Below, one piece after another: positions 1 to 64,000 of a DNA stretch of 64,000 nt (its first letter is position 1; each line of letters begins with the position of its first letter). The notes beneath the pieces were generated by a model. That model had not been told where the DNA came from, did no database searches, and was given only the letters and a program-made list of their open reading frames with translations. The stretch comes from Tetrahymena thermophila SB210 (lineage: Eukaryota > Ciliophora > Oligohymenophorea > Hymenostomatida > Tetrahymenidae). The stretch covers positions 1,116,001-1,180,000 of the forward strand of contig NW_002476463.1 of the NCBI RefSeq assembly GCF_000189635.1. The letters are read 5' to 3'. Position numbers and translations under genes: made by a program.

Positions 1-77
1 TTTAACTTTAATTATTACTTGTAAAGAAAATTCAATTTAATTAATAAATTAATTAATTATCTAAAAAATAAAAAAAA

Positions 78-888
78 ATGAATAAACTATTAATTGCAAG
101 TTTAACTATCCTTTTAATTACTTCTTTTGCAAGTGCTTAAAAAGGAATCTTGGGATTTACTCCATTATACTCAGGATATTCCTAAGATTAGTATTTATGC
201 ATGAGAAACTCTTAAAACGGATTCAAATACTAAAACCTAGTTGAAAAATAGATCTGGGGTTATGATCGTTACCACAAAATAGGGTAAAATTATGCTGATA
301 ATGTTGGTTTGTCCACTAATTCTATTTATGTTCCCTGCATCAATATCAACACAACTGACTACCCCTATTTTGGTTAAGAAAACTAACTCCTCACATTCCT
401 TAAATACTTCCAACAAAACCACGATGTTTTAAAAGGAGATTTTTTGTGGATTTCTATAGAGTAAAATTAATCTAAAAATTGCTAGTGGCATAATGACTTT
501 AATGTTAATTGTTCAGTTCTTGATGAAATAATGACTTAAGTTAGACGCTCAGCTGTTGGAGTTGATAGATTTGGTATAATGGCAAGCAAGTAAGATTGGG
601 AAGCCCTTTTTGGAAATAAATGCAACAAGTACAGTAGTTTCCCTCTCCACTATAAAAACTATGACAATAAACCTAATTTCAGTGATTGGTAATTTATTAT
701 TAAAAGTTTTCAATGATTTTCTATATTGAATTATTTTTTTATTTTACTATTTATCTAAAATAATTTTAAATATACAATTAATAAAAAGGAATGAATAAAA
801 GTTTGGTGGCTGGACTAAACCTTCAATGAAAACTTACTCCAAGGGAAAATTCGAATGCTACATAGATGCTGATTTGACTGTGTATTGA
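78..888 (+). CDS. Secreted GH25-like lysozyme, paralogue 1
   Basis: Two exons, 78-688 and 789-888 (236 aa). The intron starts GTAATT and splits a Trp codon in phase 2. An N-terminal signal peptide (residues 1-20, ending ASA before Gln) implies secretion or phagosomal/lysosomal delivery. The C-terminal half shows the pattern of the nematode/amoeba branch of glycoside hydrolase family 25: a 'PLxYxNYDNxPxFSDW' stretch, then 'FGGWTKPSMK'. GH25 enzymes cut the MurNAc-GlcNAc bond of peptidoglycan, which fits digestion of bacterial prey. The family's W-x-D-x-E active-site strand reads W-I-S-I-E at residues 124-128, so the Glu is kept but the Asp is Ser; activity is uncertain. TAA/TAG are read as Gln; the stop is TGA. 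A second copy follows downstream in the same orientation. Confidence 0.8.
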
Positions 889-1607
889 TTCAAACAAAAT
901 TATTTATAAATAAATAACTAAATAAAATTAAAACTAAGTATATATATGAAAATTGTTTTTATATTTTTATTTTCAGCGTTCATTTTTTAAATTTGGTAAA
1001 ATGAAAACAAAACTTTTTAAAATAAGATTTGCTTTTACTTTTTATGATTTCACAGTATTGTTGTGGATTGAATAGATGAAAATTAATCAATAGCAAAATA
1101 TGAAGAAAAAAAATATATTTTAAGCCAAAAAGTAAATAAATTTAATTAAACTAATCAATAAAACAAATTTAACTTAGAATGAATGACATTATTTTTGAAA
1201 TTTTGATGAAGTTGAGAAGAACTTTTTTAGGTTAGTGTTTATTTATCTATTTCGAATGGGTTTTGATTTTTGATATTCAATTTAATAAAAGAAATCTTTT
1301 ATAAAGTAATATCATAAAATCCTGAATAGATTAGGTTTTATGAGAAAAACTTTATTTACTTAGATTAGGTTTAGATGTAATGTATTTTCCTTTTTGGTTA
1401 ACAATTTTATAATAATACTAGCTACCCTTTCTAAATAATAAGAAATCATCAAAAATTATATTTACATTGAATTTAATAAATATACAATTTAATTGGGTAG
1501 TTTACTGCTATCTGAATTTCTTTTGAATTATTGAAAAAATAATTAATCATCACTTTCTCATAATTAATTTCAATTTAATAAAATTAAAACTCAAAAAATT
1601 TTTTAAA
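889..1607. other. AT-rich intergenic spacer between lysozyme paralogues
   Basis: No convincing gene. A 33-codon ORF at 945 begins with a hydrophobic stretch but has no further support. The stretch just before 1608 resembles the leader of the first lysozyme (AATTAATT runs, then A-rich sequence up to the ATG). Confidence 0.6.
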
Positions 1608-2396
1608 ATGAATAAAAGATTAATTTGTTGCTTTTTAATACTCTTAATTTCTGCAAGCGTCTATACATAAAGCAGCATTGCCTTCTATGATTTACTTGAC
1701 TATGAAGCAAATATGTATTAATGCTTAAAATTCTACAAAGTCTCAACTCAGCTTGTTGATGGATATAAAGATAACACCACAATATTTTCTCCCTAAGTTT
1801 AAGGTAAGATAGACAGAGCATAAGAATAAGGGATTTCTACAGATTTACTTTTTGACCCTTGCGTTAATACTGTCAGATAAGAGAATTTTTACACTCCTGA
1901 GTATCAAGTAACTAAATTCTCTGAAAACTACAAATTTCTTACAGGTTACTAAAATATCTGGTTTAATGTCATTTAAAAAGCTGATAGAAATTGCTTTTGG
2001 TCAACTGATGCCAACTTAAATTGTGAAATTTTGACAAAATACATTTCCCTTCTCCAAGCCTAAACAGGTAAGAAAATTGGTATTCGCTCATCATCTCTCG
2101 ACTGGTCCAATATCTTCGGTACTACCACAAACTGTGCTAATTTCGGCAACCTTCCACTTTCTTACATAAACTATAATCAAAAACCAAACTTCTAAGACTG
2201 GTAATATTTTTTTTTTTTCTCAATTATAAATAATGAAAAAATAAATAAAAGTTTAATTAAATAAAATATTTAAGTAAAAATATATTTAAATTTATAAAGG
2301 TAAGATTAATAATTCGGTTCATGGAGAGGTCCTTTGATGAAAGAATTTGACACTACTGAAATATGCGGTCTCACTACTACTTTATCTGTCTATTGA
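1608..2396 (+). CDS. Secreted GH25-like lysozyme, paralogue 2 (catalytic acids lost)
   Basis: Two exons, 1608-2200 and 2300-2396 (229 aa). The intron sits at the same place and phase as in the upstream copy (inside the Trp codon after 'NFQD'), so the two arose by tandem duplication. There is a signal peptide at residues 1-20. The GH25 C-terminal pattern is present ('LPLSYINYNQKPNFQDW', then 'FGSWRGPLMK'). The active-site strand equivalent to W-x-D-x-E reads W-F-N-V-I at residues 118-122, so both acidic positions are replaced. It may be a non-catalytic, peptidoglycan-binding relative. Identification as a family member is solid from the alignment with copy 1; the lack of activity is inference. 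Confidence 0.78.
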
Positions 2397-4171
2397 TTAA
2401 TAAAATATAAAATAAATTAAAAAAATTTAATATTCAGTATATATAAATTGATATTTATACTTTTAATAAACAAAAAAAAAAAATCTAAATTTTAAAATTA
2501 ATTTTTATTCTCTTGTTTATGAAATAATAAATTATTTTACTTTATTTGAAAAAATTATTTACTTATTCATTCATTTTTTAAAGATTATGAACTTTATTTT
2601 AAGAAGTGTTTTTTTAATCTTTCAATTTTAACTAATATGCTTATATAAATATGCATTTACATTTGAATTATAGTAAGCATTTAATATTTTATTTATTTGA
2701 TTAGAAAAATGATAATTTAAAAAAACAAACATTTCAAAATCTAAAAGATATGTTTTACAAATAAATTTTTTATTTAAACTTTAATTTTTTAATAAAATAA
2801 TATTTCAGAATCAACCAAATAATAATAATTTTATAATTAAGTAATAAAAAATTAATGATTTCAATTATTTAATAAAAAATAGCAAATATTTATTCTTAAC
2901 CGAAAACTATTAATTTTAATATTAAATCTTACAGTAAAGCTTGAATATATTTTAGTAAAATAATATTTCAATATCAAAAGTATTTATTATTTAAAGGGAA
3001 TAAAAAAATTATTTATTAAAAATTATCATAATATCTCTCCTTTTCTAATAATTACTATGAAAATCGCTTTAACTTTATGTAGAAAGATTAAAAAAAAGTA
3101 ACTGAATTAAAAATAAAAAACATTTTAAATAGCTAGGCATATAGGAATGACTATAGAAATTCAGTGCCAGGTTTTATCTTTTTTAATAATATATTAACCC
3201 ATGTATTTATTGATTATTTTTTGATTAGATTTTTTATCGAGCAAAGAAAGAAAGATATTACTTTTATTTTTTTGGGTAAAAGAATTTTATTAGAATAATA
3301 AAATTTGATTTATTTAAAATGAAACAAACATTAATAAAATTAAAAATAGCTCATTTTATAATAATTTATTAAGCTTATTTAATTTATTTAGCAAATTATT
3401 AAATATATAAATGATTTTGTTATTTATGATTGATTTTAAAGACCTTATTTTAATTATCTTTAAAATTACCTATTAAAGATAAATCTTTTATGTAATATTT
3501 TTAAAATATTCTAAAAGATAACCTATTAAAAATATTGAGCTTTTAATCCTATTCTTCAATCTTTTTAAATAATCCAATATACTCAGATTTAACCATTTTT
3601 TCTAATAACCTCTCCTTTTTTTTTGTGAATTGTAAAGATTAAAAAGTTAATGCTTTTTTAAATCAACTCTTAAATTTTATGTTAATTTTTTAATTTAATT
3701 TTAATTATCTATTTTTAATTTATAAAAAATATATTTTATGTTTAAATCACAATCAAGAAGTACAAATAAGAAAAAATTAATTAATAAATAGTTTGCCATA
3801 AAGTAATTTTCTCTTTTCTTCTTAATAGCTAATTTAATGTTCATAAGCTGTAATGTTTCTTTTCCTATCATTTGTAAAATATACAATAACTATTACCAAT
3901 ATGTATGTATATGCTCATGCTTATATAAATTTAATTTAAAGGAATTGAAAGGATAGTTAATACACTCTCAATTAATTTACTGTTAAATCAGTGTCTTGCT
4001 TAAACACATAAAAAATATTTAAATCTTTTTGTTTGATAGCAAATTATAAATCTACCAAAGCAATAAGCATTAAACAAGTATTGATATTTTAAAAAAAGGA
4101 CTCAAAATTTATTAAATAAATAATTGAAAAGAAATATAAAAGGAAAGTAAATTAATAGTAAAAGCAAATAA
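2397..4171. other. 1.8-kb AT-rich intergenic region
   Basis: Very AT-rich with many homopolymer runs. I saw no gene, tRNA or repeat family. A slightly less AT-rich patch near 3130-3175 followed by a T-run could be a small RNA, but nothing identifies it. Confidence 0.5.
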
Positions 4172-7100
4172 ATGAAAGAAATAGAGTTAAAAGTAGTTTA
4201 GCAGAGTGTTTTTTCTTCAATGTCCTACTTCTTGAAGAACTCTTTAATCGAAATGAAAAGGAGATTTTGTTATTTTTTGCTATCACTAGTTTCAATCATA
4301 GTAGTAGTTTGTGCTGCATAAATTACCTAAACAATTACAGATAAATCTTAATTAATTTATTTGCAATCTGGTGAACTAGCTTATGGATAAATAGATATGA
4401 AGTTTACCACTAATATAGATTACATTTATAGTAATTTTATTTTTCTTGCACTTTTAGAAGTCATTTTTAAAACCAAATTCTGCGAATAAATAAACTCAAT
4501 TAATTAATACATTTTTAAAATATAGTACCATTCTACAAAAATAGATATGAGGATAAATCAACATTCAACTTCACATAAGTTCAGAAGAGACTTGAGCTTT
4601 TAGGCTTAGAGAATCAAATTTCACCTAGAATTGTATTTGACTTAAATATTACTCTTGTATCATAGTAAGGAGCTTGTGTTGTAGATAGTTCAACTCCACT
4701 TTCTTCATTTCCAGAAATATTCAACTATTGTCCAAATTAAAAAGATTCTGAATTGATATTTATAGATACTGAAAAGGAAAGAAATATTGGATTAGGGAGA
4801 TCATTTGACTTATCAGAGATTCCAGAAGATTAAATTGTGATAAATTAAGAACTTGCAGATGAGATGTGTAATTTCAAAATATATAGAAAAATTAAATAAT
4901 AATAATATTATTAAAATTTCTACTTTTAATAAAAGAACTCAAAGAAGGCAGCACTGTTTTGTTCTCTATCAAGCCTAATATTTATTATTTCTATGGAATT
5001 TAAACTTTTTGTTGGTTTCACTTTGACGGAAATGAACAAAATTGCTAAACTTCTCTAACTAACTTTGAACATTATTAGTTTGACACGTACATTTCAGCTA
5101 AGGTTGCTAAAATTATTGATAAAAATGTTGGTAAAGAGTCATTTAACACGATGAAGAAGGCTGCTTTCATGGAATTTAAATATTTATATAAGCTCTTAAA
5201 TAAGCACGCTAATTAATAGTTGAAATATTACTTTCCTTTATTGCAATATTATGACAATTTGTTTGAATTGGATCCTTACTAGCATACTGCATAAGTAAGC
5301 CATTAATAATAACTAATATTTAAATTTGAGATGAAATTAATAATAAATATATTGATGTTCAAAAAGGAATATATTATTTTATCACACAAATAGTTATTAA
5401 TAAAAAATATTTTATTATTGTAAAAATTAAAAAATTATTATTAAATTTAATAGATGGTGCTCAATTTGCCAAACAGAGTAGATTTTTATACTAAACAAAA
5501 TATGGACTAAATTGAAATAAGAGGAAACTTCATAGCAAGTGAAATAATAAGAATTTTAGGTGTTTATCCTGTTTCAATTAATTTACCAATACTTAAGCTA
5601 TTTCATGATCTCAAATATGCTTAGATGTTTTTAAGTGTTGTTACAAATATGATTATACTTCTTTTCTCTTCTCTTAGCATAATGATGCTCTATAATCTAC
5701 TACTTGTATCTGTAGAAACAAAAACATACGAACTAGGTGTATTAAGAATAATAGGACTTAACAAAGTAGGTGTTGTTATCATGATTCTTTCTTAAAGTCT
5801 TTCTTTTGTCATTCCAGGAGTTATAATCGGTATACTCCTTGCAACTTAGATATTAGCTATTGCCAGTGTAAAAGCTAAAGAAATTGTTGGATTAGATATC
5901 AGTAACTCGCCATCTATTAATTCATATGGATTATGCTTATTTTTAGGTAAAAATAAAAATGTTTAAATAAAATTTATCATGAAATAATTTATTAATTATA
6001 AAATGATTAAAAAAATTTATTTTTTATATCTTTAAATCATTATTTTACAGGGCTATTTATACCATTGGCTTCATCGATAATACCAATCAAGAGTGCGCTT
6101 AGTAACTCACTTAGTTTTGCACTTGATAAAGATAGGTCAAAGAGTTCTGCAGTTAAGATCACTGTTGATTTAGATGGTAAAAATACTAATTGGGGATAGA
6201 TTAGCTTTGGCCTACTTTGCTCACTTTTTGGATTTTCTATCTATTATTTATTGCCTCTATCGCTTTTTACATTAGACATGAGTATGCTCATAACAATATT
6301 TTTCTTTATTTTAATTGGACTTTTAGTGGGATTGATACTTGTAAGTATTAACTTTTCTTACCTCTTTGAAAAACTAGTTGTCTATGTGTGTCTATTTTGG
6401 ATATCGGCATCTTCATAAAAACTTGTCCTTAAGAACTTAACTTGTCATAGAATAAAAAATACCAGAACTTCTATTATGTATGGACTTAGTATTGCATTTG
6501 TAGTTTTTGTATGGAGTGCAATGAGTCTTTAAATTGACTCCTAATACTATCAAGTTCTATTAAGTTTTGGAGCAAACTATTGTGTGCTTGATAATTTTAA
6601 TGGCTTTAAAATAGACTCTTATGAAAACATGTTTTCATCTGATCTAAAAGAATATATTAGATCTTATACCATGGTAACACAAAACATAGAACAAACTTTA
6701 CAAGATAATGGTAAATTCATTAAAGTTCAATTTAAACTAAATTTTCAACTAAAAAAATTAATTAATTTAAATACTGTAAGTAAAGCAAACCTCATTTATA
6801 TCTCCCTCCATATTTTTATAAAACAAATTAAATCTAGCAAAATATCAAATCCATCACTAATTTAAAAATTGATTTGATTAAAATAATAATAATTTACAGT
6901 ATATTTTAATCAAAATAATTAAAAATATATTTAAAAAACTAAAAATGTATAGGTGTTCATGGTTAATTTAGAATCAAAAATAAAGGTTAAACATTAAATT
7001 TGAGAACTAGAGTTTTAGCTTTGTAACCAAATTACTTGCAAACAACATATAAATAATTCCTAAAGATAGAATAAAAATCATCAAGTGGTTTAGATATTGT

Positions 7101-8006
7101 TTAAGAATTATATTCATCATAAGAAGTAGGAAAAATAATAATAAGCAAATAATTAGCAGAATAGCTTTTCTATAGCTCTGATGTAAATTTAGATGAAGGA
7201 AGCAATGAAAATTACGTTTTCTTAGAGTTTACAGATGGAAAATAAACAGTTTTTAACTATTAATTTTAAGTTTCTTCTATTGTTTCTTCATTTCCAGGTA
7301 TAAATATGCAAGGAGGAGGTTTATCTTCATTAGATTAAGAGCAAAATGTTATTATATCTATTCCTGCTTTTCAGCAAATACTTGAGAGTATAATTAATAA
7401 GAAATAAACTAATATTTATGATAGAATGATTATAGATGCAGATTTAGAAAATGAACTGATTATTAAATCTAAACTTAGGGCTGCTTCTAATTATTAATGT
7501 AACTTAAACTTAAATATTCAATTATTAATATTTTTTTATTAGTAAGATATATTTGGTCATTTAAGGGCTCTTCTGAAGAATTGGAATAAAATATGAAATT
7601 GATTAATATTTCATTTTCTGGTTTAGGAGGCTTAGTAATGCTTCTTTGTTTTTTCTCTCTGATATCTTCAATGACGGCAAATATCTATGACCAAAGCAAA
7701 GAAATAGCAATAATGAGAGCTGTAGGTCTGTCTAAGTTAAAATTATCTTTGATATATATCTACGAATCTTTTGTCTTAGTTTTTTCGAGCTGCATTATAG
7801 GAACTATTGTAGGTATGGTTATTGGATATTCTATGAGTATGCAAAGATAGTTATTCACTTAAATGGCTGTTAACTTTAGATTTCCAAAGGATATTTTGCT
7901 TTCTTAATTTGTAATTTCTATAATATGTGCTTTTGCCTCAACTATTATGCCCATAATTCACTTACTCAGATAGCCAGTCTCAAGCATAATAAGAAAAGTC
8001 TTTTGA
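4172..8006 (+). CDS. FtsX/MacB-like ABC-type permease, 1040 aa
   Basis: Seven exons: 4172-4430, 4526-4867, 4936-5294, 5454-5946, 6051-6710, 6953-7498 and 7543-8006 (3123 nt). All joins are GT..AG and keep frame. The N terminus has one membrane helix followed by a large non-cytoplasmic domain. Exon 4 holds a classic FtsX core: several helices around 'ETKTYELGVLRIIGL'. A second core lies in the last exon, with 'QSKEIAIMRAVGLSK' flanked by helices. This internally repeated layout is that of two-FtsX permeases of the MacB/LolCE type, which couple ATP hydrolysis by a separate ATPase subunit to lipid or lipoprotein movement or mechanical signalling. No ATPase gene is seen nearby, and the substrate is unknown. 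The 44-nt last intron is the shortest seen in the window. Confidence 0.85.
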
Positions 8007-8844
8007 GTAATTTTTACAAAAGCAAGCAAATAACTTTAACTGATTTATGAAATTAAAAAATTTAGTCAAAAATACAAAATACTACTATATATAATATATA
8101 TACCAATAAATTCTGTATTCAAATTTATTTTAAGTTTTATTAAATTCTCATTTTAAAACTAATTTTTCTTCATCAATAATTAGAAAAACAATTACATTTC
8201 TTTATATTGAATTATATTATTGATCAATATTTATTATAAATAATCTGTGTAAAAAAAATAATCATCTATTTATTAATCAATCAGCATAAAGTAAGATAAA
8301 AATAATAAAATAGCTTAATTATCATAATCAAAATTTTTATTCATTTTTTTTTTAATTATTTAAATTTCAATAAATTTTTTATAAGACTATTTTAGTTTTT
8401 TTAAATGTAAATTAAGCTGTTTTTTATAAAAATACAATTATCTCAATTATTTGTTTGCAATAAGTTCGTTTTTTAAATTTTTGAGCAAATAATTTAGTAA
8501 AGTCTTTGAAAAAATTAGAAATATTCTTAAATTATTTTATATAATCTAAACATTTTAGTAAATGATTTAAAATAAATCATAAGTTAAAAAATATTAAATA
8601 GAATAAATTAATTTTAATTTTAAATATTAAATAAATTTTACAAAAAAATATATCAATAAATAAAAAAGTGGTTTAAAAGTCAATGAAAACTCTTTGTTGA
8701 AGCAATATATTTTTTTATTTGTTAAACATCTATTTAACATATGAATGCCTTGATTATACTTTAAAATAAAATAAAAATATATTTTTTAATTTTTAAACAC
8801 AGAAAAAAAGAAAAGCATCCAAAATAAATTTCTTCATACTATCA
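8007..8844. other. AT-rich intergenic region
   Basis: No gene recognised. Long A/T runs only. The downstream small gene might start with an extra upstream exon here, but no clear donor was found. Confidence 0.5.
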
Positions 8845-9105
8845 ATGCAATAAGAAAACTCAGAGTAAAATAAAAATTCAATCCCCTCTGAATTTTGGTA
8901 TGGATAAGGGTTCTATTGTCCAGAATGCCACTTCGCCTTTGCATACTTTTATGAATGGGATCACATGTGGTATGAATGTTATTGGAAAGAATACAAAAAT
9001 GGAGAATATGAATAAGCAGATAACCTATCAATTAAAGAGAATGATGAGTTAAAATGCATCAGATGCGAAAAGACAGTTAAAGTCGTAAAGAGAAATGAAA
9101 ATTGA
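8845..9105 (+). CDS. Small CxxC/CxxC zinc-ribbon-like protein
   Basis: Single-exon ORF of 86 aa, read with Gln at TAA/TAG and ending at TGA. It carries two cysteine pairs, 'CPEC' near residue 26 and 'CIRC' near residue 70, separated by an aromatic-rich stretch (WDHMWYECYWKEY). That is the layout of a small zinc-ribbon or treble-clef fold in which two CxxC knuckles hold one zinc. The family was not identified. The ATG at 8845 is the first in frame near the ORF. Codon choice and the local rise in GC against flanking DNA support it being real. An upstream exon cannot be excluded. Confidence 0.6.
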
Positions 9106-9221
9106 AGGGTTGGAATACAAAAAGGAGTTGAAGAAACTAATTTATTTCAGACAATTATTTTCTGTTTTTAATATTGTATTTTTATGAAAATTATGTTATA
9201 TTTTTATTAATATAGTCCCCC

Positions 9222-9275
9222 GCATGAATTTTGAGAAAATCATATAATATATCAAAAGTTTCTCAAAATTCATGC
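9222..9275. repeat. 17-bp perfect inverted repeat (hairpin)
   Basis: Arms 9222-9238 and 9259-9275 are exact reverse complements, separated by a 20-nt AT-rich loop. Short imperfect matches continue outward (C-rich run before the left arm, GGGC after the right arm, then TATA on both sides). It sits between the small zinc-ribbon gene and the MCU-like gene. It could be a MITE-like foldback or a 3'-end hairpin; nothing distinguishes these here. Confidence 0.75.
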
Positions 9276-9427
9276 AGGGCACTGTATATCTATTAAACAT
9301 ATTTTTTTGAAAATAGGATTTATTACTATTCAATAAATTATTCCAATTTGATAAATTTGCTTTAATTTAAATAAAATCGTAGGATTAACTAACAAATTAA
9401 CTATCACATAAAGTATCAAAACAAACG

Positions 9428-10946
9428 ATGTTTACAAGAAGTTTATTTAGAACTGCTGCTAATAGCATGTTCTTTAAAAAAAATAATATTTTCTCAACCT
9501 TCGCTTTACAAAGAAGCTTTACCACAAACTAAAGCAATTAAACTGCTAGAAGAAGTAAAATACTCTAGTTGCAATTTTGATAGTTTTTAATATATTATAA
9601 AATATTAGATCACAACCATAATCATCAACACACTAACTAAAAATCTACAAGTAAAATCTTTGCTAAGCTCATTCTCATATTTAATAACATTTTTTATACC
9701 TTAAAGCTTAACAAAAGTAGATAACTGAATTAGATCCAAATGCCAAAAGTAATTTATTAGCTATTTCTACTCACAAATACATTATTTAGATAAATGATTG
9801 AACAATTAATTTGCTATTAATCATTTGAATTTTTAAATTTTATAACAAAAAAAGATATTGATTTAATCCTCAGACACAATAGTGTCAGCTTAGAAATCGA
9901 ATTAGATGGAACTAGGAAAATTTATTTTATAAATGAGAATTTTACTTTCAACATTCTCAAAGAAATGATAGAATTTGAGTATCCTAGCTGTTCAGTTGAA
10001 TTTGACTTTACAAGAAGTGGCTCTAATCTCGTTGATTAGGACTCTAATTTATTTAATTTTTTGAGAAGTGACGAAATGGGTGAAGTAATCATAGAGGTCG
10101 ATGATGAAGTATTTGTATTGAGAAATAGTGGTCACAGTGTTCTCAACCAGTACCTAATTTAGGTTGAAAAGGAATCTTAAGAGAATTAAGGTGCTCTTCA
10201 CTGGTTTTTATAATGCTAAAAAAATAAAATACATCCTTCCCACGCAGGGGTACTTTCTCATCTTATAAGTTAATTTTAATAAGAAGTTAAAAACCTCAAA
10301 GCAGCAGCAAAGAAAGATATTAACTTATCTGAGACTGAACTTGATAATATATTTATAAAAACATTTAAAAGTTTTAGTGCTCCAGTTAACTAAGAAATTG
10401 AAGCAATTTAACATCAACAAAACATCATCGAATAGGAGCTTTCTAAATTGTATGATAGAAGAGATAATCTCTTTGAAGCTGCAACCAAAAAATCTTACTT
10501 TTACCTCAAACTCATTTTACTTATCTCATTAGGCCACTTAGCTACTTTCTACTATATGATATTCCATGTAGAATGGTTAGGTATGACTAATTTTTTGTTA
10601 TTTCTAATATAAATAACTAAATTAAATTATTTTAACTCTTTTTAAAATTAATTTTATTTTGAAAAAAGGTTGGGATATAATCGAACCTATTACCTACACT
10701 GTTGCTCAATTTTCAGTTTTGCTTGCAATAAGATTTTTCTGGAAACATAAGTAAATTCGTTCAGTTGAAAACATCATAGAAATCGGTAGATAAAGGTACT
10801 TGAATTAGCGTGTGATAAAGGACATATATTCTAACTTGCAAGAATAAATAATTTAGAAAGAATAACAGAGAGACTTTTTAACAAAGAGAGCAAAGATACT
10901 TTTAAATAAAAAAACCTATAACACAATATCAATAAAGGACATTTGA
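9428..10946 (+). CDS. Mitochondrial calcium uniporter pore subunit (MCU-like)
   Basis: Four exons, 9428-9554, 9707-9748, 9855-10580 and 10669-10946 (390 aa), all frame-consistent. The first ~40 residues are Arg/Ser/Phe-rich with no acidic residues, a typical mitochondrial presequence. A matrix domain is followed by a coiled-coil stretch, then TM1 (about 270-292), a short loop with the pore signature W-D-I-I-E-P at residues 300-305, TM2 (about 306-323), and a basic, coiled-coil C terminus. In MCU the Asp and Glu of the W-D-x-x-E-P motif form the Ca2+ selectivity filter of the inner-membrane channel. Here the usual DIME is DIIE (Met to Ile), with both acids kept. The intron between TM1 and the filter splits the Gly codon just before the motif. 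Confidence 0.88.
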
Positions 10947-11499
10947 AATTTAATTTTTTTAAAAAACATTCAAATTTTCATTTCTTTAACTTATGTATTT
11001 GTGTATTCGTATTAGTTTTAACACAAATTATTAATAGATTAATTCAATCAAAATATATCATTTGTTCATCGTTATTATACCAAAAAATTTATTCTTTATT
11101 AATAATTAATAAATTATTTTTTAATATTTTTTTCCAAAAAAATGTATTCTTTTAATCAGATTTTTGAAAACAAAAAATGTAGATTTAATATTTGAAAAAA
11201 AAGTAATATTTTTTTATTCAGTCTTGAGATATTCATTTTTTTCATATAATTTAATCTATTTTTTATCTAAATTAATTTTAAAAATTAGTTATTTAAACAT
11301 AGTAAAAATAATATTAATTGTGTGTTTTTAAGTCAAATTATATAAATATTAAGAAAAAATATTATAAATTCTAAGCGAATATGTTTGAGTTAATAATATT
11401 GATATTAATATATCCAAAATTTTTTAATAATTTGCAAAATTAAGCGCCAAAAAATAATATTTTTCAAACAATTTTTATATTATAAATCATATAATTGCA
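10947..11499. other. AT-rich intergenic region
   Basis: No gene seen. A short ORF continues from 10943 but is extremely AT-rich, Phe/Ile/Asn-biased, and overlaps the MCU-like stop codon, so it is treated as chance. Confidence 0.6.
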
Positions 11500-12737
11500 A
11501 TGGAAGATAACTTTGAACTAGTTTTTTTAAAAGAATTACCTTCCCTTCCAGATTTTTCTAAAGTATGCTTCACAGGGCTGATTTTGAGCTTTTCTAATTT
11601 TCCTTCTTCTGAATAAAATTAATAAAAAGATGTGCCACATAAAATAGCAATCAGTATAATAGCTTAATATATATTTTTAAATATATATTCAAATTAATTT
11701 AATTGCTAGTTTAAGACTCCACAGGCGAAGCTGAATTGTTTCTAGATATGTATAAATTTTGCTAGGAAGAAATAAGTGTATTTAAGGCAATTACAGGAAT
11801 TGGAGTCCTTAAAAAGAAGAATATTGGAGCAGGATAGGTTTGCAAAATTATTGTTGAGAGATTTAGTAAATTCGTATATTGAAATTATTGATTCAGCTTA
11901 ATATGTTAATTATTTAAATAAACAGGAATAATTCACTCAGCTGATGAAGAAATGCTGCAATATTTGCTCATTCAAAAGTATAAGCTTAGTAAAACTTTAA
12001 ATGAACAGCAATAAATAAAATAAAAAGAATAGTAGATTAATTAGTAGAAGATTGATAAAGTAGTTTAGGATAAAGAATCTAAAGAGCATTTATTGTGGAA
12101 ATAATAATAAATACCACAAATAAAAAGCAATTAAGAAAACATCAACACATTAAAATATAAAGAATTAATTGCTGGCGAGTTGATGAGAATAACCCATAAA
12201 TTGCTGATTTAAAAGCTTTAATAATAATAGCCTGCAAATAATAATAAATAGATTAATGAAATGGATGTTGAATCAAATGAATTAGCTGAAAAAAAAGAAG
12301 TAATAATTAAAATTCAAGAAATTGCAAAAGATTAACAACTTTACGATACTTTAAGCATTTAATATCAAGTAGATTAAAAAGAATAGTATTATGCTAAAAT
12401 TGCATAATCGCTAGAAGATTTTGTTTCTATTTCTGCCCTTAAAATGGTTTCATACATTTACCCCAATATTTCTTACTAAGTTTCTATTGGCTTTTTCCAA
12501 AACATCTTAGATATTGCTACAAAAACTGTGAAAGATAGAGGAGCTCTAGGTTGTAATTACAAATATTTGAAAGATAAACTAACTAAAGCACTTAATCTAC
12601 AATAAATTTCATATCCTTTAATATCGGAATCATATATTAGTTATTTAGTTCATTTATTCTAAGATTTTAATATTATAGAAATAGAGAACGAACATAAATT
12701 TTATTATAAATAAGCATTTTAGTATGATGATTCATGA
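11500..12737 (+). CDS. OB-fold protein, candidate Stn1-like telomere factor
   Basis: Three exons, 11500-11653, 11710-11865 and 11926-12737 (373 aa). The N-terminal ~110 residues follow an OB fold: strand '[12 protein letters not shown]', strand '[18 protein letters not shown]' with the D-S-T-G turn typical of RPA2/Stn1 OB folds, a helix, strand '[13 protein letters not shown]', and a last strand '[14 protein letters not shown]'. A Gln-rich coiled linker follows, then a C-terminal helical region (about 270-365) that could be winged-helix. This order, OB then winged helix, and the ~43-kDa size match Stn1 of the CST complex, which binds telomeric single-stranded DNA and recruits DNA polymerase alpha; ciliates have a Stn1 of about 45 kDa. 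OB fold is well supported; the Stn1 assignment is inference. RPA32-like is the alternative. Confidence 0.5.
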
Positions 12738-13904
12738 GGGAATGATTATCATTCTCAAAATAAATTGTAAAATTGTAATCAGATAAAAGATAAATATTAT
12801 AATAAAATAGAATATATCCTTAAGTAAATTATAATTTGAGAAATTACATAAGAGTATTGTTAGAAATTTGTTTTTAAAATTGAAACTAAAGTTTGATAAT
12901 AAATGAAATTATTTATTTTTTATTTGACAATAAAATTAAAACATTGATAATTTTAAATATTTAGTTAATTTGTATTTTATTTTTAATGGTCTTTAGTAAA
13001 TGAGAAGTAAGTATGAGTTTAATATAAATGTTGTGTTAATTACAACATACAAAATAGTTAGATAAACAAATATAATAAATAATAATAAATTACTTGTCTT
13101 TTGTATTAAAAAATAAGTTAAAAATTAAAAATATATTAATTTAAATAATTTTTTTTTCATAAAAGAATTAAATTAAAACAATTAATTTTCTTGATCATTT
13201 ATCTTTGTGATTGTTTTGTCTTTATTTTTTTTATCTTTAAATTTTAAACATCTTTTACAAATCATGGGTTTTCGCACAAATCAATAAATAAATTAAATTT
13301 TGTGGAATTTTGTTAAAATTTTAAAAATATTGATAATTTTTATTCTATTAAATATATATTTTATTTTTCGATTGTTTATACTAAGGAGTGAATGATAAAT
13401 ATTAAAACAAACATAAAATCTATTTAAAAAGAAAAATGCAAGTTAAAAATAGTATTTTGACTTTTTCAATTGTTAAAATAAACCAATTTAGCAAACTTTA
13501 TTGTTTATTATCTTAAAATAAATGAAATAATCGAAAAATATTAAAAAATCATGAATATATTTTATTTTTATATTAATAATAAATATTTATTTAAATGTAT
13601 ATGATGAATAACTATGAAGTTAATTAAGTAAATAGCTACAATTTTTATATATCAAGTTTTTAAAAGTAAAAATAGCAATTGAAATAGATTAACTAATTCC
13701 TCTCATTTAATCAACATCAGTTTTTATGTTTTTGTAAAAGCAATATTAGATATTTATCATCAATAAATTTTACCTCATAAATCAAATTTAGCACACTATT
13801 TAATTAATAATTCTAATATACTCTGCTTAATTAAGCACTTAAAAAACCATCTTATAAAAAAGCTTTAAAAAGTAAAATATAAATAGCATTTTAGATATAG
13901 CTTT
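12738..13904. other. 1.2-kb AT-rich intergenic region
   Basis: No gene, RNA or repeat recognised. Confidence 0.5.
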
Positions 13905-15390
13905 ATGATATAGTCGCCAACATAAGAGTTTCACATATTAGATGAGGTTGCCATATTAGTAAAATTGCATTTTTTCAAATAAGATGATTATTTTAGGAAT
14001 ATTAAAAATTAGAAATCTAAATTTGTGGTTAACAAAAAAATTGATGATTATGAAAAAATCTCAAAAGCAATGGCTTTCTTTTTCCAAAGCTTTTTAGAAG
14101 TACAAAATACATATTTAAATAGTTTATAATAGCTGTTAGATGGATAAAAATGTAAAAATTTCATATGAATTTACTGAAAATATCATGTTTTATTTATTTC
14201 CATTTACATTTTATTTTTTAATAAATTAGAAGGTTAAATGGTAGATTAGCAAATTAATATTTACAACATATTTTAAGAGTCAGAATTTGATAGAGACATG
14301 TATGCATTTATTGATCGAGTGATGATAACATTAAAATTAAAATTATTATATAAAAAGAAATATCAAGGAGTTTTCAATCAAGCTTAGAAAAGAACTTTTA
14401 GATAAAGTAGAACAATAAAAGAAATTTTGCAATTATGTTTAAACAGGTATTATAGGCGAAATAAATAAAATAAATGAATAAATGATAGATATGAGAAGCT
14501 CTTTTAATAGAATTATAGATGAAGATATAATTACATCTAGACAGGCATTTTTAAAAGATTACGAAAATGAAAAAATACCTTTAACTTAATTATAAAACTG
14601 GTCAGATGATGCCAATTCAGGTTGAATATTTTATTTAAATTTGTAAAACCAAATAATTTAAATTTGTTGAATCTTATTGCTGTAATAGAAAAAAAAATAG
14701 ATCAGTGATAGTAATTTTAGTTAGATCAGTTGTCTGATAAAAATAAATACTTCTATTTATTATTCACATATTTAATAATTATTTATCTATAATAAAAGCT
14801 CTATAGTGTTTGATTAATAATTCTAAGAGCTAATCAAAAGTTTCTTGCAGTAAACTAATTGATATAGGATAGAGATTTCTCAAAACTTAAACAGCTTAAA
14901 AGCTGCATTAGTACTTGGAAGAAGAGCAAGTAGAATAAAATTAAATGAATTTCTAGGGAATTTCTAAAGGCATATCATCTGTAGTAGCACCTTATCACGA
15001 ACATAGAGAATCTTATTTTCCATCAAACAGAAAGAGTATGTATTAAAATATTTAAGCTTCTCGAGACATAAAAGAAAGAAATAACACTCTCTTGAAAGAG
15101 ATGCTTCTTAAAAGTTAGAATGTGAATAAAATAGTCGACCAAAAAGAGACTTTTTTCAAAGAAAATTTAGAAGAAAACAAGTAAAAAGTTAAATCAAAGA
15201 AAAATAAATGTAAATAAATCATTTTTATAATAAAAATTTAATTTTAAATGAATACCCTCTATTCTCTAAATTTAATACAAGACCATTTTTTAATAAACTT
15301 ATAGAATTTCTAAACAAAGAGTTGATAAAATATGTAAATAATTTTTAAATTCATTCAGAATAAATTAGAGAATACACAGTAGTTAAATGA
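13905..15390 (+). CDS. Coiled-coil protein of unknown function, 361 aa
   Basis: Five exons, 13905-14151, 14230-14318, 14368-14620, 14799-15209 and 15305-15390, with every join in frame. The product is almost wholly helical, rich in Lys, Glu, Gln and Asn, with heptad-like spacing and no membrane helix or signal peptide. Residues about 30-200 (the FFFQSFLEVQ region through DEDIITSRQAF) could form a long bundle of BAR or sorting-nexin type, but no diagnostic motif was seen. A basic 'KSKKNK' lies near the C terminus. Intron 2 is short (49 nt). Family not recognised. Confidence is for a real gene, not a function. Confidence 0.65.
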
Positions 15391-15652
15391 ATAATTTATA
15401 CTAAAATATTTAAACTTTAAGCAAATAAAGCAAAATATGAAAAATTAAAAAAAAGCAAAAAGATTGTAAAATAAAATTTCAATAATTTTTAAAAACTTAA
15501 GAGGTCAAAATGCTTTTATTAAATACTTAGTTTTGTTTTTTGATAAGGCTTTAATTTAATTTAAATTTTAAATTTTTTCATTAATAAAGTAGTAAGTTAA
15601 AGTTCAAATAAATACTAAAAAAAAATAGTTTTCATTAATATTTTTGAATATA

Positions 15653-18600
15653 ATGATCAATTTTATTTCTTTAAAAACATTAAAATTTATTATTAAACCA
15701 ATCTAAATTAAATTAGATGGTGAACAAAAGGAAGTTAACGATTTGAAGGTTAAAATAGATTATAATTATCATTAAGATTTAATAGACTTGATAACTCCAT
15801 TTACTGATTAATTAAAGATTAAATACAATCAAAAATAATTTGAGATTCTATTATATAGCTTGATTGTATTTAAAATATAAAATCATGATATTTTTGACTA
15901 GGATGATAAAAGTAGCATAAAAGAATTGTTTAGAGAGTTATTTAAAATAACTCCTGAATAAGATGCTTTGATTCACAGCATAACTCATAACTAACCTATT
16001 GATGAAAATCTTTTAAACTCTTCTGCTATTAAAGAAAAAGATCTTGATACTTCTGGAAGCTTCATAAGCTCAAAATTCAAAAGTATTTTGAATATAATGA
16101 ATATATTATCTAATAAATAGTAGGCTGAAAATTTTGAAAAGGGAAACAATATTTTATAAATTTTGCTTTATAAAATTATAAATTTTTCAGAAAAAGATTC
16201 ATTAATATAGAAAAATTAAGATTTTATGAAAAATCTACTTTAACATCTTCTAATTACAGTTGCTTTAAATAATCAATGGTACTGTAACATTAATTACGAA
16301 TTAAATTCTGCTGAATTTGATTAATCTGTTGAATCATTTGAGTCTTTTGCTAAAATTTTCTTCTGTAATATAATTAAATATGAAGATATTCTAATGAATA
16401 TAAAAGAATAACAAACTTTGCTTATCTAAACAATCACTTACCCATTATCGTACTAAATAATCAAAATATTAATTAAATAACTTATTTTCCCTTATGATCC
16501 TGAGCAACAATCAGATTTCTAGGTAAATAACTAACAAAATTATTATTTTCAACATTATTTTTTGGCTTAAATTTTTTTAATTTTAAAATACATTTTTCAA
16601 TAAATTAAAAATTTCTAAATCTAAGTAAAATTTTAACGCTTTGCTATTCAGATAAAATAAATTAAAACAAAAAATATTTTTCTTTTCTCTAATTTTCTTC
16701 TAGCTAATAAAAATGAATTATCATTTTAAGCGAAAAAGCCAATGGATGAGAGTTCAAATTATTGATTTAATCAAATTAAATAAAACTGAATACATAGAAA
16801 AATATTTTTTTTCAATTTTTGCTTTATATTTTAAAAATCAACAATTTTTTGTTCAATTCCCTTCACTCAAAAAAATTATATTTAACAAAAGTTAAAGTTT
16901 AATTGAATTTTATTTTTTGAATATATAAGATGCTACATGAACATTGGGTTGATAGCTTTGAGTTAATAAAGAGCTTTAGTGATAATTACTTGAAATTGAG
17001 TAGCCATACCTTAAAAATTATCCTCATTTATGAATGTTATACAAATTATATTAAAATGTTTAAAAGTGTAAAAAAGTTTTAGTTTTTACTTTGCTTTAAA
17101 GAGTTAACTTTAGATTTCCATTTTGATAATGAAAGAGGGACATTTTAAGGTGAACAAATTATTTAAACTTAACTTGTGAATGAGCTTGTGTTTGATTTAA
17201 AAGATGTTTGTGATAATATCCATAAATATGTCATGTTAAGTCACTCTGCATTTCCATATTTCTGCTAAATATATGATTATTTACTATCATTTTACTTACT
17301 GAATGAAAAGGACACAAAATAAAATTACATATAATAGCATTTCGTACACTCAGGAAAAAATCTTTCTTTTGAGCTGATGAAGATTAGCGGTTTTGTCACA
17401 TTAAAGTAGCCTTCACTTAATGTGAAAATTCCTCTTGAAAAATCTATAAGTTTAGAAGCAGACCAAACAGAATAAATACCCTCTGATAATTAATAGGATA
17501 AAATTGTATAAGAAGAAAACAACAACAACAATACAAAGTAATAGTCTGCTAGCTTTCAAAATATTTCTACAAAAAATTAAGATTAAAATATAAATAATAT
17601 CTTTTTGCATGATAAAAAAGATAACAGTTTAACAGATTTCGAAAATCAAATTTAATATTCTGATTTGGATGACATATAATAGCAATAACCAGGTGAAAGC
17701 CATGATAAGCAGCTTATAGCTGAAACAAATTTGAAAAGAATATATAAAATTTTGAGCTGTCTGCATGAAGAAAAAGATCATATTTTTCTATTTAGTATCT
17801 ATATTCCTGAATTCTAAAGGCAATTCGATTTCAAATAGCATGAGTTAATTGTTTTGTTTGTTGATAATCTCCTTTCAGATATCAATGAATAAATTAAAAT
17901 TCTTATACAAAATAAAACTGATATTCCTAAATCGTCATATGAATTAATACTTTTGATATGTCAAGAATTATAAAAATTTGACAAAATTACAAACTTCACT
18001 AAGGATCTTTCATATTATGAAATAGCATTACCATTGCTTGATTTATGGCTTGAAAATTAGTAAATAAATTGGTTATAAAATTTGACAAATAAAAATAATT
18101 TATTTTATGTAAAAGCAAATTTGAGTTGGCAAATATGACAACCAAGTGTATTCAAAATGAAAGATGGGAAAATCAAGAGAGCGTTGGGAATCAAGTTTAC
18201 TACAATAGCAAAAATAGCTAAGATTTTGTATCAATCTTATTTAAATCCATAGAGAATCTTTTAGTTTTAAGTTGTCCATAGTCTTTTAGCTTTACTAAAA
18301 TTATAAATTATCTAATCGAAACTATTCTTTTAGATAGTAAAAATATTATTTTGCTTTTAAATCATATTAAATTTTTATCTTTTATTTAAAAGCTTGCGAT
18401 TATTATTGCGATATTGTACTCTCTAGCTTGTCTGAATTATCAAAGAATATTCAAGATATATAATTTTAGCCAATTGACAAGTACTGCGAAGAGATTATCA
18501 AAGAAGACATATTCCAATAAGAAACTAATTGTAAATATTTATTTTAGTTTTATTTTTTTATGAATAAAACTTTTTAAAAAAACAATTCAGTGTAAGTTTT

Positions 18601-19521
18601 GAGATCAATTTGCTTGAGATTAGGAAATTTAAGATTTTTGGCTGATTAAATTAACTAAAATTCACATCTGAAGGGATAAAGTATTTTAGAAATCATAAAT
18701 GATAACATCAACTTTGCATCGAAAGTAAGCAAGCATTTGTTAATAGCATTATTTCTATCCTAAAAAAATATTCATTCAATTTTAATTTATTCAAAAATAG
18801 AAAGTTTCTGAAATTCTTGGAAAATCATTTGTATTCATTTTTCTGAAGAATTTCTTTGATTGTTACCTATAAAATTTAGATTCTCACTAGCTAAATTAAT
18901 AATCAATTAAAGAATTCTCTGTTAGTGGTAAATGAAAATTAATTATTGTTTAATATGAAAATAAAAATTTTTATAATAATAGCTTTTTATGGAATAATCA
19001 ATCTACTCCCTAATTATAAGGCGTATTTCTCATTGATATTAAGAAGAGTTCCAAGATCTTCATTTAGCTATATTTAGAATATTATAGTTGACTAATTTGA
19101 AAAGTAAATGATTACTTGCTTTGTCGACATAAATAAGCTAGATAAAATACAAAATTAAAAGAAGTTTGGCTTATTCCTTCAAAATGAAATTGACTTTTGC
19201 CGAGATTATCTCAAATCTTACTTCTAAGAAGTAATAATTAATATATTAATTTTCTATATTATTAAAGTAATTTTCTTTAAAAAGGGTTTCAACCTTTCTT
19301 AGGTGTATAAAATAGCTATATTATATTAAAAAGAAACATCAGATCTAATAATGTAAATATCAAACTAAAATCTCCCTGAATTTGACCATTAACTAGCCTT
19401 CAGGATTATATACATGAGAAAAAAATATGACTAGTCTGCCAAAAATTATGTTACAAAACATTAACACAAATTTATATAGAAAAAAACTTTTAATTTAAAA
19501 AAATTCTTGCAAAATATTTGA
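15653..19521 (+). CDS. Large helical protein of unknown function, 1034 aa
   Basis: Eight exons: 15653-16522, 16930-18059, 18116-18336, 18393-18530, 18591-18724, 18801-18927, 18983-19230 and 19285-19521 (3105 nt, in frame throughout). Introns 2-7 are 54-76 nt; intron 1 is long (407 nt). The protein is mostly alpha-helical, with an Asn/Gln-rich low-complexity segment near the middle (poly-Asn at about nt 17520) and a solenoid-like C-terminal third. No catalytic motif, signal peptide or clear membrane segment was seen. The C terminus is Lys-rich. Intron 1 might contain a further exon (see findings). It ends 270 bp from the convergent carboxypeptidase gene. Function not recognised; trafficking, nuclear transport and ligase scaffolds all remain possible. 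Confidence 0.68.
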
Positions 19522-19794
19522 AAATGATAATAGTTTATATATTGTAAAAATTAATAAATGCAATTTATTTTTTTAACTAAAAATTTTAGTTAATTAATAT
19601 TAAAATTTAAATGGTTGTTAAAATAAATTTTATGAGGTAAAATTTGATTTAAAAAACTATCAGGTATATTTAGTTTAAGAATTTTTATATCGAAAAGAAT
19701 TACTGCTTAATTATTTATTTATATTTTAATATATACATATTTATACACTCAAAATTATATAATATAAAAGGAGTTAATAAAAATTATTATAAAA

Positions 19795-22700
19795 TCAAAT
19801 TTATGCTTAGTACTGTTGTTAATAAGATACATTAGGGTTGTAACCATTGGTTTACTTTTAGTATTCTTCATTCTATTTTTTATTGAAATATATAAATTTT
19901 ATTTAAATAAGTTAAAAATTAAAATACCTTTTTCTTTGAAGTAAAGTGTTTTTTAATTTTGTAGAAAGCAGAGGGACAGTTCATCTTTTTGTTAGAACTT
20001 TCTCTTGGTGAAAAGTTAATAAAACTATTAGTGGAATTAGGATTGGCTACATTAAGTTAGTTGTTTGAATAGTTTGAGTTAGTAGTTTAATGAGGTTGAT
20101 AACTTACTCTTCTAGAAAAACTGTAATTAGCAGAATTATAAGAATTTTTAACTGGAGAAAGAGATTAAATCGGGGAATTATTTGCAGAATTAAATTTATT
20201 GTGAAATGTGTTATATAAATGGCCATTTTAATTATTATTATTATTGTTAGTATGACTTTAAATTTCTCTTTTTTTGCTTAGACCTGTCATAAGTTAGATT
20301 TATTCATCTTTATTTTCTTTGAATCCAAAGCCATTACTTGTAATATAATATGAATCAGCTTATTAATTTTAAAGAGGTTTAGTTGGAGAACACTCATCTA
20401 ACTTAGCTTGCTATTGCTATATAAATTGCTAATAAGATTATGAAAGATGTCGTTTAGGTGATTATCCTTAGTTTATATTAGCATTTTACTGATAAAAACT
20501 TATTGGAGGAATTATTTAAGTTTAAATTTTTTCTTTTATCTATGCTAAATTACTAAATAAAGTGGTATTTAAAATGCTCTTAAGATGTACTTATGAAGGA
20601 ATTTGCTAATTTTAAATACTAAATGCTTATTTCTTATTATTTAATTAGCTAGAATCTATCACTGCTCGGTTAGTGGCTAAAGAGTTTGTTCTAATCTAAT
20701 TAAATGATTAATTAACATTTTAAGGCAATTTTTAACTGCTAATATTATTATTATCATTTAGGCTATTAAAGTAGCTATTATTAGTTAAAACAAGTACTCT
20801 CTTTCCTTGAATTTCCTCTAATTCATTTCCTTATTTTTCTACATCTTTCAACTTGTTAATAATTCTCATTAAACTTTAGTTATCAGTAGTTTAAACTAAA
20901 GGTGTATTATTTACTCTGTGAAATAGATTAATTATATTTAAATTATCATCCTTGAACGGAGTTGCACTATTATATCTTCCAGTTCTAGAACTGATAGGAT
21001 TAAGATATTAAGCTTATTCAATTTAAGTGAATTCTTAGCTGTATAAATCATCGTATTTATCATAGTTAATATGGTCTTTTATCATTTTTTTTTATTCGCT
21101 TGAATTCAAAAATGCTATTTAGCTACTGAGTAAATTACTATTATCCTTAAGCTAGATCCTAGATTATTTTTTCTTAGAATTATTTCTATCTTTGAATATA
21201 TCTAACCCAATTTATGAGTTACCTACAATTTACTATTTTTTCTAAGGTGTATTTCTTTTGTTAGAAAAGATTTGTTAATTCTTTAATGATTTACTTTAAT
21301 CTGAAAATTAATTTTTAAAACAAATCCAAATAATAAAAAAAAAATAATACATTTAAAAAAAAAATAAATCATTGAAATAAATACCGTTAAGAAGATGGGA
21401 CTGATTTATATTCTATTTTCAAAGACTTATCATTCGTTTTGGGTCTAATAACAGGTGCTTTAAAATGAGTTGGTGTTAAGGCTGATTGGTTATTATATGA
21501 CTATCTAATACTGTTATCGTTAATAAATTTATTTATCCCTAACTCATTCTTTTTTTAAATGAGTTGAGAACTTATTTTATCATTTAAATATTCTTCTTTA
21601 AGTTTATCTGGATTATTTCTTTTAATTAATGTTTATTCTGTTTTGACATCAAAATTTTCTAAGTTTTTAAAGATGTTGTTAAATAGCTAAAAGTCTCTCT
21701 GAACAGTGGCTTAAAAATTTTTTAAGAAAGCTTTCTATTAAAAAGAATTAAATATGATTAAATTTTTTATAAATATTTATTTTACATCATAATCTTCTCC
21801 TTCTGACTCACTATCAGAACCACCTTCTGAAAATCCATCTGATTCTGCATCATTTTACTTTTGCTTTTCTTATTCCTCTGCATTTTTAGACTAAATTTTA
21901 GAAAATAAAAATGATTTTAAAAAATTACACATTTTAAATCTAAATAAAGAATTATTTAGTTTAAATTGATTGATCATAAAGAGTAATTTTTATAGTAATT
22001 TACGAAATATTTAGAGAAAGGAGATTCTTCAAGTAGAAACTGCTTGTTAAAGTTAATACTTTTTTAATTTATTTTTTATATTTTAAAATTCATTTTATTT
22101 TTATGATAGTACTGGGCCTTCTTTTTTTTATCTGGTTTACCATTTGTTTTGCTTAAGTAAGATAAAATTCCTTCATTTTCAGAATCGCTTTAAAATTTTT
22201 AAGAAAGCCTATCGTTCCTTATTTTAATCAAGCTAGCAGGAGTGACTTCTTCTACAATTGATTTTTAGATTAAAGCTCTTTAAGTTATAAAACCAGAATT
22301 ATCACTTCTACTTCCAGCTGTAGTAGCTTAAGTTGAAGTTAAAAATGATTATTCATCCACTAATTTACAAATTTACTAAATATAGCTTTTTTAAAAGAAT
22401 TTAATTACATGCTTTTTATTCACGTTCTAACTTTTTTTATTGGAGCTTTGCTTATTATGTTTAGTCATAATCAATGATTGTTTGAACATACTCGTCTATT
22501 CCTTTAGCTATTTACTCTCCCATACTAAGCCAGTCATTTATTGTAAAATCAATAGTAGTTTGATTACCTAAATAAAGAGTAAATAATTTAGATAAATATG
22601 ATTATTACTTAAAATTATACCTATGTAGTAGCTTCCATTAGAAGCTTCAACAGTGAAACAATTTCCAATATCGTAATTATTAAAAAAAATTCCTCTTGCT

Positions 22701-25191
22701 GTGTTTTTTTTCATTTGAGAAATACGAAAAATGCAAGAAAAATATCTAAACATATCTGTCATTTTTGCTAGTATTTTACTGAATAATCTGCATTTGTAGT
22801 AATTTAAATCAAATATTGGATAATCTGGACCATATGTGAATACATTTTTCTTAACAGAGTGACCGTGTAAATCTAAAAACATGATCAAGTTTTATCCATA
22901 CTATTTTTTCGTAATTGAAACTAATTCTTTCAGCCCGATGACAGTTGGATAAAGCATTTTGTCCTTGTTTGTTTAGAAAGAAAGTAAGATATTTAAAAGG
23001 AAGAATTAGTAAAATATTACTGGATTTGCAAATACTCTATTCAAATCTCTACCTGCTATACCAGTTCTATAGTTACCAAGAACAACACCATCAGGATTAA
23101 GCATCGGTACAATCTTAAATATGCATCTATTTATATTCATTATTATATTTTTTAAATGAAATATCTTAATTATACTTTACTTTTTTCTTAATTCATTTGC
23201 CTCCTCAGTAAACATGTACTTGAGAAAACCATGCATCAGGTAGGATCCATTTGACTCTCCTGGATGAATCCTAGCAGATATAATGATGACTTTTCTTTTA
23301 TTTATTTCCTCCTCACTTTAGTTAAAATCTATTAAAAAGTTATATTAATTTACATTTATAATATTAAGCTTCTTAAAATTTTAATTCATTACCTGTAATA
23401 GTTAATAGAGGAACATCCAAACCACTCATTGAAGAGCTTAATTTTTCTTCTTTAAGGAAATTACCATTTTAAAGCTTATGTATTGTTGATAACTCCCTCA
23501 AAAACATAGTTAAGTAAGAAAATGTATATGGGGGACAGTACGCGATACTTACAACATCATCTGAATATTTAAAGACATACTCAAATGAGAGCTGGTAATA
23601 AACTTTAGGCCTATTTTTTATGAAATTTAATGATAGAAACTTTAAGTTTAAGGATTTACTTAAGTTCATCTATATATTCTTTTATGAATGGATATCTAAA
23701 TTCTTTAAGCTAATAAGTTACTTTCTCTCCTTGTTGTGACCAATCAGATTTAAAAAGCAGGTTTTCTTTTTGTGAGTAAATATATGGCTTCATTCCCTGA
23801 TGAAATTAATTTAATTTAATTTAAAATAGACTAAATAAAATTGATATAAATTTGAATTACTCTCATATAAAGAGATTTGTTTTTACTGAAATTACAAATA
23901 TTAAATTTCACTCTTTAATTTGCTTAAGCACCTTTCACTTTAAAGTTATACCACTAAAGATGCCCTTTAGTATTTGAATCAACTCTCATAAATAAATCAT
24001 ATTCATTCTAAGCAACTTGCACAACACAGTCAAGATTGCCACTTTCAAAATATGAATCAAAAATCAAAGTTTTATTATTTTCTCTGTTTTCTTCAGTTAA
24101 AAAAAGGCTGAACTATTTATCATTTTTATTAAAATTACTTTAGGGTGTTTTCAAATTTATTTAAATTCCTTATGTTAAACTAAACATTTCTGAAGTACTT
24201 TAGTTTGTTTCATCATTTTAGTCATTTATTTTAATTATACTTTAATTATTATTTGAAAGATTTGGGTTCATTCCCAAAAATGGCATTTCAAATTTATTTT
24301 TATTCTTTTTTTCTAAAGAGTGAAAGAAGCCATTCATTCGAGAATTACCATAAAGACTGTTGAATTTAAAATAATATGAATCTTCTCTATTATTATCACA
24401 ATAAGCAGAATGTAATTTCAAAGTATTTAAAGGGCGAAATCCTAAATAAATTAATTTATATGGAGTTTTATTTTAGGTAGGACTATTTAGATGAGATATA
24501 ATAATATCTACAATGTTATTATCAAAAGTCATAGGCACTGGCCCTTAAAACTATATTTTTGGCTACCATCTATTTAATATTAAATTAGATAAATATGTTT
24601 GATTGATTTGTTCAAAGTAAATAAGCAAATTATAAAATAAATAAGCTCTCTTTATAGTTAGTAAGTAAATCTGTTATTTCTTTTAATTAGAATTAGTAAT
24701 ATAAAAGTAAATTTGTTGTTGCTAATTTAAAAACATTTTTTAAAACCAATAAATAATATTCTAAAAATTTTATGTCCTGCTACTTTTACATCATTTTAAT
24801 ATAAATAAGCTCAAATACTCATTTTTTATTCATATATCTTAGTTAAAGATAAATAAAATTACAGTTTACCCAAATATCATATCTGCTTCTAATGAGTAAT
24901 CCTTTACAACAATTGGTTATGAGGGAGGTAGATTTTCATTAAAGAAGTTTATATCTCGCAATTAAGCTTCTTAAGGATCCAATTCTTCGCTCTTATTTAA
25001 TTGCTATGAATTTTCTGCTTCCCCTTTTTTCTTATTAACACTAAATTGCTTTGAAGATCCATCAGAAAAGCCTCCATCACTACTTTAACTATTGAGAATT
25101 AAAATCAAAATATTGAGTTAATGGAAATCATTAAAAAGCTATTTTATTTTACAAACTATCTTTCCTAGTTTATTTTTTTGGCTTCATGCAT
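19795..25191 (-). CDS. Cytosolic carboxypeptidase (M14, CCP/AGBL type), tubulin deglutamylase
   Basis: Multi-exon gene read on the minus strand; not every splice site was fixed. Landmarks in protein order: the CCP N-domain ('[12 protein letters not shown]', '[12 protein letters not shown]', 'HLQWYNFKV', about 24060-23930); '[11 protein letters not shown]' (about 23540); the zinc-binding '[11 protein letters not shown]' at 23253-23280; '[15 protein letters not shown]' and 'GRDLNR' (about 23105-23030); the zinc His in 'FLDLHGHS' (about 22880); 'TAR' (about 22695); and the catalytic Glu in 'FTVEAS' (about 22645). These are the M14B zinc-carboxypeptidase features of enzymes that trim polyglutamate side chains from tubulin, fitting a ciliated cell. 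After the catalytic domain comes a long tail: an acidic Ser/Glu run (about 21800) and several hundred Gln/Asn/Ser-rich residues ending at TGA 19797-19795. The start at 25191 is the first plausible ATG, but an upstream exon is possible. Confidence 0.88.
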
Positions 25192-25366
25192 GAAGTCTGA
25201 TTTTAACTTATAATTGTACTTGATTTAATACTAAGAAAGCTATTTGGTTTTTTTATTTTACTGACACTTTCTTTGAAAAGTCTTGAATTTTGTTGTTTAT
25301 TTTGCTCTATTTTTCTGAAAAGGAGGTAATTAATTTATCACAAGAAAAAACTCGTTAAAATCTAGT

Positions 25367-25565
25367 TGGTATATCAAAATTATAAATCTTAATAATTGAA
25401 GTCCACAAAAGTACCTATTTTTTAAATACAAAGTATCACACATATAATTATATGATTGGTAATATAAATCAATCATTCTAAAAATTTATAAATTATTTAT
25501 TTGTGGTTAAATCAATTGACCATTTATTTATTACATTTTTTTATTATACATATTTCCTTTTCTCA
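25367..25565. repeat. Flank repeat F1
   Basis: This segment (starting at the GGTATATCAA.. stretch) recurs in diverged, shorter form at about 26489-26625. Both copies share a TTATAAATCTTAATAA block, a GTACC..TTTTTTAA block and the GGTTAAATCAATTGAC block. The two copies bracket the A1-A3 tandem units. Confidence 0.65.
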
Positions 25566-25890
25566 AATATAACAAAAATAATTGCATATTCTTTTTATTT
25601 TATTTAGAATTTCATAAATTTAAAACTTTTTTTTAACTTTTATTTTATTTAAGTTACCTAAGATAAAAATATCAACCTTTTTAAAATAATCAATTAATTT
25701 TAAGTAAAAAAATATGATTGCTTTTAACAATTTACATTAAAATTTGAATTTATTTTTGAAGGACTTTAAGAATATAAGCTTAATAAACAAAATTAGTTTT
25801 CATCCTTCTTTTAGTATAGTTTTGATAAAAATTAACCAAAAGACACTGTAACAAATAGGTCCATTATTAACTATTAATGTTTGTTGTTCC
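25562..25890. repeat. Tandem repeat unit A1 (~327 bp)
   Basis: First of three head-to-tail units. Each begins with CAAATATAACAAAAATAATTG and ends with a TTTGTTGTTCC junction. The right half of the unit matches the leader and first ~35 codons of the gene at 27075 (the TTCTTTTAGT..AGTTTTGATAAAA stretch, then AAGG.ACTGTAACA). The copy lacks the start codon and drifts out of frame, so it looks like a degenerate duplication of that gene's 5' end. Confidence 0.75.
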
Positions 25891-26160
25891 CAAATATAAC
25901 AAAAATAATTGCATATTCTTTTTAGTTTATTTAGAATTTCATAAATTTAAAACTTTTTTTTAAATTTTATTTTATTTAAGTTACCTAAGATAAAAATATC
26001 AACTTTTAAAAAAAAATCAATTTATTTTAAGTAAAAAAAAATGATTACTTTTAACAATTTACATTAAAATTTGAATTTATTTTTGAAGGACTTTAAAAAT
26101 ATAAGCCAAAAGGCACTGTAACAAATAGGTCCATTATTAACTATTAATGTTTGTTGTTCC
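25891..26160. repeat. Tandem repeat unit A2 (270 bp, internally deleted)
   Basis: Nearly identical to A1 but missing about 58 bp just before the GCCAAAAGGCACTG stretch. Its left ~200 bp and its right end match A1 and A3 closely, implying recent duplication. Confidence 0.8.
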
Positions 26161-26475
26161 CAAATATAACAAAAATAATTGCATATTCTTTTTAGTTTAT
26201 TTAGAATTTCATAAATTTAAAACTTTTTTTTAACTTTTATTTTATTTAAGTTGCCTAAGATAAAAATATCAACATTTTTAAAATAATCAATTAATTTTAA
26301 TTATAAAAAAATGATTGCTTTTAACAATTTACATTAAAATTTGAATTTATTCTAAAGCATTCTAAGAAAATAAGCTTAATAAACAATATTAGTTTTCTTC
26401 CTTCTTTTAGTATAGTTTTGATAAAAATTAGCCAAAAGGCAGTGTAACAAACAGGAGCGTTATTAATTGTTATTG
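26161..26475. repeat. Tandem repeat unit A3 (~315 bp)
   Basis: Full-length unit like A1, retaining the stretch deleted from A2. Its last part (AACAGGAGCGTTATTAATTG..) is closer to the true gene at 27075 (AACAGGAGCATTATTAACTG) than A1 and A2 are, tying the repeat family to that gene. Confidence 0.78.
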
Positions 26476-26488
26476 TTTGTTGTAGAAT

Positions 26489-26625
26489 GTGGTATATCAA
26501 GATTATAAATCTTAATAAATAAAATCCTCATAAGTACCAATTTTTTAACTACAAATTTATATGAGGTTAAATCAATTGACTATATATTTATTACATTTTT
26601 CATTTTATATTTGTTCTTTTCTCAA
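26489..26625. repeat. Flank repeat F2
   Basis: Diverged second copy of the 25367-25565 segment, immediately after the A units and upstream of the gene at 27075. Confidence 0.6.
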
Positions 26626-26640
26626 ATATTTAATTATTTG

Positions 26641-26772
26641 ATGAAGAAATATCAATTTATTTTTTTATCAAACATTTAATCTTTTTTTATTGTTATTTTA
26701 CATATAAAATGAATGAAAATAATGTTTAATTCTAAAAATTAAATGTCTGATTAATAATTTTGATTTCTTCAT
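26641..26772. repeat. Imperfect inverted repeat ~132 bp
   Basis: Left arm 26641-26680 and right arm 26738-26772 pair imperfectly (ATGAAGAAAT..ACATTTAAT against ATTAAATGT..ATTTCTTCAT), with an AT-rich centre. It lies between the F2 repeat and the leader of the gene at 27075. MITE-like in shape, but AT-richness makes chance pairing possible. Confidence 0.45.
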
Positions 26773-27074
26773 AAAAAACTATTATTAAATATTTTTTATT
26801 TTTTGTTTGCTTGTTGAGGTTAGAAACCTATTTTGATACCTTTTTTTATTACTTTAAATTTTAAAAATAATATTTATTATTCTACTAAATTTATATATTC
26901 TACTATTGAAATAATTATCTGATATTAGTAATATGATAAAAATATCAACTTTTTAAAATAATGAATTATTGTTAAGTATCAGAATAATTACTGCTTTTAA
27001 CAATTTATATTAAAATTGAATTTATTTTTGAAGCATTTTAAGAATATTAGTTGAATAAATAGAAAGTAAGTAAC

Positions 27075-29241
27075 ATGGGTTTCAAGGATTTAGATTAGTT
27101 TTCTTCCTTCTTTTAGTTTAGTTTTGATAAAAGTTAGCGAAAAGGTACTGTAACAGGAGCATTATTAACTGTTATTGTTTTTTGTATTGTTTTAGGATAT
27201 TTCATTTATTTACTTCTACTATTTTCTGATAATCAAATTGATCCTAAATATGCTTCATAAAGTTTTGTCTAAGATTAAGTTGGTATTAGCCTTTAAGAAA
27301 ATTTAGTTGGATTTAGGTATGAATATGACACCAATCAAAGTTTAGATGATTTGTAGTCAAAGTAAAATTAAACTTATCTTGTTTTTTAAACATACTTCTT
27401 ATTTCAAAACGGAAGCAATAATTAATTGATTGAATTAAATTATACGAAATGTTCTGATCCCTAGCTTTATGGTTTTAACTGCTTCGATTTTTCTTAGATT
27501 TAAGATTAATAATTATTAATAAGCACTCAGGCTAATATTTTTTCTAGTTTATACATATTTGTTCATAGATGCTCTGATACAGATCAATTTAAATAATTTA
27601 TCCCAAACAATTGTGCTAACTAAACTTAAATAGATTAAATAATTAATAATCCTTATGCTAATCTAAGATTCAACTTTTACACTTCATAATTTAACATGAC
27701 TTCTAAAAAGTAGTAAGTAAATTACAGGAGCTAAGTAGTTTTTTTGTAAGGTTCATAATTTTAGCTATATTTATACAATATCTAAAAATAGGTTACTTAA
27801 GTTAAGTAAGGAAGTCTGTTTTAGAGAGAAGATTTTTTTAGCTCACCAATACAATATAATGTAGACCATTAAACTTTTGATGAACAATTTTCTCAAAGAA
27901 CTGGATAAAAATAAATTTTACAAGTTACATTTGAACTGGATGAAATTGTTCAATATATTAAAATTTAATATCCAACATTTCCAGAAATATTAGCTCTCTG
28001 TAATAGTACTTTAACACTATTAATGTGTGTAGGCTTTATAGGCAAAATTATATAAGAGAGTTGATTAAAAGAGATATTTTTATGTTAATTTTATCAAACA
28101 TTTATCTTCGAACTTTTGAAAGTATTTTATAAGCAAATGATATCATTCAAAAAAATTAAGAACCTGTTTTGACTGAGCGAGAGAATTATTATGAACATGA
28201 AGATGACGAAAAAGTTTAAAACAATAAATTCTCTTAGGTGCCTAATTTAGAAACTAAATCAAAAATATCTATTGATGAAAAACAAAATTAATATAGCTTT
28301 CAACTCGAAGATAAGCACAAAAGTATTAATATTGATTTTGATAATTAAAATAGTTTAAATTAATTTAATAAACAGAAATATTTACATATTAGCATGGACA
28401 GTAAATATTTACAAAAACATAAAAGAACAATTAATATCCCATAATTTAATTAGAAAAAGAAAAAAATAAATACAAATAATTCTGTATTAAAGCTAAATAT
28501 GTCTTCATAATAATCTAACACTCTCAAAATTGATTCTTAAAATCAAAGCAAAACAATAAAAGGATAAAATCTTTTAGATATTGATGCAAGTAGTCATTAT
28601 TATCCCAAAAAAAGTTTAGATTTTACAAATAAAATTACAAATCAGGTTTAAAAAACATAAGAGTAGTAAGAAATGAAAAATAAAATTTAGAATCATATTT
28701 AAATCTTAAACTGGCTTTAGGATAAATATCTTTTAAAAAAATTGCAATAAACTCTGTTTAAATCTCAGTAAATAATATTAATTTTTATTTAAATTTTAAT
28801 TATAAATGTTTTATGAATAGGATCTGCAAAAAAGATAAATACCTTATTTCTAAAGGATTAGATCCTTAATCAAAGTAAGAAATAGAAGCGTAAGTTAATA
28901 AAAGCCTTGACATTATGCAGATATATAAAGATATCATATTTTTAAAGAAAGCTGTCATGATTCTTTTAAGTCATGAGCAATTAGCTGCAATCTAACTAGT
29001 TGGATTTTCTTCAAATTTTAACAGTAAAAATTAAATTAATTAAACATTATTTTATTCCTAGTAAACATTTTTAATTAAAAAATATATAGTTTCAAATTTC
29101 AATCACATTTAAAAGTAGTTTACTATTTTTGAATCATAAGAGAAGTAAAAAGAACATATAGAAATATTTTTTAATAAAATAACATCTAAAATGCATCAAG
29201 AAGACATTATTGATTAAAGAATAATTTCTTCTATAATTTGA
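27075..29241 (+). CDS. Two-TM Cys-patterned membrane protein, copy 1 (frameshifted)
   Basis: First of three tandem paralogues (27075, 30435, 33305). Exons 27075-28767, 28821-29033 and 29090-29241; both introns match those of the other two copies. N-terminal 'LDQFSSFFQF' leads into a TM helix (about residues 36-58). A ~270-residue outer domain has spaced cysteines ('KCSD..FNCFDF', 'RCSD', 'NNCANQTQID'). A second hydrophobic segment ('TLTLLMCVGFIGK') precedes an Asn/Gln/Lys-rich tail and a conserved C-terminal helix block ('LSHEQLAAIQLVGF'). Relative to its sisters one base is missing between about 28044 and 28060: frame 1 meets TGA at 28062, but the next frame stays open and homologous to the end. 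It may be a young pseudogene or a sequence error. Function unknown. Confidence 0.72.
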
Positions 29242-29662
29242 AATAATTGTAAAATTTATTTTTTTATTTTTAACAATATATGAAAAAAAAATATTATTTC
29301 AAATAATAAAAAATATTTACAACAAATTTTGAATTAATATTCAGAAAATTAATTTAGCTTTTAAAGTTTTTTTAATATAAATAAATATGACAATTTTATG
29401 AGAAAAAATAATCTCCTAAAGAAAGCATATTAATTATACTTTTCAATCTTAAAAATATTTTAAGTAATGTTTTAGTTTTATGTGAAATTTTTTTTTGGTT
29501 GCCTAATGAATCATATTAAATACTAGATAATTAATTCAATTAGTTTTAATTTATAAATCTAAAAGTATTTTATATCTCAAAAATATAAAAATATATATTA
29601 AATCTAAGCGAGAAAAAACCAATTACCACAGACTGTGTTAAATTTTAAAAAAATAAGATTTA
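29242..29662. other. AT-rich intergenic region
   Basis: Nothing recognised apart from a slightly GC-richer patch just before 29663. Confidence 0.5.
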
Positions 29663-30028
29663 ATGGCTGGGCTTGTTAAAATTGTGCACGTTTTAAGTCT
29701 AGTAGATGCTAGAGCATTTATACCATCCATATTCATATGCTTAGTCAAAATTAATCATTTAATAAAAAAATAACGATACTATTCAAAAGTTCAGTTCTAT
29801 GTTGGAAGAAGTAAAAAAATGGCAAATTAAAAAGATATTTTTTTGCTTATTTATTAAAAACATAAAAAATATTTGAATGAGTCTTTAAAAAAAGTTGTTA
29901 ATGATTTTTTCAATTCATTGAGAGTAATAAGCAAACATCTGCTCAATAAACCATTATTTATCTTATCTTTAAATTCAATAATTATTTATTTTTTGATTAA
30001 ACTAGAATTAAATTTAATTTTGAGTTGA
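29663..30028 (+). CDS. Possible small ORF, 121 codons
   Basis: Open from ATG to TGA using the ciliate code. The first ~25 codons are clearly richer in GC than the surroundings and encode a hydrophobic stretch (MAGLVKIVHVLSLVDARAF). The rest is Lys/Asn/Ile-rich and could be intronic or chance. No family recognised. An RNA gene overlapping the GC-richer patch is an alternative. Confidence 0.25.
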
Positions 30029-30434
30029 TTGTATTAAATTTTTCTTTTTTTCACACTAATTTATTTAATTTGAAAAAGATTGATTAAAACCACCTTTGAA
30101 ATCATACTTAGTTGATGATAAGATTTATATTTTGAATATGATATTAAAAATATAACAGGTTATAAATAAGAAGGGTGGTTTTATGGTTTTAGTATAATAG
30201 GATGCAAGTAGTATAAAATTAGTGGTAGTAGTGCTTTAATTTTTATTTTATAATTGATTATTTTCTAATTAAAATATTATAAAATGAAAATAACATTTAG
30301 CATTTAGAATTAGTCTAAATTTTATGTTATTTACTTTGTAATTAATTATAGAAAAGAAAATTAGCACAAATTGAAAATTAGTAGAATTATTGTTATTAAA
30401 CCAGAATACATTTTTATTTAAAAAGAAAAGAAAA

Positions 30435-32694
30435 ATGAATTTTTCAAAATTAGATATATTTTCAACTTAGTTTAACTTTAATTTAGGAAATTTGAACTCA
30501 AGAAAAGGAACATTTATAGGTACTTTGCTAACTCTCTTTATTGTTATAACTGCTTTGACATATTTAATATACATTCTTCAATAATATTTTAATAATTTGA
30601 TCGAACCTAATTTTCGATCTTAAAATGTCATATCTTCCTAATTAGTTGATATTGGATTAACTAATGATATTTTAGGATTCAGATTTGAGTATGATTTAAA
30701 TAAAAGCATAGACCCTTTGCAGGTTAAGCAAAATTTGACCTATATCGTCTATATGGCAGTGTTTGAGATTTATGATGGTAATAGATAGTAATTTATCTAG
30801 CTAGATATAAAAAAATGTGAAAATGAACAGTTAAATGAATTTAATTGCGTAGATTTTTCTCAATTATAAAATAATGTATTATTTAGCAATTATTAATCAA
30901 ATGCCTACTCTTCAATTTAAATTTATATGTATGGCTGTTAAGATCTAGATAATATAAAAACAACTATCCCAAATAATTGTGCAAGCTAAGACTAAATTGA
31001 CTAAATTATAAATGGCTATTATGCAGGATAAAGAATTATGCTTCTAACTTCTTAATATGATGTATCTTCTAAGAGTATTATGGCAAATTACAGGAGCATA
31101 TTTGTGTACTCTATTGCAAACTAGTATGTTTTAACTACTGTTAAAGTATAAAAGCAGATATCAAAAATAAAGTAGGGCTTTCTATTATAATCAGAGGAAA
31201 TATTTTCTTCACCAATATAGTATGGAATTTACAATTAAAATTTTGATAAGTAGTATTGTATTTAAACTAGTGGTTTAGGACCTTATAATTAATTTAACAT
31301 TGTAATGGATGAGGTATAGTAGTAGATAAAAATACAATATTAAACAATACCTTAAGTTCTAGCTATGGTCAATAGCACTTTTACACTCTTAATGTTTTTA
31401 GGAGTTATTGGAAGGTATTTAGCAAAAAAATCTATTATGTAGGACTTGTTTATGCTTTTTTTAAGGAATATGTACTAAGATTCTTATTCTCAAATTCTAA
31501 AATTTAATAGTTACTTTTAAAGCAACTAAGATTTTGAATTTTATTTAAATTTCATGGAAACCAAGAGTAAGTTTATAGAGGAAAAAGAAGAATCTTAATC
31601 AATAGTTGTGCCATCTTTGATGTTAAAAACCAAATAAAAGCTAGATTAAAAAAAATAAAGTCTAATAAATTATGAAAATATCTATTCTTCATAAATAGGC
31701 GACTAAGATAAAACCATGAATTATAACTCATCTTTTAAATTTTTATCTAAATTATGCACTGTTTCTCATGATTAAAAAGAATATTCATTGGATGATAGAC
31801 AAGTTAATATTTTTAATTCTTTTAAGTAATAAATTAAAGATTGCTCATCGAAAATTGATTAAAGTGTATCAAGTGAAAGCTCTCCAAATTAAATGATTAA
31901 AAGATAAATAAAAACACCAGTTACTAATAAAAGTTAATAGAAACAAAGATTTTCTTTCAAAAGCGTACGTCAATTTGAAAGTCCAGTAATAGAATAATCA
32001 AATAAATTAAGTAATATCGATTTAAATAAATCCGTTTTTGAGTACTACAGCTAAAAGCTAAAAACTATCTACAATTCTTCAATTTCGTTAAAAATTCAAA
32101 AAATGATTTTCAAAACAAGGTAAAATTATTTTTTTATTTTAAAAAATTTTTAAAAATCAAAAAAACAATATTTTGCTTTTTAAATTGAATAGATTTTGTA
32201 GAAGAAAAAAGGAATTAAATAAAATAGGATTAAGCCATCAAATGTACAAAACAATAGAGGATGAAGTTAATAAAAATATTGATATTTTTTAGGTATACAA
32301 AGATATCTTATTTTTGAAAAAAGCAATTCTAATTTTATTGACTAAAGATTAATTAGCTGCTTTACAACTTGTTGGATGCTCTTCGATCTATTTGAATTTA
32401 AAAGATAGTAAATTGGAATAGATTTTAACTTAATTTGGTAATTTATTAGTTCTCTATTCATGAAATAAATAAAAATTTTATTAATTATTTATTTGTTTGT
32501 TTGTTTTAAAGGTGAAAACAGAAAGCTCAATTATTTTGAGTAGTAGATGTCAATTCTATAATCACAGGAATTATAATCAAGATACATCAAAAAATTCATT
32601 GCAAAGTTTCATTACAAATAAGGTTTTGAAGAGATAGATAAAAGGATTTTATCTTCTATTTCTAAATGTAACAATGTTGATTGAGAATATATAT
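30435..32694 (+). CDS. Two-TM Cys-patterned membrane protein, copy 2
   Basis: Exons 30435-32119, 32193-32437 and 32512-32694, all in frame. N-terminal 'KLDIFSTQFNFNLG' is followed by a KGTFIGT turn and TM1 ('LLTLFIVITALTYLIYIL'). The outer domain carries a Cys pattern (KC..FNCVDF, YGCQDLD, NNCASQDQID) and several Asn-X-Ser/Thr sites. TM2 ('TFTLLMFLGVIGRYLA') leads to a long Ser/Lys/Gln-rich cytoplasmic tail. The last third holds the superfamily block 'NIDIFQVYKDILFLKKAI' / 'LLTKDQLAALQLVGC', ending in a helical stretch (SRYIKKFIAKFHYK). Closest to copy 3 (33305); the intron positions are identical. Likely a surface or vesicle membrane protein by topology; role unknown. Ciliate-specific as far as I can tell. 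Confidence 0.82.
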
Positions 32695-33304
32695 TATTTT
32701 ATGCTCGTAAATTAAATATTTAGTTATAATTTACAAATAACTAAAAATGAATAGATTTTATTTTGTTGGTTTAGTTATTTTTGAGTTTTATTTTTTAATA
32801 TCAAATGTTTTGTATGTAAACCCTTAAAAGCATTTTCTTTTGGTTTTTGGAGATAGTTATTGAAAAATTAATAATTAAAATAGTCAAATAACTGGACATA
32901 ATTTAATGAGTAGTAATTTAAGTATATAAAGTAGAATGTTTTTTTTAATTTTATTTTGCCAAAAATACACTGATATTATTTATTTTCTTATTAAGATTTC
33001 TTAAATTTATATTACTGATTAAATTTATCATAAACTCGAGATGTAAGATTAACAAAAATAAATTTCTTTTTTTAGCTATTTAAAATAGTTACATACTTTT
33101 TATAGTTGCTGTGTAATTGAAATTCTAGGCAAAAAAAGTAGCTACTCATTTAATTAAAAAATAGTAGAAAAAATAATTTACAATTATCAAAAATAAGAAC
33201 AAGAAAAATAAAAAGAAATAGAAGAAAATTGTATAAGTAGAATTATTGTATAAAGCTAGCATATTATCAAGTAAAAGTCAAGTTAAAATTTTTAAATAGT
33301 AAAG
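32695..33304. other. AT-rich spacer between copies 2 and 3
   Basis: No gene seen. Presumably 3' and 5' untranslated and promoter sequence of the neighbours. Confidence 0.5.
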
Positions 33305-35622
33305 ATGAATTTTGCAAAGCTAGATATGTTTTCAACTGAGTTTACCTTTAATTTAGGTAATCTAAACTCTAAGAAAGGAACATTTTTAGGTACTTTACTT
33401 ACTATTTTTGTAGTTTTTACTGCTTTAACATATTTGACATATATTCTTCAATAATATTTTCATAATTTGATTGATCCAAATTACAGATCTTAAAATGTAA
33501 TATCTTCTTAGTTAATTGATGTGGAGTTAAATAATGATTTTTTAGGATTCAGATTTGAATACGATTTAAATAAAGGCATTGAATCTTTGTAGAAATAAAA
33601 AAATTTGACTTATGTTGTATACATTGCTTAATTTTAGATTAGTAATGGTGTTAACTAGCAAACTATATAACTTGATATAATAGAATGTTAAAATGAATCA
33701 TTGTAAGGATTTAATTGTGTTGATTTTTCAAAGTTATAGAATAGCACGCTCTTTAATTATAAATAATAAAGCCAATACTCTTCAATCTAAATTTATATTT
33801 ATGGATGCTTAGATTTAGATGATGTAAAAACTACTATTCCTGATAATTGTGCACCCTAAGTCGAAATAGATTAAATAATAAATGGGTATTATGCAGGGTA
33901 AAGATTAATGTTATCTTCTTCTCTCTATGATGTAACTTCAAAAAAATTTTTGATAAGCTACAGAAATATATTTGTATATGCTATAGGAAATTAATATGTT
34001 TACACTACAGTCGAAACTTAAAAGTAGAGTACTACTATAAAGTAAGGTTTGTTTATATAATCTGAATAAACATTTTCATCACCAATTTAATATGGGATTA
34101 ACAACTAAAATTTTGATAAATAGTACAGCATCCAAACATGTGGTATTGGACCTTACAATTAGTTTAATATTGTAATTGATGAGATAGTATAGTAGATCAA
34201 AATCGAATATTAAACAATACCTTAAGTCTTAGCTATGGTTAATAGTACATTTACTCTTTTAATGTTTTTAGGGGTTATTGGAAGATATTTAGCTAAAAGG
34301 TCTATAATGTAAGATTTATTTATGCTTTTTTTAAGGAATATGTATTAAGACTCCTATTCTTAGCTGCTAAAGTTAAATAGCTTCTTTTAATCCAATTAAG
34401 AATTTGAATTCAATTTAGACTTAATGCAAAAAAAGAATAAGTTTGTAGAAGAAAAAGATGAATCTTAGTCAATAAATTTTCCATCTTTAACATTAAAAAC
34501 AAAATAAAACTTAGATATAAAAAGATTGACTTCTATCAATTATGAAAATATTAATTCTTCTTAAATAGGCGATTCGGATAAGATAATTAATTAAAACTAA
34601 TCACTTAAATTTTTTTCTAAAATGTCATCTGTTACTTATGAATAAAAAGAAAACATGCTAGAAGATAGGTAAGCTAACATATCTAGTTTTTATAAGCAAT
34701 CAACAAAAGATAATTAATAGAAAATTGATTAAAGTATTTGTAGTGATTGCTCTCCAAACTAAATGCTGAACAAATAAATAAAGAGAGTAGTTACCAATTA
34801 ATTAAGACTTAAAAAAACATCTTCTATTAAAAATATTTCTCAAACAACAGACAATCCATTATATAATTAAGCAAATAAATAAAATAATAACGATTAAAAT
34901 AAATCTGTTTTCGATTACTATAGTGAAAAATTAAAAGCGATCTACAACTTTTCAATATCTTAAAAAATGCAAAATATAATATTTAAAACAAGGTAAGATT
35001 AAATTTAATTAATAAATAAATAAATTGAACCAACCATAATATTAAACAAAAATAATTTTAATTGAATAAGTTATTCTAACTTTTATCAGAATTATTTTAA
35101 AATTTAATATTTAATTACTTTCAATAAATAAATATATTAATAAGGTTCTGTAAAAGGAAAAAAGATTTAAGCAGATTAGGATTAAGCCATTAAATGAAAA
35201 AAACGATTTCAGAAGAAGTTAATAAAAACATAGATATTTTTTAAGTTTACAAAGATATCTTATTCCTTAAAAAGGCTGTGCTTATATTGTTGACTAAAGA
35301 ATAATTGGCTGCACTTTAGCTTGTAGGATGCTCAACAATTTATTTAAACTAAAAGGATAATAGTTAATAAGAATAGACTCAAACTTAATTTGGTAATATT
35401 TTTAAAGTAAATTAATTTTAAAAAATAAAAATAAATTTGATAAATTCAGGCGAAAGCAGAAAGCTGAATTATTTTGAACAGTAAATGTAGATTTTGCAGT
35501 CACAAGAATTGTAATCAAGATACATCAAAAAATTTATTGCTAAGTTTCATTATAAATAAGATTTTGATTTAACAGATGAAAGAATACTGTCATCAATTTC
35601 TAAGTGTAATGATATTGAGTGA
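33305..35622 (+). CDS. Two-TM Cys-patterned membrane protein, copy 3
   Basis: Exons 33305-34992, 35155-35392 and 35450-35622, in frame. Strongly similar to copy 2 along its whole length: 'KLDMFSTEFTFNLG', TM1, Cys pattern (IEC..FNCVDF, YGCLDLD, DNCAPQVEID), TM2 'TLLMFLGVIGRYLA', the 'DLFMLFLRNMYQDSYSQ' motif after TM2, a Ser/Gln-rich tail and the 'LLTKEQLAALQLVGC' block. The first intron is longer (162 nt) than in copy 2 (73 nt), while splice phases are the same. The tandem arrangement and similarity point to recent duplication of copy 2/3, with copy 1 the older sister. Confidence 0.82.
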
Positions 35623-36023
35623 AAGATTGTTTAATATTTTCATCTATGTACATATTTATTTTTTATAAAACTATGCAAATCACCATATTTAATAAAAATA
35701 AATTTCATTTTTTTACATTAATATTCAATGGTAAAAATGTAATTCAGAATATTAATGAATTTTCTTATTTTAATTACTTAATTTGTAAATTCTGGGTAAA
35801 ATTGATTGGAATGGGTATTTTTTTATGATTAAAAGCCATAGATTTTAGGCAACAACAAAATTTGTAAATTAGCTTGTTGGGATATTTGTGATATTTTTTT
35901 GACGAGTTTTTTAATTGAAAAACGAATGATTAATTTAATTTTACTTTACTTTGATTAATAAAGGAAACTTTGAAATTAATATTATTAAAAGATAAATTAA
36001 ACAAAAAAAGGGAATAAGAAAAT
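35623..36023. other. AT-rich intergenic region
   Basis: A chance 69-codon ORF (Phe/Ile/Asn-biased) overlaps the end of the previous gene. Nothing else seen. Confidence 0.55.
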
Positions 36024-38105
36024 ATGAGCTAAGTTAGTAGTCTACCTCAATCAAATTCACATTAAAAAAGAGTTTATAATATCTAGATTGGTAATAAATT
36101 GCCTAATGCAACACATGTGATGAGAAACCCTAAGTCACTTGATAAGCTACTTTATCAACCAATGCCAAATATTCACAATTTGTAAGATTTAATTAATGAA
36201 GGACTTAAAAACTTTGGATAAAGGGAGTTTATTGGAAATAAAAATTTGTAGACAGGCATGTATGAATATGAAACGTATGAAAACATATATAAGAAAGCTA
36301 GAGCTTTAGGTTCCTCTTTGTAGAATTTAAATCTTTTGAAGGTATCTCGAGAATAAAAAACTTTCAGAGTTTACTCCAATTTAAATTAGGATTTTGATGG
36401 TACAATTAAAATGGTAGGTATTTACTGTAAAAATAGACCTGAGTGGACCATATCAGATATGGCAAATGCGCTCTATGGATACACAATGGTTCCAATCTAT
36501 GATACTTTAGGACCTGATTCTGTTAGTTATGTATTAGGACACTCTTTAATCACTACTTGCATTTGCTCAGCTCAATCAATAGAAATTTTATCAAAAACAA
36601 AATAACTTTTTGATTTGAAGAATATAATATCTTTAGAGGATAATTACAGTAAGGAGTCTAATCAAATTTTAACATAAAGAGGCATTAAAATAATTTCTTT
36701 CAGTGATATAATTGCATTAGGAATTAAAAATGGTGTTCCTCTACCTAAGAATATACCTACAGATACTATATTTACATTCAGCTACACTTCTGGTACTACT
36801 GGAAATCCAAAAGGAGCAATGCTAACTCACAGAAATTTGCTTTCTGTAGTTTAGAGTAAGCAAAATGGTGACCATTAATTTAATGAAGCAGACACCCACT
36901 TAAGCTACTTGCCATTACCTCATATATTCGAGAGATTTGTCCATGTTACCTGCTGGTTAAGTGGAACCAAAATTGCTTATTATAGTGGAAATATTCTTAA
37001 ATTAAGAGAAGATTTTGCTGCAGCAAAACCTACTGCTGCTATATTTGTACCAAGATTGCTAAACAAAATATATGAAGATTTAAATAATTTTATTAACAAT
37101 CAACCCCAACCTCAAAAAGAGTACATTCAAAAAGCGATAAATGAAAAGTTAAAAAATTTGTACTCAGAATAAAATCCTACAGTTTTTCATCCAATATATG
37201 ACGAGAAAATTTTCAAAAAGTTTAATGAAATGTTTGGAGGAAAAATTAAGCAAATCGGAAGTGGTTCTGCTCCACTTTCTTAAAAAGTTATTGACTTTTT
37301 TAAAGTTATTTTTAGTGCTAACTTTAACTAAGGCTATGGTTAAACAGAAGGAACAGGTTTAGAAACAAACTAAGTACATGGAGATAATGTTGAAAATAAT
37401 GTTGGAGGTATTGTTACAGGTATTGAGCTAAAATTAGAAGATGTTCCTGATATGGGGTATCTTTCTACAGACAAGGATGAGTTTGGAAATCATATGCCAA
37501 GAGGAGAAATATGTGTAAGAGGTCATAGTGTATTTGCAGGATATTATAAAGATGAGGAAAAAACAATAGAGGCTATTGATTCTGAAGGCTGGCTTCACTC
37601 AGGTGATATTGGTATTATTTTACCTAATGGAGCTTTGCGAATAATAGACAGAAAAAAAAACATTATGAAGTTGCAATAAGGAGAATACATTTCACCTGAA
37701 AAAGTAGAAAACATCTACATAAGATCAAGAGGAGTATCAGAAGCTTACATTCATGGAGATTCAATGTAATCATATTGTGTTGGAATAATAGTACCTAACC
37801 CTGATGAAATAGTTAAAATTGCAAAGGAACTTAATATTTCTGAAACCTCAATAGAAGCTTTATGCAAAAATAAATTAATAAACGATGCTTATCTAAAAAT
37901 TATCTAAGAATTTGGAAAGAGAGAAGGTTTATTGTCTTTCGAGTAAGCCCATAAAATTTACTTAGAGCCAGTTTCACTAGCTTTTAAAGGATGTCTAACT
38001 TAAAGCTTTAAGCTTTAAAGACATATAGCAAAATAGGTATTTAAGTAGATCTTTGACTAAATGTACAGTACTCCTTTACCTCCAAAATTATAATCTCGTT
38101 TGTGA
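36024..38105 (+). CDS. Long-chain acyl-CoA synthetase, paralogue 1 (PTS1 SRL)
   Basis: Intronless ORF of 693 aa, normal length for an ACSL. Adenylate-forming (AMP-binding) motifs are in order: P-loop '[11 protein letters not shown]' at residues 254-264, '[13 protein letters not shown]' near 295, 'GYGQTEGTG' at 437-445, 'GWLHSGDIG' at 522-530 and '[22 protein letters not shown]' signature elements near 540-560. The enzyme activates fatty acids to acyl-CoA with ATP for beta-oxidation or lipid synthesis. There is no signal peptide. The last three residues are Ser-Arg-Leu, a canonical type 1 peroxisomal targeting signal, suggesting peroxisomal fatty-acid activation. Tandem paralogue at 39650. TAA/TAG are read as Gln throughout; the stop is TGA. 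Confidence 0.93.
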
Positions 38106-39649
38106 TTAAATTGCTAGTTTCGATTTATTAAACCTATATTTTAAATAATTTGAAAAATGTTATTTGCAATTAAAAAAATAATTTTAATAGTAACTTATTA
38201 ATTAAATTGCTTATTAGTTATTAATGCATCAAATAAAATGTAAAAACATAAAAAATTGTTATTAGAACTATTAATTGTATTTATTTGTTATGATAACAAA
38301 AATTTAAAGAATGAAATATTTTAGTTTTCAGAGCCATTTAAACAGAAAATGTTTTTTGTAAATAATTTTATTTTTATTGTAAAATTTATTATTAAAATTA
38401 AAAATAATAACTATAAAAAATGCTTAATTTAGCGAAATTTTTTAGTTCTAAGGATTGATTAAGAAAATACATAAGAATAGTCTATTTTCCTTTTAATAAT
38501 AGCTGGATAAGCTTCGATCAGTATTTTTTTAAACTGATTGGGTATATCATTGTAAATTAATTATTTATTTAATTGTCTTAAGCGATAAAATAACTTATTC
38601 GTACTCATAAAATAAATACTAAAATAATATTTACGTTTTTTAATTGTAAATTTATTTCTAAAGCATTAAAACGTAAAATTTTAGTTATTAAAATTAAGAA
38701 ATATTTTGATTTACGTTTTATTATTGGTTTTTTAATAATCTAATTAAAAATGTTCTATTTAAAATGCAAATATTATACAAGGTAGAAGAAAAATATTTAA
38801 AGAAGTTCATGATTATGAAAATTTGGAATCATATTGCTAATATAAGGCAACATTTTTGATTTTATATTTTAAGGTATCAACTATTTCTAAAACTTATTTA
38901 AATATTTATTAAATGGTATGATTCAATTAGCATGTATAGATTACTGATATTTGGTTTCTCTAATATTTCTATTTTTAGAGAGAATACCAAATACCATAAA
39001 ATTTTGAAAAGATTTTGTAATAATTTAAATTACAAAAAAAATAAATAACCTAAAGCTAATTAAATCTTTATCTTTAATAGAAAAAGTTGTAAGACTGATA
39101 AGTAATTTGATGTAAAGAATTTACGTATTATTTAGACACGCATTATAATTGAAAAATAAAAGATACAAATTGCATCATGCTTTTTAAAAAAATATTTAAG
39201 TGAACGTTTATTTTTATAATGAAACATAATTGTACATTTTAGTTGAGAATTATATAACTTAGCTTCCAAATTTTGCACTTCTTCAGTTTTTATTAAATAT
39301 TTTTAAAATAAAATTGAGCATATTTGTTGTGTTTATGAAGATTCGAAATACTCATTTCAAAACTTTTACAACCATTTATTTGATTTAAAAAGAAGCGGAT
39401 GATAGAAACTTGAATATGCTTTTTATTAAATGAAAAGACTTAAATAAATTATTCTTATCTGTTTAGTTAGAAGTGATGCAATTTCTAATCTTAATTAAAA
39501 TAACTCTGTATCAAAAAAAATTTGATTCTTTCTGATTTTTGATATTCTTTTACCTAATAAAAACTCATCTGGTTATAAAAAGAATCAACAAATTAATTAA
39601 TTAATTAAATTAAATAATAATAAACAAATCAATTTCTAAATTAATAAAA
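38106..39649. other. 1.5-kb AT-rich intergenic region
   Basis: No gene seen. A weak inverted repeat lies at about 38949-38993 (TATTTGG..TCTCT / AGAGAG..CCAAATA). Confidence 0.5.
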
Positions 39650-41725
39650 ATGAGTGTAGGTAATTAAGTTTAAAAGTCAATATCAGAAAGAGTTTATAAC
39701 ATTCCAGTTGGAAATAAGCTTCCTAATTCTTCTCACGCAATGAGAAATCCTTAATCAGTTAATGGACTCCTCTACTAACCCCTCCCTGGAGTGCTAAATC
39801 TCTAAGATCTAATCTAAGAAGGTCTCAAAGTAAATAGCCAATATGATTTTGTAGGAACAAAGAATCCTAAAACAGGAGTCTATGAATATGAAAAATACCA
39901 AGATATTTATGATTAAGCAGTTGCTTTAGGTTCTTCATTTTAGAATTATAACTTGCTTAAAGTCTCAAACGATCACAAAAATTTTAGATTTTATAATAAC
40001 CTAAATCAAAATTTTGATGGAACTTTAAAAATGGTAGGAATATATTGTAAGAATAGACGTGAATGGACTATTTCTGATTTTGCTAATGCCCTTTATGGCT
40101 TTACTATGGTTCCTCTTTATGACACTCTAGGACCTGAATCTGCAAGTTATATATTAGGACACTCTGGAATACTTACATGCATTTGTTCTACCTAGCAAAT
40201 AGATATCTTGTCAAAGGCTACTAATCTGCATGATTTAAAATATATCATTTCTATTGACGAAGATCTTAGCGTGGAAACTTAATAAACCTTACAAAATAGA
40301 GGAATTAAAATTCTTAAATTCAAAGACTTGATAGATTAAGGTCGCAAATAGCTGGTACCTTTACCAAAGAATCTTCCTTCTGATACAATTTTTTCATTTA
40401 GCTACACATCTGGAACTACTGGAAATCCTAAAGGAGCTATGATCACTCATAGAAATTTGATTTCTATTGTATGCAGTCAATAAAGAAGTGAGTCTAAGTT
40501 CGATAATAAAGATGTCTTCCTCAGCTATTTACCTTTGCCTCATATTTATGAAAGATTTGTTTAAGTGACTTGCTGGTTTACTGGAACTAAAATTGCTTAT
40601 TATGGAGGAGATATGCTGAAATTAAGAGAAGACTTTGCTGCTGCTTAACCAACTGTTGCTATTTTTGTTCCAAGACTATTGAATAAGTTTTATGAAGAAA
40701 TAAATGCTTTCATCAGCAGAATGCCTTAAGCATAGTAAAACATAATACAAAAAGCTATTTAAGAAAAGATGTAAAATCTACAGAAAAAAGAAACATACAC
40801 TTTCCATCATCCAATTTATGATGAGTAAATTTTTAGTAAATTCAAAAACATGTTTGGTGGAAAGCTAAGAAGTATGAATTCTGGTGCAGCTCCTATTTCT
40901 TAAAAGGTATTAGACTTTTTCAAAGTAATATTTTCATGTAACGTCGCATAAGGCTATGGCTAAACTGAAGGTACAGGAATGGAAACAAGCTAGGTTATGG
41001 GCGATATAGAAGAAAATAATGTAGGTGGTATTGTTTCAAGTATCGAAATCAAATTAGAAGATGTTCCTGACATGGGATATCTCTCCACTGATAAAGATGA
41101 ATTTGGAAATCCAATGCCAAGAGGTGAGATATGCATTAGAGGACACAGTGTCTTTGCTGGATATTACAAAGACGATTAAAAAACAAATGAAACTTTTGAT
41201 TCAGATGGCTGGATGCATTCTGGTGATATCGGAGCTATCTTGCCTAGTGGAGCTTTGAGAATTATTGATAGAAAGAAAAATCTTTTCAAACTACAATAAG
41301 GAGAATATGTTTCTCCCGAAAAAATAGAAAACATCTACATAAGAGCTAGAGGTGTTTAAGAGGCTTTTGTTCACGGTGATTCTTTGTAAACTTATTGCAT
41401 TGCAGTAATTGTACCAAAACCTGACGAAATAGTTAAAATAGCTTAAGAATTAAACATAAAAGAATAAAAAATTGAAGTTTTATGCCAAAATTAATAAGTA
41501 AATCAGTTCTACTTAAATACAATTTAAGATTTTGGTAAAAAAGAGGGATTATTTTCTTTTGAATAAGCTCAAAAAATTCACCTAGAACCTGTATCATTAG
41601 CTGTTCATGGGTGCTTGACTAGTAGTTTTAAGCTCTAGAGACACATAGCTAAATAAATATTCAAAAAAGTAATTGATGAACTCTATAGTAAACCTTTACA
41701 ATAGAAGTAATCTCCTCGTTTGTGA
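39650..41725 (+). CDS. Long-chain acyl-CoA synthetase, paralogue 2
   Basis: Intronless ORF of 691 aa, aligning end to end with the upstream ACSL. The P-loop '[11 protein letters not shown]' starts at residue 252. '[13 protein letters not shown]', 'GYGQTEGTG', 'GWMHSGDIG' and '[21 protein letters not shown]' elements all follow in the expected order, so catalysis is likely intact. The C terminus is Ser-Pro-Arg-Leu, so the final tripeptide is PRL rather than the canonical SRL of its neighbour; peroxisomal import is therefore doubtful, and the two copies may act in different compartments. The internal coding stretch is highly similar, while the spacer between the genes is not, so the duplication is not very recent. 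Confidence 0.93.
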
Positions 41726-42572
41726 TAAGCAAAACAAATTGTCTGTCTGCATGTTAAATAAATTAAATTTTATTTTGTTTATAAGTAATATTTTTAAAAT
41801 AAAAATCTAATGCTGTTATATTTATTTTTTTTGTTTTATTCAGTTTAAATAAATGATGCTTTTTATAAATTTACTTATTTTTTAAAAAATTTCTACAGAT
41901 TTTCATTATTAATCTCAATAAAATAAATTTAATTACTTTATGGAAAGTTCTATTTTAAAAAAATATCAATCTTACATTTTTTAGAGATAAAATTTTTTCT
42001 TTTTTCTCAAATTTTGATTATGTTAAAGATAAATTCTTAAGTTTTATGTAATTTGATTGCCTATTGGGACACAGATCAAAGATTTTAAAGTAATTAAATT
42101 ATATAATTTTATTTAAAATTATTTAATTAGTTTTTCTCAATATGGAATTTCAGAGGCGTTTTAGAAAAATTAAAATTTGGGTGTAGAAATGAAATAAATC
42201 AGAATTTATCGAATTGTTTTAATAAAATGAAAAGAAAAGATTATTTAATATTTATCGCTTAAATTAAAATATTAATGTAAATATCATAAGAGAATAGAAT
42301 ATAACACAGCTTAATAAAGAATTAATGAAATTAAAAAGATGTCTGATATCTATTACATATAAATATATAAATAGATATCATATACATATACATGAAAAAC
42401 AAACATATCAATCAATATATGTATGTATGTATTCATTTATTTATTTATATATTTCAATTATTTTCAATATTGAATAAATAAAATAAAAAATACAGAATAA
42501 CTCAATTTAAATTAGACTCATTATTTAAAAGAATAGTGAAAATTGAAATAAAGTAATTAGATAGATTTAAAG
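41726..42572. other. AT-rich intergenic region with ATAC/TATG low-complexity patch
   Basis: No gene. About 42345-42455 is a low-complexity stretch of ATAT, ACAT, GTAT and TTTA short repeats. Confidence 0.55.
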
Positions 42573-45500
42573 ATGCTACACACAGCTAAAGTCAATGAAG
42601 AGCTGTATCAAAAAGCTCGTGAATTAGTTACCGATGTACATGCAAAAGTACTAAAGATTTTAAAGAGAGGTGAGAATGTTGTCGTTTCAAACGGAGAGTA
42701 TATGCCATGTTATAAGTAATTCCTCTTTTCTATAGATTATGCATAAATGCATTATTTAATATTAGAAGCATTGTAAAAACCTTTAAATGGTAGCTAATGT
42801 TTACATAAATTGCAATAATTATTCATTAAGCTTTAAATTTCTAGCTTTTTTAAGCAATTTTAAAACATTTACGAGTTTTCTTGATATAATTTTATATTTC
42901 TCTATTTAAAAATTCCCAAGAAATGACATTTAGACAATATTTTTTTAGTAAGATTTAGCTGGAATTTGGAGTATTGCAATAAAATAAAAATATTTTTATT
43001 CATAGAATATTACTTTCAATGTTTTTGATAATATTTTAAATGTTAAATGAATTTTAAAAATATAAATTCTAATAAAAATTTAAATAAATTAGTGCAGTTA
43101 TTAAAGCTTGTGATTCTTCCTAAGAACCAACCGCAAATAAAGATGAAAAAATATAAAATAATGAAGAAAGGCTATTCAACTGGTTTAAATAATTGATTAA
43201 GGAATATTTATTAGGTGATGTTTAAGAATCAAATTTAATTATGGATTAAGAGTAGTATATTGAAAAGGTGTATAAATAATATAAAAATTTTTAAATTTAC
43301 CTCCATTGGCTCTCACGTCTGTTCTACTACCTTGACTAATTCTTTTTAAAAAACAAGAATTCTACTCTCCACGTTGAAGGTTTTAAGATATACAGAGATG
43401 ATTATTTTTAGATTATTAATAATAAACTATTCAATCACATTGTAAATTTCTAAAAAATGGCTAGAGAAGACTAATCAATTCCTCGTGAAACTGTAAAAAG
43501 ACTTATTCAAATATACTAAGAAGTAGGCTTTAAAAAGACTGTAAAGCTAAAAAAGATTGCAAACTCTTCTGAGTTCGCTTATGAAGTTGACGATGGCTCT
43601 AAGTATTACGAAGATAATTTCTAAGCAAAGTTTGCGGATGAGGTAATTAAAATAATTATGGAATTTTAAATGAAATTGTCTGCAAAGTTTAACAGAATCA
43701 GTGTTAAAAAGTTTAGATTTTCAAATTCTAGTTTAAAATTTTAATTTGCTTCAAAAGATTTAATTGATTAAGCTGTGGAAAATATTTTAAAGTTATTCGA
43801 CTATTTACTAAGATTTAAAAATATCCTAATCAATCAATCAATCTTCATTTATTTGTCTATTTTTCTCCTTTCTGATGATATCTTTTCTATCTGATGTTTT
43901 TTTAAATTAAAAGCATCTACTCTAAAATTAAATAGGATAATTTAATGATCAAAGTTTAGTTTTAAATTTTAAAAAGTAGAAAAAGTTAAATTACAAAAAA
44001 AAAATGTTTTTCATTGTTTTTTTGAAAAGATAAAAATTTTATTATTAAATAAAAATTAATTTTTTCTAATGCAAAATTGAAATTACTCTTTTATAGATTT
44101 TAATAATGTGAAATGGATTAAATTGTATTTTGTAAATAAATAGATGGAGCAATACTATTTAAAAAGGGTAAATGAGTGGAGTAATTTAAGCACTCCAGAA
44201 TATGTAGAATAAGCTTTAAAAAGCCTTTAAAAGGAAGAAGAAATAGCTTAATACTTCTACAGCAAATCATAAAAGATTATTGTAAATAGAATTGAACAAA
44301 TCGTTATCTAGCAATAAAGTGAAACACTTGCTAATAATGAGTAAACAGGTTTATATTCTATGCTTAAAGAAAAGAAAGAGAATGAAATGAAAAATTTATA
44401 TAAACTTTTCAAAAGAGTAGCTGAAACTCTTGACCATGTAGCCAAAAAGCTTGGTTAATACATTAACTACCACGGAAATATTTTCAATGAATAATCTGAT
44501 AGCCGTAAATCAGAAGGAGTTACATAAAGTAAAAAATAATTGAATTTAGAAAATTAAATTAATTTTAATAATAATTATTTTGTAAAGAGGATATTGCAGT
44601 TGAATTCGTCTAAAAAGTATTTGCTCTAAAGAAAGAATGTGATCATTTGGTCTAAGATGTTTTCAACCAAGATATTACCATCTAAAAAGCAAGAGATAAT
44701 GCTTTCTAAAATTTCTTAAATAAAAATGATAAAAGTACTTTCTTTCTTGCTACTCATGCTGATATCATTTTGAAACAAGAAGGGCTTTAAAATGAACAAG
44801 AAATCGAAGATCGTGTTTAAGAAATTGTTGGTATTTTTGTCTATTTCTATTCAAGAGATACTTTCTTTAAACATTATTAAAAATTCTTTTCAAACCGTCT
44901 TCTAAACGCTACTTCCAGAAACAAAGAAGCAGAAAAGTCATTAATAGCAAGATTCAAGGTATAAATTTGAAATGATTATTTTAATATTTTTTTAAAATTA
45001 AAATAAATTTTGAAACATTTTTTTGATTATTAAACCAATTTCTTCTCAGATTAATTAAAATATATCTTACTTTCTCAAAGAATTTTGATTAATTTATGTG
45101 CTTTTTATTGCTCAAAAATTAAATTAGTTTAAGAGAGATATATATCACAATTTGTAGATGAGTTAGTTATTTTTTACTTTTTTTAGATATTTACATTGGT
45201 TATTTGAGAGTGCTTTTTTTATTCTATTAGAGAAATTAATCTTAGATAAATGAAAATTTAATTGAATTTTTTGTTAAAATAGACTGAAGCAGGTTAGACT
45301 GGTGTCAATAAAATTGAAACAATGCTGAAGGATATTAATAATAGTGAAGAATTCAATTAAGATAATAGAAAACATATTAGTCCTCTTGGAATAGAACTAA
45401 ATGTTAGTGTACTCACTACAGGTAGTTGGCCTATAGCAAATACCTAAGAAAAGGTTAGTACACCTTAAGTTTTAAAGTCTAGCATAGAAAAGTTTGAATA

Positions 45501-46258
45501 ACTTTATAAGTCTAAATACAAAGGTAGAAATATTAATTGGTTATATAGTTAAGGTACTGCAGAAATGTAATTTAGATCTAAAGAGAAATATTTGTTAATT
45601 GTAAACTCGTATTAAATGGTTGCTTTGCTTTCAATCTAATCTTAAGCTAATACAATCAGCTACTAAAAGTTAGTTTAAATTTCAGGAATTCCTGAGAATG
45701 AACTTGAATTCTTACTGATGCCCTTTGTTAAATTAAAAATATTGAACAAAAGTGATGAAGGAGACGCTTTTAATAACAATTCAGAGCTTTCTATTAATAG
45801 CCAATTCTAAAATAAGCTTAAAAAAATAAAATGTATTCCTGGTGGTAAATAAGCCCAACAAAAAGTATTTATTTTTATTTAAAAAACACAATTTAAATTT
45901 TGTTTAATTATTTTTTTTTTAATTTAAAATAGAAATAAAAAGAAGACGATGAAGGCAGAACTTAATTTATGGAAGAAATGAATAGAGAAAGAGAATTTAT
46001 TGTTGATGCTTGCATTGTTAGAATTATGAAAAGTAGAAAAACCATGAAACACAATGATTTATTCCCAGAAGTTATAAAATTAATCAATAATTTTAAACCA
46101 GAAATTCCTCTTATAAAAAGACGTATAGAATCTCTGCTTGATCGTGACTATCTCAAAAGAGATGAAAATGACAGGTAAAATTTAGTTAATTTAAAAAAAT
46201 ATTTTTATAAAATAAATAATTGTTCTAAATTAGAAATACATTTATATACGTACCATGA
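42573..46258 (+). CDS. Cullin (scaffold of cullin-RING ubiquitin ligase)
   Basis: Seven exons: 42573-42715, 43093-43642, 44144-44528, 44588-44958, 45283-45864, 45933-46174 and 46234-46258 (765 aa, usual cullin size), frame-consistent. The N-terminal repeats contain 'YLHWLSRLFYYLDQFF', matching the cullin W-L-x-R-x-F-x-Y-L-D motif. The cullin-homology core has 'DHLVQDVFNQD', 'FQNFLNK', 'VGIFVYFYSRDTFFKHY' and 'NRLLNATS'. The C-terminal winged helix is 'FIVDACIVRIMKSRKTMKHN', then 'RIESLLDRDYLKRD' and the terminal 'FIYVP', like the Y-x-Y-V/I-A end of other cullins. Lys710 in IVRIMK is the expected neddylation site. It would hold RBX1 at the C terminus and a substrate adaptor at the N terminus. 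The last exon is only 25 nt. Subtype (CUL1, 3 or 4) not assigned. Confidence 0.92.
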
Positions 46259-46934
46259 AACTTCTAATAAATAACATGACACTCACTCACTACTAATAAA
46301 CATTCACAACTTATAATCGAAATATGCTGCTAAAATTATTTAATTTCAATTATAAATTTCATTTATAAATCAATAAATATATGCATGTCTAAGTTTATAA
46401 AAATCAATTATCTTTAATGAAACTATTTAAAATTCTCATAATAATTATATATGCGTGCGTATTATAACTAATTGGCAATTATTATTTTTTGTAAAAATAT
46501 TAAAGAAATAAATAAATTCACTATATTTAAAATTAAACCATTTTAAAAAGTTAGAAGTTCTATTATTTTAGCAAGCAATTCTTTAATTTTTGGAATATCT
46601 GTAATAAATAAGAAATAAATTGTTGCATTATATTGTAATAATTAGTTTTTAAAAATAAGCCAAATTATTGTTTGTTTATTTATTTATTTTCTTTATGGAG
46701 AGAAAATATGCGTTACAGTAAATTTTAAAAAATAATTGAAAAATTTAAAACGAATGAGGTAAATTTCAACAAGAAAAAAACTATGAATTAGTGGTCTTTT
46801 ATCAAGTTTTTAAAAGTTCTATTAATAATAAATTGAGAAGAGAAATAATCTTTAAAATAAACAATTTAACAAAAATTTATCAAATAAAAATAATTACAAA
46901 AAAGTAACAACTCTAAATTAGTAGGTAGGTAGGT
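46259..46934. other. AT-rich intergenic region with short GTAG repeat
   Basis: No gene. The stretch immediately before the ATG at 46935 is a short (TAGG)n run, three to four units, unique among the five tandem genes. Confidence 0.55.
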
Positions 46935-48992
46935 ATGTAAAAACTTCAAAAATTAGATTTCTTTTCGTAGCAATTTTCTTTTCTTGTAGGACCACAAAAA
47001 AAAAAGAAAACATCTGAAGGAGGCTTATACACAGTTGTAGCATTTAGTTTATCTTTAGGTTATCTCATTTATCTGCTTGTTTTCTATTTTACCAATTAGT
47101 TCCTTCCTAAAATTACATCCAAAATAAAAAATCAAACTAATTTATAAGATATTACATTTAATGAGAGCGTCTTTGGATTTACTTTTAGTAGCAATGGATA
47201 GACTTTATAGTAATTGCAGTAATCTACAGGCAAGTAATATCTCATTTTCAAAGCTTAGTATGCTTCTATAGCTTTGCAATAATAAAATTATTATGATCTC
47301 CCAATCACATATTGCACTGATTAAAATTTTTAAGGCTATTTGTGTCTTGACTTTAATAATATGTCTGATGTTGAAAAGACTTTGTTTACTGATCCAACAT
47401 CATAATCAATATCTTAATTTGTATTAACAGTTTAGCCTTGTACAGGATTACCTAATTGTGCAAGCCCTGCTGAAATCCAAAGTAAAATAATTGACAGTAA
47501 CTTCTAGTTTTATTTGAAAATTAGAATTATTCAGTACAATGAACAATCTCAAAAATATGAAGAAGGATTTCAAATAGATTTGATTCAATTTGATGATAAC
47601 TTAGCTCTATAAAATTAATACTAATTGACATAATCTATTACTACAGTAAATCAAGGTTTCCTTTTTTAAACAACATCCGTTTCTAAGTTTATTTCTGGTT
47701 ATTAGAAATCTTCCTCCTATTACACCCTCAATAATCTACTTCAAAAAGCAGGATTTACTGGATATGCTTAATTTGTATTTTAAATTTAGCAAAATTAGGA
47801 GATAAATCAAATACAATATCCACTTATTACTGAAGCTTTAGCTCAATTCATGCCTATAGTAAATATTTTATTTACAATAGGTATTTTAACAAGATTGTTT
47901 TCAGAATCTAAAATAGTGGAAAATATTAATACATTATACTTAAAAGAATATTACAGAAGCACTGCTCTTAAATTATTATCAAATGAAAAAAAAAATAAAA
48001 ATTTAAAAAGTTATAGTAGTGATAATAAGAATAATATAATTGAATAAAATCAAATAAATTAAAAGAGCGATCAAACCCCACTTGAAAGTAATAATTTAAA
48101 TAGCGAAACCAAAAAAAATTCAAACAATCTATTAACAGCTGATTAAATTATTGATACTCAAAAATAAATTGATGAAACTGTATTTTTAAATGAAGAAAAA
48201 TCTAAATTTTAGGCCAATTTTTTCTAATTCTACAAATAATACTTCTTTGGTAATTTGATAAAATAAACTTCTCAAAAGGAAGCGATGTATCAAAAGATGT
48301 GCAATTTCACTAAAAAATCTATAGATATTTTCGAATTATACAGGAATTTGATGAGGGTTAATAAGGCCATTAAAATGCTTATGAGCAAAGAATAATATGC
48401 TGCTCTTTAATTTTGTGGATGTGAGATGGATTTAGATTAAATAGATTTTGAAAAGAGCTCTACTTCAGCTATAAATAATAATCAAAAGCTTATTAGTTAA
48501 ATTAATGATAACTAAAATAGTAATAATAATCATCCAAATAATTAAGCAGCTATATATCCTACTTATGCGATAGATATAGAAGAGGGTAAAATTCAATAAA
48601 AGACCAATCTAAATGAAGAAAAAAATAGTTTAACTATGAGCGCTGCTGGTGTTGATAATGGTTTATCTATTAAAAAATAAGCGTATGATAGCTATAAAAC
48701 TTAATTATCTAAATACAAGGAGTAATAGCTATCTTAAAAAAAAAATGATAACTAATCTATTGATTCTGAAATATAACAATCATTGTCAAATTCAAACTAA
48801 ATAAATAACCACCTTTAGCAGTAAGAAGAAATTCTATCAAACAAAAGTATGCTACATTTTTATCTGAACAAATTTATAGATAAAATAAATAAGAATTAAA
48901 ATTTAACGCAAATAGATTTAAATATTTATTCATCTCTTATAGGAAGAATTGCGCCATCTTAGGAATAAGAGTAAGTCTATAACATAAACTGA
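46935..48992 (+). CDS. Two-TM Cys-patterned membrane protein, group B copy 1
   Basis: Intronless, 685 aa. First of five tandem group-B genes. N terminus 'LQKLDFFSQQFSFLVG' is followed by a Lys-rich turn and TM1 ('VVAFSLSLGYLIYLLVFYF'). The outer domain has two Cys pairs: 'YCTDQNFQGYLCLDF' and 'QPCTGLPNCASPAEIQ'. TM2 is at about 306-322 ('MPIVNILFTIGILTRLF'). 'SKIVENINTLYLKEYYR' follows, then a Gln/Asn-rich tail. The block 'SIDIFELYRNLM' / 'LMSKEQYAALQFCGC' (about 465-497) aligns with 'LLTKDQLAALQLVGC' of the 27-35-kb genes, so both clusters are one superfamily. The C-terminal 'LTQIDLNIYSSLIG' is shared by all five. The second codon is TAA (Gln). Function unknown. Confidence 0.82.
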
Positions 48993-50031
48993 AATTCTTC
49001 TATCATATTTTGAAATAATTATAAAACATAGAAATATTTAGTTAGTTAGCTTTATATTTTTATGTATTTTTATTTTAAATTTTGATTATTTTTTATATTT
49101 AAATGTATCAATCACTTTTTTTTTAAAATTACATGTTTTGTCTTTATTAAATTTCTTTTTTATTACATATAAAAGCTTGAATTAAAAAATCTAATTTTCA
49201 GTTTGTTATCAAATGACTCAAATAATTTTCTCATATTCTTTCTTTAGCTTATTTATTTATTATGTTTTAAGTTATCTATTTTTTCTTTTTTACATTTATT
49301 TCTCAATTTTCTAGTCAATTTTTTAATATTTTTATTTGCATTTTTGAATTTATTCAATCAATGTAATAATTTATAAATATTTTGGTGATTTAGCTTTAAA
49401 AAATAGTAATTATACAATCATTTTAAAAATTATTTTATACTTTTTTTATTTGATAATAATAGAATTTGTCTTAAATACATACTTTTTATAACATTTTTAA
49501 AAATATTTTAAAGCAAAAACTTTTTTTTCTTTTTATTGTAAAATTTTTAAAGTAAAAAATACTTGAAATTGAAAAATAAATTTCGTTTACCAAAAATAAT
49601 TATTGAAATTGTATGAATAAATGTATTAAAGGGTATGAATGATATAAAAATAATATTAAATTGATTAAATTTTCAAAAATGAAGCATCATTAATTAATAT
49701 TAAAATTATTTTTCGAAAATTGAGGAGGTAAATAAAATGTTAAAAAATATTTTTTTTTTTTAATATTTAATTATTGAAGAGTTACCAGAAAATATAAAAC
49801 ATAATGACTTCATAATATGCTAAATTGTCCTAAAACCTCTAATGATTTTAGAAGAAACTATAAAAAATCACCACAAAAAATCCATGAATAAATTGTTAAA
49901 TTTTATTAAGTAACAAAAACTATCTCTATATATTTAATAAGATTAAATTGAGAAAAAAAGACTTTAAATAAGAAGGTATATTACTCTTTTTTGTTATTAA
50001 AATAATAATTAATATTATTAATTAGAAAGGT
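48993..50031. other. 1-kb spacer; conserved leader before group B copy 2
   Basis: No gene. The last ~120 bp (GACTTTAAATAAGAAGG.., TTACTCTTTTTTGT, then AATAATAATTA and ATTAGAAAG before the ATG) match the leader at 52700-52836, so the 5' flank was duplicated with the gene and may contain promoter elements. Confidence 0.55.
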
Positions 50032-52041
50032 ATGTAAAAGTTATAAAAATTTGATTTCTTTTCATAATAGTTTGCTTTTCTTGTAGGAGAATAAAAGAAA
50101 AAGAAAACTACTGAGGGAGGCTTGTACACAATTGTCGCATTTAGCTTGTCTCTTGGCTATCTCATTTATCTGATCGTTTTCTATTTTGATAACAAGTTTT
50201 TGCCTAAAATTACATCCAAGTTAAAAAATCAAACTAATTATTAAGATATTTAGCTAAACTAAAGTGTTTTCGGATTTACTTATAGTAGCGATGGGTAAAC
50301 TTTGTAGTAATTGTAGCAATCAACAGGCAAGTAATTTCTCATTTTTAAAGCTTAGTATTCTTATTTAAGTACATAATCTTATACTACTTTTGATCTTCCT
50401 ATCGCAGATTGCACTGATTAACACTTCCAAGGTTACTTATGCCTTGACTATAGTAACATGCCTGATAATCAAAAAGCTTTATTTATTGATCCGTCAACAT
50501 AAACTATATCACTTTATTAGTTAACAGTTTAACCTTGTACAGGATTACCTACATGCGCAAGCCCTGATGAAATCTAAAGCTATATAATAGACAATGGTTT
50601 CTAATTTTTTTTGAAAATAAGAATTGTTTAGTACAACCAGTAATCTTTATAATATGAAGAAGGATACTAAATAGAATTAATCTAATTTGATGATAATTTA
50701 GTTTTACAAAATTAATACTAACTAACCTAATCAATAACAACTCTAAATCAAGGTTTACTTTTTTAAACTACATCTGTTTCTAAGTTTATCTCTGGCTATT
50801 AAAAATCTTCATCATATTATTCTCCTAATAATTTACTTAAAAAGGCAGGATTTACTGGATTTGCTTAATTTTAGTTCTTCTTATAGCAAAACTAAGAAAT
50901 AGATTTCATACAATATCCTCTTATTACAGAAATTTTAGCTCAGTTCATGCCTGTAGTAAATATATTATTTACGATAGGAATTTTGACTAGATTGTTTTCA
51001 GAATCAAAAATTGTCGAAAATTTAAATACATTATATTTGAAAGAATACTACAGGAATACTGCCCTTAAATTTTTATCATATGGAAAAAAAGAGGATCAAT
51101 TAAGATTTTATAATAGCGATAATCAAAATCAAATAAGCGAAAAGCGTGATCAAAACATACTTTTTAGTGGTAATTAAAACAATGAAATAAAATAAATTAC
51201 CAGAAACCCTTTAACAGCTGAATAAATTATAGGTTTATAAAAATATATCAATGAAAACAAATTTGAAAATAAAGAAAAGTCTAAGTTTTAATCAAATTTT
51301 TTCCAATTCTATAAGTAATATTTCTTTGGAAATATAATAAAAGAAACTTCTCAAAGTGATTAACTATATCAAAAGATGTGTAACTTCACTAAAAAATCAA
51401 TTGATATTTTCTTATTATATAAGAATATGATGAAGGTAAATATGGCAATTAAAATGCTTATGACTAAAGAATAGTATGCCGCTTTGTAATTCTGTGGATG
51501 TGAAATGGACTTAGACAAAATAAATTTTGAAAAAAACTCAAATTCCACAATTAAGAATAACTAAAATCTAAAAAATAAAAACTAAGAACTTTAAGAAAAA
51601 CAATATAATATAAAAAATTAAAATAGTTAAGCTGCTGTTAAAACTGCTTAAGTATAAGACATAGAAGAAGGCTAATATAATTAAAAGATTAAGTAGATTT
51701 AAGAAGCGAGTTTAAGTTAAGTTGCTCTATTTGAAAAAGACCTAACTTAAAAAAGTGAAATGAATAAAATATATATTAAATAAAAATAAAAGAATAATGA
51801 GTATTAACTTTCTTTAAAAAATAATGATAATTAATCAATCAATAGTGATTTGGCAACATTAACCACTTTTAATCAAACAAATAACCATCTCTAGCAATAA
51901 GAAGAGATTCTTACTAATGAAAATATGCTACATCTCTATCTAAAGAAGTTTATAGATAAAATAAATAAAAATTAAGAATTAACTCAAGTAGATTTAAATA
52001 TCTACTCATCACTGATAGGATTTGAGCCAAAAATAAGCTGA
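50032..52041 (+). CDS. Two-TM Cys-patterned membrane protein, group B copy 2
   Basis: Intronless, 669 aa, ATG followed directly by TAA (Gln). Same layout as copy 1: 'FDFFSQQFAFLVG', Lys-rich turn, TM1, Cys pairs 'DCTDQHFQGYLCLDY' and 'QPCTGLPTCASPDEIQ', TM2 'MPVVNILFTIGILTRLF', 'SKIVENLNTLYLKEYYR', Gln/Asn-rich tail, 'LMTKEQYAALQFCGCEMD', and C-terminal 'LTQVDLNIYSSLIG' ending at TGA. Most similar to the next gene (52837), including the leader, so the two are a recent pair. The tail after about residue 500 diverges fastest and is rich in glutamine encoded by TAA/TAG. Confidence 0.82.
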
Positions 52042-52836
52042 TATTATAAGCCTGTGCTTTTTAGATAAATAAATAAATATCTTTTTATTTAATTGTAACC
52101 TTTTTAGTTTAGAAATCCCTTTAGAATACACTCAATTTAAATAAAATTAACAAATAATTATTTTTAATATTAATACTTAATACATTTTAAAAAATATGAA
52201 TCATCAATGCTCAATTAATACCTTCTAAAAACATATATCTGTTTTTATTTTTAATATTTTTTTAATCTATAACTACAATTTAAACTTTTTTATCTAAAAA
52301 AAATATAATAATATTTTAATTACTTTATCTTATATTAACTAAATATTGAAATTTCTACTTTGAAAAATATTTTAATATGTTTAAAAAATAAGGTTTGTGT
52401 TTATATTTATTTTCAAAAAAAAATCATTCCTTTCATAATAAAAGTTAAAGGTTTTCCAAAATTACATTATTTCAGATGAAAATATAAACCTTAAAATTTT
52501 AATGTTTAAGTATGATTTAGACTCTCACTTATATTTAATAAAGAAAAGAAAATGTTAAAAAATATAATTTTTTTAATATTTAATAATTGATGAGTTTGTA
52601 GGAAATACAATAAGCAATGATTATATAATATGTTAAATTTTATCTAATAAAAATCAAAATAACCACTAAAAAAACGATGAATTTATTGGTATATTTATTT
52701 CTCACAAAAAGTATCTCTATTTATATATTAAGACGAAATTGTGAAAAAAAAGACTTTAAATAAGAAGGAATTTTACTCTTTTTTGTAATTAAAATAATAA
52801 TTAAAATAATAAAAAACATCAGAAATATTAGAAAGT
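52042..52836. other. Spacer; leader conserved with group B copy 2
   Basis: No gene. About 52670-52836 matches the leader of the gene at 50032, including the TTTAAATAAGAAGG and ACTCTTTTTTGT blocks and the AGAAAG-TATG start context. Confidence 0.6.
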
Positions 52837-54858
52837 ATGTAAAAGTTATAAAAATTTGATTTCTTTTCATAGTAATTTGCTTTTCTCGTTGGACCGCAAA
52901 AGAAAAAGAAAACTACTGAGGGAGGCTTGTACACCATTATTGCATTTAGCTTGTCTCTAGGCTATCTCATTTATCTCATTGTTTTCTTTTTTGATAACAA
53001 ATTTCTGCCTAAAATTACATCCAAAATAAAAAATCAAACAAGTTATTAAGATATTTAGCTAAACAAAAGTCTTTTCGGATTTACTTATAGCAGTGATGGA
53101 AAAACTTTATAGTAATTATAACAATCAACAGGAAAGTAGTTTCTCATTTTTAAAGCTTAGTACTCCTCTTTAAGTTTGTAATCATAAAACACTTTTGATC
53201 TTCCTATCGCAGAATGTATTGATTAAAACTTCCAAGGTTACTTATGCCTTGACTATAGTAACATGCCTGATACCCAGAAAGCTTTATTTGTTGATCCGGC
53301 AACATAAGCAATATCACGATATTAGTTAACAGTTTAGCCTTGTACAGGATTACCTACATGTGCAAGCCCTGCTGATATCTAAAATTATATAATTGACAGT
53401 GGTTTCTAATTTTATTTGAAAGTAAGAATTGTTTAGTACAATGAGTAATCTTAATAATATGAAGAAGGATATATAATAGATTTAATTTAATTTGATGATA
53501 ACTTGGCTTTACAAAATTAATACTAACTAACCCAATCAATAACAACTCTAAATCAAGGTTTTCTTTTTTAAACTACATCTGTTTCTAAGTTTATCTCTGG
53601 TTATTAAAAATCTTCAGCATACTATTCTTCTGCTAATAATTTACTTCAAAAGGCAGGATTTACTGGGTATGCTTAATTTTAATTCTTTCTATAACAAAAC
53701 TAAGATATAGATTTCATATAATATCCTCTTATTACAGAAGTTTTAGCTCAATTCATGCCTGTAGTTAATATATTATTTACGATTGGTATTTGTACTAGAT
53801 TGTTTTCAGAATCAAAAATTGTCGAAAATTTAAATACGCTATATTTGAAAGAATATTACAGGAGTACTGCCCTTAAATTATTATCGTATGAAAAAAAAGA
53901 TGATGAGTTAAAAATTTATAATAACGAAAATCAAAATAAGATAAATGATCAAAATTAAATTAGCGAAAAGTGTGATTAAAACGCACTTTGTATTGTTAAT
54001 TAAAACATTGAAACAAAACAAGATACCAGAAATCAATTAACAGCTGAATAAATTATTGGTTTGTAAAAATAGATTGATGAAAACGAATTTCAAAATAAAG
54101 AAAAGTCTAAGTTTTAATCAAATTTTTTCCAATTCTATAAGTAATATTTCTTTGGAAATATAATAAAATAAACTTCTCAAAGCGATTAACTCTATCAAAA
54201 GATGTGTAACTTCACAAAAAAATCCATTGATATTTTCTCATTATATAAGAATATGATGAAGGTAAACATGGCAATTAAAATGCTTATGACTAAAGAATAG
54301 TATGCCGCTTTGTAATTCTGTGGATGTGAAATGAACTTAGACAAAATAAATTTTGAAAAAAGCTCTACTTCCACTATTAACAATAATTAAAATTTAAATA
54401 ATAAAAACTAAGAAATTTCAGATAAATAACACAACATAAAAAGTTAAAATGCTTAAGTAGCTGTATATCCTGTTTAAGTATAAGACATAGAGGAGGGTAT
54501 AAATAATAAAAAGGTAAATTAGAATTAAGAAGAGAGTTTAACCTAAATGGCTCTTTATGAAAAAGATTTACCTGAAATGAATAATAGATATGTTAAATAA
54601 AAATAAAAAAATAAAGAAAATTAGCAGTCTTTAAAAAATAATGATAATTAATAAATCAATAGTGAAATGCCAACATTAACAACTTTAAATCAAATGAATA
54701 ATCATCTCCAATAATAAGAAGAAATTCTTACTAATTAAAATATGCAGCATCTATATCTAAAGAAGTTTATCGATAAAATCAATAATAATTAAGAATTAAC
54801 TCAATTAGATTTAAATATCTATTCATCCCTAATAGGAATTGAGTCAAAAATAAGCTGA
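52837..54858 (+). CDS. Two-TM Cys-patterned membrane protein, group B copy 3
   Basis: Intronless, 673 aa, ATG-TAA start. Sister of the gene at 50032, with near-identical N-terminal half: Cys pairs 'ECIDQNFQGYLCLDY' and 'QPCTGLPTCASPADIQ', and TM2 'MPVVNILFTIGICTRLF' with an extra Cys. The superfamily block reads 'LMTKEQYAALQFCGCEMN'. The C-terminal end 'LTQLDLNIYSSLIG' is kept. The Asn/Gln-rich tail differs by small in-frame insertions and deletions. Topology suggests one outer Cys-stabilised domain between two membrane helices and a long inner tail. Confidence 0.82.
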
Positions 54859-55813
54859 TAATATTTACTTGTTTTTTTAAAATAAAATCAATTTATCTAA
54901 TTGTAAGTTTTTTAGTTTAGAAATCCCTTTTGAAAACTAAAAAATTAAATAAAATTAACGATTTATTATTTTTAATATTTTTCAGTCAATAATTCCATTA
55001 TAAAAACAAAAATATTAATCAATTTACTCAATTAATAATCTTTAAGTACTACTTTTAAATAAATTGTTTCTTTTAATTAATTATTTTTTAAAATTATTAT
55101 TTAAAGAAATTCAAATTTATTTGAAAAAGTAAATTTTGCAATATTCAAATTACTTTACTTTAATGGCTTCTTATTATCAACATATTAAAATCTGTGTTTA
55201 AATTTATTCACAGACAATAGTCATTCCCTTCTTGATAAAAGCTAAAATTTTTACAAATAATTAACAGTAAATCTCATAATAGCATCTTTTGTTTTTCCTC
55301 AAATTACTAGTAAAAAATTTATTTTACGACTGTAAAGAGAATTTAAGGAAATCTTCTTTTATGTTGATATAAAAAGCTTTAAAACTATAATGTTTTCCCC
55401 TCAATCTATTTAGTAATAATTTTATGGTGCTTCATATAAAAAGTAAACATGGAGTAAACTATACTTTATAAGTTATCAACTATAATTTTTTGAATATATT
55501 TTTTAAAACAAGGTTATTTCTTTAATTTAAAAATTAGATAAATTTTGTTAATATATTATAAGAATATTTAAAAAATGTCACTTTTATTTGCTAAATTGGG
55601 TTTAGTCTTTTTTTAAACTCGAAGAGAATTTTTAAAAAAATTCCCACTAGAAAAAAACGACGAATTTTTAGGGATCTTATGTTACATTTTAAAAAGTCTC
55701 TCAAATAATAATAAAATTAAAAAGAAAAAAATTAAGTTAAAGGCTTTTAATTATGGTTATTAGACTTTCTTGGTTTCAAAATAATTAAAAAAAATAATAA
55801 ATATTAGAAAGAT
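54859..55813. other. Spacer; leader shared with group B copy 5
   Basis: No gene. The last ~160 bp resemble the leader at 58850-59010 (ATTTTAAAAAGTCTC block, AATAATTAAAAAA, AGAAAGATATG). Confidence 0.55.
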
Positions 55814-57832
55814 ATGTAAAAACTATAAAAATTAGATATATTTTCTTAACAATTTTCTTTTTTTGTGGGATAAAAAAAGAAAAAGAAAACCTTAGAAGGA
55901 GGCTTGTACACAATTACAGCTTTTAGTTTATCTTTAGGTTATCTTATTTATCTTTTAGTTTTATTTTTTGATAACAAGTTTCTTCCAAAAATTACGAGCA
56001 AAATAAAAAATTAAACTACTTTATAAGATATTTAACTAAATTAGAATGTCTTTGGGTTTACCTTTAGTAGCTAAGGTTTGACTTTACAATAATTAGAATA
56101 ATCTACAGGTAAGCAATATTTAATATTTAAAGCATAGTTTGCTTATATATCTTTATAAAAATAAAATTATACTGATCTTCCTATTATTGATTGTCCAGAT
56201 TAAAGCTTCTCAGGTTATTTGTGCCTTGATTTTAATAACATGACTGATATCCAAAAAACTTTGTCAGTTGATCCAACTACATAAGCTATGTCATAATATA
56301 CATTAACGGTTTAGCCTTGTACAGGATTGCCAACGTGTGCTAGTCCTGCAGAAATATAAAATAAAATAATAGACAAAGATTTTTAGTTTTATGTAAAAGT
56401 TAGAATTGTACAGTTTAATGAGTAATCTCAAAAATATGAATAAGGGTACTAGATAGATTTAGTTTAATTTGATGATAACTTGGCTTTATAAAATTAGTAT
56501 TAGCTAACTTAGTCAATAACTACAGTTAATCAAGGTTTCCTTTTCTAAAATACATCAGTCTCAAAGTTTATATCTGGTTATTAGAAATCATCATTATACT
56601 ATTCCCCAAATAATTTACTTTAAAAGGCAGGATTCACAGGATACGCTTAATTTTTGTTTTTTTTACAACAGAACTAAGAGATAAATCATATTCAATATCC
56701 ACTTATTACAGAAGCTTTGGCTCAATTTATGCCTGTAGTAAAAATATTATTTATATTAGGTATTTTTACAAGATTATTTTCTGAATCAAAAATAGTAGAA
56801 AATTTAAATACATTATTTTTGAAAGAATATTACAGGGGAACTGCTCTTAAATTATTATCATCTGAATAAGAAGATGAATAATTAGAAAGTAATAAAAGCA
56901 ATAATCAAAATAAGATTAATTAGTTAAAGAAAATTAATTAAAATATTGATAAAAATGCAATTTATGGGATTAATTAAAACAGTGATACCAAATAAATTTA
57001 AAATACTTCTTTAACAGCAGATCAAATTATTGGTTTTTAAAAGTAGATCGATGAAAACGAATTTAAAAATGAAGAAAAATCAAAATTTTATGCTAATTTT
57101 TTTCAATTCTATAAACAATATTTCTTTGGTAAGATAATGAAATAAACTTCCCAAAGAGAAATAATCTATCAAAAGATGTGTAGCTTCACTAAAAAATCAA
57201 TAGATATTTTCTCGTTATATAAGAATATGATAAAGGTAAATATGGCCATTAAATTGCTTATGAGCAAAGAATAATATGCAGCTTTGTAATTTTGTGGATG
57301 TGAAATGGATTAAATAAATTTTGAAAAAAATTCTACTTAGTTTATCAATAATTAAGAAAATATAAGTAATAAAAATTAAGAAATTTTAGATAAATAATAA
57401 AGTAATTAAAACTAAATTTAGTAAACCACTATATGTAAAGCTTAAGATTTAGAAGAAGGTAAACATAAAAAAATAGTTCATAAAAGTGAAGAAGCATATA
57501 GCTTAAATTAGATTCCTGTGATTGACAGTAATTAAACTTCATAAAGATAGACAAACAATAGCTATATTAAATAAATGCCTAAAAATATAGAGTGTTAAAT
57601 ATCTTTAAAAAATAATGAAAACTATTCAACAAATTGCGAGATGCTATCTCCATCAAGTTCAAATTAAATAAATAATCATCTCCAGCAATAAGAAGAAATT
57701 CTTACTAATAAACATATGCTACACCTATATCTAAAGAAATTTATTGATAGAATAAATAGGAATTAAGAATTAACTCAAGTTGATTTAAACATTTACTCAT
57801 CCCTTATAGGATCGTAACCAAAAGTTGGCTGA
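55814..57832 (+). CDS. Two-TM Cys-patterned membrane protein, group B copy 4
   Basis: Intronless, 672 aa, ATG-TAA start. Same domain order as the other group-B copies, with Cys pairs 'DCPDQSFSGYLCLDF' and 'QPCTGLPTCASPAEIQ', TM2 'MPVVKILFILGIFTRLF', and block 'LMSKEQYAALQFCGCEMD'. The C terminus is 'LTQVDLNIYSSLIG'. It forms a pair with the gene at 59011. A stretch near 56513-56740 is almost identical to 59710-59940, more alike than the rest, suggesting recent gene conversion. Complete and unbroken, so it serves as the reference for the interrupted neighbour. Confidence 0.82.
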
Positions 57833-58346
57833 TAGTATTAATGTGTATTTTTTAAGTAAATAAACAAAATATCAATTTATTTCAAAGTTATTTTTTGATT
57901 AAGATATTCCTCGAAAATTAAAAAAATTTAATTAATTTAAACCATTTGTTTTTTTAACTATTATCAATTCATATAAATTTCTTTTTTAATAAAAAAACTT
58001 TTGATGGTAAATTAGCACACAATTAATACTTTTTATTTTGGTTAAGTATTTATATTTATATTTGTTAAAATTTATATATATATTAAAGTAAATCAAATAA
58101 AAAAATAGCTAATTTCTTATATCTCAATTACTGGAAAAACATGCTTTTTATTTTAATTAAAATTTTTATACAATTAAGAATTTGAGAATGATAAATTATA
58201 AAATTAATTTTTTTTCTGATTTTTAGATTTTTTAGTTTTTGTATTATCAATTGCAAATATTGTAATTAAATATAGAATATTAAATCATTTTAATTTACTA
58301 TTTGATTGATTTTTTTTAGTGTCAAGTAGTTTTTATATTCCATTTA

Positions 58347-58377
<31 letters not shown>

Positions 58378-59010
58378 CGAAGTTGAAGTCAAATAAAGTT
58401 AAATTAATTACTGTATTTTCTTAATTATCATTACTAATTTTTAATCATACTTTCTAAAAAATGAACTGCTTAAAAATTTTAATTTTTTTTTAACTTAAAA
58501 ACTATTTTAGAGTTGTAAAAAATACAAATTACGGAAAATAAAAATAAATGAGAGAAAAAATTTATTAATAATATGCTATTATTAGCTATGCAGATATTTT
58601 ATTGGTTCAGATTAAAATTAAAAATGAAATAAATCATACTTATTTTTTTTTATCAATTATAATTTTTCAAATATATTATTTGAGACTAAGCTGTTTGTAA
58701 TCAATTTATTTTACTTAAAAATCAAATTCAATTTTGATTTTATGCAGAACGAATTTTTAAAAAATTATACTTTTATTTGCTCAATTGAACTTTATCTTTA
58801 AATGAACTTGAAAGTCATTCTGATGAAATTTAAAAAAATTCCTATTCGAAAATAATAAACAATGAATTTATTGGTATCTTTTGTTATATTTTAAAAAGTC
58901 TCCCGATTTATAATAAGAAAAATTAAGAAAAAAAGTTTTTAAATAATGAGTCATCTTTGAACTTTTTGCAATTAAAATAATTAAAAAATAATAAAAAATA
59001 CTAGAAAGAT
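57833..59010. other. 1.2-kb spacer with (TA)n tract
   Basis: No gene. A pure TA dinucleotide tract runs at about 58345-58369. The last ~160 bp are the leader shared with the gene at 55814. Confidence 0.6.
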
Positions 59011-61171
59011 ATGCAAAAATTATAAAAATTAGATTTCTTTTCATAGCAATTTTCATTTTTTGTGGGGCTATAAAAGAAAAAGAAAACAATAGAAGGAGGC
59101 TTGTATACTATTGCGGCTTTTGGTTTATCTTTAGGTTATCTCATTTATCTTCTTGTTTTATTTTATGATAACAAGTTTCTTCCCAAAATTACTACTAAAA
59201 TAAAAAATTAAACAACTTTATAGGATATTTAGCTAAGTTAGAGTGTCTTTGGATTTACCTTTAGCAGCTAAGGATTGACTTTGTAATAATTAGAATAATC
59301 TACAGGCAAGCAATATCTCACTTTTAAAGCTTAATACTCTTATATTTCTTTATAAAATTAAAATTATATTGATCTTCCTATTACTAATTGTCCTGATTAA
59401 AATTTCTCAGGTTACTTGTGCCTTGATATTAATAATATGACTGATACCCAAAAAACTCTGACTATTGATCCTACTACATAAGCTATGTCATAATATACAT
59501 TAACAGTTTAGCCTTGTACAGGATTACCAACATGTGCTAGTCCTGATGAAATAAAAAAGTATATAATAGACAACAATTTCTAGTTTTATATGAAAATTAG
59601 AATTGTTCAGTATAATGAGTAATCTTAAAAATATGAATAAGGATACTAAATAGAATTAGTTTAATTTGATGATAGTTTACCATTTTAGAATTAATACTAG
59701 TTAACTTAGTCAGTAACTACAGTTAATCAAGGTTTCCTTTTCTAAAATACATCAGTCTCAAAGTTTATATCTGGTTATTAGAAATCCTCATTATACTATT
59801 CCCCAAATAATTTACTTTAAAAGGCAGGATTCACAGGATACGCTTAATTTTTGTTCTTCTTACAACAAAACTAAGAGATAAATCATATTCAATACCCACT
59901 TATTACAGAAGCTTTGGCTCAATTTATGCCTGTAGTAAATATATTATTTACATTAGGTATTTTTACAAGATTATTTTCAGAATCAAAAATAGTGGAACAT
60001 TTAAATACATTATTTTTGAAAGAATACTATAGGAGCACTGCTCTTAAATTACTATCATCTGAATAAAAAGATGATTAATTAAAAAAAGTGAACCCGAGCT
60101 CAGTAAAAAAAAAAAATATATTTCATCTCTCGGTCCCAGTTGTTGGGACCGAGAGATGAAATATATTTTTTTTTTTTACTGAGCTCGGGTTCACTTTTTT
60201 TTATATATTAATTAAAAGTTAATAAAAGTGATAATAAAAATCAGATTAACCAGCTAAATGAAATAAATAAAAAGATTGATAAAAATGTACTTTATGGTAA
60301 TAATTAAAATATCTAAACAAAATAAAATTCAAATAATCCTTTAACAGCGGAATAAATTATTGGTTTTTAAAAGTAGATCGATGAAAATGAATTTAAAAAT
60401 GAAGGAAAGTCAAAGTTTTAATCAAATTTTTTTCAATTCTACAAGCAATACTTCTTTGGTAAAATAATAAAATAAACTTCTCAAAGGGATAAACTCTATC
60501 AAAAGATGTGCGAATTTACTAAAAAATCAATCGATATTTACTAATTATACAGAAATATGATGAAGGTTAATATGGCAATAAAATTGCTTATGAGCAAAGA
60601 ATAATACGCAGCTTTGTAATATTGTGGATGCGAAATGGATTTAGATTAATTAAATTTTGAGAAAAACTCTCCTTTGTGTCTTAACAATAATTAAAATCTA
60701 ATTTATAAAAATTAAGAAATCTTAGATAAATAACAAAGTAATAACAACTAAATTACTTAACCTATTATATATAATGCTTAACTTTAAGACTTAGAAGAAG
60801 GTAAAAATAAAAAAATAGTTCATAAAAACGATGAAGCATATTTAAATTAGATTGCTGCTATTGACAGTGATTTACCTTTATAAAGGTAGGTAAACAATAG
60901 CTATATATAACAAATGTCAAAAAACAAAGAGTATTAGCTATCCTTAAGAAAGAATGATAACCACTCAACCAATTGCGAGATGCCATCTTTATCAAATTCA
61001 AATTAAACAAGCAATCATCTTCAATAATAGGAAGAAATTCTTACTAATAAACACATACAGCAGTTATATTTAAAGAAATTTATTGACAAGATTAATAGGA
61101 ATTAAGAAATAACGCAAGTTGATTTAAACATCTATTCATCCCTTTTAGGATCAGAATCAAGGTTTAGCTGA
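59011..61171 (+). CDS. Two-TM Cys-patterned membrane protein, group B copy 5 (interrupted)
   Basis: Fifth tandem group-B gene. From ATG 59011 the frame runs through TM1, the Cys pairs ('NCPDQNFSGYLCLDI', 'QPCTGLPTCASPDEI'), TM2 'MPVVNILFTLGIFTRLF' and 'LFLKEYYRSTALKLL', then enters a 133-bp foldback insertion (60074-60206) that brings an in-frame TGA. Beyond it the homologous frame resumes one base out of step ('NPLTAEQIIGFQKQID', 'LMSKEQYAALQYCGCEMD', 'ITQVDLNIYSSLLG') and ends at TGA 61169-61171. Removing exactly 133 bp (one 11-bp direct repeat plus the palindrome) restores a single frame of 676 codons. It is either a gene broken by a recent insertion or one carrying an unremoved eliminated sequence. 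Domain order as in the sister at 55814. Confidence 0.78.
60074..60217. mobile_element. Foldback/MITE-like insertion with 11-bp direct repeats
   Basis: A perfect palindrome spans 60081-60201: two 58-bp arms (60081-60138 and 60144-60201) around a 5-nt loop. The arms include unusually GC-rich blocks (GTGAACCCGAGCTCAG and CTCTCGGTCCCA) joined by a 12-A/12-T tract. The palindrome is flanked by an 11-bp direct repeat, ATTAATTAAAA, at 60074-60084 and 60207-60217, which contains TTAA. The net insertion is 133 bp. It sits inside an Asn/Lys/Gln-rich coding segment that is uninterrupted in the sister gene at 55814. It encodes no protein. Shape and target duplication fit a non-autonomous DNA transposon or an unexcised internal eliminated sequence. 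Confidence 0.85.
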
Positions 61172-62018
61172 TAATATATACTTGTATTTTTTTAGTATAA
61201 TCAAATTGCAATTTGTTCTTTGTAAATTTTTTGATTAAATTCTTCCTAATTCTAAAAAATCTAATTAAAATATTAATTTTTTTGTTTTTAATTTTAATCA
61301 ATTAAAAAATAAATAAGTTCATTTTTTAATTAATAAATAAACTTTTGATTTGAAATCAATAAGAAAGTTTATTAATTAATTAAGTATATTACCAATAATG
61401 AATTAGTGTTCAATTATTACTCTTTGATTTTGTTTAATTATTTATATAAAAATTATTTAAAGCTTTTTTTTGCAAATTAAAGGTATTGAAATAAAATAAT
61501 CTCAAAAACTTAAATTTATCAAATACCAATTTCGAAAAAATTTTTTAAAATATTTATTGTATTTTTATAATATTTCTAAATTTTAAAATTAATTTATTAT
61601 TTTTGCCTGTTTTTAGTAAAAAAATCTTAATATACTATCCCTAATACACTAACTTGTACACTCATATTGAGGATTTATGGTAAGTATATATCGAAGGAAG
61701 TCTTTTGGTTAAATATAATGAAAAACTCAATAAAAATGTATTAAATTTTTTACTTTCATAAATATTATTTATTAAATTTATTTCTTAATTTTTAAAGATC
61801 ATTATCATTATATTATTATTTTATTTTTTGATTTCGAAGTTAAAATTAAAATCAACTAACTAACTAGCCATCAGTTATTAAATGAAGAACTATTTGCTTC
61901 AGATATTTTGTAATTATAATAAATAAAAATAATTAGAATTTTAATAATTTATTATTTTGCAATTAAATATATAAAACTAATTAAATTTATTTTAAGCAAT
62001 AATCAATCATTCATTGAT
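61172..62018. other. AT-rich convergent intergenic region
   Basis: No gene seen between the two convergent coding regions. AATTAATT-type near-palindromes around 61315-61380 are probably compositional. Confidence 0.5.
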
Positions 62019-64000
62019 TCATTTTGTAATAAAGGCTAATATCTTTCTAAATTTTTCCCAAGAAGATTCAATAGCAAATATCATGTCTTCTTTAGTTTTT
62101 TCCTCGAATTATTCATATTTAATTTATTTTACAACTGATCCAGGAAGGGTAAGGAAGTCTTCTTTTATGTTGGTATGCAAAGCCAATAAACTCTAATTTT
62201 TTTTCTCAAGCTATTTAATTAATGGGTACATCATTTTATATGTTTCCTCTAATAACCCTAATTAACTAACAGTGTCATAAAGAGAAGTGAGCCTTTCTTT
62301 GAATTTTTACTACTCAATTTATGGATCAAATACTGTAGTTGAATTACTGTTATTATTATTATTATTATTATTGTTAGAAGTACTGTTTGCTGTTTTTGAG
62401 CTCGATTACTAACCATTTTTATTTAAAATATTTCCCATAATAGAATTTCCAGTTTTACTTGGATTTTTAACTGTATTCATTGAAGTTATTGATTTTTACT
62501 TACCTTTACTATCATCTTTTTTAGAATCATCAGTCATTTCAAACTTATCTGTTCTACTTACTAGCTCTTATATTGCTTTAGGAGCTTTTATCTTTAAAAA
62601 ATTTTATTTGATGCAGTCATCGTTAACCAGAAAAGGTATTAATCTCATAACTGCTACATTGAGAGGTGTTTTTTCGGTTGTTACTCCTATATTTTAATTT
62701 GTAAATAGATATATTTAATCTTTAAAAATTTATATTTGTATATTTTTACCTTAACAAAATTCTCTGTATGTAACTTCTAACCAACGACTGCTTTTTTTAG
62801 GCAGCACTTTACTTACTATTTTGGTAAAATCTTAAAACCCAATTAGACATTCAAATCTTGGATTAGATTTCAATTTTAAGGAAGAGTATACTCCTTCTAG
62901 CTCAAAGAATCTTTAGTCAACCATAGTTTCTAATATGCATCTACACAAAGTATCGAACCGAATATAAGAGTCTTCTTACTCTTGTTATGTTCCTGTATAC
63001 ACTCCTAAAGGATCGTTTGTCCTTTGAATCACATCTTGCTGTACCTAAAAAAATAATTAAAAAATATTACTGTCTGTTTCACTTTTTTTTTTTGCTAATT
63101 TTACTATCCTTTTAAATTTGCTCTCTAAAGCAGAGAGATCTAATTTATATAAATTTTCTTCTTGAGCTATTGTTTCCCATATTCTAAGACTGTAGTCGTT
63201 TGAAACTAAGTCCAAGCACCTCTGTAAAATATTAGGATATAAAGGCAAGTACTAATTTTAACCATAGTAATTTTTGTTAGTCATTCTTACTAAATAAGCT
63301 ATCTTCTATAGGATTGTAACAGTTTCTTAAGTTCTCATGTATGTCTTTTTAAATCTCTATCTATTTATACCTTTAATAGAAAACTTATAAAATTAAAATT
63401 CAATAATAAATAATTTAACCTATTTAAACTGCATAAGCTGTATTGTTGTAGAGATAAGAAGTGTTATCTTAGTCTTATTCTAATAGCTCATCTAACCCGC
63501 ATATTTCACAAAATATCTTAAATCTTTCATTCTATTTCCCATACTTTTTTAAGCTAATAAGATAATCTTCATTATAAAAAAAATATTTTTTTTTTTAAAT
63601 ATAATTTATTCATTTCTTTACCTTTCATGAGTGATTCTGCAACATCTTTGTTTCCAAATTTTTTTAGAAACCACTCACAAACATAAATATTCATTGGTAT
63701 GCAGGGACGTAGGTCGTTTTCATCCATGATATCAGATAAAAACTTATCTGAAAAAACAGCATTTGTAACCATTAAAGTCCACTCTTTAGACTACACAGTA
63801 GCACTTTTCAGATATATAATAGGCTAAATAATAATATGTGTTATGTCATTTTCTTTTTTTAAAACTGGATTCTTTTCAACAACGAATGTGCATTAAATTT
63901 GTTTGTCTGCTGTATAATACTGCTTAATCTTATTTTTTATATCATCCTATTAATTATTCTTATTTAAAACCCCACTATTATTATGTGCATTAGTTCCCAT
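62019..64000 (-). CDS. Unrecognised multi-exon protein at window edge
   Basis: Minus-strand gene. The first visible codon is an ATG at 64000-63998, exactly at the edge, so the true start may lie outside. Exon 1 runs to about 63623 (donor GTAAAGAAATG). Later coding blocks include 'YLISLKKYGKQNERFKIF', 'IFCEICGLDELLEQ' (about 63540-63470), 'RIWETIAQEENLYKLDLS' (about 63210-63130) and 'RFDTLCRCILETMVDQRFF' (about 62980-62900). The final exon, ending at TGA 62021-62019, has a poly-Asn run (about 62345-62375) and a helical Lys/Glu-rich C terminus ('EKFRKILAFITK'). It looks soluble, helical and cytosolic, with no signal peptide or membrane helix. No family recognised. Exon joins other than the last intron were not all fixed. 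Confidence 0.62.

Follow-up and report, generated by a model that had tools for sequence, protein, structure and literature searches.

The window, a 64,000-nt stretch of Tetrahymena thermophila DNA (contig C91 of the 101-Mb, 445-contig genome G000), carries a five-unit tandem gene family between positions 46758 and 61171, with units at 46758, 49888, 52681, 55814 and 59011. The encoded proteins are ~670–685 aa long with the N-terminus MQKLQK, and a Pfam scan of two of the units (46758 and 55814) returned no match. The unit at 59011–61171 (plus strand) is interrupted: in the ciliate code, its upstream frame meets an in-frame TGA at 60157–60159, where the unspliced protein ends after 382 aa, and its downstream frame is open to a TGA at 61169. 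Its sister at 55814–57832 (plus strand) is uninterrupted and was taken as the empty site for comparison. Wherever within 60074–60085 a deletion of 133 bp began, it left one identical open frame of 675 aa, the product of which aligned to the sister without gaps at the insertion site, as judged by eye. The dN/dS relative to the sister was 0.17 upstream of the insert (358 codons) and 0.22 downstream of it (312 codons). Since both gene halves look selected, the insertion is either recent or removed from the message.

The core of the insert is a palindrome of perfect 58-bp inverted arms (left, 60081–60138, minus strand; right, 60144–60201, plus strand) around a 5-nt loop, GTTGT (60139–60143), the first mismatch falling at 60080/60202; a repeat finder called the same structure as 61-nt arms of 98% identity. 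The arms are identical throughout, including a 12-nt A/T run. An inner TGTTGGG, also present in related copies on contigs C116, C38 and C421, occurs in the right arm but not in the left one. RNA folding of 60060–60230 yielded −96.9 kcal/mol (z −20.5), a value matched by none of 200 shuffles. When the window and 23 fetched loci were scanned for palindromes, 60081–60201 was the strongest of the short-loop type, scoring 96 as compared to 38 for the runner-up and 23 for the third. The insert has a GC content of 0.32 as opposed to 0.24–0.26 in the two flanking exon halves. Scanned against Rfam at gathering scores, the window gave no match, and ARAGORN did not find a tRNA.

Flanking the palindrome is an 11-bp direct repeat, ATTAATTAAAA, with copies at 60074–60084 and 60207–60217 (both plus strand) spaced 133 apart. 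The repeat contains TTAA, which hence stands at both ends of the insert. Among 20,000 random placements in the window, 0.34% gave a match of at least 11 bp over 15 spacings; among 20,000 within coding stretches, none did. We infer the repeat to be a target-site duplication, with a true length of at most 11 bp. A mariner-type TA duplication at this site, worked through by hand, was rejected: relative to the sister, the gene would retain 11 surplus bases and be out of frame. An earlier note on this DNA had described a GC-rich foldback with two identical 58-bp arms and a 5-nt loop, an 11-bp direct repeat containing TTAA, restoration of the frame upon removal of 133 bp and an uninterrupted sister at 55814, all of which were borne out here.

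With respect to splicing, the same note had tried three GT-AG pairs, none of which restored the frame, and had concluded that the insert was not intron-like; this exclusion was premature. The six GT and six AG dinucleotides within 59990–60339 form 36 pairs, half of which (18/36) bring back an open frame; in 15 of these the donor lies within the insert. Candidate introns include a 142-nt segment at 60103–60244 (GTAAAA...TCAG), as well as 60088–60244, 60088–60253 and 60103–60253, all on the plus strand and all restoring the frame; the two ending at 60244 are in phase 0. Judged from the sequence, the insert may, whatever its origin, work as an intron with its donor at 60103 (or 60088) and its 3' end at 60244 or 60253, a reading we deem possible, if doubtful. 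The abundance of suitable pairs and the purifying selection on the downstream gene half speak for it. On the other hand, the candidates are no richer in A+T than the exons (GC of 0.23–0.29 versus 0.24–0.26), and the low dN/dS equally fits a recent insertion. Splicing is compatible with the excision-scar reading developed below, and its probability stands separately.

A search for the arms, as proposed in the earlier note, was run on the 101-Mb assembly with the whole palindrome, single arms and sequence patterns, the resulting copy counts being lower bounds. It returned at least 20 other places with a single arm each (a set of 19 plus a copy on C344), while the window alone has two. A paired copy is expected as two adjacent opposite-strand matches, as given by the window itself, and no second such copy was among the 13 and 11 matches listed for the single-arm queries. 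Pattern matches on C214, C302 and C111 had no TATATAT within 150 bp and were left out of the 19. The C344 copy (L075, 1501–1566), probably a diverged single-arm member of the family, was recognised afterwards and is reported apart.

The relatives share an outer end and differ in a ragged inner one. At the outer end, 18 of the 19 single copies read TATATAT, with TATAATAT in the remaining one (C118). Aligned to two reference arms, the inner ends of the 19 copies fell at 57–71 bp (mean 64.9, sd 3.7, spread 14 bp). In the window, the palindrome centre lies 67 bp from the right arm’s TATATAT end, about where the single-arm copies stop. Because the two reference arms also terminate at TATATAT on one side and close to the inner end on the other, we repeated the measurement by pairs, obtaining usable alignments for 126 of 171. 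The pairwise outer end had a median position of +1 bp from TATATAT, lying within 3 bp in 68% and within 8 bp in 79% of ends, and the pairwise inner end a median of 65 bp (10–90%: 53–81). Best-partner inner ends fell at 59–81 bp in 17 of the 19 copies, the outliers being C332 (162) and C262 (95). The 21% of pair ends that over- or undershot TATATAT by more than 8 bp count against a sharp outer end. The pairwise alignments weaken its sharpness and C344 adds a fitting copy, the balance among the competing explanations staying as it was.

Some of the blurred outer ends derive from shared flanks, as with C231 and C38, and others perhaps from A+T-rich DNA. The copies on C231 and C38 (L003 and L005) have more than 100 bp of outer flank in common, but not the inner flank, which suggests a single insertion that was duplicated and has different distal junctions. 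Those on C391 and C67 likewise align beyond the outer end. Inner flanks are mostly unrelated among copies: the top pair scores were 55 (C231/C116), 48 and 41, and unrelated outer flanks reach 41.

One relative lies in a tandem array on C116 (~327–366 kb, L018–L036), for which 13 related units were found, one of them with a single arm and the others serving as empty sites for its outer edge. BLAST homology to this unit ended at locus positions 1563–1568 for 11 of 12 paralogues (at 1566 in six) and at 1554 for the twelfth; the arm starts at 1567 with TATATACAG. For most paralogues, homology restarted at 1808–1809. The other edge of the element is undefined because the stretch before this point is not alignable.

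If the ragged end is a deletion junction, a second TATA should lie ~65 bp further on according to the published boundary rule. TATATA occurred 60–76 bp past the ragged end in six of the 19 copies (C38, C332, C162b, C59, C183 and C118), as compared to a background expectation of 0.35–0.37 of 19 and at most two in 68 control windows. It ranked first of 64 A/T hexamers at the predicted place (uncorrected p = 9e-7). The C344 copy, which was not part of this test, combines a 66-bp arm with TATATA 67 bp past its inner end. With it included, the far-side motif is present in 7 and absent from 13 of 20 copies, the latter count arguing against a scar. No clear inverted partner arm was detected across the junction of the 19 single copies: 17 scored below their own background maximum, C255 equalled it (28), and C162b reached 27 against 26. 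Elsewhere in the window and in 23 loci, TATATA pairs spaced ~130 bp apart were not in excess. Matches to piggyBac transposases were present on three contigs (C209, C114 and C411), all with in-frame TAA. Those on C411 lie at most 3.3 kb from the contig start and contain in-frame TAA, but no TAG.

In the available portions of Lin et al. 2019 (PMC6547420), flanking inverted repeats are reported to set the boundaries of internal eliminated sequences (IESs). TATA-core inverted-repeat pentamers lie ~65 bp outside 2700 T. thermophila IESs, whose junctions are microheterogeneous, and removal of two other flank motifs in vivo made boundaries variable (PMC6547420). The anatomy of the arm family matches that published for imprecisely eliminated Tetrahymena IESs. 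We therefore interpret the palindrome as, probably, a somatic excision scar, in which imprecise elimination kept both transposon ends as a hairpin. A DNA transposon with inverted terminal repeats would have entered the gene in the germline, duplicating a short A+T-rich target. During somatic genome formation, the transposon interior would be removed as an IES by the imprecise heterochromatin-guided pathway (Tpb2 type), with the cut made ~65 bp inside a TATA-type boundary signal at the transposon’s own outer edge. A cut fixed at this distance implies that ~65 bp of each end would escape removal, and end joining could then unite the two retained ends into a near-perfect hairpin. Beyond the anatomy described above, we infer a germline interior, a protein that recognises the boundary motif and the time at which the deletion occurs.

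Applied to the window, the left and the right arm would each represent one transposon end, the left one lacking the TATATAT terminus in the family alignments. The GTTGT loop, at the distance where single copies end, would be the putative excision junction. TATATAT at 60202–60208 (no strand assigned, as for the loop) is the outer terminus common to the arm family and a candidate boundary signal (PMC6547420). The locus is most simply read as a single junction with an end of the same element on either side, and the insert fits better as the retained edge of an eliminated element than as an element escaping elimination. Several findings count against a scar. TATATAT is present on the right side only, the single copies showed no clear partner arm, and TATATA pairs spaced ~130 bp apart were not in excess elsewhere. 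Hamilton et al. 2016 (PMC5182062) report that coding regions contain hardly any Tetrahymena IESs of the imprecisely excised kind. The broader proposal of the earlier note, that one copy of a tandem gene received an insertion related to transposons and that there is a link to ciliate DNA elimination, is upheld.

Several other explanations were weighed against an excision scar. Perfect palindromes with a short loop are a common form of chimera, which would speak for an assembly or cloning artefact; given arm relatives on 19 other contigs, a direct repeat at the edges and an inner-end distance in common with those relatives, we regard such an artefact as very improbable. A young foldback MITE, one of two origins considered in the earlier note, would comprise the whole 122–133-bp palindrome and look alike in germline and soma. 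This explanation accommodates the inverted arms, the flanking direct repeat and the sister’s empty site, and dispenses with an elimination step. While the inverted repeats and the target-site duplication of that proposal hold up, several copies of a whole element did not emerge: the arms are paired at only one of at least 21 places, the single-arm queries having yielded no second pair. The ragged end is moreover the inner one, past which a third of the copies have TATATA at a constant spacing, and we consider a MITE unlikely. Alternatively, a local inverted duplication could have made a single-arm copy palindromic by template switching during replication or repair. The identity of the arms down to their A/T run, the restriction of TGTTGGG to the right arm and the lack of TATATAT on the left arm are all in keeping with such an event, which leaves the 11-bp direct repeat and the frame relative to the sister unexplained and which we hold to be improbable.

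The second origin named in the earlier note was a ciliate IES retained in this copy, with TTAA ends reminiscent of piggyBac-type transposases; such an insert would be a precise coding-region IES of the TPB1/TPB6 class. The six published coding-region IESs of T. thermophila are short and precisely excised, with TTAA followed inwards by CACTTT, according to the available portions of Hamilton et al. 2016 (PMC5182062). TTAA does stand in both direct repeats, and 133 bp is close in length to the smallest of these six elements (136, 188 and 194 bp; PMC5182062). CACTTT, however, is absent, the sequences inwards of the two TTAA sites being TTAAAAAAAGTG and TATATAAAAAAAAGTG, and only three of 19 relatives (C38, C183 and C262) have TTAA no more than 8 bp away from the outer end. 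A retained precise IES hence appears most improbable. The insert resembles TPB1/TPB6 elements in being short, in coding sequence and edged by TTAA (PMC5182062, PMC6547420), and differs from them in its missing CACTTT terminal repeat and in being present, unexcised, in the assembly (PMC5182062).

An excision scar, our preferred interpretation, has partial precedents. Like the Tpb2-type ‘TATA’ group of Lin et al. (PMC6547420), the arm family has TATA ~65 bp from a microheterogeneous junction. Unlike in that group, as far as described in the available text, the motif here forms the outer end of an identifiable repeat family, two ends of which meet in an exon in the window, with TATATAT on one side only. 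Transposon termini kept in the macronucleus were reported for some cases by Hamilton et al. 2016 (PMC5182062), and a scar would likewise consist of transposon ends left after incomplete elimination. Those termini reflect a bias among curated elements, whereas the present case offers one family with a measured cut distance and a coding locus where both ends would be kept. Jaspan et al. 2019 (PMC6698652) reported Ltl1 to bind IES flanks and suggested, in the portions available, that sites of boundary proteins are former transposon ends. The arm family would resemble the Ltl1-bound flanks in a transposon-end origin of its candidate boundary signal; the preferred Ltl1 site, on the other hand, is located 70–120 bp from the boundary (PMC6698652). 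In the available portions of the Tetrahymena literature on IES flanks, piggyBac excision, MITEs and exon palindromes, we found no description of the palindrome or its arm family.

That the elimination boundary signals of Tetrahymena are former transposon ends was proposed by Jaspan et al. 2019 (PMC6698652, available portions), and a family whose outer terminus lies ~65 bp from the cut makes this origin directly testable. The window case illustrates the effect that imprecise elimination would have on an exon, and hints at a route from transposon to intron. In a family carrying its own boundary at the outer edge, the soma might always keep ~65 bp of each end; two intact ends in an exon could then give rise to a perfect hairpin with splice sites, and thereby to a new intron that is short in the soma and a whole transposon in the germline. 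We regard this extended scheme as distinctly unlikely.

The window contains a second, imperfect palindrome at 9198–9302, with arms at 9210–9238 and 9259–9287 (29 nt, 90% identity) separated by a 20-nt loop and with TATA at 9211 and 9285. Its ends read AGTGCCCTGCATG, which we take to resemble Tc1/mariner termini. A genome search for this palindrome found no other copy; it is possibly another two-ended scar. Of seven window proteins compared with solved structures, five gave no match at 0.001 and two gave distant matches only (best 155 and 59 bits). Upstream of the tandem family, adjacent genes for AMP-binding enzymes occupy 35955–38105 and 39536–41725. The solved structures nearest to the product of 35955–38105 are adenylation domains of carboxylic acid reductases.
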